A DNA stretch of 54,579 nt from a virus. A program made the position numbers and the translations under genes. The notes beneath the pieces were generated by a model that saw nothing but the letters and a program-made list of their open reading frames with translations, searched no databases and was not told the origin of the DNA. This document shows, one piece after another, positions 1 through 54,579 of this stretch (positions are counted from its first letter, which is position 1; every line of letters begins with the position of its first letter). Location of the stretch: positions 1 through 54,579 of the IMG/VR virus record IMGVR_UViG_3300047548_000110; one strand, given 5' to 3'.

Positions 1-676
1 TCAGCAGGCCGCCACCGTCCGAGATCCGGTAGCGCAGGCGGCACTTGACCGCATACCGCTCACCGCCCTCCAGCACCGGGATGCCGATGGTGAACTCCTC
101 CGGGACAGTCAGCTTGCCCTTGCCTGCGGTTCCCTTGATCTCTTCCTCGTAGGTCAGTTCGTTCTGGCCATTGGACAGGCGAATTCCGCTGGCGAAGTTG
201 ACCTTTTTCTTGGCCTCCAGCGTCCGGCTGATCTCTAGCATATCGGCTGCGGGCGGGGTAGCGATGTCCGGCAAGTTGTCCTCGATGAACTGGGCGAACT
301 GTTCCTGCGTCATCTTGTTGCCGTTGCTGCGGCTCCACGTTTCCCATTCAGGCGACAGCGGGCAGGCGTACATGGCCTTGTAGTCCTTCCAGCCAGCCTC
401 AGAGCCGTTATCATCAAAGACCGCCACAAACAGCCGCTTAGCAAGGTTGCCGTAGATCCGTGTCGAGTCCGTCTTTTCCTCATTGACGTAGCCAATGAAG
501 CTCTCAGCATCCATGAGCGAAACCATGCCCTTTTTGCGCGGCGGCTCCAGCAGGTACTCACTGAGGTCGATGACCTTGGAATTCTCCGGCACGACGACGA
601 ACTTCGAGCCATCGATCTCCCTGACCTCCGCGAGAATCGCCCCAGCGTCAAGGGCTGCGCTCACATCGCCGCTCAT
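1..676 (-). CDS. DUF2303 (YfdQ-like) phage protein, partial
   Basis: The first 225 codons are visible and the reading frame runs off the left edge without a stop. The text (start MSGDVSAALDAGA, then 'SPEWETWSRSNG' and 'RYRISDGGG') matches my recollection of the DUF2303/YfdQ family, about 270 residues, found in prophages of Gram-negative bacteria and of unknown function. The ATG at 676 overlaps the stop of the preceding gene (ATGA), so the two are translationally coupled. It is the last visible gene of the leftward operon that begins near 2545. Confidence 0.85.
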   Translation of the reverse strand, partial: MSGDVSAALDAGAILAEVREIDGSKFVVVPENSKVIDLSEYLLEPPRKKGMVSLMDAESFIGYVNEEKTDSTRIYGNLAKRLFVAVFDDNGSEAGWKDYKAMYACPLSPEWETWSRSNGNKMTQEQFAQFIEDNLPDIATPPAADMLEISRTLEAKKKVNFASGIRLSNGQNELTYEEEIKGTAGKGKLTVPEEFTIGIPVLEGGERYAVKCRLRYRISDGGGLL

Positions 677-1011
677 TGGGACACCCGCTTCAGTTCGCCG
701 GTTTCCATGTCAAGGCTACGCAAGCCCTCGATATTCATCTGGCGCGGGTCTTCGCGGGTCAGGTTGCCCTCTGGCGTTGCGAAGAAGATGGACGTACCCT
801 TTTCTTCCTTCGGAGCCTTGACGGTGATGTCGTCGATGATTTCCATCTGACCGCCCTTGCCGGGTTTCAGCTTGAGCTTGAGGATCAGTTCGCCCTGCTT
901 GCCGGTCTCGTCGCATCTGGATACCAGCTTGTTCAGTTCGTCCGTCAGGTCATCGGCCAGAGTGCCGAATCGCAGCGCGTTGATTGTGTCTGTAAATGGT
1001 CGTGCAGCCAT
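673..1011 (-). CDS. conserved phage protein of unknown function, upstream of DUF2303
   Basis: A 112-residue soluble protein starting MAARPFTDTINALRFG. The ATG is preceded by AAAGGGG at good spacing, and the stop overlaps the DUF2303 start. A short basic segment 'LKLKLKPGKGG' is followed by alternating hydrophobic residues that suggest a beta-rich domain. Proteins like this commonly sit directly before DUF2303 in phage genomes, suggesting a shared role, but I do not know a function. Confidence 0.8.
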   Translation of the reverse strand: MAARPFTDTINALRFGTLADDLTDELNKLVSRCDETGKQGELILKLKLKPGKGGQMEIIDDITVKAPKEEKGTSIFFATPEGNLTREDPRQMNIEGLRSLDMETGELKRVSQ

Positions 1012-1013
1012 GA

Positions 1014-1193
1014 TTACCCCTTTGGTTTTGGTTGGTTTGCTTTCACATACGTCCCGTTCGCGCTGGAATTCCAGAACATCTTGGGGCGCAACTCAGCCTT
1101 CGTGAGAAGGTTATTCATTTTGCGGCGCAGCTTGTAGGCAGCGAACGGCTCGCCTTCCATGCGGGCAGCTTGGCGGGAATTGTCATTGCTCAT
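1014..1193 (-). CDS. small basic protein, unknown function
   Basis: 59 residues starting MSNDNSRQAARMEGEP. The frame is open further upstream, but this ATG overlaps the stop of the previous gene as ATGA, the pattern used throughout this operon. The protein is rich in lysine and arginine (KLRRKMNNLLTKAELRPK) and could contact nucleic acid; that is inference only. Confidence 0.7.
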   Translation of the reverse strand: MSNDNSRQAARMEGEPFAAYKLRRKMNNLLTKAELRPKMFWNSSANGTYVKANQPKPKG

Positions 1194-1435
1194 CAACGTC
1201 CCCAAGTGATTGCCTTGACCGCCCACATCTGGGCTGTCTGAGCTTCGGTGATGGCGATGCTTGCCATGCGCTGAACCTCGGCATCCTGCGAATGGAGCCG
1301 CAGGTAATTCATGCGGTCGATCACATCTGCAAATTCCTTCTTGCACTTATGAACCTCGTGGCTCTGTCCCGGATTGAAATTCAACCCGACAGCTTTCTCG
1401 CCATAGGAAAGCTCGCGTTGTGGGGCTTCTGACAT
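1193..1435 (-). CDS. Acb2/Tad1-like hairpin-domain protein, putative anti-CBASS/anti-Thoeris sponge
   Basis: 80 residues. The pattern 'GEKAVGLNFNP', a long helix, then 'AITEAQTAQMWAVKAITW' is what I remember for phage proteins grouped under the Acb2/Tad1 hairpin domain. Characterised members form hexamers of helical hairpins that bind cyclic nucleotide signals made by CBASS or Thoeris and so silence those host defences. Here the two predicted helices are about residues 25-48 and 52-76. Position in an early leftward operon of small genes fits an anti-defence role. Assignment is from memory of the motif and not from a search; it could be a relative with another ligand or none. Confidence 0.55.
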   Translation of the reverse strand: MSEAPQRELSYGEKAVGLNFNPGQSHEVHKCKKEFADVIDRMNYLRLHSQDAEVQRMASIAITEAQTAQMWAVKAITWGR

Positions 1436-1444
1436 ATTCCCTCC

Positions 1445-1690
1445 TTAATGTGGAATGATGATTTGTTGATCAGGAACCGCGATGGTGGGTTCCTCCTGCT
1501 TTACCGATCGACGTTTTTCGACGACCGCCCTCATGCCAGCAACCATCCTGACAATCTTTTCATACTTTTCTTCAGCCGGGTATCCGGCCTCCTCAAGCCC
1601 AAGGATGAATTTTTCTATATGGCCCAATACGAGATCGCACCCACTGTTAAAGATGTCCACCTCATTCATCTCAACCACTTTTTCTTCCAT
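1445..1690 (-). CDS. small helical protein, unknown function
   Basis: 81 residues starting MEEKVVEMNEVD, with GAGAGGGAATC before the ATG as ribosome binding site. Sequence is mostly amphipathic helix and acidic at the N-terminus. Real by position, strand and RBS; no family recognised. Confidence 0.7.
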   Translation of the reverse strand: MEEKVVEMNEVDIFNSGCDLVLGHIEKFILGLEEAGYPAEEKYEKIVRMVAGMRAVVEKRRSVKQEEPTIAVPDQQIIIPH

Positions 1691-1699
1691 GATTCCCTC

Positions 1700-1852
1700 T
1701 CAAAATGGAGCTTCTTCAAAATTACTCAGATCAATCTTTGGCTTACGCTTTCTTGGGATAACCACCGTGATGTATTGGTATTGATCAGATGGTTTATTGA
1801 AGACCCATCTGATCACTTTCCCGTCATCATCAATGATGCCGTACTTGACCAT
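1700..1852 (-). CDS. 50-residue small protein, unknown function
   Basis: Short gene starting MVKYGIIDDDGKVIRW and ending EEAPF. Its ATG overlaps the stop of the upstream gene (TGATG), the coupling seen across this operon. The pattern 'YGIIDDDGKVIRW ... YQYITVVIPRKRKPK' resembles small beta-hairpin phage proteins. No function known. Confidence 0.7.
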   Translation of the reverse strand: MVKYGIIDDDGKVIRWVFNKPSDQYQYITVVIPRKRKPKIDLSNFEEAPF

Positions 1853-2169
1853 CAGTCAGCGCGAGACGCAGACACCGCATCGATGCCATGCTTACGCAGC
1901 ACCTGAGTAAACGCATATGCGCCAGCTTCAAGCACATCCATAGACTGTGTCATGCAGTCAGTAGGCCGCCAGATATACCAGCCCTTGTGCCAGTGCTTGC
2001 TTCCGATGCCTTGCTTCTTGAGCCAGTTCACAAACTTGCTGCGGCCATTTGGTAACTCGACCCATGCGAAGCCACAGTACATCGGCTCGCCGTACTGGGC
2101 TATGTAATCCTTCTCTGCCTTGATGCCTGCTGCTTTTGCTTTGTCGTAGATTGCTTGAAAGTTTTCCAT
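1852..2169 (-). CDS. conserved phage protein of unknown function
   Basis: 105 residues. Rich in aromatic residues in the centre ('GEPMYCGFAWVELPNGR', 'KHWHKGWYIWRP') and ending with a helix. I recognise this text as a recurring small phage protein but know no function. Good RBS (GGGAGCGAATC) before the ATG. Confidence 0.8.
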   Translation of the reverse strand: MENFQAIYDKAKAAGIKAEKDYIAQYGEPMYCGFAWVELPNGRSKFVNWLKKQGIGSKHWHKGWYIWRPTDCMTQSMDVLEAGAYAFTQVLRKHGIDAVSASRAD

Positions 2170-2183
2170 GATTCGCTCCCTGA

Positions 2184-2471
2184 TTAACGTGAGGTGACTT
2201 TGACGGAGAACACTGCTGCGGTCTTGGTGTACTTTGCGAGTACGTCAGCGCCGAACTTAAAGTCAGCCGACAGCTTCTTCCAATCAACAGTGCTGCGGTT
2301 TGATTCGATCACGACAGCCTTGAACAGATCTCCCTCGAAAGCATTGACACCGCCGGGAGCAGTGGCCACATCCTTTAGGTCATTCTTGATGGCCTCAGCC
2401 TGCTTTTCCAGATCGGCAATCTGTGCCAGCAGTGCGCCGAGGGTGTCGATGTTGTTCAGGTCGTTTTTCAT
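2184..2471 (-). CDS. coiled-coil phage protein, first gene of leftward operon
   Basis: 95 residues. Residues about 8-36 are a predicted coiled coil (LLAQIADLEKQAEAIKNDLK) followed by a beta-rich half 'FEGDLFKAVVIES'. Strong RBS AAGGAGCGACACC. It is the first gene after the promoter at 2518-2547. The organisation recalls small phage nuclease inhibitors or clamp proteins, but I cannot assign it. Confidence 0.8.
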   Translation of the reverse strand: MKNDLNNIDTLGALLAQIADLEKQAEAIKNDLKDVATAPGGVNAFEGDLFKAVVIESNRSTVDWKKLSADFKFGADVLAKYTKTAAVFSVKVTSR

Positions 2472-2517
2472 GGTGTCGCTCCTTATTCGCTGTCCGGTCT
2501 CAAGTGACCGTAGGCGT

Positions 2518-2547
2518 AATGTAACTTGAGCTTAAACTACCTGTCAA
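2518..2547 (-). promoter_or_regulatory. leftward sigma70-type promoter for genes 2471 to 1
   Basis: On the minus strand: TTGACA (2542-2547), 17 bases, TTACAT (2519-2524), or TACATT with an 18-base spacer. It lies in the AT-rich gap between two genes and is followed by the strong RBS of the 2184-2471 gene. A 13-bp inverted repeat sits between the boxes. Confidence 0.7.
2522..2534. promoter_or_regulatory. candidate Cro-family operator
   Basis: TAACTTGAGCTTA, read on the other strand TAAGCTCAAGTTA. It matches TAAnCTnAGnTTA with one mismatch, and lies exactly 7 bases inside the -35 box, the same distance as the operator at 6883-6895. Confidence 0.5.
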
Positions 2548-2566
2548 CAACTTTTTACAAAATAAT

Positions 2567-2860
2567 TTAAAAAGGCACAGTATCTTTCTCTAATGGCATC
2601 CCATCGTCCAGCAGGCGCTGGATCGTTATATTTAAGGCATCTAGCTCGTCCATCTTGCGGATAGCCCATGCCCGCTTGTTCCCATGCCAGCCCATCATGC
2701 TACCCTGATGGCAGTCATAGCAGAGCGCCACAGTGGTGTACTGCTGGCCTTGGTTGATGTGGTGGGCAGAACTAGGGGGCGGGGCGTTGCAGACGCTACA
2801 GGGTAGGCTCTTGACCCGCGCCAAATGCTTCCTCTCTGCTGCATTTAATTTGTTGTTCAT
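2567..2860 (-). CDS. Ref-like / HNH-superfamily zinc-binding nuclease
   Basis: 97 residues with metal ligands spaced as in the phage P1 Ref (RecA-dependent nuclease) family: Cys21-x2-Cys24, His33-His34, Cys47-x2-Cys50-His51 and His59. P1 Ref cuts DNA in RecA-coated D-loops and stimulates recombination. A role in recombination next to the replication genes fits. The protein is shorter than P1 Ref and lacks its N-terminal basic extension. Confidence 0.7.
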   Translation of the reverse strand: MNNKLNAAERKHLARVKSLPCSVCNAPPPSSAHHINQGQQYTTVALCYDCHQGSMMGWHGNKRAWAIRKMDELDALNITIQRLLDDGMPLEKDTVPF

Positions 2861-3068
2861 CTGTCAGCGCCAATCTATAAAAAGCGGTTCCGAAGGTCAC
2901 AGCGTCAGCCACAATCACCTCATAGTCCGTCAACCATTGCTCCTCAACCTCGCCGTGGCAAAACACCCTAAACAGCATCCCGAACCGCTCAAAGCTGTCA
3001 TGGGCCTCCACTTTATCCACGGGCTTGGAGCAGATAGCGCACATAGGCCACCCCTCAATCTTGGTCAT
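2796..3068 (-). CDS. small CxxC phage protein, unknown function
   Basis: 90 residues starting MTKIEGWPMCAICSKPVDK with one CxxC pair and a further Cys-His ('FCHGE'), a possible zinc site. The last 22 codons overlap the next gene in another frame (65 bases), unusually long for this genome. Similar phage proteins with a CAIC start exist; function unknown. Confidence 0.7.
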   Translation of the reverse strand: MTKIEGWPMCAICSKPVDKVEAHDSFERFGMLFRVFCHGEVEEQWLTDYEVIVADAVTFGTAFYRLALTDEQQIKCSREEAFGAGQEPTL

Positions 3069-3430
3069 AGCGTCAGCTTCCCTTCCACTCGCTTCGATGC
3101 CTCTTGAGTCCTGTAGACCTCTACGCGAGCCTGCGCCGCAATCAGATCCCAGCGGTACTTCTCCTCGATCTCTACAGCCACACGCAGACCTTCGAGCAAC
3201 GCAATGTATTCAGGGTCGCTGTAGGCTTCCCGCTCCTGAGCATTGACTGCGGTCTCCAGCGACCGCTTCATGATGATCGCCTTAAGGGACTTGCGGAACT
3301 CTTCGGCATAGATACGGTTCGCCTTGGCCTGCGCGAACTTTTTGCCGTTTCTGATGATGTAGTCAATTGCCCGGTTTGGGTCAATCTCTCTTGTCTTTGG
3401 GTCAACGCCATCGAAATCTTCGTCACTCAT
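3065..3430 (-). CDS. conserved helical phage protein, unknown function
   Basis: 121 residues, nearly all helical, starting MSDEDFDGVDPKTREID and containing 'AIDYIIRNGKKFAQAKANR'. I recognise it as a conserved small protein of phage replication regions, without a known function. Stop overlaps the next start by 4 bases. Confidence 0.8.
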   Translation of the reverse strand: MSDEDFDGVDPKTREIDPNRAIDYIIRNGKKFAQAKANRIYAEEFRKSLKAIIMKRSLETAVNAQEREAYSDPEYIALLEGLRVAVEIEEKYRWDLIAAQARVEVYRTQEASKRVEGKLTL

Positions 3431-3433
3431 GGC

Positions 3434-3541
3434 TCACCCCAACAAACGCCAGAAGCTGAAAGCCACGCCCAATACGGCGAACAGGCAGATCATCACGACC
3501 AACGCTATCAATACCGAAACCATCACCTCAAACTCGTCCAT
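3434..3541 (-). CDS. 35-residue single-span membrane protein
   Basis: A short gene starting MDEFEVMVSVLIALVV, with one hydrophobic span over about residues 6-28. RBS AAGGAGAAAGCAAA is strong. It overlaps the end of the zinc-ribbon gene by 14 bases. Function unknown. Confidence 0.6.
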   Translation of the reverse strand: MDEFEVMVSVLIALVVMICLFAVLGVAFSFWRLLG

Positions 3542-3692
3542 TTTGCTTTCTCCTTGTTAAGCATTGCTCGCACACCCAACGCTGTCTCAGACCATTTGCA
3601 AACTTTACTTGCTCACCGCCCGCTACTGGCTTCCTCTGTTGGCAGTTCGTACACCACTTCGGGACTGCTGACCCTTGGTTCTTTTGCGACAC
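3528..3692 (-). CDS. zinc-ribbon protein with GTG start, overlapping the HTH gene
   Basis: 54 residues read in a different frame from the HTH gene (80 bases shared). GTG start at 3692, preceded by AAGGTG seven bases away. Protein begins MSQKNQGSAVPKWC and has two pairs, Cys14-x2-Cys17 and Cys41-x2-Cys44, the layout of a zinc ribbon, with a basic C-terminus (LTRRKQNGR). Many phages have short CxxC...CxxC proteins in this position. It is easily missed because of its GTG start and overlap. Confidence 0.65.
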   Translation of the reverse strand: MSQKNQGSAVPKWCTNCQQRKPVAGGEQVKFANGLRQRWVCEQCLTRRKQNGRV

Positions 3693-3804
3693 GATTGATC
3701 ACCTTTTTTATCTGCGACTTGTCTAGCTTATACGCCTTGGCTAGATCTCCGATTGAACGGCCCCGTTGCCATGCAGAATAAATTGCGATGTCTTGCTCTT
3801 TCAT
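3613..3804 (-). CDS. small helix-turn-helix protein
   Basis: 63 residues. 'RSIGDLAKAYKLDKSQIKKVINR' (residues 16-38) is a resolvase/Trp-repressor-like helix-turn-helix. The C-terminal tail is unstructured and overlaps the zinc-ribbon gene. ATG overlaps the RusA stop (ATGA). It could be a regulator or a resolvase accessory protein. Confidence 0.75.
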   Translation of the reverse strand: MKEQDIAIYSAWQRGRSIGDLAKAYKLDKSQIKKVINRVAKEPRVSSPEVVYELPTEEASSGR

Positions 3805-4148
3805 ATCCTCTCCACGTTGACCAACAACTTACCGCCCTTCTCTTTTGCCCAATAAATCCTGAGATCCTGTATCTGCGAATCATCGAGGAAAACGCCTGCA
3901 TGAGCCAAGCCATCAAGGCTTGCTTTGCAAAGATTGTCTAGGTCGCGCCTTCTGTTGTCTGGTCTGAACGCCTCGATTACTACAGAAACGCCACCACCAA
4001 TTTGTTTGTTTGCCCTTTGAAGCATTACAGCATCCTGCACAGCCTTCCTGTAATCCCTGCCAGCCTTGCTGATGATCATCCTGTTCTGGAACATACGCCA
4101 GTAGGCGTTCACGCTTGGCGGGAACGGTAGCTCAATGATCAGAGCCAT
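3801..4148 (-). CDS. rusA: RusA-family Holliday junction resolvase
   Basis: 115 residues from the internal ATG at 4148, which has GGGGAG at proper spacing; an ATG 33 bases upstream lacks one. It starts MALIIELPFPPSVNAYWR, the usual RusA opening. The catalytic residues known for E. coli RusA (Asp70, Asp72, Lys76, Asp91) correspond to Asp69, Asp71, Lys75 and Asp90 here. RusA dimers cut four-way junctions and resolve replication or recombination intermediates, or debranch DNA before packaging. Confidence 0.92.
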   Translation of the reverse strand: MALIIELPFPPSVNAYWRMFQNRMIISKAGRDYRKAVQDAVMLQRANKQIGGGVSVVIEAFRPDNRRRDLDNLCKASLDGLAHAGVFLDDSQIQDLRIYWAKEKGGKLLVNVERI

Positions 4149-4387
4149 TCGCCATTCTCCCCACGGTTGCCCAACTTCCACTGGGCGCGAACATCGCGTT
4201 CAAGTATCGATTTCGGATGGCGCTCATTCCAGCCGGGAACCCATTTGCCATTCTCGCCAATCCACCCTTTGAGGAACCGATGAGCAAGGTCGCGGTCAGT
4301 AACGCGCCACCGAATAACTTGCCGGACAAGGCAACGATGCCGTAATTCATCATCGCCCTGCCCTTCATTAGAAATCTCCTGTTGCAT
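4139..4387 (-). CDS. small phage protein with RHRC motif, unknown function
   Basis: 82 residues with 'ELRHRCLVRQVIRWR', then 'GWNERHPKSILERDVRAQW'. I recall similar small proteins in phage replication clusters. Its ATG lies inside the end of the helicase gene and lacks a clear RBS, so the start is uncertain. A different frame (ATG at 4368 with AGGAG upstream) could encode a hydrophobic peptide instead. Confidence 0.6.
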   Translation of the reverse strand: MQQEISNEGQGDDELRHRCLVRQVIRWRVTDRDLAHRFLKGWIGENGKWVPGWNERHPKSILERDVRAQWKLGNRGENGEWL

Positions 4388-5318
4388 CGAAGTCCATCGG
4401 CATTGATCCGATCTTGTCTAAAAATTGCTGGCTGTCTGCGTGATACCAGAACGAGTACCACTCTTCAGCATCACCATTGCGCTGTTTCTCACATAGAAGC
4501 ATAGCGTCAGGCAAAGACATATCGATCTCTTTGTTTTGCTGTATTGCGTGTTCTTTTGCTTTGTTGCGCCATAAGATCAGCACATTGTCTACTTGGTCAG
4601 TGATAGAAGACGAGCCACGGAGGTCAAACTTCGATGGGCGAGCTTCATCACTTTGTAGTTTACGAATATGATGAACGAGATGAATGTGAACATCATGATC
4701 ACGGGCAATAGCAGTAAGTTCATCGATGAACGCTTTTTGACCATTGTAGTCATCCTCTCCTGAGACACACTTCATCAAGCTGTCGATAAAGATATGGTTC
4801 ATATTCATCTCCACGGCAGCGTAACGGCAGACAGCAGCCATCTGTTTGGCGTTTACCGTACCCTGCTGATCATAGAACCAAAGTTTATCTCCAGCAAATA
4901 TTTTGAAACGGCCATAAGCATCGCGCTTCTGGGCCTCTGGCGAAACTCGGTAATTCTCAGAATCCAGCGACTTGCCAGCGAACTGGCGCAGCATCCGTTT
5001 GATGGATATTTTGGGCTTCATCTCGAAGCTGGCGATCAGAACCCGCTGATCACGCTTGACCAGACCCAAAGCCACTTGGCCGGTCATCAGGGACTTGCCG
5101 CCGCCGTTCGCTCCGGCCCAGACCGTAACCTCACCCGGGCGGAATGCAAACGTGCTCTGCGTCTCCAGCCACGGCATCGGGACACTGCGGTCTACAGGAG
5201 GATTGATCAACTCCTCTTCCAACTCAGCCACCCACAATCCGGCTGGCTTGATCTTCTGCTTGTGATCGGTTTCCTCCATGTACTGCGAGAAATCGATGTT
5301 TTCGTCATTCAGGAACAT
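4368..5318 (-). CDS. DnaB/RepA-type replicative DNA helicase (RecA-fold ATPase domain only)
   Basis: 316 residues. Walker A GANGGGKS (69-76), motif H1a around SFEM (97-100), Walker B HIFIDS (175-180), motif H3 HLVHH (213-217), 'GSSSITDQVDN' (235-245) and arginine finger KQRNG (278-282), all in DnaB order. It lacks the N-terminal domain of host DnaB and so resembles compact phage helicases. It unwinds DNA at the fork as a hexamer. It overlaps the genes on both sides, inside the replication operon after the O-like initiator. Confidence 0.93.
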   Translation of the reverse strand: MFLNDENIDFSQYMEETDHKQKIKPAGLWVAELEEELINPPVDRSVPMPWLETQSTFAFRPGEVTVWAGANGGGKSLMTGQVALGLVKRDQRVLIASFEMKPKISIKRMLRQFAGKSLDSENYRVSPEAQKRDAYGRFKIFAGDKLWFYDQQGTVNAKQMAAVCRYAAVEMNMNHIFIDSLMKCVSGEDDYNGQKAFIDELTAIARDHDVHIHLVHHIRKLQSDEARPSKFDLRGSSSITDQVDNVLILWRNKAKEHAIQQNKEIDMSLPDAMLLCEKQRNGDAEEWYSFWYHADSQQFLDKIGSMPMDFDATGDF

Positions 5319-5655
5319 ATCCGTCCCACTCCCCAGATTCGCTGTCGATTATCAGACCACCGCATACGGTGATCACCCGTTTTGCCTTCGCTTCCACTAG
5401 CGCCTTGTGCAGCCGCTTTGCCTTCGCATACTCTTTCATGCCTGAAACATGAGCCACCAGACCGATCGCAAATCGGAGATCCAGAAGCTCAGGAACCTCG
5501 GTCGGTAGGATCTCGACTTCAGGATACCGATCGTGACCTGCATACCGATTCCAGCTTGCCCAACCACGGCTGGGATCATGCGCGTGGCATATCCAGACCC
5601 CGGCAGGCTTGAACCCCTGCTTACGCAAGGCGATCAGTGCATCATGGCCCTTCAT
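5305..5655 (-). CDS. conserved protein between initiator and helicase, unknown function
   Basis: 116 residues starting MKGHDALIALRKQGFKPAGV. Alternating helices and strands ('GVWICHA', 'PELLDLRFAIGLVAHVSG', 'AKRVITVCGG') suggest a small alpha/beta fold. It is translationally coupled on both sides (4-base overlap with the initiator, 14-base overlap with the helicase). That position hints at helicase loading or modulation, an inference without family support. Confidence 0.75.
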   Translation of the reverse strand: MKGHDALIALRKQGFKPAGVWICHAHDPSRGWASWNRYAGHDRYPEVEILPTEVPELLDLRFAIGLVAHVSGMKEYAKAKRLHKALVEAKAKRVITVCGGLIIDSESGEWDGYVPE

Positions 5656-6299
5656 TGGCCGCCCTTTGAGGCTGCGTGGTTTGTCAGCCAGTCAGGAGAG
5701 GCCGATGCCACCGGACGCGTTGGGATGCCCTTCGGTGCGGACTCCTTCCGAACCCAAGTCTGCCAAGTGAGATTCCAATCCAGCTTCGTCGCGTCCTTGG
5801 GTTTTGAGACCCAGTAGCTCCGGAAGTTGTCGGCAACCCACATGGGATTTAGGTCTGGCCGGTTCTCCCGGCAAAACTTGATTTGGTCTTCGGACGGAGT
5901 CCAGTCAGCGGGGAGGCGCGTAGCGCGAGGCTTTTTCTGCCTCTCCTCTTTCTCTCCCTCTCTCTCTGTCTCTCTCTCTGGGATAGCATCCTGCAAGCTA
6001 TCTGCTAGCACTCCGCTAGCAACAACAAAGAAACCTTTATCAATCAAAGGCTTGAGACCAGCCTCAATATCTTTGCTAGCAATCCGCAAGCGGAACTCTA
6101 GCTCGTCGCTATCAGCCTGAAAGCACCCATCTTTTGACTCAGATGCTAGCAACCAAAGCAGCGGAGCAAGCGCCTTGCTAGCAAGCGGCAAGCGCATGAA
6201 TTCCTTGTCGTTCAAAAGGTCTCTATGCAGCTTGATCCAAGGAGGGCAGCGATCCTTGTAGTGCTGGAATTTTTCCCAGTTCTTAGGCTTGAGGTTCAT
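5652..6299 (-). CDS. phage replication initiator/helicase loader, O- or DnaT-like
   Basis: 215 residues from ATG at 6299 (MNLKPKNWEKFQHYKDR). The N-terminal 100 residues look like the winged-helix domain of phage O/replisome-organiser proteins ('PPWIKLHRDLLNDKEFMRL'). A charged, low-complexity linker follows (about 110-125), then a C-terminal domain with 'DWNLTWQTWVRKE', the signature of DnaT-like DNA-binding domains. Known relatives bind the origin or ssDNA and bring the helicase. Its own coding sequence contains the candidate iterons at 6003-6184, as lambda O does. Confidence 0.75.
   Translation of the reverse strand: MNLKPKNWEKFQHYKDRCPPWIKLHRDLLNDKEFMRLPLASKALAPLLWLLASESKDGCFQADSDELEFRLRIASKDIEAGLKPLIDKGFFVVASGVLADSLQDAIPERETEREGEKEERQKKPRATRLPADWTPSEDQIKFCRENRPDLNPMWVADNFRSYWVSKPKDATKLDWNLTWQTWVRKESAPKGIPTRPVASASPDWLTNHAASKGGQ
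5934..6184. other. candidate replication origin: five GCTAGC iterons plus pyrimidine tract inside the initiator gene
   Basis: Copies of (T)TGCTAGCAA, a palindrome, lie at 6003-6010, 6015-6022, 6073-6082, 6144-6152 and 6175-6184. Next to them is an almost pure pyrimidine tract (about 5934-5979, plus strand) and an AT-rich stretch at about 6020-6056. Iterons inside an initiator gene are the arrangement of lambda ori within O. The palindrome is partly explained by Leu-Ala-Ser codons in the protein, so this remains a hypothesis. Confidence 0.45.
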
Positions 6300-6492
6300 T
6301 TTCAACCCCGTTATTCCATTGAGCTTGAATCTCATCCCTCGCCTTGAAAACCCAGCTTTCAATTGCTGAAAACTGGTCGTAGCTTAAGTAAATGGTCACT
6401 GGCTGATTAAAATCATCCGACCATTGTTCGATGATAATTTTCCCCTCGCTGGTGAAGTCAACGTGGGCAGATTTTGTACCCTTAACATTCAT
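6283..6492 (-). CDS. small protein at head of replication genes, unknown function
   Basis: 69 residues from ATG at 6492 (MNVKGTKSAHVDFTSEGK), preceded by GGAGAAAGCC, directly after the T-run of the upstream hairpin element. Beta-strand-rich N-terminal half and a helical end. The start overlaps nothing; the stop overlaps the initiator start by 17 bases. Not recognised. Confidence 0.65.
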   Translation of the reverse strand: MNVKGTKSAHVDFTSEGKIIIEQWSDDFNQPVTIYLSYDQFSAIESWVFKARDEIQAQWNNGVENEPQA

Positions 6493-6502
6493 GGCTTTCT
6501 CC

Positions 6503-6584
6503 AAAAAAAAAGCCTTAGGCGAGGCTCTCATCCGTGAGGATGTTGGCGGACTAGTGGACACTAGCAGAACCCCGTCTAAGGCTT
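6503..6584 (-). terminator. branched stem terminator/attenuator between Cro-like gene and replication genes
   Basis: On the minus strand an outer stem (6573-6584 with 6510-6521, 12 pairs, one mismatch) leads into a second stem (6566-6571 with 6523-6528, one G-U). These enclose two hairpins, 6551-6564 (ACTAG/CTAGT) and 6529-6542 (CATCC/GGATG). The outer stem is followed at once by nine Ts (6503-6511). This is an intrinsic terminator with a cloverleaf-like top, placed where it could limit readthrough from the regulator gene into replication. Confidence 0.65.
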
Positions 6585-6620
6585 GTCCAAGTTTCGCGCC
6601 GCCAAGCGCAATGGATCTAA

Positions 6621-6824
6621 TCATACCGCAAAAATATCCGGGCGCAATACCTTCCGTTTAACTTTACCCTTGGTGTACTTTTCAATCGCTATGGCAAGCT
6701 CTACGGATGGCTGCTTGCGGTCAGAGACAATCAAGGACATCCAAGTCCGTGATATACCCAGCGCAGCGGCCATGTCAGCTTTTGCTCCGTGTGGCTTATT
6801 TGCAAAAAATTCAGGCAACGTCAT
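6621..6824 (-). CDS. Cro/YdaS-like helix-turn-helix regulator
   Basis: 67 residues. 'GAKADMAAALGISRTWMSLIVSDRKQPS' region (residues 13-40) is a classic lambda-type helix-turn-helix; the total size and short C-terminal strand fit Cro-like dimeric regulators rather than a full CI repressor. It is transcribed leftward from a promoter that faces the rightward operon across a shared -35 region, with an operator-like palindrome between. RBS AAAGGAGTAAGT. Confidence 0.85.
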   Translation of the reverse strand: MTLPEFFANKPHGAKADMAAALGISRTWMSLIVSDRKQPSVELAIAIEKYTKGKVKRKVLRPDIFAV

Positions 6825-6847
6825 ACTTACTCCTTTTGTAAGCCCGA

Positions 6848-6876
6848 ATTACATCACAAAAAAAGATTGTTGACAA
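6848..6876 (-). promoter_or_regulatory. leftward promoter for the Cro-like gene and replication operon
   Basis: Minus strand TTGTCA (6871-6876), 17 bases, TGTAAT (6848-6853): five of six matches in both boxes. Its -35 box overlaps the -35 box of the rightward promoter almost base for base. Confidence 0.7.
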
Positions 6877-6898
6877 GCGTTGTAATCTGAGATTAGAT
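6870..6898 (+). promoter_or_regulatory. rightward promoter for genes 6935 to 10387
   Basis: TTGACA (6870-6875), 17 bases, TTAGAT (6893-6898). A second option further downstream is TTGTAA (6880-6885), 17 bases, TATAGT (6903-6908). Strong RBS (AAGGAGGAG) and gene start follow at 6935. Confidence 0.65.
6883..6895. promoter_or_regulatory. candidate operator, perfect 13-bp palindrome
   Basis: TAATCTGAGATTA, perfectly symmetric 6-1-6, placed between the -35 and -10 of the rightward promoter and next to the Cro-like gene. Closely related sequences occur in the promoters at 2518-2547 and 54508-54542. Confidence 0.65.
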
Positions 6899-6934
6899 GT
6901 TGTATAGTCGTAATACTTAAGGAGGAGTTAAATC

Positions 6935-7174
6935 ATGAACGACCAAAACACAGTCCCGTATAGAACACCGACAGGGCTTGAGATTGGCAAATACTACCAG
7001 CCACCCAAGCCTCGCAACGTCGGGTCAGACCTGATAGACATTTATGATCAGGATCGAATCCAAATGGCTTACATAACAGATGGCAACGAATGGCGGATAG
7101 AGAAGATCACGTTAATCGTGTCTATCTTGGCAGTTCTGTTTCTGTCTGTGCTATTGATCGCGCTGGGGAACTAA
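6935..7174 (+). CDS. small C-terminally anchored membrane protein
   Basis: 79 residues, first gene of the rightward operon, with AAGGAGGAG upstream. Polar N-terminal 55 residues, then one hydrophobic span (about 57-77, LIVSILAVLFLSVLLIALG). Likely faces the cytoplasm with its N-terminus. Function unknown; early inner-membrane proteins of this type often act in superinfection exclusion, but nothing here shows it. Confidence 0.75.
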   Translation: MNDQNTVPYRTPTGLEIGKYYQPPKPRNVGSDLIDIYDQDRIQMAYITDGNEWRIEKITLIVSILAVLFLSVLLIALGN

Positions 7175-7347
7175 TGACCCGGGCCGAATACAACCAAATG
7201 CAGCTTGAGCGTCAGGAGATGCTTGAGCAGGCTCTACGCAGAGCCATAAACCATTCCGCGACGGAGGATGACTGGGCAATCATCCGTTATGAATGCGGTC
7301 TTCCAGCCCAAAACAATAAGGTGAATCAACATGAGTCTCATAGCTAA
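7174..7347 (+). CDS. small helical protein, unknown function
   Basis: 57 residues from ATG 7174, whose A is the last base of the preceding TAA (TAATG). Starts MTRAEYNQMQLERQEMLEQAL, a strong amphipathic helix. The stop lies inside the next gene. Not recognised. Confidence 0.65.
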   Translation: MTRAEYNQMQLERQEMLEQALRRAINHSATEDDWAIIRYECGLPAQNNKVNQHESHS

Positions 7348-7996
7348 ATCAGCATCTTCAGGCGGCGATAGCGAATTTGTACCAGTCCCGGTAGGGATGC
7401 ATCTGGCTCGGTGCTACCGCATCGTAGACCTCGGCACTCAACCCAAGCAGACAGAGTTCGGCGTAAAGCATCAGCGCACGATCATGGTCAGCTTTGAAGT
7501 CCACGGCGATGGCGCAGACGGTAAACCACTGGTCACAAGCCGTGGTGAGCCGATGAGCATCTCTCAGGACTACAACCTGACCTTGAATGAGAAGTCCACC
7601 CTCAGCAAGCACCTTGAAGGCTGGCGCGGGGCTACTTTCAGCGATGCGGAGCGCAATGGCGGCTTCGACATCAAGAAGATCCTCGGGGTCTGGTCGATGA
7701 TCAACGTGACAGCATCTGTCAGCAAGAAGAACAGCAAGACCTATCACAACATCAGCGGGCTGCTCCCTGTGCCACGCATGATCAAGGATGCCGGTCTGCC
7801 GGAGGGCTTCAACCCGCTGGGCTTCTTCTCGATGGAGGATGAGAACCCGGACATGGAGACCTTCAATACGGTCAGCCAATATCACCAGAACAAGATCAAG
7901 CAAAGCCCGGAATGGCAGCGCCTGAGCGGTGAAGCCCCACAAGCGCAGCCCGCTGGTGGCCACGATAATGACTTTGATGACCCGATCCCCTTCTGA
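7331..7996 (+). CDS. putative phage single-stranded DNA-binding protein
   Basis: 221 residues. A beta-rich core of about 150 residues ends in a disordered tail closing with DFDDPIPF. That acidic tail ending in Ile-Pro-Phe is the protein-interaction tip of bacterial SSBs. Phage proteins with this architecture ('VPVPVGMHLARCYRIVDLG' opening) are common beside phage nucleases and are often called SSB-like. Co-transcribed with the exonuclease at 9147. I see no Erf, Redbeta or Sak-type annealase. Confidence 0.7.
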   Translation: MSLIAKSASSGGDSEFVPVPVGMHLARCYRIVDLGTQPKQTEFGVKHQRTIMVSFEVHGDGADGKPLVTSRGEPMSISQDYNLTLNEKSTLSKHLEGWRGATFSDAERNGGFDIKKILGVWSMINVTASVSKKNSKTYHNISGLLPVPRMIKDAGLPEGFNPLGFFSMEDENPDMETFNTVSQYHQNKIKQSPEWQRLSGEAPQAQPAGGHDNDFDDPIPF

Positions 7997-7998
7997 TC

Positions 7999-8220
7999 AT
8001 GAGCAAAAGAACTCATCCACATACGCTCTTTGATTTTCTGATGAAAGAGTGCGGACTGAGGACTGATGCATCTCTAGCCAAGGCGCTTGAGGTTACCGCT
8101 CCGACCGTAAGTAGGATACGGAGCGGTAAAACAAGAGTCACGGCAGACATCATTCTTCGGATACATAAAACAACTGGCCTGAGCGTCGAGTCAATCGAAG
8201 CCATGATCGAGGAGAAATAA
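7999..8220 (+). CDS. XRE-family helix-turn-helix regulator
   Basis: 73 residues. 'DASLAKALEVTAPTVSRIRSG' (about 23-43) is an XRE/Cro-type helix-turn-helix, followed by the usual third and fourth helices ('TADIILRIHKTTGLSVESI'). A second regulator, encoded in the rightward operon, opposed to the Cro-like protein at 6621-6824. Which one sets the lytic decision cannot be told from sequence. Confidence 0.85.
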   Translation: MSKRTHPHTLFDFLMKECGLRTDASLAKALEVTAPTVSRIRSGKTRVTADIILRIHKTTGLSVESIEAMIEEK

Positions 8221-8366
8221 TGGGATACATCTTAGGGTTTGCCTGCTTTGCGGCTTGGCTCACACACATCTTCACCTGCTTCTCAGAAGGCCTGTGGGGT
8301 TTCTTAATCGCCGGGGCAATCATGTTCCCCATCGGCATTCTCCACGGATTCTGGCTGTGGTTCTAA
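8220..8366 (+). CDS. 48-residue membrane protein
   Basis: Starts MGYILGFACFAAWLTHIF with its ATG sharing one base with the preceding TAA. Two hydrophobic segments (about 3-18 and 24-46). Small two-span membrane protein, unknown function. Confidence 0.65.
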   Translation: MGYILGFACFAAWLTHIFTCFSEGLWGFLIAGAIMFPIGILHGFWLWF

Positions 8367-8376
8367 CGGAGGAAAT

Positions 8377-8601
8377 ATGGAAGAGCAAAACGAAGTTCAG
8401 GAGATCATGATCCCGATGTCGGAAGTCATCGCCATGATCAGCATGGACGTATCTGTAGTGGTTCCTGATCGTCAGTACGTCAACATGACACCACTTCAGT
8501 GCTATGAGGCTGGGGTTATTGATACCGGAACCGCTGTTCGCAAAGCAATCCGCGAGGCTATTGCTGCCAAGTGGGGCGCTAAGCCGGAGGCCGAACAATG
8601 A
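8377..8601 (+). CDS. small protein, unknown function
   Basis: 74 residues, RBS GGAGGAAAT. 'MSEVIAMISMDVSVVVPD' suggests two strands, then 'TAVRKAIREAIAAKWG' helix. Stop overlaps the next start by 4 bases. Not recognised. Confidence 0.65.
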   Translation: MEEQNEVQEIMIPMSEVIAMISMDVSVVVPDRQYVNMTPLQCYEAGVIDTGTAVRKAIREAIAAKWGAKPEAEQ

Positions 8602-8870
8602 AAAAATTCCTCGCCATGCTTTTGTTTTGCGTGAATGTCCACGCCGGGGAATACTTTGTCACACCGACAGAGGCTGGCGGGGAAATTGTTCTGACCGGAA
8701 TCAAGACCGAGATGTGCGGAGATGTCTTGAGGCTCATGTATGTCGTGAAGTCAGACCAGACCGTCGTGTATGGCTGCTGGGGGTACATGAACGACAAAAT
8801 CCATGTCAGGTATGACGATGGAACCCGCAAGGTTTACGACACAAAAGGGTGGATCCACAAAAAAGATTAG
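8598..8870 (+). CDS. secreted/periplasmic small protein with signal peptide
   Basis: 90 residues. N-terminal MKKFLAMLLFCVNVHAG is a Sec signal with a likely cut after Ala16. The mature part has two cysteines that could pair (Cys40, Cys60) and a beta-rich pattern ('YVVKSDQTVVYGCWGYM'). An exported protein made early may act at the host envelope, for example against competing phages; function unknown. Confidence 0.75.
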   Translation: MKKFLAMLLFCVNVHAGEYFVTPTEAGGEIVLTGIKTEMCGDVLRLMYVVKSDQTVVYGCWGYMNDKIHVRYDDGTRKVYDTKGWIHKKD

Positions 8871-8878
8871 GAGCGAAT

Positions 8879-9178
8879 ATGACCGTAGCGAATACATCAA
8901 TTGAAGCATACGACGAACATAAGGCAGCGGGTAAGGTGGGCGCACAAGCTCACATGATATTGGGGATTTTGAATAGCGATCAAAATTACTCACGCAGGGA
9001 AATTGCAAAAGTTGCTGGCATCGAGTTGTCTTCCGTCTGCGGACGGGTGAATGAGTTACTCGCAGTCGGACTTCTGGTAGAAGACCCAAAAAGAAAATGC
9101 TCGGTGACGGGCAAAACCATTAACCCAGTACGAACAAGGAAAGACGATGACACTAATAGCAACCTCTCACTCTTCTGA
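8879..9178 (+). CDS. winged-helix DNA-binding protein
   Basis: 99 residues from ATG 8879 (RBS GGAGCGAAT). 'AQAHMILGILNSDQNYSRREIAKVAGIELSSV' onward is a MarR-like winged helix, about residues 22-68: 'SRREIAKVAGI' helix, 'SSVCGRVNELLAVGLL' recognition helix, and a wing. It may be a regulator or a recombination accessory protein. Its stop lies inside the exonuclease gene. Confidence 0.7.
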   Translation: MTVANTSIEAYDEHKAAGKVGAQAHMILGILNSDQNYSRREIAKVAGIELSSVCGRVNELLAVGLLVEDPKRKCSVTGKTINPVRTRKDDDTNSNLSLF

Positions 9179-9920
9179 GTCAGGGCATTGGTACAGCCGG
9201 GATGGTGACCCGCGTTACACCATTGTCGGCAAGAACGGAAAGCTCAGGAACACCACCCTGCGCGATGCCCGGGAGCATGATCTTGTCCCGTCCGTCACGA
9301 CCATTCTTAATATCGCAGCCAAGCCAGCCCTGACCAACTGGCTACAGGAGCAGGTTCTGCTGGCTGCACTCACTCTACCGAGGGCAGAAAATGAGCCAGA
9401 AGCTGTTTACATTAAGCGCATCATGGAAGACTCTAAGACGCAGGGTCGCGATGCAGCAGACCTCGGGACTGACATCCACGCAGCGATTCAGAGCTTCTAT
9501 GAAGGGCGTAAGGAGTCCCGCTTCCCGTTCCATGTCGCGGCCTGTGATAAGGCGCTTCAACACACCTTCGGGGAAGTGGATTGGATCTGCGAAAGGTCTT
9601 TTGCCCATGAAATGGGATTTGGTGGGAAGTCCGACCTGCTTAGCACAGTGGGGGATGGAATCGTGGTTGACATCAAGACAAAAGACTTCGACGAAGAGTC
9701 CATGAATAAGGTCAAGCCATATGACGAACACATGATGCAGCTTGCTGCGTACCGTGTTGGTCTGGGCGTACCCAAGGCTCGATGCGCGAACATCTTCTCG
9801 TCGCGCACCAACCCTGAGCTTGTGATCGTCCACCAGTGGGCGGAGGAAGACATCCAGCGCGGCTGGCTCATGTTCTGCGCTCTTTTGAATTTCTGGCAAT
9901 TGAAGCACAACCATGAGTGA
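9147..9920 (+). CDS. PD-(D/E)XK exonuclease (RecB/Cas4-like)
   Basis: 257 residues. Conserved nuclease positions: His111 (GTDIH), Glu149, Asp163 (GGKSDL), Asp175-x-Lys177 (VVDIKTK) and Gln198 (QLAAY), the order of the RecB-nuclease/Cas4 superfamily. Phage members resect double-strand ends for recombination or process replication intermediates. It is in the same operon as the SSB-like protein. The first 32 bases overlap the winged-helix gene. Confidence 0.85.
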   Translation: MTLIATSHSSESGHWYSRDGDPRYTIVGKNGKLRNTTLRDAREHDLVPSVTTILNIAAKPALTNWLQEQVLLAALTLPRAENEPEAVYIKRIMEDSKTQGRDAADLGTDIHAAIQSFYEGRKESRFPFHVAACDKALQHTFGEVDWICERSFAHEMGFGGKSDLLSTVGDGIVVDIKTKDFDEESMNKVKPYDEHMMQLAAYRVGLGVPKARCANIFSSRTNPELVIVHQWAEEDIQRGWLMFCALLNFWQLKHNHE

Positions 9921-9927
9921 GGTGAAT

Positions 9928-10137
9928 ATGAAAGCATTTCCAACACGCAACGCAGAGGAAGGCATGGACTTGCGTGACTACTTCGCAGCCAAGGCTATGC
10001 AAGCGTATTTGGCAGACAAAGACCTTTATGAATGCTGCGAAGAGGCGGGAGATATTGACTTCCATGATCTAGTTGCAGATATGGCATACCAAATTGCAGA
10101 TTCAATGATGAAAGAGAGAAAAAATGAATCCAGTTGA
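9928..10137 (+). CDS. small conserved phage protein (DLRDYFAAKAM motif)
   Basis: 69 residues from ATG 9928, chosen over the ATG at 9913 because GAGGTGAAT precedes it. 'EEGMDLRDYFAAKAMQAYL' is a widespread motif in small phage proteins of unknown function, all helical. Confidence 0.7.
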   Translation: MKAFPTRNAEEGMDLRDYFAAKAMQAYLADKDLYECCEEAGDIDFHDLVADMAYQIADSMMKERKNESS

Positions 10138-10387
10138 AAAGCTTATCGACGAAGCCCGCAAGTACGTCACCGAGGAAGATGCGAAGACCGCCTACATGAA
10201 TTGCAAGGAGGATCGAGAGGATCCGATCATTGCCGAGCAAGTTCACATCGTAGAGTTTGCGGAGAATCTGATCGGCATGGTCGGGCCTCGTATCGCCAAG
10301 GCGGAGCTTGAGGAGTGCATCAAGGTCGTGCAGGCATTGAACCCAGCGGTAGCCGAAAAGCTCCGGGAAGTTCGGCAGCGCCCATAA
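10124..10387 (+). CDS. small helical protein, last rightward gene
   Basis: 87 residues starting MNPVEKLIDEARKYV, mostly helix and acidic. Overlaps the previous gene by 14 bases. Ends just before the hairpin separating the convergent operons. Not recognised. Confidence 0.65.
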   Translation: MNPVEKLIDEARKYVTEEDAKTAYMNCKEDREDPIIAEQVHIVEFAENLIGMVGPRIAKAELEECIKVVQALNPAVAEKLREVRQRP

Positions 10388-10414
10388 AAAAAGCCCCCAG
10401 TACGTTCTGGGGGC
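10386..10414 (-). terminator. late operon terminator
   Basis: Stem GCCCCCAG/CTGGGGGC (10393-10400 with 10407-10414), six-base loop, followed on the minus strand by seven Ts (10386-10392). It ends the long leftward late operon. The rightward side has no T-run, though the stem may still slow rightward transcription. A second small palindrome CACGCGAGCGCGTG lies at 10421-10434. Confidence 0.85.
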
Positions 10415-10442
10415 AAACCTCACGCGAGCGCGTGGAGGAGGC

Positions 10443-12527
10443 TCAGTTGCCAGTGAAGACTCTATTCGGGTTCTTCATCTGGCGCAATACACTTTCAGCT
10501 TCACCGACCTCGTCATCCATAATCGAATGGACTTCGGCGGCTCGTCTTCCAGCCTCTTCGCCTGTCTTATAGGTAGGCCACCTGCCTGCTGCTATTTCGT
10601 CTTTGAATAGCTGCTGTAGCTCTCCCCGACCCCTAATTTTCCCGCCGACGTAACCCGGGACGTTTGCGTGTTCATCGCCCTTGCCGGTGGGGATGGTGGT
10701 GGTATAGACGGTCACCGGCCTGCCTTGTTCATCCATACCAACCGCGTTGCCTTTGATGGTGTTGCGATGGTAATCGACTATTTTTTGCTCCAGTGGGGCA
10801 ACCTTAATTTGGCCCATCTTTGACCTAACCCGATCCTCTGCTTTTGCAACGCGACCGCCCTTCTTTTTCCCTATCAGCTTCTTCTGCTGCTCAAGGTACT
10901 TGCTGACGGTATCCAGCCACTCCTGATCAAAGACCTGCACCGGCTGGGCAAGCTCATATGAACGGTAGTCTCCAGACGGGTCAGCGCCCAGCAGCCTGCG
11001 CTGCTTGGTCTGGGTGCTGAACATCACATCGTATGGTATGCGCGTCTCCAACCCCCCGATGTACTCTCCAGCCATCGAAATTGGATAGCCAGACGGGTGC
11101 ATCGGGTCAACCGTCCTGCGAGCCTTGTCCATCTTTGCCATCGTGAAACCGGTTGTGCCAATCGGATCTTCAAGGATCGATGCCTCAGAGATTGCTTTGC
11201 GGGTCGCTGGGACATCAGGGAACCCCATCTTTTGGAACTCGGCATTATTCATCCGTTTGACGAACGCGGTACGGAGAACCCCGTTGCCCTTGTCCAACAA
11301 CTGCTCGCGCAGCTTCGGGCTGTCAATACCAACAAAGTCTGGATAGAAGCCACGGACATCCTTATCGAATGCAGTCTTGGCTTTCTTGGTCAGCTTTGTG
11401 CTTGGCAACTGAGCCGCCAGCGCGTCCGACATCATCGTGTTGAAGTCAACCTGCTGGAGTGAGCCGGAGCTATAGATCCCGATCACATCGTCCGCATTCT
11501 CAGCAGCCTGCTCAATACGGTTTTGCAGGGCTGTGACCTTACCTTTACCAGACTCCCATGCACCACTGCGGGCTGGGTCTTTCGAAAGGTTCGCCATTGA
11601 ATACTCAGGCCCGCCAGTCAAAGGAACGTCCCATGCCAGCTTCTGGTCATTGATATGCGTCAGGATCTTGCCGGTAGCGGCTCGGTCGCCAATCTTCGGG
11701 AAGCCAGCTTTTTTGTACAAATCCTCTGGGGTCAGAACTTTCCGCTCAGGCATGATCACCAGCGGGTTGTCTACCGTTGTCGCGGTCATCTCATTGTACG
11801 GGCGGCGCAGCTTCACATCGCTGATCGGATGCCAAAGACCAGCAGCCTCAGCCTCTGCGCGGCTCATGCGCTTCCCCGGCGGGACTGCGTACATCGCTGT
11901 CGGAGCATACCGCTCAGCCATCTGCGCGGCAGTCTCAGCGACAGCAGGTGCGGCCTTCTGAACTACCTTGGCAGTCTTCCCGGCAAGCTTGGCAGCAGGC
12001 GGCAGGACAGTCAGGGCAGCGCCAGTGGTCTCCGGTAAAGGCTTCAGTGTCTGCCCACTTCCGCTAGTCAGGCGGTCACCGTAGGATATTCTTTCGGCGG
12101 TCTTTGCGAGGTCATTGACAAAGAAATCATCCACAAGACCCAATACGCTATTTACAGCACTTGCTGCGCCCTTAGCCTGCCAGCTACCCTCTTCCTTCAG
12201 TGGGCGGCTCTTCAGGAACTCGCTTGCTTTGCCAAGGCCAGATGCAATGCTACCCATAATTGGCTCTGGCTCAACAGCGCGGAACTCTTGCTTTACCTCT
12301 GGCGTTCCACCTTCGGCCATGTGGACTGCGCCGCCACTCCCGTAATTACGCAACTGGCTTGAGAAGTGGTCATCAACCACCTTCAAAACATCATCTGTAT
12401 ATCCGCCATTTTCCGCATTCACAGAGCCGCCCTCTTTGTAAGATTGACCTTTTTTTGCAGACTCCATCATCTCTGGCGTGAGGTTGCCAGTCCCATATTT
12501 TCTTTGAAGATCCGACAACTCAGCCAT
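10443..12527 (-). CDS. large internal virion / ejection protein with glycine-doublet motifs
   Basis: 694 residues, the last gene of the late operon. N-terminus MAELSDLQRKYGTGNLTPEM is followed by YKEGGSV, then YGSGGAV and MAEGGTP within the first 80 residues. An Ala-rich hydrophobic helical part covers about 150-190. The rest is charged and partly repetitive, with KKKGGRV near 560. Position after the other internal virion proteins suggests it is packaged and ejected with DNA. No catalytic motif recognised. It shares its motif style with the proteins at 12540-16745, 17758-19281 and 31893-33527. Confidence 0.65.
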   Translation of the reverse strand: MAELSDLQRKYGTGNLTPEMMESAKKGQSYKEGGSVNAENGGYTDDVLKVVDDHFSSQLRNYGSGGAVHMAEGGTPEVKQEFRAVEPEPIMGSIASGLGKASEFLKSRPLKEEGSWQAKGAASAVNSVLGLVDDFFVNDLAKTAERISYGDRLTSGSGQTLKPLPETTGAALTVLPPAAKLAGKTAKVVQKAAPAVAETAAQMAERYAPTAMYAVPPGKRMSRAEAEAAGLWHPISDVKLRRPYNEMTATTVDNPLVIMPERKVLTPEDLYKKAGFPKIGDRAATGKILTHINDQKLAWDVPLTGGPEYSMANLSKDPARSGAWESGKGKVTALQNRIEQAAENADDVIGIYSSGSLQQVDFNTMMSDALAAQLPSTKLTKKAKTAFDKDVRGFYPDFVGIDSPKLREQLLDKGNGVLRTAFVKRMNNAEFQKMGFPDVPATRKAISEASILEDPIGTTGFTMAKMDKARRTVDPMHPSGYPISMAGEYIGGLETRIPYDVMFSTQTKQRRLLGADPSGDYRSYELAQPVQVFDQEWLDTVSKYLEQQKKLIGKKKGGRVAKAEDRVRSKMGQIKVAPLEQKIVDYHRNTIKGNAVGMDEQGRPVTVYTTTIPTGKGDEHANVPGYVGGKIRGRGELQQLFKDEIAAGRWPTYKTGEEAGRRAAEVHSIMDDEVGEAESVLRQMKNPNRVFTGN

Positions 12528-12539
12528 TTTTACCTCAGA

Positions 12540-15500
12540 TTATTTGTGCATTTTTCGGACTACACCGCCCAGAGCTTTGTGGCTTACCATGCCGCCGCCA
12601 CGATAGTCTGTGGGCATATCCGGCCTCGGTGGAGCGCCATACTTGGCCAGAAGCTGCTTGCGCGGGTCGCCATACTGCATTCTATTGACTCCGCCGCCGC
12701 GACGATACTCCTGTGGCTGCTCAATCTCTTCCGGCTCAGCTTCTTGAATGATCACCTCTGGTTCTGGTGCTTCAGGCTCCGGGGCTGGCGGGCGGTAGTC
12801 ATCAGGGACAACCACGCCGGTATTCTCGCCTTCAACCGAGGACGGGATGTTAATTTCCTCTTCCTCAGCATTAGCGCCGACAGGGCTTGTGCCAGACATC
12901 CGAGCGGCTCCTTTTGTGCCTGCCATGCCAATATTTCTCAGGCGAGCCTGCTCGGCGGCAAACCTGTCTGCCCGCTGCTCAAGCTGGCGAAGCAGCGCAT
13001 TCAACTCCGCTGGTTTGCCGGTGTTGAGGATCTTTGTGACGCTTGCGGCCACCTCCTCATTCTTGAACAAATCTGGCGCTTTCCTCATGATCCTGAAGAA
13101 AAACTCTTTCGGGCCACCGGCAGCAAGATCCAGCATGGTCGCGGCCACATTGTCGCCCTCGAACTCCTTCTGAAGTTCTTTGCGGCGGCCTGTGGCTGAT
13201 CCTTGGGCAATTTGCTGGCCAGACTTCACGTTGCGCGATTCAGCCTTCAGGATGCCCTTGAACACCTCAAATTCCTGCGGCGTATCGAACAGGGTTTGCA
13301 GGCGGCCTACATTGTTCTCAGCACCCAGCACCTCTTCCGCTGCGTTTATAGCGTTTTTCGAGTTGCCGATCTTGTCGATGAACTGCTGGGCATAGCCAAT
13401 ACGCAGGGCATCCTTCTCAGCCGGGGTCAGCTTCGAGACATAGTCAGCAGCCCGGTCTGGAGCCATCTTCCCGAACTGGTTTCGGCCAAAATCAAGTGCG
13501 TCCAGTACCTCAAGGTCGCCCCTGTATTGGCTTCGGGCAATCTTGTAGTCAGGAACAACCTCATCCAGTACGTTCAGGAAGGTGTTTTTGTACTCATTCA
13601 GGGCATGGGATGCATCCTGAGCGGCAGCATTTTCGCTGCGGCGGCCAGACCGGATGATGTAATCCAAACCGCGCTTCATTTGATCCAGAGTCTTCACATC
13701 AGGAGCGGCAACCAGATCCATCTGATAGATACCCGGCTGGGTCTCGGTGATCTTGTAGATCTCCTTCATGTCGAACTTAGATGGATCTTCCCCCTTCGCG
13801 ATAGCGTTTGCCTTGCGAATCTTGTTGGTCTCCAGAACCTGCTGGTACGCCTGCTTGAACTGCGGCTGGTCAAGCATCGACAGGATGCGAGGATCCGTGA
13901 CTGTGCCGTACTTGTAGGCGTTTTCGTACAGGGTGTCGGCATTGCTGCGCAGATTGTCGGTCAGGGCTGTCTCGGTGTCGAACATGGTCTTGCCTTTGCC
14001 GACACGCTCCTCGACCATCTGCATGACGTTGCCCTTGGTCTTGCGGCCAGTCTTCAAGACATCCTTAACCATTTCAGTGCGGCCAGCACCGGGACGGTTT
14101 GCCACGGCCTCAGCCAAGTCAGTCAGGCCGGGGGACACATCGCGCAATTGAGTGCGCGGACGGGTTCCAGCAGGCTGCGGGCTTGGCATATAACCACGTT
14201 CCAGCGCAACCTGACGGATGGCCTGCTGCGGGGTCATCCCGTCCTGAGCCATCTTCTTAAGAACCTTGTCCAGCGCGGCCTCTTCAATCCGATTAGTCCC
14301 GGGCTTCAGCAGGCGTTTGTAGATCCCCTTGCCGCCTTCGTAGAGCAATTCACCACCCTTGCCCACGATCGGGCCGAGCGAGCCGCCAAACAGTGCGCCC
14401 TTGCCAGATTCGAGGAAGCGGCTGCCCAAACCCTCTTCGCCAGCGCCAAAGCCGGAGATGGCCCCGGAGGTAGCGCCTGCGGTCATCGCGCGGCGCACAG
14501 GCGTTTTGGTCAGCGAAGGCACGAGCCGAGACATCCTCGCTGCATTTGCTGCGGTTAGCTGTTGACCGCCGGGGACAGCCATTGCGGCGATAGAAGGCGC
14601 AACGCCGCCGGTGAATTCTCCGAACAGCGCCTGCCCGGGATTCTCTTCAGACCAGCGGCGATAGTCGGCGCGAATGTCATTCAGGATCTGGTCATAGCTT
14701 CTGTTGCTCTGGCCGAGCGAACGATACAAAGCCTCGGCCTCGTCACCGAATGACATCCCCATACCCTGACCAAAGAAGGCGCGGGCGCGGTTTCCCATAT
14801 CAGAAGCGGGCGGAGTCCCCCTCAGACGCACCACAGATTCGACCGGAGCATCCTCTGGGTCACCGCCCTGCTGCATCTTTACCGCGCCACCATGAGCGTA
14901 TTTCTGGCGAAGTGAAGCCAGATCACCATAGCCTTGGTAGTTGTTGACCATATCCACGATGCCGCCGTTTCCATAGCCAACCATCCCACCCTGAGCTTTG
15001 TGTTCGACAGGGTAGAAAAACTGCTTATAGGTCTTGCGGCGCGTGTTGATTACCGGCCTGTCTGGCTTTCGAGGGTCAAAAATTGGGTTGGCGTTCATGT
15101 AGGAGAGCCAAGCCGCATCAGCGCCATCGAGGTGGCGATTCGCCTGAAAGTAATCAGAGAAAAACTTCGCCTTATCCCTCAGAGACTGGTTGTATGCAAG
15201 CAGCGCAGCGCCAACGTCTTTGTTGGTTTCATAACCGTTTTCAATCGAAAGGGTCATTTTTATAAGCTGCTTGGCATCAAAGTCAGAAACTGATCCAGTG
15301 CCTTCTTTCCGGTTCTCCGGAGCCAGCTTAGATGCGATCGACTGCATCGTCTGGTATGGCGTTCCAAGAGTTATGCCGGGACGATAGGCGTAAGAAGGCC
15401 CAGTGGAGTTTTTCTTGTTGAGCGCCAAGAATCTCTTCACATCAGCATCTGTTGCCAATGTGTTTGAAGTTAGGCCCTCAAGTTTCGCCAAAGACTTTTG

Positions 15501-16745
15501 TGCGCCCTTTGTGTTGCTGACCAAAAGCTGCTGAACCGTCTTATCACCCACACCCTCATAAGGGCGAGTGTTTGAAGGAACGCCAAGCTGACGAGCAATA
15601 AAAGGCACATCCTCAAGATCAAGAACTGGCTCTTTTTCTTTTGGTGGTTTTGGCGGCGGGCGACCCTCGCGCTTCTCTTGAAGGCGAGCATTTTTTTCGT
15701 CTATCCGATATTGAGCGGCCTGAGCTTCTACAGCTTTTCGATCTGCCTCATTCTCAGGCACTGCGGCGCTGCCAAACTTCTCCTGCGCGGCACGAGCAAG
15801 ATGCTTGTCAGTGTAAAGTTTTCCCTGACTGCTTAATGGTGCTGGCTTTTCATCTTTTTTCTGGTCTTCAAGCCCAAGAATTTTTCGAGCGTCCGAAACC
15901 TCTTGTTCAGTGACGGAATTTGGGTCAAGTCTGTACTGCTCAAGAACTCTATAGGCTCTTTCTTTGAGATTAAAGCCGCTTGCATACTTGCCGCCCTCTA
16001 TTTTTTCCAACCCAAGTATGATGCGAGCATCTTTAAGCTCTTCTGGAGATACAGAGTTAGGGTCTTTCCTATGCTGCTGCACAACACCAAAGGCATATCT
16101 TTTCATTGCAGCAGTAGTGCCTGCGTCAGCAGCACCGGCTTTTGGCGCAGTCATACGGGCAATTCTTGCCTCGATCTGCTGACGCTCTGCGCTGCCCTCT
16201 GGCAGCGAAGCGGCTTCCATTTGAAGCTGTCGAACAGGAGATGCCGGAGCCTCTTTGATGCCAGCAGTGCGGACATATGCATCCAACTGAGCCTTAGACA
16301 GATCAGCGGCCTGAGAGCCAAGCTGCATCTTGTACTTCATCTGCATCTCTTCGAGGTCGCGCTTTGCCTTTAGCTTCTTGTCAGCCTCAGCGCCAAGAAC
16401 CTCGTTCACATTGCTGAGAGATTCACCAAAAGATCCGGTGCGCGTAGGCTTACCAAACGCTGCGGCAACACGGAACCATGCGCCAGCGTCCATCGGCTCA
16501 TTGGCACGTTGCAACAGGACGCGCTGAGCATCCTGCATGATCTCAGCATTCGTTTTCTGCGACTTTTCAAGTGCGGACACATAATTAGTTGCAGCAAGCA
16601 CAGCAGCATTTTTAGCGCCGGGACGAGAAAATCCAGAGGTTGGCATACGCTCCTCTGGCATACCCTCCGATGAAGCAGGCTGACTTACCTGCTCATCTTC
16701 ATAATCATCTTCAACGCCATCTGGGATTTCAAATGGATCAGCCAT
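12540..16745 (-). CDS. giant internal virion / DNA ejection protein
   Basis: 1401 residues, the largest gene here. N-terminal 300 residues are helical and hold two copies of a 38-40 residue repeat around 'DPNSVSPEELKDARIILGL' and 'DPNSVTEQEVSDARKILGL'. Centre (about 610-670) has QGGMVGYGNGGIV and YAHGGAVKMQQGG. Next comes an Ala/Gly-rich hydrophobic stretch (about 725-800), then long helices, a Pro-Glu linker and a C-terminus with YRRGGGV, YRGGGMV and LGGVVRK. The size and position fit the T7 gp15/gp16-type ejectosome. I see no transglycosylase or polymerase signature. Confidence 0.7.
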   Translation of the reverse strand: MADPFEIPDGVEDDYEDEQVSQPASSEGMPEERMPTSGFSRPGAKNAAVLAATNYVSALEKSQKTNAEIMQDAQRVLLQRANEPMDAGAWFRVAAAFGKPTRTGSFGESLSNVNEVLGAEADKKLKAKRDLEEMQMKYKMQLGSQAADLSKAQLDAYVRTAGIKEAPASPVRQLQMEAASLPEGSAERQQIEARIARMTAPKAGAADAGTTAAMKRYAFGVVQQHRKDPNSVSPEELKDARIILGLEKIEGGKYASGFNLKERAYRVLEQYRLDPNSVTEQEVSDARKILGLEDQKKDEKPAPLSSQGKLYTDKHLARAAQEKFGSAAVPENEADRKAVEAQAAQYRIDEKNARLQEKREGRPPPKPPKEKEPVLDLEDVPFIARQLGVPSNTRPYEGVGDKTVQQLLVSNTKGAQKSLAKLEGLTSNTLATDADVKRFLALNKKNSTGPSYAYRPGITLGTPYQTMQSIASKLAPENRKEGTGSVSDFDAKQLIKMTLSIENGYETNKDVGAALLAYNQSLRDKAKFFSDYFQANRHLDGADAAWLSYMNANPIFDPRKPDRPVINTRRKTYKQFFYPVEHKAQGGMVGYGNGGIVDMVNNYQGYGDLASLRQKYAHGGAVKMQQGGDPEDAPVESVVRLRGTPPASDMGNRARAFFGQGMGMSFGDEAEALYRSLGQSNRSYDQILNDIRADYRRWSEENPGQALFGEFTGGVAPSIAAMAVPGGQQLTAANAARMSRLVPSLTKTPVRRAMTAGATSGAISGFGAGEEGLGSRFLESGKGALFGGSLGPIVGKGGELLYEGGKGIYKRLLKPGTNRIEEAALDKVLKKMAQDGMTPQQAIRQVALERGYMPSPQPAGTRPRTQLRDVSPGLTDLAEAVANRPGAGRTEMVKDVLKTGRKTKGNVMQMVEERVGKGKTMFDTETALTDNLRSNADTLYENAYKYGTVTDPRILSMLDQPQFKQAYQQVLETNKIRKANAIAKGEDPSKFDMKEIYKITETQPGIYQMDLVAAPDVKTLDQMKRGLDYIIRSGRRSENAAAQDASHALNEYKNTFLNVLDEVVPDYKIARSQYRGDLEVLDALDFGRNQFGKMAPDRAADYVSKLTPAEKDALRIGYAQQFIDKIGNSKNAINAAEEVLGAENNVGRLQTLFDTPQEFEVFKGILKAESRNVKSGQQIAQGSATGRRKELQKEFEGDNVAATMLDLAAGGPKEFFFRIMRKAPDLFKNEEVAASVTKILNTGKPAELNALLRQLEQRADRFAAEQARLRNIGMAGTKGAARMSGTSPVGANAEEEEINIPSSVEGENTGVVVPDDYRPPAPEPEAPEPEVIIQEAEPEEIEQPQEYRRGGGVNRMQYGDPRKQLLAKYGAPPRPDMPTDYRGGGMVSHKALGGVVRKMHK

Positions 16746-16756
16746 TTTGATTTTCC

Positions 16757-17755
16757 TTATTTTGTCGGTGCGTTTAATCTACCCAAACCATAAACGGTTG
16801 CACCAAGTTGCGCGGCTTGAGACAGAGCGCCCGGGACATAAACGTCAGCAGGCCCAACATTTTCTGTGTATTGGCGAGTCGGAATTTGCAAACCACGAAT
16901 GGCGTTGTTGAGGAACGCAATCTGCTCGCGATCGTAGTCACGCTGACCAAGGAAGTCTTGATATGCAAGGTCGAGGCTGCGCTGTTGCTGGTTCTGCATT
17001 TGCTGACCGACACCCTCAATTGCACCAAGCCCAGTAAGGCCAAGGCTCTGCTGGAGCGCACCCTGTCTGGCAAGCTGCTCACCGGCCTGCAATTGTCTGG
17101 CAAGGTCTTGTGTCGAGATTGCGCCGGTAAGCTGGCCAAGCTGAGCCATGCGAGCCTGATCAGCAGCAGCCTGCTGTCCTGCCTGCGTATAGCCGCGCTC
17201 AAGCGTCTGCGCCTGCTGAGCCATTGTGGACTCTTGCAGATCGCGCATCGCCTTACCTAATGCCTCACCGCTACGGCTACCACCAAACGTCCCGCCACCA
17301 ATGAACTGACTTTGGACGGTCGGAATAATGTTTTCCGACATCTGTCGTTGGGCAAGATCACCAATGCGATTGACGACACTCGATGTGTACGGGTTCATGT
17401 ATGAACCGATCATATCGGGAGTTCGAGCAGATGCAGCCTGAAGATAAGGAGACGCTTGATCCAGTGCACTCGATGTGCCAGCATTTTGCGTATAGTTCAT
17501 CGCCTGACTCAGTGCTGGCTTATAGCTCATCGCGGCTTCTGGCGTTTGAGCAAAAGCCTGCTGCTGATATGGCGTAAGTTGAGCCAACCGAGGAAGGCCA
17601 TACCTTTGGTACGGCTCAGAGGCAATCGCGTTTGCTTTCGCAATCAGACCTTGCGTATAGTCGCTATACCAAGCAGGCGTATCTGTGGCTGACTTGCCGT
17701 ACTTGGTAACGGACTCAGGCGCTTTGCCGCCAAAGAGAAAATCGCTAAGAGACAT
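16757..17755 (-). CDS. internal virion structural protein (Ala/Gln-rich helical)
   Basis: 332 residues. Contains 'YMNPYTSSVV', 'FIGGGTFGGSRSGEALGKA' and long Gln/Ala-rich heptads (170-260), a signature I recall from virion proteins of marine and freshwater podoviruses. Probably a structural or ejected protein at the portal end. RBS GGGGGTAAAA. Confidence 0.7.
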   Translation of the reverse strand: MSLSDFLFGGKAPESVTKYGKSATDTPAWYSDYTQGLIAKANAIASEPYQRYGLPRLAQLTPYQQQAFAQTPEAAMSYKPALSQAMNYTQNAGTSSALDQASPYLQAASARTPDMIGSYMNPYTSSVVNRIGDLAQRQMSENIIPTVQSQFIGGGTFGGSRSGEALGKAMRDLQESTMAQQAQTLERGYTQAGQQAAADQARMAQLGQLTGAISTQDLARQLQAGEQLARQGALQQSLGLTGLGAIEGVGQQMQNQQQRSLDLAYQDFLGQRDYDREQIAFLNNAIRGLQIPTRQYTENVGPADVYVPGALSQAAQLGATVYGLGRLNAPTK

Positions 17756-17757
17756 TT

Positions 17758-19281
17758 TTACCCCCTACCTCTTTTTGAGGATTTAAGATATTCCAGTGGG
17801 CTTTTTGCATCAGGCGAGAACTTGCCTTGCGACAAAGCGCCGCCCTTTTGTTTACGCACTGCTTGGCGCATTTGCTCTAACTTGTTTGCCCCTGCTTTGC
17901 TCGAACCATTACCAAGAAGCGCAACGGTTTCAGCGTCGATCACAAATTCGCCATCAGAAAGAACAGCAGGAATATCATCAGACCTGCCATCAAAGTTGCC
18001 TTGAGTTGCAAGTGCGCTCAAGCCACCCTTTGCGAATTTACGCATTGTTCTCGGGATCTGGCCATAGGTGTAGTAGCCATACTCATCACGCGCTGGCTGA
18101 ACATTCCCGCCTTCCGCATATCTGATTGGCTCGTACACCGTTGGGCTAAAGAAGTCATGCTCTCCGCCTTGAGTGCCGTAACTGTAAATGTCGCCTTGGT
18201 ATCCAAGTTGATTGCGATTCATGCGATAGAGATCAAGCGGCTCATAAAAATCAGGGCTTCCAATTTGACCTTGGCTGCCGCTGCCAGATGGTTGGTCATC
18301 AGGTTTGTCTTGACTAAGCAAGGAGGCAGCGCCCAAGGCTAATGGGATGGAATACTGCGGATTAGAAACAGCCCAACTAACTGCGTCTTTCCCATACCCA
18401 AGAGCTTTGTCCAACATACTTTGTGGCTTGACCACATCGTCTAGCATTTCAATTTGTGGGCCGAATTGATTTATAGTCGTTTGGCTGGGGGTTAATCCAA
18501 CGGGCGGCACAGGATTGGTGGCTGGATTAAGAAGATCGTACCCAACTGGCGGCTTTAACCCACTACCCGGCATTTGGCTACCAGCAACCCCGGCTGCTTC
18601 ATCAAGAAAATCTACCGCAGTATTTGCCCCCAAATTAGACCCAGTGTAAACACCAGCGCCGGGAGATGGAGTTGTGGGTGGTGTTGTTGTCGATGCGGGC
18701 GGCGCAGTTACCGATGTTGGTGCAAACGGATTGTTTGGTGGCAACGGCCCATTACGCAAAATATCATCAGAAATATCAAGGGCGCTTTTCCCCAAATTTT
18801 GCCCTAGTTCATCGCCATAATTTGCGCCAAAAGAAGCAACATCACTTAATGGGGAAATGGGCTGTTTTGCAACAGAGCCAAGAATTTCATCGGCAGATTG
18901 CAAGCCAACATCACCAAGCTTATCAGCGGTGCTTGAAATGCCTTTTTGTAGTGCGGAAGCCTCTGATGTTGGCTGACTTCCACCAGTGCCAGATAGCGAA
19001 GCTGCCCCCCAAGTAGTGAGACCAGCGATTGCGCCGCCTTTAATGGCCTCATCAAAATCCTCGCCTTGGAGCAAGCCAGCAGCGGTATTCGCCGCACCAG
19101 CGGCCACTCCCATACCAGCCGCACCATAACCAAGTCCAGTAATACCAAATGCACCCGGGCCAGCAAATGTTGCTGCCGCCATAGTTGCAACAAATGTCAG
19201 CGGATCATCCAGTATTGGCTGAACGATGTATGTGTCTACAGCATCAACAACGCTCTCAATAGCTTCAACGACTATGCTCAT
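17758..19281 (-). CDS. internal virion protein with hydrophobic N-terminus and glycine-doublet tail
   Basis: 507 residues. Residues about 28-75 are Ala/Gly-rich and hydrophobic, possibly membrane-inserting on ejection. A Pro/Thr-rich linker follows (185-215). The C-terminal part holds YAEGGNV, FAKGGLS (416-422), the motif DGRSDDIPAVLSDGEFVID (431-449), 'KAGANKLEQMR' and QKGGALS. The DIPAxLSxGEFVI motif recurs in many phage tail and virion proteins. Basic end (SSKRGRG). Confidence 0.65.
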   Translation of the reverse strand: MSIVVEAIESVVDAVDTYIVQPILDDPLTFVATMAAATFAGPGAFGITGLGYGAAGMGVAAGAANTAAGLLQGEDFDEAIKGGAIAGLTTWGAASLSGTGGSQPTSEASALQKGISSTADKLGDVGLQSADEILGSVAKQPISPLSDVASFGANYGDELGQNLGKSALDISDDILRNGPLPPNNPFAPTSVTAPPASTTTPPTTPSPGAGVYTGSNLGANTAVDFLDEAAGVAGSQMPGSGLKPPVGYDLLNPATNPVPPVGLTPSQTTINQFGPQIEMLDDVVKPQSMLDKALGYGKDAVSWAVSNPQYSIPLALGAASLLSQDKPDDQPSGSGSQGQIGSPDFYEPLDLYRMNRNQLGYQGDIYSYGTQGGEHDFFSPTVYEPIRYAEGGNVQPARDEYGYYTYGQIPRTMRKFAKGGLSALATQGNFDGRSDDIPAVLSDGEFVIDAETVALLGNGSSKAGANKLEQMRQAVRKQKGGALSQGKFSPDAKSPLEYLKSSKRGRG

Positions 19282-19282
19282 G

Positions 19283-19963
19283 TTACACCTCGCCTTCCAT
19301 CGGGGATGGCTTTCTCAAGCCCTGTAATGCGCCAGTCATTTGCGGCGCTCTTTGTGGCATTGGCGGCTGCGCTGCCATATCCAAATCTTCACCAATGTCA
19401 GATTCTGCTTCACCAAGATCGCCAGACTGCATGGCTGCCATAGCCTTTTGTGCCGTTGCGTCACGAATTGCAGACATGGTTCTGTCCATATTTTCTCTGC
19501 CAATTGGTTTGGCAAGCTCAATTTGGTTTGGATCACCAACCATCAGATTCACAACGTATTGACCATCAGCGCCGGTCTTCACATCAAAACCCATGCCGGG
19601 GTTTGGTGGGCTGCGCTGGATGATCTTAAAAATATTGAGCAGGTTCTGGTCGCGGAACTTCGTTACCAGCAGATAATAGCCAGCCTTATATGCATCGATC
19701 ACAAACTGGTAGCTAGACTGCAAAAAGTTTTGTGCAGTATCAGCATTCAATGCGCGGAAAGACCCGACACCGGGCTTCTCAAGGTCGCCATGAATAATGA
19801 AAATCGTGTTACCGTAACGAAGAAACTTTGAGTTAGGCATCTGCGCTTCACGGGCAAAGGCTGCGTATACCATCTCCACTGGGTATTCGCTCTGCGTATT
19901 CTCAGCAGCAGCTTGCAGGAGTTCATTCACCTGCAACATCTGTTGTTTGCTATCAACGATCAT
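19283..19963 (-). CDS. virion-operon protein, unknown; weak GNAT-like pattern
   Basis: 226 residues. An alpha/beta N-terminal domain to about residue 150 ('FLRYGNTIFIIHGD', 'AYKAGYYLLVTKFRDQNLLNIF', 'GQYVVNLMVGD') is followed by an Ala/Gln/Pro-rich tail. The strand-helix order is loosely like a GNAT acyltransferase, but I see no clear acetyl-CoA binding motif. It follows the ketosynthase by 2 bases. It could instead be a structural protein. Confidence 0.6.
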   Translation of the reverse strand: MIVDSKQQMLQVNELLQAAAENTQSEYPVEMVYAAFAREAQMPNSKFLRYGNTIFIIHGDLEKPGVGSFRALNADTAQNFLQSSYQFVIDAYKAGYYLLVTKFRDQNLLNIFKIIQRSPPNPGMGFDVKTGADGQYVVNLMVGDPNQIELAKPIGRENMDRTMSAIRDATAQKAMAAMQSGDLGEAESDIGEDLDMAAQPPMPQRAPQMTGALQGLRKPSPMEGEV

Positions 19964-19965
19964 AA

Positions 19966-21078
19966 TTAGACCCTCATGTCAAAAAGTGCGGCTGAGTAAA
20001 CATTCCCCATGCCAGCAGCAAGACTCAGGCACAATCCATCGGGAAAATCAGTCGGTTGAGATAAAAAACGCTCGTCATGCGTAGTTCGGTTGGTTATGCT
20101 GGGTATTTGATCAGCTTTATAAGCTTCGACCATAAGGGCTGTCTCAAGCAGGCCACTTGCACCCATCGTATGACCGATTTTTTGTTTGAATGACGTAGCA
20201 ACGAAATCAGTAAACCGCGATAGTATCGCTGTCGCTTCAGACGCATTATTCGACTTCGTCCCCGTACCGTGTGTCTTGATAACCGCGACTTCATCAGCCT
20301 TCACCCCAGAAAAATGCAAAACGCCATCGATCGCTCGGACATATCCCTGACCATCCTCACGCTGACCAATGGCGTTGTTGATCTCTTCGCTTGCAGTCCA
20401 AGCGCCGACAAGCTCAGCAGTCGGAGTTCTAACTAGATGATCCTCTGACTCGAAGACAGCCAGAGCAGCGCCCTGACCGACGTAGAACCCATAATTCACA
20501 TCATCAAACGCGCTTGGCACAACGCCGTTCTTTTGCTTTTGATCTTCAGTGAGACAGGCTCCAGACTCACCAAAGAAATCGAGGACAGAATGGCTCACCG
20601 CGTCCTCAACAGTGAGGACAACGACACGGGCATACCCGTAGACCTTAATCAGTGTCTGAACATCCATCATTACCTTCAGGCTCGACACGCAAGCCGTTGC
20701 GTCCGTCGCTATGTAGTCGTTTGCGCCACAGGCTTGGGCGACTCGACCGGCATACACTTGCGTCAGACTCAGCGGCAAAAACTTGTACTGGTACGTCAGT
20801 CTCGACTCCTTCGCCATTCGTGGGTTGATCCCAGCGAAGTGCGCGTTGCCCGAGGCTAAAATAAAGGCGGTCTTCCCCGCCTTGGTTTGCTTCAACGAAT
20901 CCATCAGAGGCTTGTCCAGCACCTTGTCTGCAAGCTTGTGAGGTGGGTATATCAACCCTGTCTTCACATTCTTGTAGGTGTCTGGGAACCAATGTACCTC
21001 CTGCGGATAAAGCACATCATCAAACAGTTCTGTAGCCTCTGTTGATGCGGTTCTGTAATCTGTAAGGAATATTTTCAT
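19966..21078 (-). CDS. beta-ketoacyl-ACP synthase (KAS II/FabF-like)
   Basis: 370 residues with the full thiolase-fold ketosynthase triad: Cys130 in DATACVSSLK (nucleophile), His270 in KTHGTGTKSN, and Lys298 / His303 in KQKIGHTMGASG. Lys-x4-His spacing equals that of FabF (Lys335/His340). The C-terminus 'LAAGMGNVYSAALF' matches the closing glycine-rich strand. It is about 40 residues shorter than FabF, mostly at the N-terminus. Known enzymes condense acyl groups with malonyl-ACP in fatty acid or polyketide synthesis. ATG overlaps the ACP stop (ATGA), and it lies inside the virion operon. Confidence 0.88.
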   Translation of the reverse strand: MKIFLTDYRTASTEATELFDDVLYPQEVHWFPDTYKNVKTGLIYPPHKLADKVLDKPLMDSLKQTKAGKTAFILASGNAHFAGINPRMAKESRLTYQYKFLPLSLTQVYAGRVAQACGANDYIATDATACVSSLKVMMDVQTLIKVYGYARVVVLTVEDAVSHSVLDFFGESGACLTEDQKQKNGVVPSAFDDVNYGFYVGQGAALAVFESEDHLVRTPTAELVGAWTASEEINNAIGQREDGQGYVRAIDGVLHFSGVKADEVAVIKTHGTGTKSNNASEATAILSRFTDFVATSFKQKIGHTMGASGLLETALMVEAYKADQIPSITNRTTHDERFLSQPTDFPDGLCLSLAAGMGNVYSAALFDMRV

Positions 21079-21365
21079 TGAATATCCTTCAGAGCCTCAT
21101 CAGCAGATGCTGGCATCTTCTTTTGATGTAACATCAAAAAGTCATACAACTCTTGGACAGTTTTTGGCTGCAAGGTCTTGCCGGTTTCCTCGTCGATGGC
21201 AAACGCATCGCACATATAAATTCCGGTAAGCAACATATCCAAACTATCGAGGCCACAATTTGCGAAGTCATCAGACATCGAAGTTGCGTCCACATAATCA
21301 TCATTAAACGGCTTTGCAATCTTAGCTACTGCGTTCAGCAGCTTCAGGAACTCTTGTTCGTTCAT
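21075..21365 (-). CDS. acyl carrier protein-like
   Basis: 96 residues. 'FANCGLDSLDMLLTGIYMCDAF' region carries the Asp-Ser-Leu phosphopantetheine site at Ser41, in the helix II position and context of bacterial ACPs. The last third ('KTVQELYDFLMLH') matches helix IV. It is acidic overall, as ACPs are. Host AcpS would have to add the prosthetic arm. Coupled by 4-base overlaps to the 75-residue gene before it and the ketosynthase after it, so the two fatty-acyl proteins are made together, late in infection. Confidence 0.85.
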   Translation of the reverse strand: MNEQEFLKLLNAVAKIAKPFNDDYVDATSMSDDFANCGLDSLDMLLTGIYMCDAFAIDEETGKTLQPKTVQELYDFLMLHQKKMPASADEALKDIQ

Positions 21366-21589
21366 GCCATCACCTGTGCAAATCGACTAGCCCATTCACG
21401 CCAGTCTGAGAATTGAAGTGGGCTTGGAGGATTTTTCTGGCTTATGCCCGAGATAACGCAAAAAGCGACAGCCCACTCCTGCCACTTATTCTCGTCCATC
21501 AGCCTTGGGATTGGGCCGTATTCATCAAGGTCGAGTACGATCTGATCTGCCCAGTCTTGCAAGCCGATTATAACGGGTAAAGTTATCAA
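21362..21589 (-). CDS. small Trp-rich protein, TTG start
   Basis: 75 residues, starting at TTG 21589, which overlaps the previous stop (TTGA), with GGGGCG upstream; no ATG is better. 'LQFSDWREWASRFAQVMA' and 'NKWQEWAVAFCVISG' are repeated Trp-Glu-Trp helices. Small proteins with this W-x-x-W pattern occur in podovirus structural operons. Function unknown. Confidence 0.65.
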   Translation of the reverse strand: MITLPVIIGLQDWADQIVLDLDEYGPIPRLMDENKWQEWAVAFCVISGISQKNPPSPLQFSDWREWASRFAQVMA

Positions 21590-23217
21590 TTTGTCGCCCC
21601 AAGGACGGTTCCATCGGCCTCTTCAATATGGGCAATAACCTGCCCCATCTGATAGTCGCCATTGATCACGTTGGACTCAAACCGGAACCGCATCTCCCGC
21701 CGGATCTCCTTGAAGAAGATTACCTGTTCGAACGGGGTCATCGGGTTCGGTACGATGACCTTTTGCTCGCCGGGGATCTCTTTTGACCTAGCGTTTGCCC
21801 GCCCGGTGATCTGGACGGTCATGTTGCCGGACTGCACGAAATCCGGCTCCAAAAGCTCGCAGCGCAGGGACTTGTTCTTGCCCTGCATGACCAGATCGCT
21901 GATGTCGGCGGTCTCAAAGTAGCTCTGGATGGCGTTCTCAATGCTGATGTCCACCTCGTTGACCCCAACCTCGTGCTGCCAGAACTTGTAGTTGTCGCTT
22001 GAGTAGGTGATCCGGATGTCGCCTGTCTGGGTTGTCCGGGTATCGCCCGCCTCTGTGATCCGAATGTCTGGCGGCGGCTTGTTTGCGTTGAATCGCACCC
22101 CTGTCAGCAGCGGAGTGGCGAACTGGGTCGCAAATTCACCGGCAGAGCGGCCATCGTTGGGCAGTTGAGTGTCGTACCATGTCTGCTCTCGGATGTTGAA
22201 AATGATGGCGTGGGTGCATTCTGTGGCGGATCCTCTCGGGTAGCACCACCAAATTTCGCCAAAACGAGGCACTTTGAAGGCAAAAACCTTCTGAGAAGCC
22301 GCCCGGTTCAGACCATCAAAGAAATAGTTGATGTTCAGGTCGTTCGGGATGTCCCTGACCACGCCATTGAACATCAGAAAGCGGTCTACGCCGCACCAGA
22401 GGTAGATACCGTCGTACTCAATCACCGAATTCGGGGACAAAATCGAGCTTTGGGACGAAATGGTATCGAACTGGAAGGTCTGAGCGCCACCAACGAATGA
22501 AGCCCGCACCACCGCGTCGGTAGACCAATACAGGCCTGCTGGGGCGTTGCCGGGGCCACCCCGAAGCGGAAGTCCTCGGACGATCTTTTGCGCGGCTACG
22601 CGGGCGTTCCCGGAGCCGGGGCCAGTCAAATTGGTGGGGTCGCCGGGGGCAGACCAGCCAATCGAGCCATCAGTGCCAAAAACCGTCAGATACGGGTGCA
22701 GGACGCAGACCCCGCCGCTGGCAGACACGCCAGACGGAACTGGGACTTCAACCAGACGGTCGGTTGCCCGCAGGTCACCAACAAAAAGCTGCCCGCCGAG
22801 GGAGTTGTACAGGGAATCTAGGTTCTGGGCGACTTGCGCGATTATCTTGTTCGACGGAACCAGATTGATCGAGTCATACAGAACGTCGAATTGCCATGCG
22901 TTGCTGGCATCGTAATTCAGGGTCACAGGCGTTCTGTCCGTAACCGCACTTGCGTTGCCGTTCTGGTCAAGGGTGAATCGCTCAAGGTTCTCTGAGCTAC
23001 CAGAGTGAATGAAGGTGAAACCGTTTTCGGTGTACGTCTTCATCCCACGGCTGATCTGGTTCAGGTAATTGCTGACAGCCTTGTATCCGCCAATCTTACG
23101 AGGAAGACCGCGCTGGAAACGAACCCATTGTCCGTCAACGTAAAAATCTCCCTCGAATTTTGTCCCGTCCCGCTTGATCCCGGGCTTGGAAGCAATAATG
23201 ACTGGCGTTGCGGCCAT
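21586..23217 (-). CDS. tail plug / packaged-DNA stabilisation protein, gp10-like
   Basis: 543 residues, beta-rich throughout, starting MAATPVIIASKPGIKRDGTKF. It has the layout and motifs ('YDGIYLWCGVDRFLMFNG', 'FGEIWWCYPRG', 'NIREQTWYDTQLP') of the P22 gp10-like neck proteins that close the portal after packaging. Recognition is from memory of related podovirus proteins. Confidence 0.65.
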   Translation of the reverse strand: MAATPVIIASKPGIKRDGTKFEGDFYVDGQWVRFQRGLPRKIGGYKAVSNYLNQISRGMKTYTENGFTFIHSGSSENLERFTLDQNGNASAVTDRTPVTLNYDASNAWQFDVLYDSINLVPSNKIIAQVAQNLDSLYNSLGGQLFVGDLRATDRLVEVPVPSGVSASGGVCVLHPYLTVFGTDGSIGWSAPGDPTNLTGPGSGNARVAAQKIVRGLPLRGGPGNAPAGLYWSTDAVVRASFVGGAQTFQFDTISSQSSILSPNSVIEYDGIYLWCGVDRFLMFNGVVRDIPNDLNINYFFDGLNRAASQKVFAFKVPRFGEIWWCYPRGSATECTHAIIFNIREQTWYDTQLPNDGRSAGEFATQFATPLLTGVRFNANKPPPDIRITEAGDTRTTQTGDIRITYSSDNYKFWQHEVGVNEVDISIENAIQSYFETADISDLVMQGKNKSLRCELLEPDFVQSGNMTVQITGRANARSKEIPGEQKVIVPNPMTPFEQVIFFKEIRREMRFRFESNVINGDYQMGQVIAHIEEADGTVLGATN

Positions 23218-24344
23218 TAGAACGTACCTCCGTCAACTGGATCCAGCCCAAGGTTTACCCTTGCCGTAGCCGCGTCAATTGCGCCAGTACCACCCAAGCT
23301 AACAGGGAGAGGTAAGCTAATGCCGCCAGTCTCAGCAGAGACAACTTGGTTGCCGTTGCAATACAAAATAGTCGATGCTGTCTGTGTGACGGTAACACCC
23401 GGTGTTGTGGCGGTCTTGATCGTCAGGGTATACGCGCCAGTGGTCGAGTTTTTCACCCAGTATTGCTGAACAGTGTTCGGGACAATCACAGTCCTGTTAC
23501 CCGTCAGGACACCCGTGAACTCATACGAAACCCGGTTCAACTCAGCGCCAGTCAGCGTGTAGGCTCCAGCACCAGCGACGTTGATCGTGGTGTAATCAAA
23601 CGCGAATATGGCTGGCTGGCCAAGGCCGAGAGAGTAATAATTTATCCCGTCAGTCAATACGATGCAGGACTCAAGTGGCTGCAAGTAAATGTTTGACCCG
23701 GTATCAATCTTGTTAGCGCCGACAGTTTGAATGGTGACGATGCCGCTGCCAGCGTTCTTGAACTGCACAAACCAGTTATTGCCAGCAAGGGATGCGAGCG
23801 GAAGCGTGAATGTTCCAACACCGCCAGTCCAAAGGAACGTATACGCGCGATCAGGTACGGTCAGCGTGTAATTTGACACATAATCCAGAACCGGCATGGA
23901 CTGCGAAAGCAGAGATCCAAGTGCAATAATCCCAGTACCGGCAAGAGCGGACGCATTTACAGACGAAATTGACGCGCCATACTGGAAAGTTCTCCAAGTT
24001 CCCGCTGGCGTTGTATTGTCGGTCAGGTATATCTGCCAAGTCGTGCCGGGCGCGACGTTTGCGACTTGAACGCCAGCATAATCTTTGACGATGAAAGAAT
24101 TAGCGCCCGGGTTGTTGAAGAGAATTGTTTGTCCGGGAGACACCTCATTAGCAGGCGGCAACTTTATTGCGTAGCCAGCAGAGTTGCTGGTTACATCCAT
24201 GATCGTCGCAATCAAGTCTACATTCGACGATGTCTCTACGGGCCAGTAATACTGCGTAGAAGCAACAGACAGCGTCACCGCAGCGTATGAAACGCTTGAT
24301 GGTGCGATATTGTCGCCGCCAAAAATATTGGTAAAAACAGTCAT
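23217..24344 (-). CDS. tail/fibre structural protein, beta-rich
   Basis: 375 residues made of Ala/Gly/Thr-rich strand repeats ('TFTLPLASLAGNNWFVQFKN', 'GAYTLTIKTATTPGV'), ending 'LPVSLGGTGAIDAATARVNL', a tail-fibre tip motif common in phages. No enzymatic motif. Overlaps the gp10-like start by one base. Confidence 0.7.
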   Translation of the reverse strand: MTVFTNIFGGDNIAPSSVSYAAVTLSVASTQYYWPVETSSNVDLIATIMDVTSNSAGYAIKLPPANEVSPGQTILFNNPGANSFIVKDYAGVQVANVAPGTTWQIYLTDNTTPAGTWRTFQYGASISSVNASALAGTGIIALGSLLSQSMPVLDYVSNYTLTVPDRAYTFLWTGGVGTFTLPLASLAGNNWFVQFKNAGSGIVTIQTVGANKIDTGSNIYLQPLESCIVLTDGINYYSLGLGQPAIFAFDYTTINVAGAGAYTLTGAELNRVSYEFTGVLTGNRTVIVPNTVQQYWVKNSTTGAYTLTIKTATTPGVTVTQTASTILYCNGNQVVSAETGGISLPLPVSLGGTGAIDAATARVNLGLDPVDGGTF

Positions 24345-24346
24345 GA

Positions 24347-25000
24347 TTACGCCTCTTGTCTCGTAGTAGACCTGTCAAGAATCTTCTTCATATCTTCCTG
24401 ATTCAGTGAGTTGACAGCCATCTCATAAAATCCTTGCCACACAGGGATACGCTCGTCATTCTTCAAGAACGGCGTAGCCTCAAGCAACGTGCCATACAAA
24501 AGCGCATTCGGCGCATAATTTGTCAGCCAGTTCTGCTGTTGCTCATCATCCAGAAGTGGAGGGAGTTCGTAATACACGATCTCAACCGGGTAATCCTGAT
24601 CTGGAGTCTCGGCAAATAACCAGTGCTGGTAGTCATAGTCAGCATAGAAGGTAGGCTCGCCAAGCTGAGTCTGGTCAGGCCAGTACGTCCTGCAATACTC
24701 GTAACTGCGGGTGAACAGCGTCTTGCGCGTATTGTTCAAGGCTCCAGCGCCAATATTGATGGAGATCGTTTCACGCCATCTGTCGGGTTTAGCCATCACA
24801 CAAACGCCAGTCTGCATGGTAGTCACCACTACGGTTTGGAAGCCCTGAATCTTCAGGTCTCTGGCAATCCGGCGCTCAGCCAGATTGATCAACCTTGGGA
24901 TCTGCTCGTAGACAATCGGGTCTGTGGCGGCAGAAGCCCCACGCTCCAGATAGTTCCGAACGTCACCCTTGAGGTTGTTAAATGTCATTGCCTGCGGCAT
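24347..25000 (-). CDS. phage neck adaptor (SU10-type adaptor)
   Basis: 217 residues. 'MTFNNLKGDVRNYLERG', 'IPRLINLAERRIARDLKIQG', 'SYEYCRTYWPD' and 'YDYQHWLFAETPD' match adaptor proteins that sit below the portal in SU10/P22-like podoviruses. Known relatives form a dodecameric ring. Confidence 0.8.
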   Translation of the reverse strand: MPQAMTFNNLKGDVRNYLERGASAATDPIVYEQIPRLINLAERRIARDLKIQGFQTVVVTTMQTGVCVMAKPDRWRETISINIGAGALNNTRKTLFTRSYEYCRTYWPDQTQLGEPTFYADYDYQHWLFAETPDQDYPVEIVYYELPPLLDDEQQQNWLTNYAPNALLYGTLLEATPFLKNDERIPVWQGFYEMAVNSLNQEDMKKILDRSTTRQEA

Positions 25001-25012
25001 AGCTGTTCCCTG

Positions 25013-25525
25013 TTAAGTCAGCATGGTTTCTGCGTGGGTTTTGGCCTCCGCAACCCGGCGCAGCCAACCCCTACCAAAGGTTCCAAACGTCGGCAGACTG
25101 CGGTAAAACGCCTCTTTTTCTTCACTGAATTTTGCCACCAATTCCGACTGATTTGCTTCTTTTAATGCCTGCATGGTCTTGGGGCCGATTACGCCATCCG
25201 GGGTAGCCCCAATAGCCTTTTGCATAGTCCTGATAGCACGACGGGGGCCAGCGTTGACCGCAAAGTCAAACATTAGATAATCAAGTCCATCAGGCAGTTC
25301 GTCGGCCCTGACAGCGTCCCAATACTTCTTGCGGTACATCGGGGCAACGGTCTCCGGGGTCAGCGCCCGCATTGCCTTTTCGTCCACTGCGCGGCCTACC
25401 CACTCCTCCCAGACCTTCTTGGTCACGCCAAGGTTGGTCATGCCGCCGGGATCGAGTTTGTGGTTTACGAAGCCACCCTCGTGCTTCAGGATCGCTTTAA
25501 GGGCTTCGTCGAAGTTCTCTCTCAT
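25013..25525 (-). CDS. endolysin, GH108 N-acetylmuramidase with peptidoglycan-binding domain
   Basis: 170 residues. N-terminal GH108 domain with catalytic Glu16 in KHEGGF, then 'DPGGMTNLGVTKKVWEEW', followed by a short C-terminal peptidoglycan-binding part ('AIGATPDGVIGPKTMQALKE', about 106-125). It cleaves glycan strands of the cell wall. No signal peptide is seen, so it depends on the holin. Confidence 0.92.
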   Translation of the reverse strand: MRENFDEALKAILKHEGGFVNHKLDPGGMTNLGVTKKVWEEWVGRAVDEKAMRALTPETVAPMYRKKYWDAVRADELPDGLDYLMFDFAVNAGPRRAIRTMQKAIGATPDGVIGPKTMQALKEANQSELVAKFSEEKEAFYRSLPTFGTFGRGWLRRVAEAKTHAETMLT

Positions 25526-25997
25526 TTCTCAATATCTCCTGACAAGCAGTTAATTGGTGAGTGACTTCGTCTGCGTCGGCTGCGATGGCAATAAGAGCTT
25601 CCGCAGCCTCTCCTGAAAGTCGGGCTTTCGTGGCTCCATGACCGCCGCCGGGACTGGCGGTAGGGCTGGACACGGCGTTGCTATTGTCTGGACATGAGGC
25701 GTTGATGAACAGCCCGTCAGTGCGAGCAATATCAGCAAGCTGCTGCTTCTCAACTTCAACAGTCCTAATTTTCTCAACATAAACTTTCTCCACTCGGTTT
25801 TGCGCGTTAGCCAGTAAATGCTCAAGCTCACGCACCTCTTTGTTGGCCTTGTCCAAAACCTTGCCAGCTTCGATAGCGGCTGCTGACTTCTCAGCCTCCC
25901 ATTCGGCCTTAGTGACTTGCACCCCAGTATGGTGTCCATAGAAATAAGACCCGATGACGAGCGCAAATGCACCGACAATCACCCAAGGATTAGGCAT
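25497..25997 (-). CDS. Rz: Rz-like inner-membrane spanin
   Basis: 166 residues from ATG 25997 (MPNPWVIVGAFALVIGSYFYG). One N-terminal membrane span, then a long coiled coil (about 35-95). Together with the Rz1 lipoprotein in the overlapping frame it fuses inner and outer membranes in the last step of lysis. The C-terminal part (Ser/Ala-rich) encodes Rz1 in the other frame. Overlaps the muramidase start. Confidence 0.85.
   Translation of the reverse strand: MPNPWVIVGAFALVIGSYFYGHHTGVQVTKAEWEAEKSAAAIEAGKVLDKANKEVRELEHLLANAQNRVEKVYVEKIRTVEVEKQQLADIARTDGLFINASCPDNSNAVSSPTASPGGGHGATKARLSGEAAEALIAIAADADEVTHQLTACQEILRNERELRRSP
25550..25780 (-). CDS. Rz1: Rz1-like outer-membrane lipoprotein spanin, nested in Rz
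   Basis: 76 residues in the +1 frame entirely inside Rz. Starts MLRKLGLLKLRSSSLLIL, with lipobox LTGC (Cys23) and a Pro-rich mature part 'PALPPVPAAV', the classic Rz1 features. Anchored to the outer membrane by its lipid and binds Rz. Its presence shows a Gram-negative host. Confidence 0.85.
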   Translation of the reverse strand: MLRKLGLLKLRSSSLLILLALTGCSSTPHVQTIATPCPALPPVPAAVMEPRKPDFQERLRKLLLPSQPTQTKSLTN

Positions 25998-26274
25998 CTT
26001 CTTTCCCCGACTTAATGAATTCAATTTTCTCTTGGCCTCTCGTCCAAGCTGAGATGCCAAGGATCGCCATGAACGCAATATGTATAAAGCCGCCTGACTG
26101 CAAGGTCATCGCCTGCCATTGGCGAAAGACATCGTTAGTCGCCCTAATCTCCAAGAACTGCATAAGCGACCACAATACGGGGAACAAAACGAAATCGCAT
26201 AAGCAAATCACCATGTAAGTGACCGCCATCATTGGTCGCCACTTGGTTGTCATCCAGTCAGTTGCTTCGCTCAT
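25990..26274 (-). CDS. holin, three-span
   Basis: 94 residues from ATG 26274, chosen because GGGGGTAAGA precedes it (an ATG 48 bases upstream is weaker). 'DWMTTKWRPMMAVTYMVICL' with further spans 'DFVLFPVLWSLMQF' and 'GGFIHIAFMAILGISAW' fits the 3-TM holin family. It perforates the inner membrane to release the muramidase. Confidence 0.85.
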   Translation of the reverse strand: MSEATDWMTTKWRPMMAVTYMVICLCDFVLFPVLWSLMQFLEIRATNDVFRQWQAMTLQSGGFIHIAFMAILGISAWTRGQEKIEFIKSGKEDA

Positions 26275-26342
26275 TCTTACCCCCGCGCTCAACGAATAAT
26301 TTTTGTCCGCAACCTTTGCCAATTTTACAGAACGGACAAAAT

Positions 26343-26564
26343 TTACTTGTCTGCCTTGTTGTCTAGTTTGTCGAATATCTGCTTCAGCATACCCTTGACC
26401 TCATCAATGTCGCGACGATAGTCATCCTTCTGCACATACACATGAGGAAGATCAGCCATCTTGTCCTCAAGGCGTGTGATTGATTTGGTGAGATTATTCA
26501 ATATCCATCCACCGAAAAATCCGGCGCAAGTAAATCCAATATTGATTAAGAATTGCGGATCCAT
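26343..26564 (-). CDS. XhlA-like accessory lysis protein
   Basis: 73 residues from ATG 26564 (overlapping the upstream stop as TGATG); an in-frame TTG lies 18 bases before. One hydrophobic segment near the N-terminus (INIGFTCAGFFGGWIL) followed by a charged coiled coil. This order resembles XhlA-type haemolysin/holin partners. Located directly upstream of the holin. Confidence 0.65.
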   Translation of the reverse strand: MDPQFLINIGFTCAGFFGGWILNNLTKSITRLEDKMADLPHVYVQKDDYRRDIDEVKGMLKQIFDKLDNKADK

Positions 26565-26989
26565 CAGTTGCTCGCTGGCCAAGTTAGTTGAAGGGATGCC
26601 AACTGATCTACAGTTGTGCAGGCGTTTACAGCAGACTCATTTACATTTGATGCTTGTCGAATAGCGGCTCTTGCGGCAAGTGTTTCAGAATCAACTGCCA
26701 CGCTCGTCTCCGATGCGCGGATCACTTTCCAATCTGTCGGAGCAAGCAGACTTCCAGCGGTTGTCTTGATCTGGTTAATCATGTTGGCTTTGCACTGACC
26801 CAGATCTTTGGGATTACCCGGCCCCCAATAGAAGCGGTCATCATAACGATCAGGATCAGGAGCTTCAGTGATGCCGATGGCCTGCTTTTCAGCAAGCGTA
26901 GTCAGACGCAGCCAGTTGGCTGGGTACTGCACATCGTTGTGCGTGAACGGCGTGTCAAGCGCCAGCGGTTTGTTGTTAAGCATGAACAT
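26564..26989 (-). CDS. tail-fibre-associated protein (DUF4376-like), possible chaperone
   Basis: 141 residues. 'THNDVQYPANWLRLTTLAEKQ' and 'AIGITEAPDPDRYDDRFYWG' form a motif I recall from proteins encoded next to phage fibres, where related DUF4376 proteins act in fibre assembly. Follows the LamG fibre gene by 3 bases, which supports that role. Confidence 0.65.
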   Translation of the reverse strand: MFMLNNKPLALDTPFTHNDVQYPANWLRLTTLAEKQAIGITEAPDPDRYDDRFYWGPGNPKDLGQCKANMINQIKTTAGSLLAPTDWKVIRASETSVAVDSETLAARAAIRQASNVNESAVNACTTVDQLASLQLTWPASN

Positions 26990-26992
26990 CGT

Positions 26993-29272
26993 TTACCTCG
27001 CTAATGCGTATTTAAATGGGTTTTCCGCGAAGGCCGCAAAGATGTATGTGACTCCACTTCCGTTTGCGTTTCCGCCTCTTATCTTTGCACCATTAGATAA
27101 AATATCAAAAGCGCGGTCTGGAAGTTCTGCTACAGCTGATTCGGCAAGTAAGCCATTTATCGCAAGGTTGTACGGGCTTCTTTCTGTGTCCATCATGATC
27201 CAGCTACCTACGCCGCCAGAAGCTGATTTAAACATCACAAACCTTGGCCTAAAACCACAATATAAGAATGGCCCATCAGGCGACCCGTTGCCTATGTAGC
27301 TACCGAACTTGGAAAAGCCCTCTACTTCTGCAAATAGGTAAGCTACCAAAGTTCTACCGTTTCCGTTCGACGTAAGGTCTGCTCCAACAGAAAATACTGA
27401 TAAAGTTGGAAGGGTGCCATCCCACACAGTAGCCGAGGGTGCTTTGGCGCTTGTGCTTTCAAGCAAAAGATATTCAGTAGCTGATAATGCATCATGCCAC
27501 ACACCCCAACTTGATACAGCACTACGGCCTTTCACAATCATCATCTTTGGCGCAACACCAAGGTTGTGCGCGATGGTTCTTGCGACACCTGTGCCCGTAT
27601 ACGTCACAATATCAAAGCCAGCCACTGGAGTTTCTTTCCATTGCCAGCCGACCACCGTTGTTCCGTTAGGCCAGTTGGCAGATCCCAGAGAAAATCCGTT
27701 TGAATTAAAACTGAGTAGGTAATTCGGTGCTGACGCTTCCGCGTTTGTCAGGTTAGAAATCAGGTATTGAGACACCCCTCTAGCTGAATCAATTAATGCA
27801 TGGTCGCCGGTAGAGCTTCTTGGTTTTGTCCAGAGTAGGTTGGGCTGCATCCCGCCGCTATTTGTAATAGTCTGCGGCGTAGTTCCTGTTGCTGTGTATG
27901 TCGTCGCATCAAAATACTGATTACCCTTCACAATCGTCGGTGTCGGCAGGTTCAGCGTGTTTAGTGCTTTGAAGCCGGTCGGCGGTGTGTAGACAAAGGG
28001 GCGCTGGCCGAAGTTGACGTTATAAGAAGCTGCGCCGGAAGCCGATCCAGCGCCCCCGGCCATAACAAAACCACCGGCTGTCGGTGCTGCAGTTATAACG
28101 CCTTGTGATACGCCATTTTTAAAAAATTCAACTGTGCTGCTATCGATGTCGATTGCACACCCCAAGACATCGTTGGTTGTGTATGAGGCACCGTAGGCTG
28201 CCCAAGAACCCTTATATCGTTGACCAGAAATGTCGTACAAAGCATTGGGCGCACCAAAATACTGGGTTTGAGCCACCGCCGATGAAGATGCAACAACGAC
28301 TTCAAAGTAATACTTACCAGACAACGGCAACCAGATGGAGGAATGAGCGATCCAACTACTCCCGTTTGGAGCCGTTATCGTAAGGTTTCCATTAGTAATG
28401 CTGCTCGTTCCAACAACGTAACGCTCCAATATGTCTAGCGGATTCAAAACCGCATAATTCCCCCGCCCATTCCCGCCATCAGCCCACATGGTCGGCACAT
28501 CCAGCATCGAGTCGTATGTCGCGCCAGCAGTCACGCTGATATTGTTCGGTGTCCAGTTGTTGCCGTTACCTGAATAGTCCTTACCAATAGCTGCTGCGGT
28601 GGCCGCGCTGTTGTCGCTGAAGTTTAGGTAGAAGCCGTTTGTACCGTATGTGCCTGAGTATGCAATCGGTTGCCACACTCCTGTTGTTGGGTCTGTTTGC
28701 CCGAATGATGATGGGGTAAGTGCCTGACCGTCGATGAAGTTTATCTCGGTTAGGTAGCCATCAAAATATTGAACACGAGCACCTGCATTAGAACCGCTGA
28801 TTGACTGCTCTATATTATTGTTGATTTGCGTAGTAGTATTTTGCGTATATGTAGTAAATGTCAAAGTTTGTTGAACGCCATTGACCCAAATTTTTACGCC
28901 ATTGCTGTTTATTGCTTGCGTAGTATCAACAGCAACGACAAAGTGATACCAAGAAGATGGGTCACGAAAAACTGCCGATGTTCCTGCGGTTAAGGTAGAG
29001 GCCCCACCAACCACGTTTACAACAAAAAACTGGTCACCGTTAAATGCTAATCCACTATAGTTTGTTGCGTTTGTGCCGCCAAAAAAAACATACTGAACTA
29101 GTCCTAGCGCACCGCGCTTTATCCAACCACTCCAAGTCCAAGTGCGACGGTTGCTTGCGACAGAAGGAGTTCGATTCAAATACGCAGACACGCCAGAACG
29201 CAACCGAACAGACCGGCTGATTTTGTAGCCACCAGATGAAAGCAACAGCGAATTGCCAATCATCGCGTTCAT
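26993..29272 (-). CDS. tail fibre with LamG-like and SPRY-like lectin domains (DUF7483-like C-terminus)
   Basis: 759 residues. Residues about 20-190 form a concanavalin/LamG-like fold ('SAYLNRTPSVASNRRTWTWS', 'WYHFVVAVDTTQ', 'VKIWVNGVQQTL'). About 270-420 hold a SPRY-like pattern ('GKYYFEVVVAS', 'GCAIDIDSSTVEFFKNG'). The C-terminal 310 residues ('TIVKGNQYFDATTYTATG', 'GWQWKETPVAGFDIVTYTG') match a domain recurrent in marine and freshwater phages. Likely binds surface glycans. Confidence 0.8.
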   Translation of the reverse strand: MNAMIGNSLLLSSGGYKISRSVRLRSGVSAYLNRTPSVASNRRTWTWSGWIKRGALGLVQYVFFGGTNATNYSGLAFNGDQFFVVNVVGGASTLTAGTSAVFRDPSSWYHFVVAVDTTQAINSNGVKIWVNGVQQTLTFTTYTQNTTTQINNNIEQSISGSNAGARVQYFDGYLTEINFIDGQALTPSSFGQTDPTTGVWQPIAYSGTYGTNGFYLNFSDNSAATAAAIGKDYSGNGNNWTPNNISVTAGATYDSMLDVPTMWADGGNGRGNYAVLNPLDILERYVVGTSSITNGNLTITAPNGSSWIAHSSIWLPLSGKYYFEVVVASSSAVAQTQYFGAPNALYDISGQRYKGSWAAYGASYTTNDVLGCAIDIDSSTVEFFKNGVSQGVITAAPTAGGFVMAGGAGSASGAASYNVNFGQRPFVYTPPTGFKALNTLNLPTPTIVKGNQYFDATTYTATGTTPQTITNSGGMQPNLLWTKPRSSTGDHALIDSARGVSQYLISNLTNAEASAPNYLLSFNSNGFSLGSANWPNGTTVVGWQWKETPVAGFDIVTYTGTGVARTIAHNLGVAPKMMIVKGRSAVSSWGVWHDALSATEYLLLESTSAKAPSATVWDGTLPTLSVFSVGADLTSNGNGRTLVAYLFAEVEGFSKFGSYIGNGSPDGPFLYCGFRPRFVMFKSASGGVGSWIMMDTERSPYNLAINGLLAESAVAELPDRAFDILSNGAKIRGGNANGSGVTYIFAAFAENPFKYALAR

Positions 29273-30609
29273 TATTTTACGTCCTGCAAGAAGTTGGCAA
29301 TTATCTTCGTCGTGCTTGCCACATAGAATGCAATCACATCAACCGCAGAAGCTGTTGCAGTCAGTGATGGGACACCGCCATTTGAAAAGTCCCAGTACGA
29401 CCCGAACGCCATTGTCCGAGGTGTAGCGCCCTGTGTAATCACGATCACGCCATACTGACCAGCAGTCATGTTGGTTGGGTTTGCTAATGTCGTGTTTTCA
29501 GTTGTGGTATGGGTGAAGTTGTTTGCAAGGTTCAAGTCAACGGCAATAGAGCCAGCAGAACTTGTCAGAGCAGTGAGCGCACCGTTTGATGCCTTTTGTA
29601 CGATGAGGCGTTGTGATGTTTCTATACGAACCGCCTCGCTGCCTCCGGTGTAGAAGGTCATGGGGAGGTAGGTGCCAGTGCCTGTGATGCCAGAAACCAA
29701 TCGCACATCTGATGCGCCCTGAGTTCTTATTTGTCCAAAAGCAGCATTTGTAGGGTCTGAGTTATCAAAAAATGCTATTCCAGAAATAACAGAAGTTCCG
29801 TTTGGCAGCGCTATCAAAGCAGTTTGAGAATTTGTTGTACTGCTCTGAAACGCAACACGGTTAGCAATTGTTGCATTGCTGAAGTCGCCGGTGATCCTCG
29901 GAGCAGTACCACCAAACGTATAAGTGCCTGTTGCGTCAGCAGCGATGCGGAGCTTCTCTGACCCAAAGGTGGAGAAGGTCATTGGCAGGTAAGTGCCTGT
30001 GCCTGTGATGCCAGAATTTACAACTACCTGATCTGATTGCGCTCTAAGTTGTGCAATAGATGCATTTGTCGGGTCTGAATTGTTATATGCAACATATCCA
30101 GCAATTGAACTTGTGCCGTTAGGAATCGCTTGAAGATTTGTTGCTCCATTGGTGACGCTATTCTGAAACGCCACACGGTTAGCAACCGTCGCATTGCTGA
30201 AGTCGCCGGTGATGCGGTTCCCTGTGCTGGTAAAGACTAGATTGCCGGAAAGCGAAGTGTTGCCAGCAATCGTGAGCTTTTCTGTGATAGAGGTCGTGCC
30301 GATACCAACATTACCCGTTGCATCAACTGCAAATGGGGTGCTGTCTGGGTTTGTGCTGTCCTCAACCAATAAAGAATAACCGGAGCCTCTCTGCGTAATT
30401 CTGACCGCAGCAGACGCGCTATTGACATCAATCGTCACCGGGACGTTGTAATCAGCGCCCGAGGAGATCAGGACAACATTACCGAGCGCATCAAGGGTAT
30501 ACAGGCGCTTATCAACTACGTTGACCGCCAATTCGCCCTGCACAAGCTGACCAGCAGATGGCACAACGCCCGCAGAAGCATTATTTTTCGTGATAATCGT
30601 TACTGGCAT
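29272..30609 (-). CDS. tail fibre with internal repeats
   Basis: 445 residues. The N-terminus 'AGQLVQGELAVNVVDKRLYT' is a usual fibre attachment motif. Two adjoining copies of a 105-110 residue unit follow, each opening RITGDFSNAT and holding 'GITGTGTYLPMTF'. The C-terminus is beta-rich. The repeats probably form a trimeric shaft; the 'GNVGIGTTS' element is shared with the 33530-35542 fibre. Confidence 0.75.
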   Translation of the reverse strand: MPVTIITKNNASAGVVPSAGQLVQGELAVNVVDKRLYTLDALGNVVLISSGADYNVPVTIDVNSASAAVRITQRGSGYSLLVEDSTNPDSTPFAVDATGNVGIGTTSITEKLTIAGNTSLSGNLVFTSTGNRITGDFSNATVANRVAFQNSVTNGATNLQAIPNGTSSIAGYVAYNNSDPTNASIAQLRAQSDQVVVNSGITGTGTYLPMTFSTFGSEKLRIAADATGTYTFGGTAPRITGDFSNATIANRVAFQSSTTNSQTALIALPNGTSVISGIAFFDNSDPTNAAFGQIRTQGASDVRLVSGITGTGTYLPMTFYTGGSEAVRIETSQRLIVQKASNGALTALTSSAGSIAVDLNLANNFTHTTTENTTLANPTNMTAGQYGVIVITQGATPRTMAFGSYWDFSNGGVPSLTATASAVDVIAFYVASTTKIIANFLQDVK

Positions 30610-30837
30610 TTAAACCTCCAAAGGCGCATCTGGGCGCGTGAACGGGAGCGTGATGTTCTCCGTCTGTCTTGCAGGCAGTCGATAGGGATCAAGGTCGTCC
30701 AGATCCTCGCGGCAAACGCGCAGGCCCGGGCTATTGGGGTCTGCATACAGATCCGCAATCGACATCTTGCGCCTGCATCGATCGCACACACCGATGCCAT
30801 AAGTTGATTTACCCGTTGGGTCGTACCAGATACTCAT
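30610..30837 (-). CDS. small CxxC neck-region protein, unknown function
   Basis: 75 residues with 'GVCDRCRRKM' and a later Cys ('RVCREDLDDLDPYRLPARQ'). Common in podovirus structural operons before the fibre genes. Possibly metal-bound structural protein; function unknown. Confidence 0.7.
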   Translation of the reverse strand: MSIWYDPTGKSTYGIGVCDRCRRKMSIADLYADPNSPGLRVCREDLDDLDPYRLPARQTENITLPFTRPDAPLEV

Positions 30838-31823
30838 CGTGTGTACACCGCAATGTTGGGAGTGAAATAAATCGGAGAGTTGTCTCGTTCCTCGATCTCC
30901 GCCTCGTTGAGCGCCCGCATGGCCTTCTGATCAAGCACAGGCAGCATACTTGGGTCTACCTGCGGCAATTCCTCGGCCAGCCGCGCGGCAAGCTGATAGA
31001 CGATCGCCTCGAACCAACGCTGGGGAACCTCGATCTCCTCGGTCAGCGTCCCAACGTCCATGATGTACCGCTTCACATAGGTCACCACTTGCCCGAGCGC
31101 CTGAGACTCGTTTGGCACAGGCCAGATGTACATCACAGGCTCATTCAGGGTACGATCAAGCCAGAACTGGAGCGGCTTGCCGGTGAAGGTCTTGTTGGGA
31201 AGGTTGGCATAGCTGTCGCGGTTCAGGCGGGCCATGACGATCTCGTTGGGTGTATTGCCAACCAGAACCTCGTCCTGATCCAGCAAGCCACCCGGAGCAA
31301 TCACGCGAAAATAGCGCATGGCCATGCTGCCATCGATGTCAGTCCAAGTCCATTCACCCGCTGTCTGGTTCGGGTTCGAGACGCTTTCGACAGTTGTCCA
31401 GACCACACCGTCCGGGCTGGTTTGCAGATTGTAGGCAACCGACGCGCCAAGCCAGTGGACACCCACCGTGGTGACAATCTCAGCCGTTCCCAGATCGAAT
31501 GTGACCCGATCCACCAGAACGGTCTCTGTGGCCGGGGTCAGGTACTGGATGGTGCGGTAATTGGTATTGAGCAGGTCAACGATGCCGTTGCCTACAGGAA
31601 CCGCCGCCTCGTTCTCGTAGAGGGGCAGGATCAACTTCTCGATACACCAAAGCTGAAGACCTCGGTTGGCCAGCATGGACAGGATCAGGTACAGAGTCTC
31701 CTGCGCCGCTGTCATCTGCTCGCCACCCACCCCCTCGGGAGGCAGGCGGCATTTACGAAACGCATGGTCAATAACCTTGCGCGTATTGAATACCGTCATC
31801 GAAACTGTGCCAGAAACCGCCAC
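30834..31823 (-). CDS. neck/tail accessory protein with inserted discoidin-like domain
   Basis: 329 residues. The N-terminal part ('ETLYLILSMLANRGLQLWCI') and C-terminal part ('PQRWFEAIVYQLAARLAEELP', 'LNEAEIEERDN') resemble podovirus head-tail adaptors. Between them (about 95-185) is a beta-domain 'VTFDLGTAEIVTTVGVHW' to 'MRYFRVIAPGG' with an F5/8 type C (discoidin) pattern. The start is GTG. Confidence 0.65.
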   Translation of the reverse strand: MAVSGTVSMTVFNTRKVIDHAFRKCRLPPEGVGGEQMTAAQETLYLILSMLANRGLQLWCIEKLILPLYENEAAVPVGNGIVDLLNTNYRTIQYLTPATETVLVDRVTFDLGTAEIVTTVGVHWLGASVAYNLQTSPDGVVWTTVESVSNPNQTAGEWTWTDIDGSMAMRYFRVIAPGGLLDQDEVLVGNTPNEIVMARLNRDSYANLPNKTFTGKPLQFWLDRTLNEPVMYIWPVPNESQALGQVVTYVKRYIMDVGTLTEEIEVPQRWFEAIVYQLAARLAEELPQVDPSMLPVLDQKAMRALNEAEIEERDNSPIYFTPNIAVYTR

Positions 31824-31847
31824 TTTGTATCTCCTATAAGTCGCAGT

Positions 31848-31882
31848 TCGCTGGATCAGCGATCTCGGGTGACTACATTATA
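31848..31882 (-). promoter_or_regulatory. possible promoter and hairpin ahead of 30834-31823
   Basis: In the 69-base gap, the minus strand has a perfect TATAAT (31877-31882) without a good -35 box, then hairpin TCGCTG/CAGCGA (31848-31862). No T-run follows the hairpin. It may be an internal late promoter or an RNA processing site. Confidence 0.3.
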
Positions 31883-31892
31883 AATTGCAGGA

Positions 31893-33026
31893 TTAGTATT
31901 TAGGGGTGCGACTGAAGGTCGGAACACCACCTTTTTTCAGCTTGGTCAGTGGCTTGCCGGGGTGCATAGCAGCCTCGTGCTTGTGGACAGCCTTCTTGAC
32001 AATCTTCTTGTCCATCGCAACGTCAGAATGCACCTCGCCGCCCTTCTTCTTGCCCATCACCGCATCGTAAACAGAACGAGCGCCCTCACCGATCTTGCGG
32101 GGGATGTACATCAGGGCATCCTGTGCAGCCTTACGGTCAGCGCGATTCTCGGCTTCCTCACGCTCATAATGCTCGCGGTAGCCACGCTCCTGAGCCTGAT
32201 CCATCTTCTTGTTGCGAGCCTCTTCCATCATCTGCTTCTCACGAGCAGTCATCGCGCCAGCGCCCTTCTTTGGGCCTGCCAGTGACTTCTGGCGGGCGTT
32301 GTCGCGGGCAATATCCTGTTCGGTGACAGTGCCGCCACCAGCGTAGCAAGCCTCGCCACCCTTCTTGTAGGGCTTTCTCTCGATCTCAGCGTCCAACTCT
32401 TTGAAAGCCGACCGGGCGCGATCCTGCGGAGACATCTTGCTGCGGTCTGGGCCGCGCATACGCTGCATCTGAGTGTCAGCAGCAGCCCTGCGGCGGTCAA
32501 ACTCTTGCTTGCTGACTTCCTCGTTGTTGTGCATATACTTGCCATTGACCTCCCGGAACACGTTTTGGGACGAAATATTGGACTCGGCAGCACCGCCCTG
32601 CTGGTATCCCTTGGCCTTGCCGCCCTTCTTCAGCGCGGTCAGAGCGCCCTCACGCTCCTCATGCTTGATCAGCTTGGCAGGAGCGCCCGCTTTCTTGAGC
32701 AGGGCGACCTCTTTCTTGACGATGGCCTCTGGCTCCATCTTCATGCCGACCAATTTCTCGGATTTCACGCGAGTTTTGGCTTCGCCGCCCTTTTTGTAGC
32801 CAGCATCACGCTTTTCCGACAGGGCAATAGCGATTGCCTGCTTCGGATTCTTCACAATCGGGCCTTTTGACGAGCCGGAATGCAATTTTCCGCTCTTAAA
32901 CTCGCCCATTACCTTGGAAACCTTGGCTTGACCCTTGGTTTCGCCGCCGCGAGCGTAACCTTTGGTGGTCGGACGCTCTTTTGGCGCTGAAAATGTGAAT
33001 TCACCGTACTTGAGGTTCTTTCCCAT
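31893..33026 (-). CDS. Lys-rich DUF6496-like protein with glycine-doublet repeats
   Basis: 377 residues, very basic. 'GPIVKNPKQAIAIALSEKR' (54-72) is the DUF6496 signature. Spaced along the chain are YARGGET, YKKGGEA, LKKGGKA, YQQGGAA, YKKGGEA, YAGGGTV, KKKGGEV and LKKGGVP. Long charged helices lie between. Such a protein could condense or contact DNA in the head; that is inference. First of three consecutive motif-bearing basic genes. Confidence 0.65.
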   Translation of the reverse strand: MGKNLKYGEFTFSAPKERPTTKGYARGGETKGQAKVSKVMGEFKSGKLHSGSSKGPIVKNPKQAIAIALSEKRDAGYKKGGEAKTRVKSEKLVGMKMEPEAIVKKEVALLKKAGAPAKLIKHEEREGALTALKKGGKAKGYQQGGAAESNISSQNVFREVNGKYMHNNEEVSKQEFDRRRAAADTQMQRMRGPDRSKMSPQDRARSAFKELDAEIERKPYKKGGEACYAGGGTVTEQDIARDNARQKSLAGPKKGAGAMTAREKQMMEEARNKKMDQAQERGYREHYEREEAENRADRKAAQDALMYIPRKIGEGARSVYDAVMGKKKGGEVHSDVAMDKKIVKKAVHKHEAAMHPGKPLTKLKKGGVPTFSRTPKY

Positions 33027-33028
33027 GA

Positions 33029-33211
33029 CTATTTCCTTTTCTGCGCCACGCGCATATTGTCTACAAGGGTTGGGTAGGGGCGACCAGCGGCTTTTGCAGC
33101 CCGCTTCGCAGCCGATTTTTGGTCTGACGAGAGCTTTTTAGGCTCCGGCAGATCCTTTGGGCGGGACTTGTCCCAAGGTGCTTTGACCTTGCCGCCCCTC
33201 TTGAATGCCAT
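33029..33211 (-). CDS. small basic glycine-doublet protein
   Basis: 60 residues (ATG 33211; an ATG at 33226 is possible). Starts MAFKRGGKVKAPWDKSRPK and is about one-third Lys/Arg. Shares the [F/Y]xxGGx[V] opening of its neighbours. Confidence 0.65.
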   Translation of the reverse strand: MAFKRGGKVKAPWDKSRPKDLPEPKKLSSDQKSAAKRAAKAAGRPYPTLVDNMRVAQKRK

Positions 33212-33227
33212 TTTCTGACCGATCATG

Positions 33228-33527
33228 TCAGCAATCCCACTTTCTCAGTGCCTTGTTGATCCGGGAGTCAGGATCTTTGGCTGTTTTGGATGATGTCAGC
33301 TTCGACTTCATGCCCTCCATGCGGGCGCAGAATGAACTGCGACGCGCAGCCTTAGCTGGACTCTTTGCTGCCGCCTCCTTGGACACCGGAGGCTTCAGAT
33401 TACTGCCTGTGGCCTTATTGTAGGCATCCCGGCCCGCTTGATTCAAGCCGCCTTCAGGGTTCTTGTGCTTAGCAGTCAAGTTAACCTGACCTCCTTTTGC
33501 AAAGTGCCAACCCTTAATGATCGCCAT
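33228..33527 (-). CDS. DUF6321-like basic protein
   Basis: 99 residues. 'FAKGGQVNLTAKHKNPEGGL', then 'ARRSSFCARMEGMKSKLT' and 'DPDSRINKALRKWDC' match DUF6321, a small family in environmental phages. Very basic and Cys-containing. Function unknown. Confidence 0.75.
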   Translation of the reverse strand: MAIIKGWHFAKGGQVNLTAKHKNPEGGLNQAGRDAYNKATGSNLKPPVSKEAAAKSPAKAARRSSFCARMEGMKSKLTSSKTAKDPDSRINKALRKWDC

Positions 33528-33529
33528 GA

Positions 33530-35542
33530 TTATGCCCAGTTACCGATCTGGGTATCAGCGCCAGTAGCACCGACAGGCCAGAGCATAACGTTAGAGCCAG
33601 CAACAACGGTCACGGAAGTACCGACCGCAGTCAAACCAAAGCTGAAGTCAATCGTACCGGCAACGCTCACATCAAACGAGCCACGAATCCTCGCCGTGAA
33701 TGCACCTGCGGCAGCGCCAGAAGCAGCAGACACGGTCACCAGTGTATTGAAGCCAGTAGTGATTCGGTTCTGCATCATACTTGCAGCCGTTGGGGTTACA
33801 GCAGATGCAGCGAAGAACGAGATCACCTCATAATCGTGCGCCGTGATCGTGGCCCCCGTGGCCAAAGCATATTGCAGGGATTTCGCAGTGGCCGCTGTAT
33901 TGGTGATGGTGACGTTTGCCTCATACTGGTATCGCGTACCAGCCTGCACAGCTACAGCCTTACCAAAGAGCGACTGGATGGTCGTGATAGCGCCATTACC
34001 AGTGCGGTCAGCATTAAGCTGGAACATCTGCATGGCCTGCAAAACAGCCCGCTCAGTACCGTTCGGCGTGAAGTACAGAGAGCGCCCCTCATACTCCATT
34101 GACCCTTGAAATGGCGTTGTCAACAGCACACCGGGGTCAAGATCCATCAGGGCGGTAGTGGCAGTGCCAGCGCCAGCATGAATCCACGCCGTGTTGTCTG
34201 GGATCGTGCCAGCGCCAAATGGCTGCGGCGTGTAGATCACCTCACCAACACGAAACTTCTCAGATGCAGGAGCGCCAGCAGACATAGTCCTAAAGACCAT
34301 GTTGAATTCTTCGCTCAGCGCAGTGACAACAGTCGCAACCGACTCAATTACGCCGCCGATTTCATTATTGTTATTTGTTGTCTCTGTCTCAAATTGCATC
34401 GACGTACCAATTCCAATGGCTGGCGGATTGGAAGTCGTATGAGTCAGACGAAGAATTGGCGTGACCGTATTTGTCGCAGCATCTTGCCGTACAGCATGAA
34501 TGCTGGTTGATGGTGCATCTGTATTGATACCAAGGAATTTGTCATTGGTGATACGCATGACTTCAGTGCCAGCAATACCATCAATCATGAGGGCAAATGC
34601 CATATCAAAATCTTCGATGTTTAATCCAAGATTTTGGGCTTGGGTATAGATAGCACCACCAGCCCTAAAGACATTTGACGAAGTCTCTGTCGCAAAATCA
34701 ATTGCAGTACCAATACCTATTGCTGGAGCGCCGCTCGTCGCATGAGTGAATCGAGCTACAGCTACCGGGGCATTGTTGACCGCATCATTAACAAAAACCT
34801 CGAGTTGCGTATTTGGGGCAGATGTACCAATACCGACCCGACCTGTGCTTTTCAGGCGTATGACCTCAGCCGGTGAAGCGCCATTCAGCATTAAGTTAAA
34901 TGCAAAGTCGAAGTCCTCAACACCAGTCGAAGCATCAACCTCAATCGCGTTAATAGATGCGCCAAGCTTCGCGATGCCAGCATTGTTCTCCGCAACGAAC
35001 TCCATCCCAACACCGATACCATTGCCAGCAGCGCCGCTAGAAGTCAAATGCTCTAAGCGCAGGCCGGGGGTAACAGTGCTGAGGTTTGTGTCGGATGCAA
35101 CACCGTGGAAAGTAGCGGCAGGGGCACTCGTACCAAGGCCAAGGCGATATGTGCTAGTGACCCGCATCACCTCAGACGATGTGCCGCTGACGATCAGCTT
35201 GAGAATGTTGTCGAAGCTTTCTGTGCCAGCATTTGGGTTTGTGCAGACGGACTGAATGTCCATGCTGTCTACAAGTGAGCCAGCAGCATTCTGCGAATTA
35301 AATTGAATGCCGACACCAAATCCAGCGGCTACAGTGCCGGATGTGGTGTGCTCGAAAACAGCGGCATTCGATACCGTGTTTGTTGCGCCATCAGAGATGA
35401 TAAATGTCGGATTGTCCGAAACATACGTCTTGATCTGCGCCGCCGTGAGCTTGACAGACACAGACGATTGAACAGACTCAAACTGCTCAAGCCCTGTTAG
35501 GGCAGTACCAAGCGGTAACGCAGGTATGGTTATGTAAGCCAT
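33530..35542 (-). CDS. large tail fibre with four internal repeats
   Basis: 670 residues. The N-terminus 'LGTALTGLEQFESVQSSVSV' is a fibre-attachment motif. Four or so degenerate units of about 90-100 residues follow (about 55-420), each with 'xIGIGTxxxF', 'EDFxMxFxLM' and 'GIGTSAP'. The C-terminal 200 residues are a different beta-domain ('TRYQYEANVTITNTAATAKS') with a C1q-like look. Probably a trimeric receptor-binding fibre. Confidence 0.75.
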   Translation of the reverse strand: MAYITIPALPLGTALTGLEQFESVQSSVSVKLTAAQIKTYVSDNPTFIISDGATNTVSNAAVFEHTTSGTVAAGFGVGIQFNSQNAAGSLVDSMDIQSVCTNPNAGTESFDNILKLIVSGTSSEVMRVTSTYRLGLGTSAPAATFHGVASDTNLSTVTPGLRLEHLTSSGAAGNGIGVGMEFVAENNAGIAKLGASINAIEVDASTGVEDFDFAFNLMLNGASPAEVIRLKSTGRVGIGTSAPNTQLEVFVNDAVNNAPVAVARFTHATSGAPAIGIGTAIDFATETSSNVFRAGGAIYTQAQNLGLNIEDFDMAFALMIDGIAGTEVMRITNDKFLGINTDAPSTSIHAVRQDAATNTVTPILRLTHTTSNPPAIGIGTSMQFETETTNNNNEIGGVIESVATVVTALSEEFNMVFRTMSAGAPASEKFRVGEVIYTPQPFGAGTIPDNTAWIHAGAGTATTALMDLDPGVLLTTPFQGSMEYEGRSLYFTPNGTERAVLQAMQMFQLNADRTGNGAITTIQSLFGKAVAVQAGTRYQYEANVTITNTAATAKSLQYALATGATITAHDYEVISFFAASAVTPTAASMMQNRITTGFNTLVTVSAASGAAAGAFTARIRGSFDVSVAGTIDFSFGLTAVGTSVTVVAGSNVMLWPVGATGADTQIGNWA

Positions 35543-36127
35543 TTATGCCACCTGCTGGATGGTGATAATTGCAGACGGTGTTGCTGGACGAGTTGGGTTA
35601 ATTTGAGGCGCAATATGAGAAAGCTCAACAGCGGAATTATTTGCAGACCACACAACTTGCACAAAATCATTTGGATTTACTGCAATCCCCATAATGTTCC
35701 AAGCGGCGACAATCTTTCCTGAGTTACCCCCGTGACTGGAGGGAACATCAATCTCAGTGTTTGAGCTTGGATAGTCAACGCCATTAAGACGAATCCAAAA
35801 GCTTGCGGTATGTATTTGCTGGTCTGAATTCGCAAGCTGAAACGAAAACATCAAGTTATATACACCCGGATTTGCAATCGTTATTTCCGTGTTATTGACA
35901 ATAGAAATGCCTTGTGAAAACGCTGTGTTCTCAACGATTACAGGGTTCGCTGTATTTGCTACATAGTTCTGATCGAGGACGCTATAAAAAGAACCGTGGT
36001 TTGTTATCACGGCGTTGATGTCGTCGATAGTGGTTTGGACGTTTGCGCCGCTTTGAACAAGAGGAACAAGCTCTGCGCCAGTAAGCGTAGATGCGGCAGT
36101 CATTGCCGAAATTTTAGTGTTAGCCAT
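35543..36127 (-). CDS. fibre/decoration protein with C1q-like jelly-roll
   Basis: 194 residues. N-terminal 'ISAMTAASTLTGAELVPLVQ' is the same attachment motif as in the larger fibre, then a C1q/TNF-like beta-sandwich ('GVYNLMFSFQLANSDQ', 'TASFWIRLNGVDYPSS'). Such domains form trimers and bind receptors. Confidence 0.7.
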   Translation of the reverse strand: MANTKISAMTAASTLTGAELVPLVQSGANVQTTIDDINAVITNHGSFYSVLDQNYVANTANPVIVENTAFSQGISIVNNTEITIANPGVYNLMFSFQLANSDQQIHTASFWIRLNGVDYPSSNTEIDVPSSHGGNSGKIVAAWNIMGIAVNPNDFVQVVWSANNSAVELSHIAPQINPTRPATPSAIITIQQVA

Positions 36128-36366
36128 CAGCCAACCTCCAATTGAATGTTGCCGCTAGTCTCCATCAGGAATACGCCTGTGGTTTCCATTGCGATGAACG
36201 AAACCGCGACCGGGGCTGCGCCTCCATAGAGATCCACAACCCCGCCATCGCCAACGTATTCACCAAAAGTTGCCGACGTAGTGACGTTCTTGGCGACAAC
36301 ACCCTCAGCAAACCCGTCAGTGGTGTTTGCTTGATTCGCTACGCCAGAGTAGCCAACGTAAGGCAT
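36127..36366 (-). CDS. small virion-operon protein, unknown function
   Basis: 79 residues, Gly/Val-rich, 'VVDLYGGAAPVAVSFIAMETTG'. One-base overlap with each neighbour. Probably a minor structural protein. Confidence 0.6.
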   Translation of the reverse strand: MPYVGYSGVANQANTTDGFAEGVVAKNVTTSATFGEYVGDGGVVDLYGGAAPVAVSFIAMETTGVFLMETSGNIQLEVG

Positions 36367-36686
36367 TACTGGATACCAGCTTGAATAACTGTCATCTGCA
36401 CGACACCAGTGCCGGTCACGACAACCTTGATCGCAGTCACAGGGAATGCGTAGTTGCCATCAGCATCGGCAATCGCAGCATTCAGCGTCGGGTGGTCGTA
36501 CCATGTCGCAGTCGCCGGATTAAAGTTGGGCGCAAAGACATCATCGAATGTGTGCTGGACAGTGTATGTCGGCGAACCACTGGTGATGTTGCAGCCAATA
36601 CCGACATTGAACGGACTGGTGTTTAAATTCATTACGCACAGGTCGCTAGAACCTGTGTTTGTACGAGTCACAACCATGCGTCTCAT
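36366..36686 (-). CDS. small beta-rich virion-operon protein
   Basis: 106 residues starting MRRMVVTRTNTGSSDLCVMN; beta-rich with 'AIKVVVTGTGVVQMTVIQAG' at the end. RBS CAGGAGTC. It follows a terminator-like hairpin that separates it from the capsid genes. Confidence 0.6.
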   Translation of the reverse strand: MRRMVVTRTNTGSSDLCVMNLNTSPFNVGIGCNITSGSPTYTVQHTFDDVFAPNFNPATATWYDHPTLNAAIADADGNYAFPVTAIKVVVTGTGVVQMTVIQAGIQ

Positions 36687-36697
36687 AATAGACTCCT

Positions 36698-36721
36698 GAA
36701 AAGAAGGGGAGCGAACTCCCC
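36698..36721 (-). terminator. UUCG-loop terminator downstream of 36727-37182
   Basis: Minus strand GGGGAG-TTCG-CTCCCC (36706-36721) followed by TTCTTTT. Likely a partial terminator or 3'-end stabiliser for the capsid transcript. Confidence 0.7.
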
Positions 36722-36726
36722 TCCCA

Positions 36727-37182
36727 TTACTTCATTGCGTAAGTCACAGTGACTTGCCAGACACCCTGAGTCGTGAGGATCGTTCCGTTAGGATCAACCG
36801 TAGCAAAAACAGCAGTGTTATTGCCGACATCCGACATAGCAGTCAACTGAGCAGCCGTGAAAGACAGCGCAGTACGACCGGCGGCGAAGCAATCGGTGGC
36901 AGACAGGTACTGGGTTCCAGCCGCTGCGGTTCCAACAGTCACCGGAGCAGTGGTAGCAGTACCAGCACCAGCATCAGGCGCAGTCAGAGTATCAACAATG
37001 ATGTCGATAATCTGAGAATTTGCCGGGATGCTGATGGAGCCACTGACAGCCGCGCCACTGTTGCTAGTCAACGAGATCGTCTGAGAAAGAACAGCGTAAC
37101 CGCCATTTGTTTCCTCAGTCAAACCGCTGCCAGCAACAAGCGTCGAACCAAAATAGGTATGCGATAGGCTTGGCGTAGACAT
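36727..37182 (-). CDS. putative capsid-associated protein, Ala/Thr-rich
   Basis: 151 residues, beta-rich ('SGSISIPANSQIIDIIVDTL', 'GVWQVTVTYAMK'). Located directly after the major capsid gene and bracketed by two terminator hairpins, suggesting separate, high expression like a decoration protein. RBS AAGGAGAAGG. Confidence 0.6.
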   Translation of the reverse strand: MSTPSLSHTYFGSTLVAGSGLTEETNGGYAVLSQTISLTSNSGAAVSGSISIPANSQIIDIIVDTLTAPDAGAGTATTAPVTVGTAAAGTQYLSATDCFAAGRTALSFTAAQLTAMSDVGNNTAVFATVDPNGTILTTQGVWQVTVTYAMK

Positions 37183-37194
37183 ATCCTTCTCCTT

Positions 37195-37225
37195 AAAAGA
37201 AGCCGAGGGCGGTTAAGCCCCCGGC
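37195..37225 (-). terminator. terminator after the major capsid gene
   Basis: Minus strand GCCGGGGGC/GCCCTCGGC (37202-37210 with 37217-37225, one G-U), loop of six, then TTCTTTT. Confidence 0.75.
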
Positions 37226-37232
37226 AGGTTGA

Positions 37233-38264
37233 TTAGATGCCCGCAGTACCGTAAACGGTACGAGGATCAGTCCAACCCGGAATGTAACGCTCAGTTGCCT
37301 TGTAACGCATCGAATCGGTCTCGAAATCACCTTCCATCGATTTCTCAAGCGCACGACGCATCATCAGTTGCAGACCGACCTTAGCGTCAGTCTTGATCCA
37401 CCAAGCAGTGGCCGAAGTCAGACGAGACAGGTTAGCTTGGCCGCCACCGAGCATACCCATCGACTTGACTGGGTTGATGTCGTTGTTGGCGTTGCCGGTA
37501 CGCAGAACAGACTTCAGCAGAACTTCTGCTTGGAAGACGTTCGACGGGCCGACAACCAGCTTCTCAGGAGTCAGACGAATACGCTTGCCGTTGTTGTCAA
37601 CAGCGTTGCGGATCTGAATCAGGATCTGCTCAAGCGAGGTCTGCGACAGGGCCGCAGGAGTGGTCAACTGGTTCGAGAACGAGCCAGAAGCGATTGGGTG
37701 GTTGGTGTTGACCAACGATACGCCATCACCACCAGCATACGCACCACCAGTGAACGAACGGTTCAGGATGTTCGCGCACAGGGTTTCCTTGGTCTCGATC
37801 AGCGACTGGGCCAAATGCTTGGCGTAAGTCTGGCCGATAGAGATGTGGTCACCGTCTTCTACGAGGACTTTGGTCAGAGCGAAAGCCAGACCATAGACCT
37901 TATAGACGTAACGTGCGTTGAACAGCACACCGCCCGATTGGTAAGTCACAGGCATACCGTCCGGCAGTTCTGGTGCAGCACCAAAACCGTACAGGACTGG
38001 TTCCTCGTGGTAGTTACGAGGAATACCCTGACGCTGAGTAAAGACCTGCTTCCATTCGTCTGCGCGTTGCTCGTAGATGCCATCGAACTCTTCGTTCAGG
38101 ATTGGCTCGACGATGCTACGGAAGTCGGTGGAACGCATTGGAACGGCACACATAACCAGACCTTGTTTGACCATGAAGCCAAACAGGGCATCGTGCAGCT
38201 TGTGACCTACGCTTTTGAAAAAGCCGCTAACCTTGGAAATTGCGGCAGAGATAAATTTATTCAT
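37233..38264 (-). CDS. major capsid protein, HK97-fold (Mu gpT-like)
   Basis: 343 residues. 'RSIVEPILNEEFDGIYEQRAD', 'YHEEPVLYGFGAAPELPDG', 'LVEDGDHISIGQTYAKHLA' and 'ERYIPGWTDPRTVYGT' are typical of gpT-like major head proteins. The first 42 residues (MNKFISAAISKVSGFFKSV) form an extra amphipathic segment; the start is supported by TAAGGAGAGCGGAC. This could be a processed or scaffold-like arm. Next to scaffold and decoration genes. Confidence 0.85.
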   Translation of the reverse strand: MNKFISAAISKVSGFFKSVGHKLHDALFGFMVKQGLVMCAVPMRSTDFRSIVEPILNEEFDGIYEQRADEWKQVFTQRQGIPRNYHEEPVLYGFGAAPELPDGMPVTYQSGGVLFNARYVYKVYGLAFALTKVLVEDGDHISIGQTYAKHLAQSLIETKETLCANILNRSFTGGAYAGGDGVSLVNTNHPIASGSFSNQLTTPAALSQTSLEQILIQIRNAVDNNGKRIRLTPEKLVVGPSNVFQAEVLLKSVLRTGNANNDINPVKSMGMLGGGQANLSRLTSATAWWIKTDAKVGLQLMMRRALEKSMEGDFETDSMRYKATERYIPGWTDPRTVYGTAGI

Positions 38265-38275
38265 GTCCGCTCTCC

Positions 38276-38830
38276 TTAGTATGCAGCTTTATCAGCCACG
38301 TTCTGATGCTGAGAAATCTCAACTTGGCACACAACGTAGGTATCACCGAACGCATTGTCCGGGCCGGGGGTAATGCCAATCAGACGCATCTGGGCATTGG
38401 CAGCAGACGAGGCGGAATCCAGCACAGCTTGGCTCAGACCAGTGGTCAGCGAACCAGAAGTGATGTTACCGAAATCAAACTGCTCACCAATGTCGTCCAC
38501 GTTGATCGTGCCGTTAGACTGGATCTGATAGACGATGTATGGGTCAAGGGTGATATAGGCAGTGATGTTGCTGCCGATATTGCCGCCAACCCACTTGTTG
38601 GAGACGCGACGACGACCGTCAGAATCGGTGAACTCCACGCCCATGAAAGTGCCGACGAAAGCATCGCCAACACCAGCAGGAACGACTACACCAGCCGAAA
38701 TCTTCACAGGTTGATACTGGAGGATGTCAGTGCTGTAGTTGTCGGTCATCGTCATCGCCTGTGGGCGGACGAAACCACTAGAGTGATACACCGGCTGAAA
38801 GCCAAAAGGTGCATTGATAGTGTTCGACAT
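38276..38830 (-). CDS. head decoration / capsid-associated protein
   Basis: 184 residues, beta-rich, starting MSNTINAPFGFQPVYHSSG. 'VKISAGVVVPAGVGDAFVG', 'YIVYQIQSNGTI' resemble proteins found right before the capsid gene in podoviruses and annotated as decoration or structural. Confidence 0.65.
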   Translation of the reverse strand: MSNTINAPFGFQPVYHSSGFVRPQAMTMTDNYSTDILQYQPVKISAGVVVPAGVGDAFVGTFMGVEFTDSDGRRRVSNKWVGGNIGSNITAYITLDPYIVYQIQSNGTINVDDIGEQFDFGNITSGSLTTGLSQAVLDSASSAANAQMRLIGITPGPDNAFGDTYVVCQVEISQHQNVADKAAY

Positions 38831-38878
38831 AATATTTCCTTAAAAATATGTCTGTTCAAACCCTTGCACCCTGCAAAC

Positions 38879-39409
38879 TCAATCAGTAAAGACAGGGCGC
38901 TCAGGAACGTGGCGCAAGTCTGCCATACCATCACCCTCAATGAGTCTCCCACCGGCCCGCTCAGCCTGCTCTCGCAGACCTTCGGTCATTGCCACCAGCT
39001 TCTCATCCTCACGCGCTGGCGCGTTGAAGTGAGCTTCTTCCATGAACATCTGATATAGACGCATTGGAAGCTTGAAAGCCAGCATCTCGTTGACCCCGAT
39101 GAACCCCGCGTACTCGCCAGTCTTGATAGTGGCGTACTCCCAGCCGGGAACGTCTTCCGGCTTTACAGGCTCATATCCAAGACGTACACGAGCTTGAATC
39201 GTGTCGCGTGGGTTTGTTGTGGTCAACCAGCAAGTGTGATACCCCTGAATCTTTGGTAAGTCAGGCAAAGCGCTTTGAAAAAATTGCTGCCTAAACATCT
39301 CGACTCGATCATCGTCAGAGATCTCCCGGTTCTCAGTAACCTCACGATTCTGCGAGGCTCGCGATACGCGGGCAGGGTCTGCGATTTTCTTCAGTCTTTC
39401 GTCATTCAT
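38879..39409 (-). CDS. conserved head-module protein, unknown function
   Basis: 176 residues with 'GYHTCWLTTTNPRDTIQARV' and 'GWEYATIKTGEYAGFIGVNE'. I recall this as a conserved podovirus protein between scaffold and capsid. Possibly an assembly factor. Confidence 0.7.
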   Translation of the reverse strand: MNDERLKKIADPARVSRASQNREVTENREISDDDRVEMFRQQFFQSALPDLPKIQGYHTCWLTTTNPRDTIQARVRLGYEPVKPEDVPGWEYATIKTGEYAGFIGVNEMLAFKLPMRLYQMFMEEAHFNAPAREDEKLVAMTEGLREQAERAGGRLIEGDGMADLRHVPERPVFTD

Positions 39410-39435
39410 TTCTCACTCCTTATCAGCGAGTTGCG

Positions 39436-40377
39436 TTATTTGTTGTTCCGATCCCATTCAGCGTATTGCTTGAGCATTCGCTGCCTACGAACCGGGTCGT
39501 CCCATGCGCCGGACTCAATCATTGCTGCCTTGCGCTCGGGTGAAATGTAAACTTCGTTGCGGCTAGAACTTGCTGCCCGCTCTTTACCTGATCCCATTCT
39601 TGGGCCGCCTTTGGATTGCTGGCGGCTGCCGGGAGCGAGATTGCGAGTCAGGGCTGTCAATTCATGCCAATATTCCAAGCTGTTTGGATTATAGCCATCA
39701 TTTATCAGTTCTTGGTCAATTTTCATAACTTCGCGCGACCGCTCATCCTTGCCGTTCGGATCGAACCAAGAATTCATCTTTGCCCAATCCTGCGCCAGAC
39801 GATGCCCGACTGGGTCGAGCAAGCCTTGCGGCTCAGGTTGCTGTTGCTGCTGCGGGCGCTGCTGCTTCATCTGCATCTGGGCAACAGTCAAGTCCCTTGC
39901 GCGCGCAACAGCCTCGTCTCGAATACGAATCGCCTTGGCCACATCGTCACCGTTACCGGCGCTGACAGCCTGAGCGATCACATACTCAGCGGCACGAACC
40001 TCTTCATTCGCCTCATTCAATCGGGCCTGCAATGCATGAGCATCGGAGGTTGCCGACCGGCGCTCGATGGCCTGCATACGCTGGGCCAGCATGGCGTTGT
40101 CGCGGCGCAATTGCTCCAGTTCAGCCTTATCACGCTCCATCGCTGCCTTGCGGCGCTGGGCGCGTTCGGCCTTTTCTTCGCGGCGGCGGCGGCGCAGGTC
40201 TTCGCGGTCTTCGTTGTCCGCATCCAGCCTCGCATCCTCGCCATCGTCTTCACCGTCGCGGTTTTCGTCCTCAGCCTTAGCTCCGGCCTTGTCATCTTCC
40301 TCAACGGCAACGTATTCTTGCCCTTTGGCTTCGTCCTCATCTTCTTCAATGAGGGTATCGTCCGTTCTTGTGTTCAT
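39436..40377 (-). CDS. scaffolding protein
   Basis: 313 residues. Extremely acidic N-terminus (residues 8-60, Glu/Asp), then a long Arg/Glu/Ala coiled coil (60-170), a Gln run, and a C-terminal helical part. The acidic-plus-coiled-coil organisation and place between portal and capsid fit a capsid scaffold. Confidence 0.75.
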   Translation of the reverse strand: MNTRTDDTLIEEDEDEAKGQEYVAVEEDDKAGAKAEDENRDGEDDGEDARLDADNEDREDLRRRRREEKAERAQRRKAAMERDKAELEQLRRDNAMLAQRMQAIERRSATSDAHALQARLNEANEEVRAAEYVIAQAVSAGNGDDVAKAIRIRDEAVARARDLTVAQMQMKQQRPQQQQQPEPQGLLDPVGHRLAQDWAKMNSWFDPNGKDERSREVMKIDQELINDGYNPNSLEYWHELTALTRNLAPGSRQQSKGGPRMGSGKERAASSSRNEVYISPERKAAMIESGAWDDPVRRQRMLKQYAEWDRNNK

Positions 40378-40396
40378 TATCGACTCCTTTCAGCCG

Positions 40397-40816
40397 TTAG
40401 ATAAATGCTCGGATCTTCGTCGGATCGCCTTTGACCCGGCCAAGGATGTTCAGGTCATCGAACATCGCAAATTCAATCTCCTCGTCGCCCAGCTTGACCG
40501 TCCAGCGATCACCGCCGTACTTTGGGCTGCGGACGAAGTCGCCAACAGCGCACCATGCGCCCTCTGGCCATTGCTCCATCGTGTTCCGGTTGCGGTATGC
40601 CAGCACTCCGACCGCCACAACCTTTGCCACCTGCGTGTTGCTTGCTTCAGTCTTGCGAGCCTCTTCGGGGATATACAGCCCCGACTTGGTTTGCTGCTTT
40701 GCCCTGCGGATCTGGACAATCACTCGACTTCCCATCGGCTCAATCCCACAGTCAACATCTGGGAAAGCGTCCTCCAGCGAGTCATATTCCATTTCGATCG
40801 GGTTTTCTAATAGCAT
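40397..40816 (-). CDS. GroES-like co-chaperonin
   Basis: 139 residues. Residues 26-127 follow the GroES beta-barrel: 'EPMGSRVIVQ', mobile loop 'AKQQTKSGLYIPEEA' with the hydrophobic LYI tip in the place of GroES IVL, 'VAKVVAVG' and 'VGDFVRSPKYGG'. T4 gp31 and similar phage proteins replace host GroES to fold capsid proteins in a larger chamber. It sits between portal and scaffold. It has an extra acidic 25-residue N-terminus. Confidence 0.75.
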   Translation of the reverse strand: MLLENPIEMEYDSLEDAFPDVDCGIEPMGSRVIVQIRRAKQQTKSGLYIPEEARKTEASNTQVAKVVAVGVLAYRNRNTMEQWPEGAWCAVGDFVRSPKYGGDRWTVKLGDEEIEFAMFDDLNILGRVKGDPTKIRAFI

Positions 40817-40838
40817 TTTCGTTCTCCAATGCTGGTTG

Positions 40839-41039
40839 TTAAAGCCTTGCGTCCTTCTCGTCCTTGTCCCTGAGCATCTCGTCGATCTCTTGCAGGGCGC
40901 GGTCTAGTCCGGCGTAGTAGCCGACCCTCTGACCGTACAAATACTCAATATTCTGGTCTGGCGCAGGTGGATGCATCACCGCATACAGTGCTGCCTGCTG
41001 CTGCGCCGCCTTCAGTTTGCCAATCAGCTTATCAATCAC
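40839..41039 (-). CDS. small helical protein, unknown function
   Basis: 66 residues starting MIDKLIGKLKAAQQQAALYAV; two helices. 'EYLYGQRVGYYAGLDRALQE' resembles small phage proteins next to the portal. Not assigned. Confidence 0.6.
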   Translation of the reverse strand: MIDKLIGKLKAAQQQAALYAVMHPPAPDQNIEYLYGQRVGYYAGLDRALQEIDEMLRDKDEKDARL

Positions 41040-41206
41040 ATCCCACCTTTCGGGGTTTTAGCCTCGAAAGATTTCATGCGAGTAAGATTCTTAGCGTCGC
41101 CGCTGGGTTTTGCTGGCGTAGGGGCGGGATCCTTACCGCTGCCCTTAACGTCAGTCGGGTAGCCCTTGCCCATCGCCATTGCCTTGTGCAAATTCAGTGC
41201 TTCCAT
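41036..41206 (-). CDS. small Lys/Pro-rich protein
   Basis: 56 residues from ATG 41206 with GTAAGGAGAACGGC upstream. Ends SFEAKTPKGGM, another C-terminal glycine doublet. Function unknown. Confidence 0.6.
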   Translation of the reverse strand: MEALNLHKAMAMGKGYPTDVKGSGKDPAPTPAKPSGDAKNLTRMKSFEAKTPKGGM

Positions 41207-41216
41207 GCCGTTCTCC

Positions 41217-43721
41217 TTACGGGTTAGGGTTGATGCCAGTGCCGGTAGACACTGCAACTCGTTCACCAGACGCAATTTCGAGCGCAGCAAGACGCTTTGC
41301 CGTGTCATTGTCATCTGAATTCATCTTCATGCGGGCAGCGACCTCCATCTGAGCGCGCTGATCCTCACGATCCTCGCGCATTCTCGTCTCTTCGAGGCGG
41401 GCCTGCAACTTCTGGATCTCTGCTTGGATGTCTTGGGCGCTTTCTGCCTGCTTTGCCTGCAATTTCTGGGCCTCAAGCTGCATCTTCTGCTGATCTGCCG
41501 CTGCACGACGCTGAGTTTCTGCCACTGCCGCTTCCTTGGCAGGGTCTTGGACGGGCGGCTGGATCGATTGCAGGTACTGGATGCACTCTTCGACGATCTC
41601 CGGGATGGCCTTCATGACCTCGTTGGCCTCTTTCACGACAGATTGGCTTGCTGCGGCCAGCATCTTGTCGTATTCGCGGCGCTCTTCCTTCGACAGATCC
41701 TTGAACATCCCCGAAATATCCACGCCAGCGGCCTCAGATGTGACAGAAACTGCATGAGAAACATACCAAAGCACCATATGCTCGCGAATATGATCCAGCA
41801 AGATCGGCATTGCGGAAGGCGCTGCCAGTCGGCTATGGCCCAGCACAGGCGATTGGATGAAGTCGAGGTGGGCTTGCAGGTGTGCAAGATGATCCTGATC
41901 AGGGAACGCGGCAATCGGACGGGACATCGTCGCAGCCAAGTTCTCGTTGACCGCATTCATCTCCTGAACTTCTGGGCGCGGCAGCAGCAGGTTGTCCCCA
42001 TCAGGGATCTTCAGTTGCTTCAGGAATAGTTCCTCGACCTTGCGGGCATCATAAAGCTGCGGCTTGGCATCTGACCGCTGCATGACCGCCTGTACCTGAG
42101 CGAATCGCTGGGTCTCGGAGTAAATATTGGGGTCACTGACCGGGATAACGTCGAGCGGGCCTTCGAAGTCCTTACGATAGGCCAGCAGTTCGCCGGTCTC
42201 ATCCATGATCTCCTGCTCGTCCATGTACATCCGGTTGATCCGGTACAGGACACCCAGCAGGCGCTCCATTGCGTTATGGATTCGAGCGTGGATCGAGCTA
42301 AACACGACCATGCCCTGCTCCATGCGGGCGAGCGTCGTGCCGACCGGGACGTTGGCATTCGTGTCGGCCAGATCCTCAAACGTCGTGCGGACAACGCCTT
42401 TGGCCGAGTCAACGAGGAAGCCGAGCAGGGTGAACAGCACCTGACTTGGCGGGTTGAACGGCATCGGCATCATGACCTTACGGATGTCATCCTGACCGAA
42501 CGAGGCCTCGATCTCATGCACCTCGGTCGGGTCGATGCGGTCGGTCTGGCCACCAGCGCCGCCCTTCAACTTCAGCAGGCCGGGGAAGTTGTTGATGTGG
42601 CCAGCGTCGAGCAGCGCCCGCAGTGCGCCAGTGGCAGCAGCCGACAGGCCACCGATCATGTGGGTCAGGCCAATCGGGTACGCTCCACGCCAAGGCAGGA
42701 ACGGGAACTCGACCATCCAGACCATCTCTTCCTGATTCTCGTCTTCCTCTTCCCAGTTACGGTAGATCGCCAGAACCTGCTTGCTGGTCTTGTCGATGGT
42801 AATGATGTACGGGGACACTTCGCCATCGATCTCGTAGAAGCAGGCGACCTCAAAGATCGTCCGCAGCCCGTCAGGGTTGTATGAGCCGCCATCCCGCCCC
42901 TCGATCTTGTCGTTGGCTCGCTCAGCCTTAGACTGATCAGGAACCATCGAGGCCATTGCGAGGTCAACGTCACGGTACATACCGGAATTCACCCGGCGCT
43001 GGTACTCTAGCTTGGTAATGTATTGAACGTGGGTTTTGCGCTCGGCAGTGTAGAAGTTGGTTGCGGCGTAGGGCAGGTAGACATCATCGACGGAGACGAA
43101 GGTTGGGATAGGCTTCTTGCGCTTGGCATCCCATGTCAGCTTGATGTACTGGACACCACCGAGGGGCATCTGGGTCGCCATCTGCTCAAGCTCAGCCCGG
43201 AAGTCAGGCATTTGCTTGGTCATCTGCCAGTTCAGGAACTTGGTCAGGCGCTGAGCTTTATCGTACTTCTGCTTCGTCATCTTGCCGATGACCTTTTCCT
43301 TCGCTGGGCCACCGGGCGGGAAAATCTCCTTGATCACCCGGCTGGAGAAGTCCACGCAAGCCTCGGTCAGCATCGGATGCACGACCTTGCTTGCGCCAAC
43401 GAAATTAGCGCCGCCGGGAGCGTCATCTCCCAGACCAGTGCGGCGGATACCCTCTTCGTACTGCTCGTCGCGCTTCTTGCGTGACTCCTTGTCCTTCTCG
43501 ATCAGTTCAGACAGTTCTGATCCGATTATGGCCAGTTCAAACTCTGGCATCGTTTCCGCGAGGTTGGCAAAGAACTCCGTCTCACCCATTGGTGGCGTGT
43601 CATCGATCTTGACCATCGCTCCGCCATCAGGCATATCGATCACATCAGGATCTTCGTCAACCGGAAACATCTGACCCGCTGGGTCTTCTGCTTCATCATC
43701 TGGGTTCATTGGATCGGCCAT
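41217..43721 (-). CDS. portal protein
   Basis: 834 residues. 'GANFVGASKVVHPMLTEACVD', 'MATQMPLGGVQYIKLTWDAK' and 'PFLPWRGAYPIGLTHMIGGL' are typical of the large P22/SU10-type portals. The last 110 residues are a long Gln/Glu-rich helix, the portal barrel. Dodecameric ring through which DNA enters and leaves. Directly after TerL. Confidence 0.9.
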   Translation of the reverse strand: MADPMNPDDEAEDPAGQMFPVDEDPDVIDMPDGGAMVKIDDTPPMGETEFFANLAETMPEFELAIIGSELSELIEKDKESRKKRDEQYEEGIRRTGLGDDAPGGANFVGASKVVHPMLTEACVDFSSRVIKEIFPPGGPAKEKVIGKMTKQKYDKAQRLTKFLNWQMTKQMPDFRAELEQMATQMPLGGVQYIKLTWDAKRKKPIPTFVSVDDVYLPYAATNFYTAERKTHVQYITKLEYQRRVNSGMYRDVDLAMASMVPDQSKAERANDKIEGRDGGSYNPDGLRTIFEVACFYEIDGEVSPYIITIDKTSKQVLAIYRNWEEEDENQEEMVWMVEFPFLPWRGAYPIGLTHMIGGLSAAATGALRALLDAGHINNFPGLLKLKGGAGGQTDRIDPTEVHEIEASFGQDDIRKVMMPMPFNPPSQVLFTLLGFLVDSAKGVVRTTFEDLADTNANVPVGTTLARMEQGMVVFSSIHARIHNAMERLLGVLYRINRMYMDEQEIMDETGELLAYRKDFEGPLDVIPVSDPNIYSETQRFAQVQAVMQRSDAKPQLYDARKVEELFLKQLKIPDGDNLLLPRPEVQEMNAVNENLAATMSRPIAAFPDQDHLAHLQAHLDFIQSPVLGHSRLAAPSAMPILLDHIREHMVLWYVSHAVSVTSEAAGVDISGMFKDLSKEERREYDKMLAAASQSVVKEANEVMKAIPEIVEECIQYLQSIQPPVQDPAKEAAVAETQRRAAADQQKMQLEAQKLQAKQAESAQDIQAEIQKLQARLEETRMREDREDQRAQMEVAARMKMNSDDNDTAKRLAALEIASGERVAVSTGTGINPNP

Positions 43722-43730
43722 AGCACTCTC

Positions 43731-45197
43731 TTAAATCGCGTAAGGGTTTGTGTACTGCTTGAGCTTCTTAGGTGTCGGATCCTTCTTCGGAACCGTCACA
43801 GCCAACATATTCTTGTCGCTCAGGAAGCGGATTGCCTGAGTTGCCGAATCCATCAGGTCATCGTGCTTGATGGACTTCTCTCCCGTGAAGCTGCAAAGCT
43901 GCGACACAAGCGGCTCCGCCCAAGTCTTTATCTGACCCGGGCGCTTCTCGGACTCTACCACCCAAACATACCCGTGTGCAAATATGTGCGACACCATGTG
44001 CAGTCGCGCAAGTTTGTCAGCCTTGCCGGGATTGTACGGGTAAGCGAGGATCTCTTCTCTGGCCAGCATCTGGCGCAACGAGATGCCCGATCCCTTGTCC
44101 TCGATCAGCAGCAGGTCAGGCTTGCGTCCGACCAGATAAGATGACTTCGGGCCGACCATCGGCTTGATGATGGGCTTCATGTCGCCCTGCCCGTACTGGA
44201 CGTTCATCTCCTGCTTCACGCGCGTGATCAGGTCTGGTAGCCCGAGGTGGTCTTCCCAGCAGTCGAGCAGGATGATGGCGGGCTTCTTGTCGTACTTGAA
44301 GTAGCCCCAGACTGAGCAGGCGCTCGGGTCAGGGTCACCCTTCTTGTCCACGGTCTTCTCGGTGAAGGCGGTGTCGAGCGACATAATGATGTGTTCGAAC
44401 TCGGGCAGCGGCTTGTCGGCAGGCCACATCTTGAACCAGCTACGCTTGATGATCCCGTCCTCTTCAGGGTTGATCACCTCGGCGTAAATCTCCTGCCTAC
44501 CAAGCTTTGTGCCTTCATATTGCAGGATCTGCTGCTTGAACTGGGGCGCGAGGTTGTCGAGGTTGGCGTAGGTCGAGGCGCGGGTGATCACGACATCCTT
44601 TCCTTCCCGCTTGATCAACTCCTTGACCAACTCCTTGGGCTTGGGCGTGGTCGAGGCGATCTGCCGGACGCGGTCGCCCAGTCGCATACCGAACTGAATC
44701 ATGTCCCAAGCTTCTTGCAGGTAGTCCCAAGCCGCAAGCTCGTCGAACCAGCCACCGTGGAACTGCGGGCCTCGGAACCGCTCAGGCTCGGATGCCGGGA
44801 TGCCCTTGATCATCGAGCCGTTGATCAGGTATAGCTCCTGCTTCTGGGACTTGTACTCTGCGATCAGTTCTGACGGGATCACGTTCAACAGGCCTGACTC
44901 GCCCTCAAAGCAGACGGACGATACGTCTGAGCTTGTCGGTGCAGCCACCAGCCAGCGAGTCTTCGGCTCCGACCATGCCCACCAACCAAGCTGCTCGGCT
45001 GCGGTGCGGGTCTTCCCGGCCCCCCGGCCTGCAAGCAGGAGCCAGATCGTCCACCACTCGTTCGGCGGCAGGATCTGATGCGCGTGAGCCTGAGCCAGCC
45101 ACTTCATGCGCCACATATAAGCAACCTGCTGGGAACGCGGCAGCATCGAGAACTTCTCGACGATTGCCGGGTCTTTCAGGATGCTCAGGTCGGTCAT
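43731..45197 (-). CDS. terminase large subunit
   Basis: 488 residues from ATG 45197 (coupled to the upstream stop as TGATG). Walker A AGRGAGKT (56-63), Walker B GGWFDE with Asp152-Glu153, coupling motif STTP (182-185), and nuclease acidic residues at Asp275 (SLDTA), in 'LLLIEDKGSG' and in 'HDDLMDS'. ATP-driven packaging motor with RNase H-like headful or site cutting. Confidence 0.95.
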   Translation of the reverse strand: MTDLSILKDPAIVEKFSMLPRSQQVAYMWRMKWLAQAHAHQILPPNEWWTIWLLLAGRGAGKTRTAAEQLGWWAWSEPKTRWLVAAPTSSDVSSVCFEGESGLLNVIPSELIAEYKSQKQELYLINGSMIKGIPASEPERFRGPQFHGGWFDELAAWDYLQEAWDMIQFGMRLGDRVRQIASTTPKPKELVKELIKREGKDVVITRASTYANLDNLAPQFKQQILQYEGTKLGRQEIYAEVINPEEDGIIKRSWFKMWPADKPLPEFEHIIMSLDTAFTEKTVDKKGDPDPSACSVWGYFKYDKKPAIILLDCWEDHLGLPDLITRVKQEMNVQYGQGDMKPIIKPMVGPKSSYLVGRKPDLLLIEDKGSGISLRQMLAREEILAYPYNPGKADKLARLHMVSHIFAHGYVWVVESEKRPGQIKTWAEPLVSQLCSFTGEKSIKHDDLMDSATQAIRFLSDKNMLAVTVPKKDPTPKKLKQYTNPYAI

Positions 45198-45499
45198 CAG
45201 TAGCCCGGCTCGGTGTGCCAAGGGCGGTTGGCTTGGCGGCGGATAGCAGCGGGCGAACTGCTTAGGGATATGGTGTCATGGGCAGCGCGGAAAGTAGACA
45301 GGATTCGCTCGCGCTCTTCAGCCACGGCCCGCTCGACCATGTTGACGATGTGCGACTCCAGCAGGCCAATGACCTTCTGAGCGGTCTCGTCCACCGCAAC
45401 GTCTGGGTCAACCCAGATCCGGTCGCGCTCGATCCGCATGATCACCTTGCTGTCCGGCATCATATGGATGGCATTCGTGGTCATCTCATCAGTCATCAT
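45197..45499 (-). CDS. small protein before TerL, unknown function
   Basis: 100 residues. N-terminus uncertain (several close ATGs; GGAG precedes the first). 'VDETAQKVIGLLESHIVNMVE' is a helix. Coupled to TerL. Confidence 0.6.
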   Translation of the reverse strand: MMTDEMTTNAIHMMPDSKVIMRIERDRIWVDPDVAVDETAQKVIGLLESHIVNMVERAVAEERERILSTFRAAHDTISLSSSPAAIRRQANRPWHTEPGY

Positions 45500-45704
45500 G
45501 CATCTCCAGTAGCCTCGCCTTCATGCGCTCAGCCAGCCACAGGACTGTGCCACCATCGGCATAGCTGCTGGCAAAGTATTCGTTGCCCTCAAGGTCATAG
45601 CCCATGATCACCACGCCTTCGAGCTTGCCCTTAGCGCCCTCAAGCACCCGGTCAGGCGGCAGGTCGAGGCGTGTGATGCCAGTGAACGGGATGACTTTAC
45701 TCAC
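45489..45704 (-). CDS. conserved small phage protein (FASSYADGG motif)
   Basis: 71 residues. 'VVIMGYDLEGNEYFASSYADGG', then 'VLWLAERMKARLL', a common small phage and prophage protein of unknown function. Confidence 0.75.
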   Translation of the reverse strand: MSKVIPFTGITRLDLPPDRVLEGAKGKLEGVVIMGYDLEGNEYFASSYADGGTVLWLAERMKARLLEMHDD

Positions 45705-46021
45705 TTCAGTCCCCTTGCGAGGATAGCGTCTTGGATATTCAAAGCAGCACTCGCCTCGTGGTCAGAGCCGGAGTCAGCATAAGCCTCGCACACCTTCGCA
45801 CAGGCATCACGCTCAGCCTCTACAGCCTCACGGCGGGCTACACAGGCAGGCTTGTCGCACTGGTCACTACAGGTATGGATGTCATCCCACTTTACCCGCT
45901 CCCGCTCGTCGGCCAGCACCGCAGCCGTGTATCTCCGCAGGTCTTCCATCGTGCGGGAGTAGCCAGCAATGTCCCAGTCAGTCGCCTTGAGCCATAGTTC
46001 TTGGATCTTCTCGTCGGTCAT
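45701..46021 (-). CDS. Cys-containing small protein, unknown function
   Basis: 106 residues. 'HTCSDQCDKPACVARREAVEAE' has a cluster of three cysteines that may bind a metal, followed by a helix 'ERDACAKVCEAYAD'. 4-base overlaps on both sides. Confidence 0.65.
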   Translation of the reverse strand: MTDEKIQELWLKATDWDIAGYSRTMEDLRRYTAAVLADERERVKWDDIHTCSDQCDKPACVARREAVEAERDACAKVCEAYADSGSDHEASAALNIQDAILARGLK

Positions 46022-46212
46022 GCTCTTCCTTCAAATGGGCTGTCCATCATCATGATCTGCTGGGCGGCCAACTGAGCCTGCTCATCATCCATCTGATCGA
46101 GGTTGATGATCTCGCCCTGAAGCGTCATCACCCACTTGAGCCGCCTGCCGTTGATCATGTGCTTGTCGCGGAACCACTCCACGAACTCCCGCTGGGTCAG
46201 CGGTGCGGTCAC
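46018..46212 (-). CDS. small protein next to TerS, unknown function
   Basis: 64 residues, starting MTAPLTQREFVEWFRDKHM. Coupled to TerS by 4-base overlap. Not recognised. Confidence 0.65.
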   Translation of the reverse strand: MTAPLTQREFVEWFRDKHMINGRRLKWVMTLQGEIINLDQMDDEQAQLAAQQIMMMDSPFEGRA

Positions 46213-46685
46213 TTGTCTCTCCGCGCCTGCTCCATTTTGGTCAGCAGGTCAGCAAAGAATGTCGATTCAGGGGTTACGGTCAGCGGGTTGTCCTTGTCAC
46301 CGGCAATGATCTGGCGGTCGCCATACTTCTTCGGCTTGAGCTTCGCGGCGATCCATTTGCGGCTATCTATACGCAACCTCATCCAATTAACATGGCCTGC
46401 GTCAACCCTAGCAATCCCTTTCTCATCAACCACTTGAGATGGCTCAGTATCGGCAATGTCAAGAATCTCTTCCTGCATTGTGTCGGCTTGATCTTCCTTC
46501 GCTTTCGCGTACTGGTGGAGGAATATCTCATTCTGAGACATCCACAAGTAGACAGTTTTGATGTCTGGCATCATCGGGTCACGGCAAATAGACTTCAATG
46601 ACTCCCCCTCCACCAGCCTAGCGCATATCTCTGCCGCCTTGTCTTCGCTATATGATGATGGCCGCCCAGCCTTTGCCTTATTCAT
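46209..46685 (-). CDS. terminase small subunit, Sf6 gp1-like
   Basis: 158 residues. 'GRPSSYSEDKAAEICARLVE' with helix-turn-helix 'SLKSICRDPMMPDIKTVYLWM' (about 29-49), then 'VNWMRLRIDSRKWIAAKLKPK' typical of Sf6-type small terminases. It binds the packaging site and recruits TerL. Confidence 0.85.
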   Translation of the reverse strand: MNKAKAGRPSSYSEDKAAEICARLVEGESLKSICRDPMMPDIKTVYLWMSQNEIFLHQYAKAKEDQADTMQEEILDIADTEPSQVVDEKGIARVDAGHVNWMRLRIDSRKWIAAKLKPKKYGDRQIIAGDKDNPLTVTPESTFFADLLTKMEQARRDK

Positions 46686-47218
46686 AACCCACTCCAGCAG
46701 CCAAACAAGTCTGGCCTTTTTTCAGCGGCATATTTCAATTTTGCAACAATTGATTTGTATTTTTCTGGGTCAGCCCCCGGTCTCTGTAAGAACTTTAAAC
46801 CTTGAGCCATAGCCCTTTTCATTTCCCACACTCTTTGGAAAAGCGGGTCACTTTTCCTTCTCTCGTTCAAACGAACGGCATTTTGTTTGCAAATCTCTGG
46901 AGAGCAGGATGGTGAATTTCCGCCATTTGCCATGTTAAGGAGCAGGCCTTCAGCCCGATATTGAGAAATCATTGCTTTTTCAAGCGACTGCCAATCTTCG
47001 GAGATTGCGGAGGCCAATTCAACCATTTGTATCGGCCTGCCATTATTTATTTGCTCTGTAATCCAAGAATACAGGTTGCTTTTTTTTGTGCGGGAACTGG
47101 AGATATGCGTTTTGAGCCTAGCTTGGACGTTGTTTGCTTTGCCAATGTAAACAATTTTATTGGTAACTGGATCGATAATTCCGTAAATTTTTGAAAACTT
47201 TTTCGTTGACTCGGACAT
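46682..47218 (-). CDS. GIY-YIG homing-type endonuclease
   Basis: 178 residues. IYGI (11-14), VYIGKA (23-28), Arg34, His38 and catalytic Glu80 (SLEKAM) give the GIY-YIG active site. The C-terminal half ('SPEICKQNAVRLNERRKSD') resembles the DNA-binding modules of mobile endonucleases. Base composition is visibly more AT-rich than the flanking genes. Placed immediately before TerS, it is probably a mobile free-standing gene. Confidence 0.8.
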   Translation of the reverse strand: MSESTKKFSKIYGIIDPVTNKIVYIGKANNVQARLKTHISSSRTKKSNLYSWITEQINNGRPIQMVELASAISEDWQSLEKAMISQYRAEGLLLNMANGGNSPSCSPEICKQNAVRLNERRKSDPLFQRVWEMKRAMAQGLKFLQRPGADPEKYKSIVAKLKYAAEKRPDLFGCWSGL

Positions 47219-47259
47219 CTCAGTCTCCGGGTTGATTTGATTGACGAACTATAAACGCA

Positions 47260-47487
47260 TTACTTACCGTCATCAATCCCAAGCTCGGTGTCCAGCCATT
47301 CGTCCAGCTTCTTATGTAGCTCGTCCCGGCGCATCTTGGCTATCGTGCGGCCATCCTTGATCTTCAGCGGGTTCAGCATACCCTCCTTGAAGTTCAGGCC
47401 GGTCACGATCTCGAATCGCCCCTCACCAATCCTTGCGTGATAGACGATCCCCTTACTAGCGTCTACGGCTGTCTCGTTGCTGATCAC
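47260..47487 (-). CDS. small protein, unknown function
   Basis: 75 residues, 'EGRFEIVTGLNFKEGMLNPL' then helices. Separated from the endonuclease by 41 bases. Not recognised. Confidence 0.6.
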   Translation of the reverse strand: MISNETAVDASKGIVYHARIGEGRFEIVTGLNFKEGMLNPLKIKDGRTIAKMRRDELHKKLDEWLDTELGIDDGK

Positions 47488-47765
47488 TTGCCAGCCTTCT
47501 TGCTGCCCTTCTTGGGCTTCTCTGCGGCTAACTCTTGCGGCTCTGCAACTTTATCGTGGGCGGGCAGCGGCTCATCTTGCTCGACTGCAACTTTCTCAAA
47601 GATTGCGGTCTCATGCTCAGCGGCAGCGTTCAGTTGGTTGATCAGTTCCTGAATCCAGCCCTTCAGCAGTGCCGATTGGATCTCTTTGGACTGGTCAAGG
47701 AAGTCGCCCGGAAGCAGGACGCTTGTTTCACCAGTGCTGTAGTTTGCTTTTAGTTTGCCGCTCAT
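47484..47765 (-). CDS. small protein with Lys-rich tail
   Basis: 93 residues. Helical 'LLKGWIQELINQLNAAAEHE' and a disordered C-terminus 'KPKKGSKKAGK'. Not recognised. Confidence 0.6.
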   Translation of the reverse strand: MSGKLKANYSTGETSVLLPGDFLDQSKEIQSALLKGWIQELINQLNAAAEHETAIFEKVAVEQDEPLPAHDKVAEPQELAAEKPKKGSKKAGK

Positions 47766-48010
47766 GGTTCCTCCGTTACTTTCTCGTAAGTTAATTCAAA
47801 AATGTCTGGCTTACAGGGATAATGCTCGCCCTTGACTCCGGTAATGATCCAGTCCCCGGGGCTGACAATGTGGCCACCCTCAAGGGTATTGATCCAGCCG
47901 CACCCTTGCATATCTTGATTAGGTGTCTCAAAGGCGCTGACAGCAGGGTGGTCACCAAGCTTAAACCATTGGGTCGCCTCGATCACTACCGGCTTCTTGA
48001 CGAACCTCAT
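47762..48010 (-). CDS. conserved phage protein (PGDWIITGVKGEHYPCKPDIF motif family)
   Basis: 82 residues. The motif 'GDWIITGVKGEHYPCKPDIF' is very widespread in phages and prophages. Function not established. 4-base overlaps with both neighbours. Confidence 0.8.
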   Translation of the reverse strand: MRFVKKPVVIEATQWFKLGDHPAVSAFETPNQDMQGCGWINTLEGGHIVSPGDWIITGVKGEHYPCKPDIFELTYEKVTEEP

Positions 48011-48210
48011 AGCTTGTTCTCGTCAACGCGATGATCGCCACACCAGTCCATCGGGTAGACAGCCGGGAAGCCAGACATGGTCGGCGCGTGTTTGCGGCAG
48101 CGACCGATCTCCGGTGCGTTGGGGTTACCTGACTGCTTCTTGACGTAGGAAATGCAGGTCTTGCAGCGCATCCCCTCACTTCGGTGCTTCCATGGATCTG
48201 AGTCGCTCAT
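48007..48210 (-). CDS. small zinc-finger-like phage protein
   Basis: 67 residues. 'MRCKTCISYVKK', 'GRCRKHAPT' and 'MDWCGDHR' give Cys-x2-Cys, Cys-x3-His and Cys-x2-His, enough for a zinc site. Recurrent in phage accessory regions; function unknown. Confidence 0.75.
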   Translation of the reverse strand: MSDSDPWKHRSEGMRCKTCISYVKKQSGNPNAPEIGRCRKHAPTMSGFPAVYPMDWCGDHRVDENKL

Positions 48211-48481
48211 ACAGCCTCCTGTCAGTTATTTGATTGCTGGTGAGATGTTTTGCAGTCGGGCCAACTTGTCCGTATTCTTTCAACGGTGAGCCGATAGCTG
48301 TTACTCGCCACCAACACGGATGGGAACTATCTGGCGTTGCAACCTTGCGTACCGGATACCAAACAATCCCCATTCGTGTTGCCCCGGTGATCAACCCAGA
48401 GTCACGCCCCGTCTGTCCGGGGTGTCTGCTACTTTTCCTGCCAGCGTCATAGCTATCCGCTTCGTTGTGTTCGAGTTTCAC
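48176..48481 (-). CDS. possible gene, uncertain
   Basis: 101 codons with GTG start (or 65 from ATG 48373). The segment 'HPCWWRVTAIGSPLKEYG' reads like protein, but the N-terminal part is less convincing and no clear RBS is present. It overlaps the next gene by 35 bases. Confidence 0.4.
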   Translation of the reverse strand: MKLEHNEADSYDAGRKSSRHPGQTGRDSGLITGATRMGIVWYPVRKVATPDSSHPCWWRVTAIGSPLKEYGQVGPTAKHLTSNQITDRRLYERLRSMEAPK

Positions 48482-48644
48482 CTACAGGCCGCTATGCTGA
48501 TCGTCACCAACACGGCTGAGGACTCAGTTACGATTGCGATCCGTACAGAGTACCGGGATGAAGGACAGATAACGTGTTGTGGCCACAAGTGACGTTAGAG
48601 CTTTCCACTGACCGGCTTCATCCTGCCCAAATCCTCATGCGTGT
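48482..48644. other. 163-base stretch without a convincing gene
   Basis: Between the uncertain gene and the tRNA. Short open frames exist on both strands, none with good start signals. Holds one copy of CACCAACACGG (48505-48515), repeated at 48309-48319 and inverted at the tRNA 3' end. Confidence 0.4.
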
Positions 48645-48729
48645 TGGTGGAAGAGGCTGGATTTGCACCAACTCACCCGCAGGAACGGATTTACAGTCCG
48701 TCGCGCCTCGCTATCTGCGCCGCTCTTCC
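48645..48729 (-). tRNA. tRNA-Tyr (GUA)
   Basis: 85 nt including encoded CCA. Acceptor GGAAGAG/CTCTTCC, D-stem GCGC/GCGC, anticodon stem ACGGA/TCCGT with loop CTGTAAA (anticodon GTA, U33 present), a 12-nt variable arm as expected for a type II tRNA-Tyr, T-stem GTTGG/CCAGC with loop TGCAAAT. It reads UAC/UAU. First gene of the late transcript. Confidence 0.92.
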
Positions 48730-48801
48730 AAAACCGTTGTCGCGTCTACAGCCATCCACCCGGGCAGCTTCGTGCTGATCTCGCCCGCGACAACGCAAGC
48801 T

Positions 48802-48830
48802 ATTGTAACTTGATATTAATTTTGAGTGAA
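48802..48830 (-). promoter_or_regulatory. leftward promoter for tRNA-Tyr and packaging genes
   Basis: Minus strand TTCACT (48825-48830), 17 bases, TACAAT (48802-48807). AT-rich gap after the small-gene array. The related sequence TAACTTGATATTA (48806-48818) lies against the -10 box at the same offset as the operator at 2522-2534. Confidence 0.6.
48806..48818. promoter_or_regulatory. weak operator-like repeat in late promoter
   Basis: TAACTTGATATTA. Shares TAACTTGA and final TTA with the site at 2522-2534 but departs from TAAnCTnAGnTTA at two positions. Confidence 0.3.
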
Positions 48831-48832
48831 GC

Positions 48833-49018
48833 CTAATCTTTGCCAAACCCGCTAACGTATGGGATGCCCATCATCTCATCTCGATGGCGCAGAGCCTCAT
48901 GGTATTCGTCCAGCAATGCATGGGCCTCTTCCCATGCGCCATTATCTAATAGCATCACCTCCAACATGATGGCCAGCCGGTGGGCAAACCGATCCCCTAC
49001 ATCATCTGGCGTGTTCAT
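48833..49018 (-). CDS. small duplicated protein (paralogue of 53106-53288)
   Basis: 61 residues. 'DDVGDRFAHRLAIMLEVMLLD' and 'GIPYVSGFGKD' are shared nearly word for word with the protein at 53106-53288, 4 kb away. Helical, unknown function. Confidence 0.75.
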   Translation of the reverse strand: MNTPDDVGDRFAHRLAIMLEVMLLDNGAWEEAHALLDEYHEALRHRDEMMGIPYVSGFGKD

Positions 49019-49230
49019 TCCACGCCCTCGGCCTCTGCTGGGCTTGCACCCATCTTCTCAAGGGCTTTGTGTCCTTGCTTCCGGGTTTCCTCATAGACCT
49101 TTTGCAGATCGCAAATTGCATCCTGCAAGATGTCCATCTTCAGTATCCAATAGGCATCATTAAAATCTTTTGAGAATGCAATTTTTATCTCGTCGATACG
49201 GGGGTTGTATGTGACGCTGAATGCTCTCAT
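49015..49230 (-). CDS. small protein, unknown function
   Basis: 71 residues starting MRAFSVTYNPRIDEIKIAFS. Beta-hairpin then helices. Coupled on both sides by 4-base overlaps. Confidence 0.65.
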   Translation of the reverse strand: MRAFSVTYNPRIDEIKIAFSKDFNDAYWILKMDILQDAICDLQKVYEETRKQGHKALEKMGASPAEAEGVE

Positions 49231-49421
49231 GCTTTATTCTCCTTATGGTTGTTGATCTGGGTTATTCCTTGCGGCGCTGACGGGTAAACGCTCTGGCGCT
49301 GGTCAATGGTCAAATCGTTTGTGTAACGCAGCGCCCGAACGACTGCCGGGGTCAATGCAGTGAACTGCTTCGGGTTCGGCTGGTCTGGGCAAATCGTGAT
49401 GGTGTACGGTAATTTAGCCAT
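49227..49421 (-). CDS. small protein, unknown function
   Basis: 64 residues starting MAKLPYTITICPDQPNPKQF. RBS AAGGAGAACAACA. Not recognised. Confidence 0.65.
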   Translation of the reverse strand: MAKLPYTITICPDQPNPKQFTALTPAVVRALRYTNDLTIDQRQSVYPSAPQGITQINNHKENKA

Positions 49422-49731
49422 TGTTGTTCTCCTTAACTAAGTATCGAAGCTCTACCGTCTGTGCCGCCTCTCGCAGCTTTGATACGGTGGTCTTCTTCAT
49501 TACCTCAATAGCGATTGCCACAAAGGTTTCCAACTCCGCCCGCTCGTCATCCCCCCAGCCGATCAGACCGGCCACCGCTGACTGTAGGCGCTCATCTTTC
49601 AGCTTGGCAACACGCTCAACCAGATACTCCAGATCCTCCCTTGGAATAGCTGCTCGCTGCTGCAATATCTCCTGCATACGCCGCGCTTGGATAGCCACAA
49701 AGTCAGCATCAGGACGCAGTCGCTTAGGCAT
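49414..49731 (-). CDS. helical protein, unknown function
   Basis: 105 residues, helical ('EDLEYLVERVAKLKDERLQ', 'LETFVAIAIEVMKKT'). Not recognised. Confidence 0.65.
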   Translation of the reverse strand: MPKRLRPDADFVAIQARRMQEILQQRAAIPREDLEYLVERVAKLKDERLQSAVAGLIGWGDDERAELETFVAIAIEVMKKTTVSKLREAAQTVELRYLVKENNNG

Positions 49732-49957
49732 TCTTGGCTTTCAGTGCGGCTTCGATGGCGCGACAAAATGTGAGCAACCCAGAGTTTTCATCGCAAATGT
49801 CGCCACCCAACACTTCACTGATCTCCATGTCCGTCAGACCAACCCACTTACGTCTTGCCCGATAAACAGGCTCCCAAAACGGCAGGTTATGCGGCATCTG
49901 GCTAAACATCATCCGGCCTTCGTCATCCTCATATATCCAGCCAATTGGCTCATTCAT
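49724..49957 (-). CDS. small phage protein with GLTDxEI motif
   Basis: 77 residues from ATG 49957 (AATAGGAGAAGAACA before it). 'EPIGWIYEDDEGRMMF' and 'KWVGLTDMEISEVLGG', then 'CRAIEAALKAKN'. The GLTDxEI ... AIEAxLKxKN ending is shared with 50171-50560. Common in phages of Betaproteobacteria; unknown function. Confidence 0.7.
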   Translation of the reverse strand: MNEPIGWIYEDDEGRMMFSQMPHNLPFWEPVYRARRKWVGLTDMEISEVLGGDICDENSGLLTFCRAIEAALKAKNA

Positions 49958-49967
49958 TGTTCTTCTC

Positions 49968-50174
49968 CTATTGAACGTCACGAATAACTTTTTCTGGTAC
50001 TAGCCGTCCGTTTTTATCTTCTACACGGCAACCGCCTTTAATAGACCAATCACTTTTTCTGCCGCTGTCTTTCCATCTGACCGCGCAACCAGCCTCGTCT
50101 ACTGCAAATGCGCCCCACAAAATTGCAGCAAAAAACACGACTCCACCTAGCAAAATTATCAGCATGTCTTTCAT
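49968..50174 (-). CDS. small membrane-anchored phage protein
   Basis: 68 residues. N-terminal span 'MLIILLGGVVFFAAILWGAF', then 'GCAVRWKDSGRKSDWSIKGG' with two cysteines. A recurrent small prophage protein, probably periplasmic C-terminus. Function unknown. Confidence 0.7.
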   Translation of the reverse strand: MKDMLIILLGGVVFFAAILWGAFAVDEAGCAVRWKDSGRKSDWSIKGGCRVEDKNGRLVPEKVIRDVQ

Positions 50175-50560
50175 GTGTTCTTCTCCTTCAGCTTGGCTTC
50201 GATGGCTCGCGCAAAGTCTTGCGAACTGATGTATCTCTCGCCTTTGCGTTTCAAAGCAGTGATCTCGTCATCCGTCAGCCCCTGCCAGTTGCGCTGTGGT
50301 GGGGCGGTGTAGAGTGGAATGTTCCGATACTTACGGCCAAACGCGCTTTCTTGCGGAACTTCATAAATCGTTGCACCACCATCTTTACTGAACTCGCCTT
50401 GCCAATAACCAACCGGCTCCGGTTCAGGCTGCGCAAGTCGAGCGCGGAGGGCTTCGACTGTTTGCTTGCAGCGATCTATGTATGGCTGATCGTCGCTTAA
50501 TGCTGCTTGTAACGCATCCAGCACAGACTGCGCTTCCTCGCGGGTTAGTGTAATGGTCAT
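50171..50560 (-). CDS. modular accessory protein, MTITLTREEA family
   Basis: 129 residues from ATG 50560 (GTGAGGAAAATT). Modules: MTITLTREEAQSVLDALQ leader, 'ALSDDQPYIDRC', 'LRARLAQPEPEPVGYW', 'LYTAPPQRNWQGLTDDEI' and 'ARAIEAKLKEKN'. The same modules recur in 49724, 51006, 51583 and 52493, so this family has been shuffled here. Function unknown. Confidence 0.75.
   Translation of the reverse strand: MTITLTREEAQSVLDALQAALSDDQPYIDRCKQTVEALRARLAQPEPEPVGYWQGEFSKDGGATIYEVPQESAFGRKYRNIPLYTAPPQRNWQGLTDDEITALKRKGERYISSQDFARAIEAKLKEKNT
50513..50560 (-). repeat. duplicated 48-bp gene leader, copy A
   Basis: Nearly identical to 51351-51398 (about 42 of 48 bases), both spanning the first 16 codons of separate genes; a shorter copy lies at 50881-50909. 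Confidence 0.75.
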
Positions 50561-50568
50561 AATTTTCC

Positions 50569-50769
50569 TCACAAATCAGGGTCAATCCAAAACCCATCGC
50601 CAAAGATCAGCGGGATCGGGTCATATTCTTCGCCTTCGGCTTCCATTAACTGCTTTTGCAATGCAGTGCATTTGGCATGCAGTTCCGTCACTTTGGCGTA
50701 AGCCTCTTGGCCTTCTTCCATATATTTGTTGTGCAATTTTTTTAAGTCGTTAATTTCTTTTGGCGTCAT
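50569..50769 (-). CDS. small coiled-coil protein
   Basis: 66 residues, one long charged helix ('EEGQEAYAKVTELHAKCTAL') then 'YDPIPLIFGDGFWIDPD'. Not recognised. Confidence 0.65.
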   Translation of the reverse strand: MTPKEINDLKKLHNKYMEEGQEAYAKVTELHAKCTALQKQLMEAEGEEYDPIPLIFGDGFWIDPDL

Positions 50770-50909
50770 TGTTGTTTCTCCTCATCTCCAAAATCCATAT
50801 CAGCAGGGTGCGGCACATCGTCATGCACAATCACGCCATCTTCTTCAGGCAAAAACTTTCCGCAGATAACGCAGTAGTAACCTTCCGCGCGGGTTAGTGT
50901 GATCGTCAT
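50766..50909 (-). CDS. 47-residue protein with borrowed MTITLTR leader and CxxC
   Basis: From ATG 50909 (GGAGGAAACCAA). MTITLTRAEGYYCVICGKFL: the leader module of 50171/51006 joined to a short zinc-finger-like piece (Cys13-x2-Cys16, later His residues). It looks like a recombinant of duplicated pieces. Confidence 0.65.
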   Translation of the reverse strand: MTITLTRAEGYYCVICGKFLPEEDGVIVHDDVPHPADMDFGDEEKQQ

Positions 50910-51013
50910 TTGGTTTCCTCCATTGCCCACCGTTTCAGTTGTAGCATCTTGCGTATGTACCAGTTGATCCATTTGTTCTCGTAAATCTTTATCTTGCTCA
51001 CGTTGTTAGTCAT
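50906..51013 (-). CDS. 35-residue basic peptide
   Basis: Starts MTNNVSKIKIYENKWINWY, with AGGAGAACAACA before the ATG. Basic, aromatic. Its stop overlaps the next ATG, so it is probably translated. Confidence 0.55.
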   Translation of the reverse strand: MTNNVSKIKIYENKWINWYIRKMLQLKRWAMEETK

Positions 51014-51398
51014 TGTTGTTCTCCTGATTTACGTTCTCGTCCAGCCACGCCTGAACCTCGGTGCCGCTCCACATCTTGCGTAGCATCGTCGGAAACTGCA
51101 CTCGTTCGCGTTGTGGTGGGGCGGTATTAATCCCGCACAATTTTGGCTTATCAATGCAATTAACGCCCCCTTTTCCTAAGCAGTAATAGCCACACACAGG
51201 ACAGCTTTCTTCTGTGTATTTTTTCTCTTCCGGTTCAGGTGCGCTAAGTCGGGCGCTGAGGGTTTCGATTGCGGAACGCATCATGGCAAAAGCTTCCTTT
51301 GGGCCAACGCGACCCGGCATCATGTGATAGTCACCATGTGCCTGCTGCATCGCATCCAGCACCTGCTGCGCTTCCTCGCGGGTTAGTGTGATGGTCAT
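51006..51398 (-). CDS. modular accessory protein with CxxC, MTITLTREEA family
   Basis: 130 residues. MTITLTREEAQQVLDAMQ leader, 'IETLSARLSAPEPEEKKYTE', a Cys-rich segment 'SCPVCGYYCLGKGGVNC', 'NTAPPQRERVQF'. Same architecture as 50171 with a zinc-finger-like centre. Confidence 0.7.
   Translation of the reverse strand: MTITLTREEAQQVLDAMQQAHGDYHMMPGRVGPKEAFAMMRSAIETLSARLSAPEPEEKKYTEESCPVCGYYCLGKGGVNCIDKPKLCGINTAPPQRERVQFPTMLRKMWSGTEVQAWLDENVNQENNND
51351..51398 (-). repeat. duplicated 48-bp gene leader, copy C
   Basis: Second copy of the leader at 50513-50560. Confidence 0.75.
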
Positions 51399-51401
51399 TT
51401 A

Positions 51402-51590
51402 TTAATCCTCTAGGTTTTGCTGCCAATAATGCAGCTTTGTCATTTCTAACACCCCCATAACTGTTGCTATGGTCATGTGGTCGTACTTCTCTGCATTTAT
51501 AACAGCGCGTAATTCATCCATCAAATCTGCGCCCATTGCTTTTTGGTCTGACGAAGGGATTACTTTCAGTACAGCTTTCTTATCAGTCAT
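51402..51590 (-). CDS. small protein, unknown function
   Basis: 62 residues from ATG 51590 (GGGGAAACAACA). Helical 'MGADLMDELRAVINAEKYDH'. Not recognised. Confidence 0.65.
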   Translation of the reverse strand: MTDKKAVLKVIPSSDQKAMGADLMDELRAVINAEKYDHMTIATVMGVLEMTKLHYWQQNLED

Positions 51591-51921
51591 TGTTGTTTCC
51601 CCGCATTGTTTTAGCAATTAGATAAAGACATTTTTGCGCTGCATTAGTAAGCGACATCCCCTCGTTGCGCTCATGTATTAACGACAATTTAGCTACGCCT
51701 TGAGTAACCCGTACATTGCCTATCCAAACTGTGCAACCAGCGTATGCCACTGGTTCAGGTTCAGGTGCGCTAAGTCGGGCGCGAAGGGTTTCAAGTGCCT
51801 TAGCTACAAGTTTATGATCGTATTGATCTACAATTTGCTCATGTTCCCCGTCGTAAACCCAAGTTTCATCGCAACTATTTAGCGCATCCAGTACCTGCTG
51901 CAATAGCTCTCTGTCAGTCAT
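51583..51921 (-). CDS. modular accessory protein, LRARLSAPEPEP family
   Basis: 112 residues. 'ELLQQVLDALNSCDETWVYD' and 'ALETLRARLSAPEPEPVAY' are family modules; the C-terminal part ('CTVWIGNVRVTQGVAKLSLI') is distinct. Unknown function. Confidence 0.7.
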   Translation of the reverse strand: MTDRELLQQVLDALNSCDETWVYDGEHEQIVDQYDHKLVAKALETLRARLSAPEPEPVAYAGCTVWIGNVRVTQGVAKLSLIHERNEGMSLTNAAQKCLYLIAKTMRGNNND

Positions 51922-52271
51922 TCCATCCCCTTTCCAATCTCAGCCGCAGCCCTGACAATTGCCCTGCGCGTGGCGGCGTATGGATCATCTCCCTTGATTT
52001 CTCCCGAAGGTACTGTTTGCTCTGCATTGTCAACAACAACGTTTGCCAACGGTACGCCTTCTGCTTGAGTCCATGAATGAAATACAAACAAGTTGCACTT
52101 AACCATCAACTCAAACGCTTGACTGCTTTTTTGAAGCGGATCCCATCGCACCAAACTAGCAAACCCGCCGCCTACATAAGGAACAAACCACCCATCATCC
52201 GTTTCATCCCATCCACCCGTCATCCCCGCCGCCTTCGCTGCAAGTTCTAATAGCTCTCTGTCGTTATTCAT
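51918..52271 (-). CDS. phage ABA-sandwich-like protein
   Basis: 117 residues. 'ELLELAAKAAGM', 'WDPLQKSSQAFELMVKCNLF' and ending 'DPYAATRRAIVRAAAEIGKG', a signature I associate with the phage ABA sandwich family, widespread in prophages and of unknown role. Confidence 0.7.
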   Translation of the reverse strand: MNNDRELLELAAKAAGMTGGWDETDDGWFVPYVGGGFASLVRWDPLQKSSQAFELMVKCNLFVFHSWTQAEGVPLANVVVDNAEQTVPSGEIKGDDPYAATRRAIVRAAAEIGKGME

Positions 52272-52280
52272 TTTGTTTCC

Positions 52281-52496
52281 TCACAGTACGATGGTGTACA
52301 AACGAACTGGCTTTGATTTATCCAAGTTGCCCATTCCGTTAAGCAATTTAATCAATTCGTTTTTGTCTTGATGTGTGTAAGCGTAAGGGGTGCTTGAGTA
52401 TTCAAAGAAATACACGCCAACATAAACGCATTGACGGACGGTTTCAAAGTTCTTGATTTCTCCAGCATCTTCTATTTTTATTGTGTCGTTATTCAT
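52281..52496 (-). CDS. small protein, unknown function
   Basis: 71 residues from ATG 52496 (GGAGGGGAA before it). Beta-rich 'CVYVGVYFFEYSSTPYAYTH'. Not recognised. Confidence 0.65.
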   Translation of the reverse strand: MNNDTIKIEDAGEIKNFETVRQCVYVGVYFFEYSSTPYAYTHQDKNELIKLLNGMGNLDKSKPVRLYTIVL

Positions 52497-52705
52497 TTCC
52501 CCTCCGCTTTGGCAAGTGCTGCTTTGCATCTTTCAATGTAAGGCTGGTCATCGCTTAATGCTGCTTTCACGGCCTCCACCAACTCCGCATTCAGCGCATC
52601 CAGTCGGCGTAGTTCTTTTGCCGCGCTCCATGCCCGGGTTTGAAAGTCCAACGTTTTATCAAGCTCATCAGCCAGCCACAGTGCTTCGGATTGTTTGTCA
52701 GTCAT
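52493..52705 (-). CDS. small helical protein with ALSDDQPYI module
   Basis: 70 residues. MTDKQSEALWLADELDKTLD start, 'AALSDDQPYIERCKAAL' shared with 50171-50560. Looks like a shortened member of a common phage coiled-coil family. Confidence 0.7.
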   Translation of the reverse strand: MTDKQSEALWLADELDKTLDFQTRAWSAAKELRRLDALNAELVEAVKAALSDDQPYIERCKAALAKAEGK

Positions 52706-52880
52706 CGTCCTTCACCTCCCAAATAGTTGTAAACCCCGGCGGCATCAGCGCATCAGGATTGCACTCACACGGCATACCTGCGCCATCACAGAAAATGCAG
52801 TTGTGTGCCTCTTTGTTCGGATGGTTCTCGCACACCCACAGCGTGCCGTTGCAGTTGGGGCACGGTTGTTTGTCAGTCAT
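52698..52880 (-). CDS. zinc-finger-like small protein
   Basis: 60 residues with Cys-x2-Cys (CPNCNGT), 'WVCENHP', Cys-x2-Cys (CIFCDGAG) and 'MPCECNP': a DnaJ-type CxxCxG pattern that should bind zinc. Unknown function. Confidence 0.75.
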   Translation of the reverse strand: MTDKQPCPNCNGTLWVCENHPNKEAHNCIFCDGAGMPCECNPDALMPPGFTTIWEVKDDD

Positions 52881-53104
52881 GATGCGTATCCATCCATAAT
52901 GAACTTGTTCTTGGCTTCTTCTAGCGCACCGATAATTACCAACCTATCTGGCGCGGTTGAAGTCAGGATTTTGAATTGCCCTTTGTCCTTCCAAAAAGAC
53001 AGCACAATTACGGTGTCAGGTTCTTGGTCAATGGCTTCGTTCAATGTGATCTTTGCCTGTACCTTGTGGTGGTCAGGGATGGTTAGCGTTTTTAGTTTGC
53101 TCAT
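52877..53104 (-). CDS. small protein, unknown function
   Basis: 75 residues from ATG 53104 (AAAGGATTGAT). 'PDTVIVLSFWKDKGQFKILT' then helix. Not recognised. Confidence 0.65.
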   Translation of the reverse strand: MSKLKTLTIPDHHKVQAKITLNEAIDQEPDTVIVLSFWKDKGQFKILTSTAPDRLVIIGALEEAKNKFIMDGYAS

Positions 53105-53105
53105 A

Positions 53106-53288
53106 TCAATCCTTTCCAAAGCCGCTGACGTAAGGAATTCCAAGCGCCTGATCGCGATCAAATAATGCTTGCCGGTACTCATCAAGCAGGGCGCAGGCAT
53201 CGTTGTATGTGCCCGTCGGGTCAAGCAGGGCGCACTCCAACATCACCGCAAGCCTGTGTGCAAATCGGTCGCCAACATCGTCGATCAT
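53106..53288 (-). CDS. small duplicated protein (paralogue of 48833-49018)
   Basis: 60 residues from ATG 53288 (ATGA overlap with preceding stop). 'DDVGDRFAHRLAVMLECALLD' and 'GIPYVSGFGKD' as in the copy at 48833. Confidence 0.75.
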   Translation of the reverse strand: MIDDVGDRFAHRLAVMLECALLDPTGTYNDACALLDEYRQALFDRDQALGIPYVSGFGKD

Positions 53289-53476
53289 AGCTTGCGCCCC
53301 CTGACTAGCCTGCAACGCTCACGCTCTTCTGGCGTGAAGTCCGGGCTGATCTCAGCAACAGCACAAAGCCTGTGCGGCTTGGGCGGGTACTTGGCCAACA
53401 GATACACAATCGTCCCAGTGAAGAAAACGACCCCGGCTATGTGGGCAAAGACCAGCGCATTGAGAGCCTTATTCAT
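53285..53476 (-). CDS. small membrane protein
   Basis: 63 residues. One span (ALVFAHIAGVVFFTGTIVYLL) followed by a short soluble tail with two cysteines. Unknown function. Confidence 0.65.
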   Translation of the reverse strand: MNKALNALVFAHIAGVVFFTGTIVYLLAKYPPKPHRLCAVAEISPDFTPEERERCRLVRGRKL

Positions 53477-53678
53477 GCTCCACCTCCACGGTTATGCGGT
53501 AGCGTTTCATATGCTTGTCGGTAACGTGCATGATCTTTTTTGTGGTGGCCAACGACCCATCCTCATGTAGATCGTATTTCATGCGCGTAACGCTCCTGAG
53601 CAACTGATGCTCATCAACATCATTGGCGAGCAGGTTGTCGCGGATCAGCGTCATGATGTAGTCGCAGTATTCAAGCAT
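53469..53678 (-). CDS. small protein, unknown function
   Basis: 69 residues, helical then beta ('MKRYRITVEVEHE'). Not recognised. Confidence 0.6.
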   Translation of the reverse strand: MLEYCDYIMTLIRDNLLANDVDEHQLLRSVTRMKYDLHEDGSLATTKKIMHVTDKHMKRYRITVEVEHE

Positions 53679-53994
53679 TGTTCTCTCCTGTTGCCTTGGC
53701 GATAGCTTTTCTAGCCCCTTCTACTGCCTTTACCAAATCCGATATTTCTGATGATGTGTCTGGGTAATCACTAGCTTTACGCATTACAGAATCAAACTTA
53801 ATTAATGCCACCAACAGATCAGGCGCGGCGGCAATTAAATAAGCGTTAGCTTTATCTTCCTCACGACTGCGTAGACTATCAAGTGGCGCAGCGAATTTAT
53901 CCCAAATCAACGCAACGTCTGATCGTTGTGTAGACACGCCTATACCGTGATCGTGAAAAAATGGAGTCCAAGGCCCCGGGGTATGCTTATTCAT
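53671..53994 (-). CDS. HTPGPW-family phage protein
   Basis: 107 residues from ATG 53994. Opens MNKHTPGPWTPFFHDHG, the hallmark of a very widespread phage family, with 'DKANAYLIAAAPDLLVALIK' and 'GARKAIAKATGE'. Function unknown. Confidence 0.85.
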   Translation of the reverse strand: MNKHTPGPWTPFFHDHGIGVSTQRSDVALIWDKFAAPLDSLRSREEDKANAYLIAAAPDLLVALIKFDSVMRKASDYPDTSSEISDLVKAVEGARKAIAKATGENNA

Positions 53995-54118
53995 CGTCAC
54001 TCTCCCGCTCGTAACGTGCGTCGAACATAGCGTCCAGACGGGCTTCCTCGCGGCGCTCATACTTCCAATCAACATCTTTTGCCCAATCTGGCAAAGAAAC
54101 TGGCGTTGTATTTTCCAT
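53987..54118 (-). CDS. 43-residue acidic protein
   Basis: From ATG 54118 (GGAAAACTGATC). 'DWAKDVDWKYERREEARLDA' helix. Follows a terminator. Not recognised. Confidence 0.55.
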   Translation of the reverse strand: MENTTPVSLPDWAKDVDWKYERREEARLDAMFDARYERESDDE

Positions 54119-54131
54119 GATCAGTTTTCCG

Positions 54132-54154
54132 AAAAAGCCCGGATTGCTCCGGGC
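54132..54154 (-). terminator. leftward terminator after the first array gene
   Basis: Minus strand GCCCGGA-GCAA-TCCGGGC, then TTTTT (54132-54136). Lies between 54162-54470 and 53987-54118, so only part of the transcription continues. Confidence 0.75.
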
Positions 54155-54161
54155 GGGTTGA

Positions 54162-54470
54162 TTAGAAGTTGTAGTCGTAAAACTTGACCGGCTCGTCGCC
54201 AAGCGCAAAACGGCGACCGTGAGCATCTTTCCAGCCATTCTTGCCGAGACGGATGCGGAACACGCGACCCTGCTCGTTCGGGGTTATGAACCAATTCTGG
54301 TCGCGCTGGTTAGAGCAATGAGCCGAGAAGCCGCCAACGTGGAACTCCAGCTTGACCGATTCGTCGCGCTCGCAATGCATTTCGCGAACTTCGAGAGTCT
54401 TGTCGCTGACAACACGGATAACTTCATATGGGTCAATGTCGCTGTAGCCGAGGTGGTTTGCATATTTCAT
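54162..54470 (-). CDS. conserved phage/plasmid protein, unknown function
   Basis: 102 residues from ATG 54470 (AAGGAGCGAATC). 'VKLEFHVGGFSAHCSNQRDQ' and 'GRVFRIRLGKNGWKDA' form a recurrent small protein in phages and plasmids. First gene after the right-end promoter; with its own terminator it may be the most abundant early product. Confidence 0.75.
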   Translation of the reverse strand: MKYANHLGYSDIDPYEVIRVVSDKTLEVREMHCERDESVKLEFHVGGFSAHCSNQRDQNWFITPNEQGRVFRIRLGKNGWKDAHGRRFALGDEPVKFYDYNF

Positions 54471-54507
54471 GATTCGCTCCTTATTCAATGTCCTGCGAAG
54501 TGCAGTG

Positions 54508-54542
54508 ATGTAATCTTAGGTTAAACGATTGGGGGTCGTCAA
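54508..54542 (-). promoter_or_regulatory. leftward promoter at the right end
   Basis: Minus strand TTGACG (54537-54542), 18 bases, TAAGAT (54513-54518); TTACAT follows at 54508-54513. The preceding DNA (54543-54579) is very AT-rich. Confidence 0.55.
54511..54523. promoter_or_regulatory. candidate Cro-family operator
   Basis: TAATCTTAGGTTA matches TAAnCTnAGnTTA completely and covers the -10 of the right-end promoter. Confidence 0.55.
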
Positions 54543-54579
54543 CCCCTTTTTGCAAATATTTTTAATTTATTTTTATGGG

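Follow-up and report, generated by a model that had tools for sequence, protein, structure and literature searches.

A diverged ketosynthase and acyl carrier protein in an apparent three-gene cassette among phage virion genes

The window analysed here, the whole 54,579-nucleotide stretch of the virus record IMGVR_UViG_3300047548_000110, encodes a FabF-like beta-ketoacyl-ACP synthase (KAS) and, directly upstream of it, an acyl carrier protein (ACP). The KAS is confirmed as a real ketosynthase of the elongating Cys-His-His type (KAS I/II) by its sequence, its active-site residues and its predicted fold, and the ACP is confirmed as a real acyl carrier protein by family profile, predicted fold and Asp-Ser-Leu motif taken together. 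Judged by sequence comparison, the unit to which both belong is a three-gene cassette, ACP-KAS-u226, an optional module between the tail-plug and ejection genes. What has to be explained is a KAS/ACP pair that has diverged in sequence but keeps its active site unchanged, present on hundreds of viral contigs and fixed among virion genes: either acyl chemistry of the phage's own modifies certain virions, or host lipids are altered by an entire phage lineage. The analysis suggests that the large group of uncultured bacterial viruses carrying the cassette may make an acyl-type chain of their own; to our knowledge, phages are not known to synthesise acyl chains for themselves. The genes concerned are listed below.

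24347..25000, minus strand: gp4-like tail adaptor (PF24175, 2e-25)
21586..23217, minus strand: gp10-like virion protein (phrog_3287, 2.4e-30)
21362..21589, minus strand: s75, small conserved gene at the upstream cassette edge, found with or without the cassette
21075..21365, minus strand: ACP, acyl carrier protein, 96 aa (family profile against the PDB, AF2, Foldseek)
19966..21078, minus strand: KAS, FabF-like beta-ketoacyl-ACP synthase, 370 aa (Pfam, PDB match, AF2, Foldseek, FabF residue mapping)
19283..19963, minus strand: u226, third cassette gene, 226 aa, no known family (locus clustering, alignment)
17758..19281, minus strand: u507, ejection-region protein at the downstream cassette edge, N-terminal part hydrophobic
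16757..17755, minus strand: u332, DNA ejection protein-like (phrog_4287, 2.4e-9)

The ketosynthase and its gate

The original prediction, made from the bare sequence, described a FabF-like protein with Cys130, His270, Lys298 and His303 intact, and this is borne out. The ORF is as described, and two separate alignments with E. coli FabF, one from hhalign and one from MAFFT, place Cys130, His270, Lys298, His303 and Glu312 on FabF Cys163, His303, Lys335, His340 and Glu349, with Thr272, Thr274 and Phe198 corresponding to Thr305, Thr307 and Phe229. The former five residues are kept in all 186 distinct KAS sequences; loss of catalytic residues in relatives, which had been named as a sign against the assignment, is seen neither among these nor among the 189 distinct ACP sequences. 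Both Pfam ketosynthase domains score over the cut-off (58 and 30.2 bits versus 20.8), and KAS matches solved FabF chains in the PDB at up to 1.8e-20, which puts the assignment well outside what chance would give. Structure prediction, proposed as a check on both proteins, gave the anticipated result, with a thiolase fold for KAS (AF2 pTM 0.91) and a helical bundle for ACP; the AF2 alignments for both left out the row from L001 (MW202545). The KAS model finds the actinorhodin ketosynthase, AntDE and FabF in Foldseek with E-values of 1e-23 to 1e-20. Identity to E. coli FabF is 26% over the aligned core, and the cut-off of the FabF equivalog TIGR03150 is missed by a wide interval (97.7 versus 493.75 bits).

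The GFGGxN gate loop of FabF is absent from KAS, in which Gly356-Met357-Gly358-Asn359-x-Tyr361 replaces Gly399-Phe400-Gly401-Gly402-x-Asn404. The GMGN part of this GMGNxY motif is invariant across the family, Met357 being present in 185 of the 185 KAS sequences that cover the position. The loop is aligned with less certainty than the catalytic core; hhalign extended to it only when the accuracy filter was switched off, and the register obtained from MAFFT is the same. In FabF, Phe400, Gly402 and Asn404 all take part in the working of the gate, and the type I polyketide synthase DEBS has Val or Ile as its gate residue (PMC7138838). An altered substrate range or step order is therefore plausible for KAS, and its Met357, Asn359 and Tyr361 suggest that it may depart from the usual substrate or from the usual sequence of steps.

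The acyl carrier protein

An ACP-like protein with Asp-Ser41-Leu directly upstream of KAS had likewise been proposed, and ORF, family profile and predicted fold all agree with it. In the model (pLDDT 88.5), helix 2 opens with Asp40-Ser41-Leu42, and an extra C-terminal helix (88-95) is added to the four-helix bundle; Asp40-Ser41 is kept in all 189 distinct ACP sequences. The outcome of the HMM searches differs between the two proteins, for while KAS exceeds both Pfam cut-offs, the ACP single sequence stays under that of PF00550, the PP-binding domain (13.2 versus 20.8 bits), and it is the family profile built from 51 sequences that finds solved ACPs in the PDB, from 8.7e-5. The best 50 Foldseek matches of the ACP model are carrier proteins or complexes containing one, with E-values of at least 0.03 as expected for such a small fold, and complex I and MukBEF entries are among the structural matches. 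Helix 2 is without some of the acidic positions present in E. coli AcpP, which would fit a private partner.

Gene order and distribution

The pair had been placed between a tail plug and the ejection proteins, and the matches on either side agree: the gp10-like virion protein (phrog_3287), whose homologue in MW202545 is annotated as 'phage stabilization protein', flanks the cassette upstream, and the DNA-ejection-protein match (phrog_4287) lies three genes downstream. Going by this position, KAS and ACP are probably expressed late. The stop of ACP and the start of KAS overlap by four bases (ATGA), a junction conserved in 125-135 of 141 relatives that the original prediction took to mean that the two proteins are made together. 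The overlap is real, but the coordinates give four-base overlaps at gp10/s75 and s75/ACP as well, so that it is a trait of the operon rather than of the pair, and its value as a sign of a special KAS/ACP relationship is weakened.

No other fatty-acid enzyme (FabG, FabZ, FabI or SDR) was found by a Pfam scan of about 40 of the ORFs in the window, not all of the small ones among them, and on this set the pair is therefore not a whole pathway. Elsewhere the window carries a chaperonin-10 (GroES-like) gene (40397-40816, minus strand), of which MW202545 also has one, a gene for a 1401-aa ejection-region protein (12540-16745, minus strand) whose sole match is the uncharacterised phrog_5880 (1.2e-42), and a GIY-YIG nuclease gene (46682-47218, minus strand) adjoining a gene for an Sf6-like small terminase (46209-46685).

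A first scan of IMG/VR gave 167 KAS relatives and a scan from a distant member at least 552. The survey of relatives confirmed the expected co-occurrence, ACP lying directly upstream of KAS in 142 of the 142 loci in which the contig covers the site; the remaining viral KAS locus (L132) ends at the contig edge where ACP would sit. As some loci overlap or share one contig, the numbers of distinct sequences (186 KAS and 189 ACP) are the safer count. Measured against the relative L003, dN/dS is about 0.08 for KAS and about 0.07 for ACP, and selection on both is, by these estimates, strongly purifying. The median identity of KAS (62%) is the highest among the genes compared, which include gp4 (46%), gp10 (40%) and u226 (46%).

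Among annotated phage records only MW202545 (phage ctpbd312, Manatee Spring) has a true relative of the pair, with KAS 60% and ACP 36% identical to those of the window, while a BFVD/UniProt entry from an uncultured Caudovirales phage, A0A6J7X0R1 ('FabB'), is a KAS relative with 58% identity. For both of these we found database names only and no functional description. For MW202545 (L001, 20001-20154), homology supports a KAS start about 150 bases upstream of the deposited one, and the database protein is accordingly without its N-terminal part. Phage-database matches from Listeria, Enterococcus, Staphylococcus, Pseudomonas and faecal contigs, unannotated and 23-29% identical, were not accepted as relatives; we take them to be probable bacterial FabF in contaminated contigs. 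One contig of a bacterial genome, a Balneolaceae MAG (L083), also holds the pair, but was not accepted as identifying the host because a viral contig may have been misbinned.

The third gene and the cassette-free relatives

The original prediction had a unit of two genes; the pairing stands, and the extent does not, u226 being the third gene of the cassette. With gp4 as the reference gene for phages that have the cassette and phages that lack it, the proteins encoded around gp4 were clustered in 85 cassette-bearing and 23 cassette-free loci. Three clusters separate the two sets, namely KAS (85 versus 0), u226 (84 versus 0) and ACP (84 versus 0), where the presence of KAS and ACP entered the definition of the sets and the absence of u226 was part of how the cassette-free set was defined; all remaining clusters fall far short of separating the sets. 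Because there is no further separating cluster and u226 follows KAS in 241 of the 242 loci with room for it, the unit comprises ACP, KAS and u226. One locus, L018, has ACP and KAS without u226 and shows unrelated sequence downstream of KAS (after 11104).

The cassette site lies between s75, the small gene after the gp10-like protein, and the ejection-type protein u507. A search based on gp4 found relatives whose contigs span the site and yet have neither KAS nor ACP, and in many of these s75 is followed directly by a u507 homologue. The gene u507 occurs in 81 of the 85 cassette-bearing and 7 of the 23 cassette-free loci, a difference that is confounded by ancestry. On the gp4 tree, whose internal support is weak, the cassette-free state requires at least 10 changes, and repeated gain and loss or a recombining region would therefore be needed to account for it.

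The first approximately 145 residues of u226 are conserved in the alignment, and family searches gave no match to any known family. The gene is not exclusive to the cassette, as distant homologues occupy the same place in some cassette-free phages (L195 5026-5385, L204 5799-6158, L208 5145-5561 and L193 4967-5380; hhalign P 1.6e-8). By eye, these latter proteins are candidates for a resemblance to T7 gp13-like GNAT proteins. The idea that u226 is a GNAT acyltransferase like T7 gp13 likewise comes from a likeness seen by eye and received no support from hhalign (P 0.28, 0.25 and 0.74 against GNAT families and T7 gp13); the sensitivity of this comparison is limited, for T7 gp13 itself, used as a control, reached 1.3e-5 against GNAT but 0.46 against a second GNAT set, and GNAT stays a candidate assignment.

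Six loci (L148, L250, L256, L257, L258 and L297) have ACP and u226 without KAS. Five of them keep a KTHG...NN relic at the joint, which is the His270 motif of the ketosynthase, and the sixth (L297) has a clean joint and no relic; Ser41 of ACP and u226 are intact in all six. No intact viral locus was found with KAS but without ACP. Since KAS has been lost alone and ACP never, the dependence is of KAS on the phage ACP and not the reverse, and from these losses ACP looks like the core and KAS like its dedicated, losable partner. The C-terminus of ACP is altered in the loci with a relic, which may simply be part of the KAS deletion, as it overlaps the KAS start.

Proposed function

From what is established about how Cys-His-His ketosynthases work, the likeliest activity is that acyl and malonyl units are condensed on the phage ACP. 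It is highly probable that KAS would act on this ACP, and an acyl-ACP-based activity of the pair is very likely on the strength of its sequences. In the reading that we favour, the ACP and its dedicated elongating KAS would be expressed from the virion-gene operon, probably late in infection, and Ser41 would be loaded by a host phosphopantetheinyl transferase. As the invariant active site implies, Cys130 would then take the acyl chain, and His270, His303 and Lys298 would serve its condensation with a malonyl unit to yield a modified acyl-ACP. From this the acyl group would pass, probably with the help of u226, to some part of the ejection apparatus, whose genes adjoin the cassette. We assign this whole chain, from a phage-made acyl-ACP modified by KAS to transfer, probably with u226, to the ejection apparatus, a probability of roughly 0.35; that the acyl group ends on a virion component has rather less than an even chance.

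Two points favour delivery to the ejection machinery: the cassette sits at a single fixed site beside the ejection genes and brings u226 with it, and the neighbouring u507, whose N-terminal part is hydrophobic, is more frequent where the cassette is present, albeit in a manner confounded by ancestry; u507 would be a candidate acyl acceptor or membrane partner. Against this, no acyltransferase fold could be recognised in u226, distant homologues of u226 occur in some phages that lack the cassette, and a position in the virion operon is no proof of packaging. The cassette is also missing from relatives that have the same ejection genes, so virions of this type cannot depend on acylation. It is possible, if doubtful, that the three genes form a phage acylation system in which a carrier, an oddly gated KAS and a third protein attach a special acyl chain to an ejection protein; were this true, the machinery of DNA delivery would bear a phage-made lipid anchor or membrane-active chain.

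A serious rival, although in itself rather unlikely, is remodelling of the host envelope, whereby phage acyl-ACP would feed host acyltransferases and alter the acyl chains of membrane lipid or lipopolysaccharide late in infection, the cassette being an auxiliary metabolic gene set that might block superinfection or ease lysis. The complete KAS active site and the ACP speak for this, the cassette is optional as accessory metabolic genes often are, and there are reports of fabF, acpP and fabG from both prophages and viromes (PMC8224337, PMC10653327). However, the cassette occupies a single fixed site among the virion genes of one phage type rather than being scattered by insertion, u226 is always in train, FabG, FabZ and FabI were not found among the scanned ORFs, and the sequence is far from host FabF, as the 26% core identity indicates.

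Two further explanations are less likely. Interference with host lipid synthesis, in which ACP would compete for phosphopantetheine and malonyl groups and a loosely gated KAS would drain malonyl-ACP until host synthesis stopped, we hold to be improbable. Genes for host shut-off are usually early and lie outside the virion operon, unlike this pair, and the drain needs KAS, yet some lineages have dropped KAS and kept ACP. The replacement of the gate residue Phe400 by Met in 185 of the 185 sequences covering the position could be read in favour of such a drain, as FabF with the F400A mutation no longer controls the order of its reactions and yields triacetic acid lactone, a shunt product (PMC7138838), but Met is hydrophobic like the Val and Ile gates of working type I polyketide ketosynthases. 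Structural re-use of KAS and ACP as assembly or scaffold proteins without catalysis would suit their position among virion genes and the use of ACP as a subunit in machinery unconnected with lipids (complex I and MukBEF among the structural matches), but is very unlikely in that Cys130, His270, His303, Lys298 and Glu312 are invariant where a scaffold would tolerate their loss, an argument that is weaker against a scaffold role of ACP alone. The choice between modified virions and altered host lipids is made testable by the natural absence of the cassette from close relatives, including cultured Caulobacter phages, and by the variants that have lost KAS.

Comparison with known systems

One close parallel is with FabF (KAS II) and AcpP of bacterial type II fatty acid synthesis, with which the phage pair shares the Cys-His-His-Lys site, the predicted thiolase fold, the ACP fold with its Asp-Ser-Leu, and adjacent genes as in acpP-fabF. 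The differences lie in the low core identity, the score below the FabF equivalog cut-off and the GMGNxY gate in place of GFGGxN and, on the side of the carrier, in the additional C-terminal helix and the score below the PF00550 cut-off.

Phage-borne genes of this pathway have been described before: fabG-acpP-fabF occurs in three Rhodobacteraceae prophages, in an order like that of the host, and the genes were termed auxiliary metabolic genes (PMC8224337), and fabF is listed among virome genes (PMC10653327, PMC12783922). The Rhodobacteraceae prophages have ACP and KAS side by side as in the window, whereas the pair described here is diverged, has no fabG in the scanned ORFs and holds a fixed place in the virion operon lineage-wide; it shows neither the close similarity to host fab genes nor, among the scanned ORFs, the fabG that mark a host-derived fab set.

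The NodE/NodF system also consists of an ACP followed by a KAS, the two being dedicated to each other and separate from the housekeeping synthesis of fatty acids. The likeness drawn to it in the original prediction is one of gene order, carrier first, and of pairing only; the phage setting is different. A type III polyketide synthase needs no ACP. That of Streptomyces phage ZL12 (D0UWK5) is also a phage-encoded condensing enzyme of the thiolase superfamily, but it is of type III and superimposes on the phage KAS with a TM-score of only 0.49.

Within the phage collection searched, the closest cultured relatives of the virion module are the Caulobacter phages RLK, RW, KcrB and GB2A, in all four of which gp4 is 63% identical to that of the window. 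In RLK, gp10 (54% identical), s75 (42%) and u332 (43%) are likewise recognisable, and s75 runs directly into the u507 homologue, the homologues of gp10, s75, u507 and u332 following one another without gaps; ACP, KAS and u226 were not found in the 28.6 kb read. The genes of RLK (L414) between 14001 and 21526 are all annotated as hypothetical and can be named from the window (gp4, gp10, s75, u507 and u332). A literature search, preprints and most subscription journals lying outside its coverage, found no paper on the diverged pair, on the cassette or on where it sits among the genes of the virion operon. Set against these systems, the parts belong to known superfamilies, and what is new is a variation in their arrangement.
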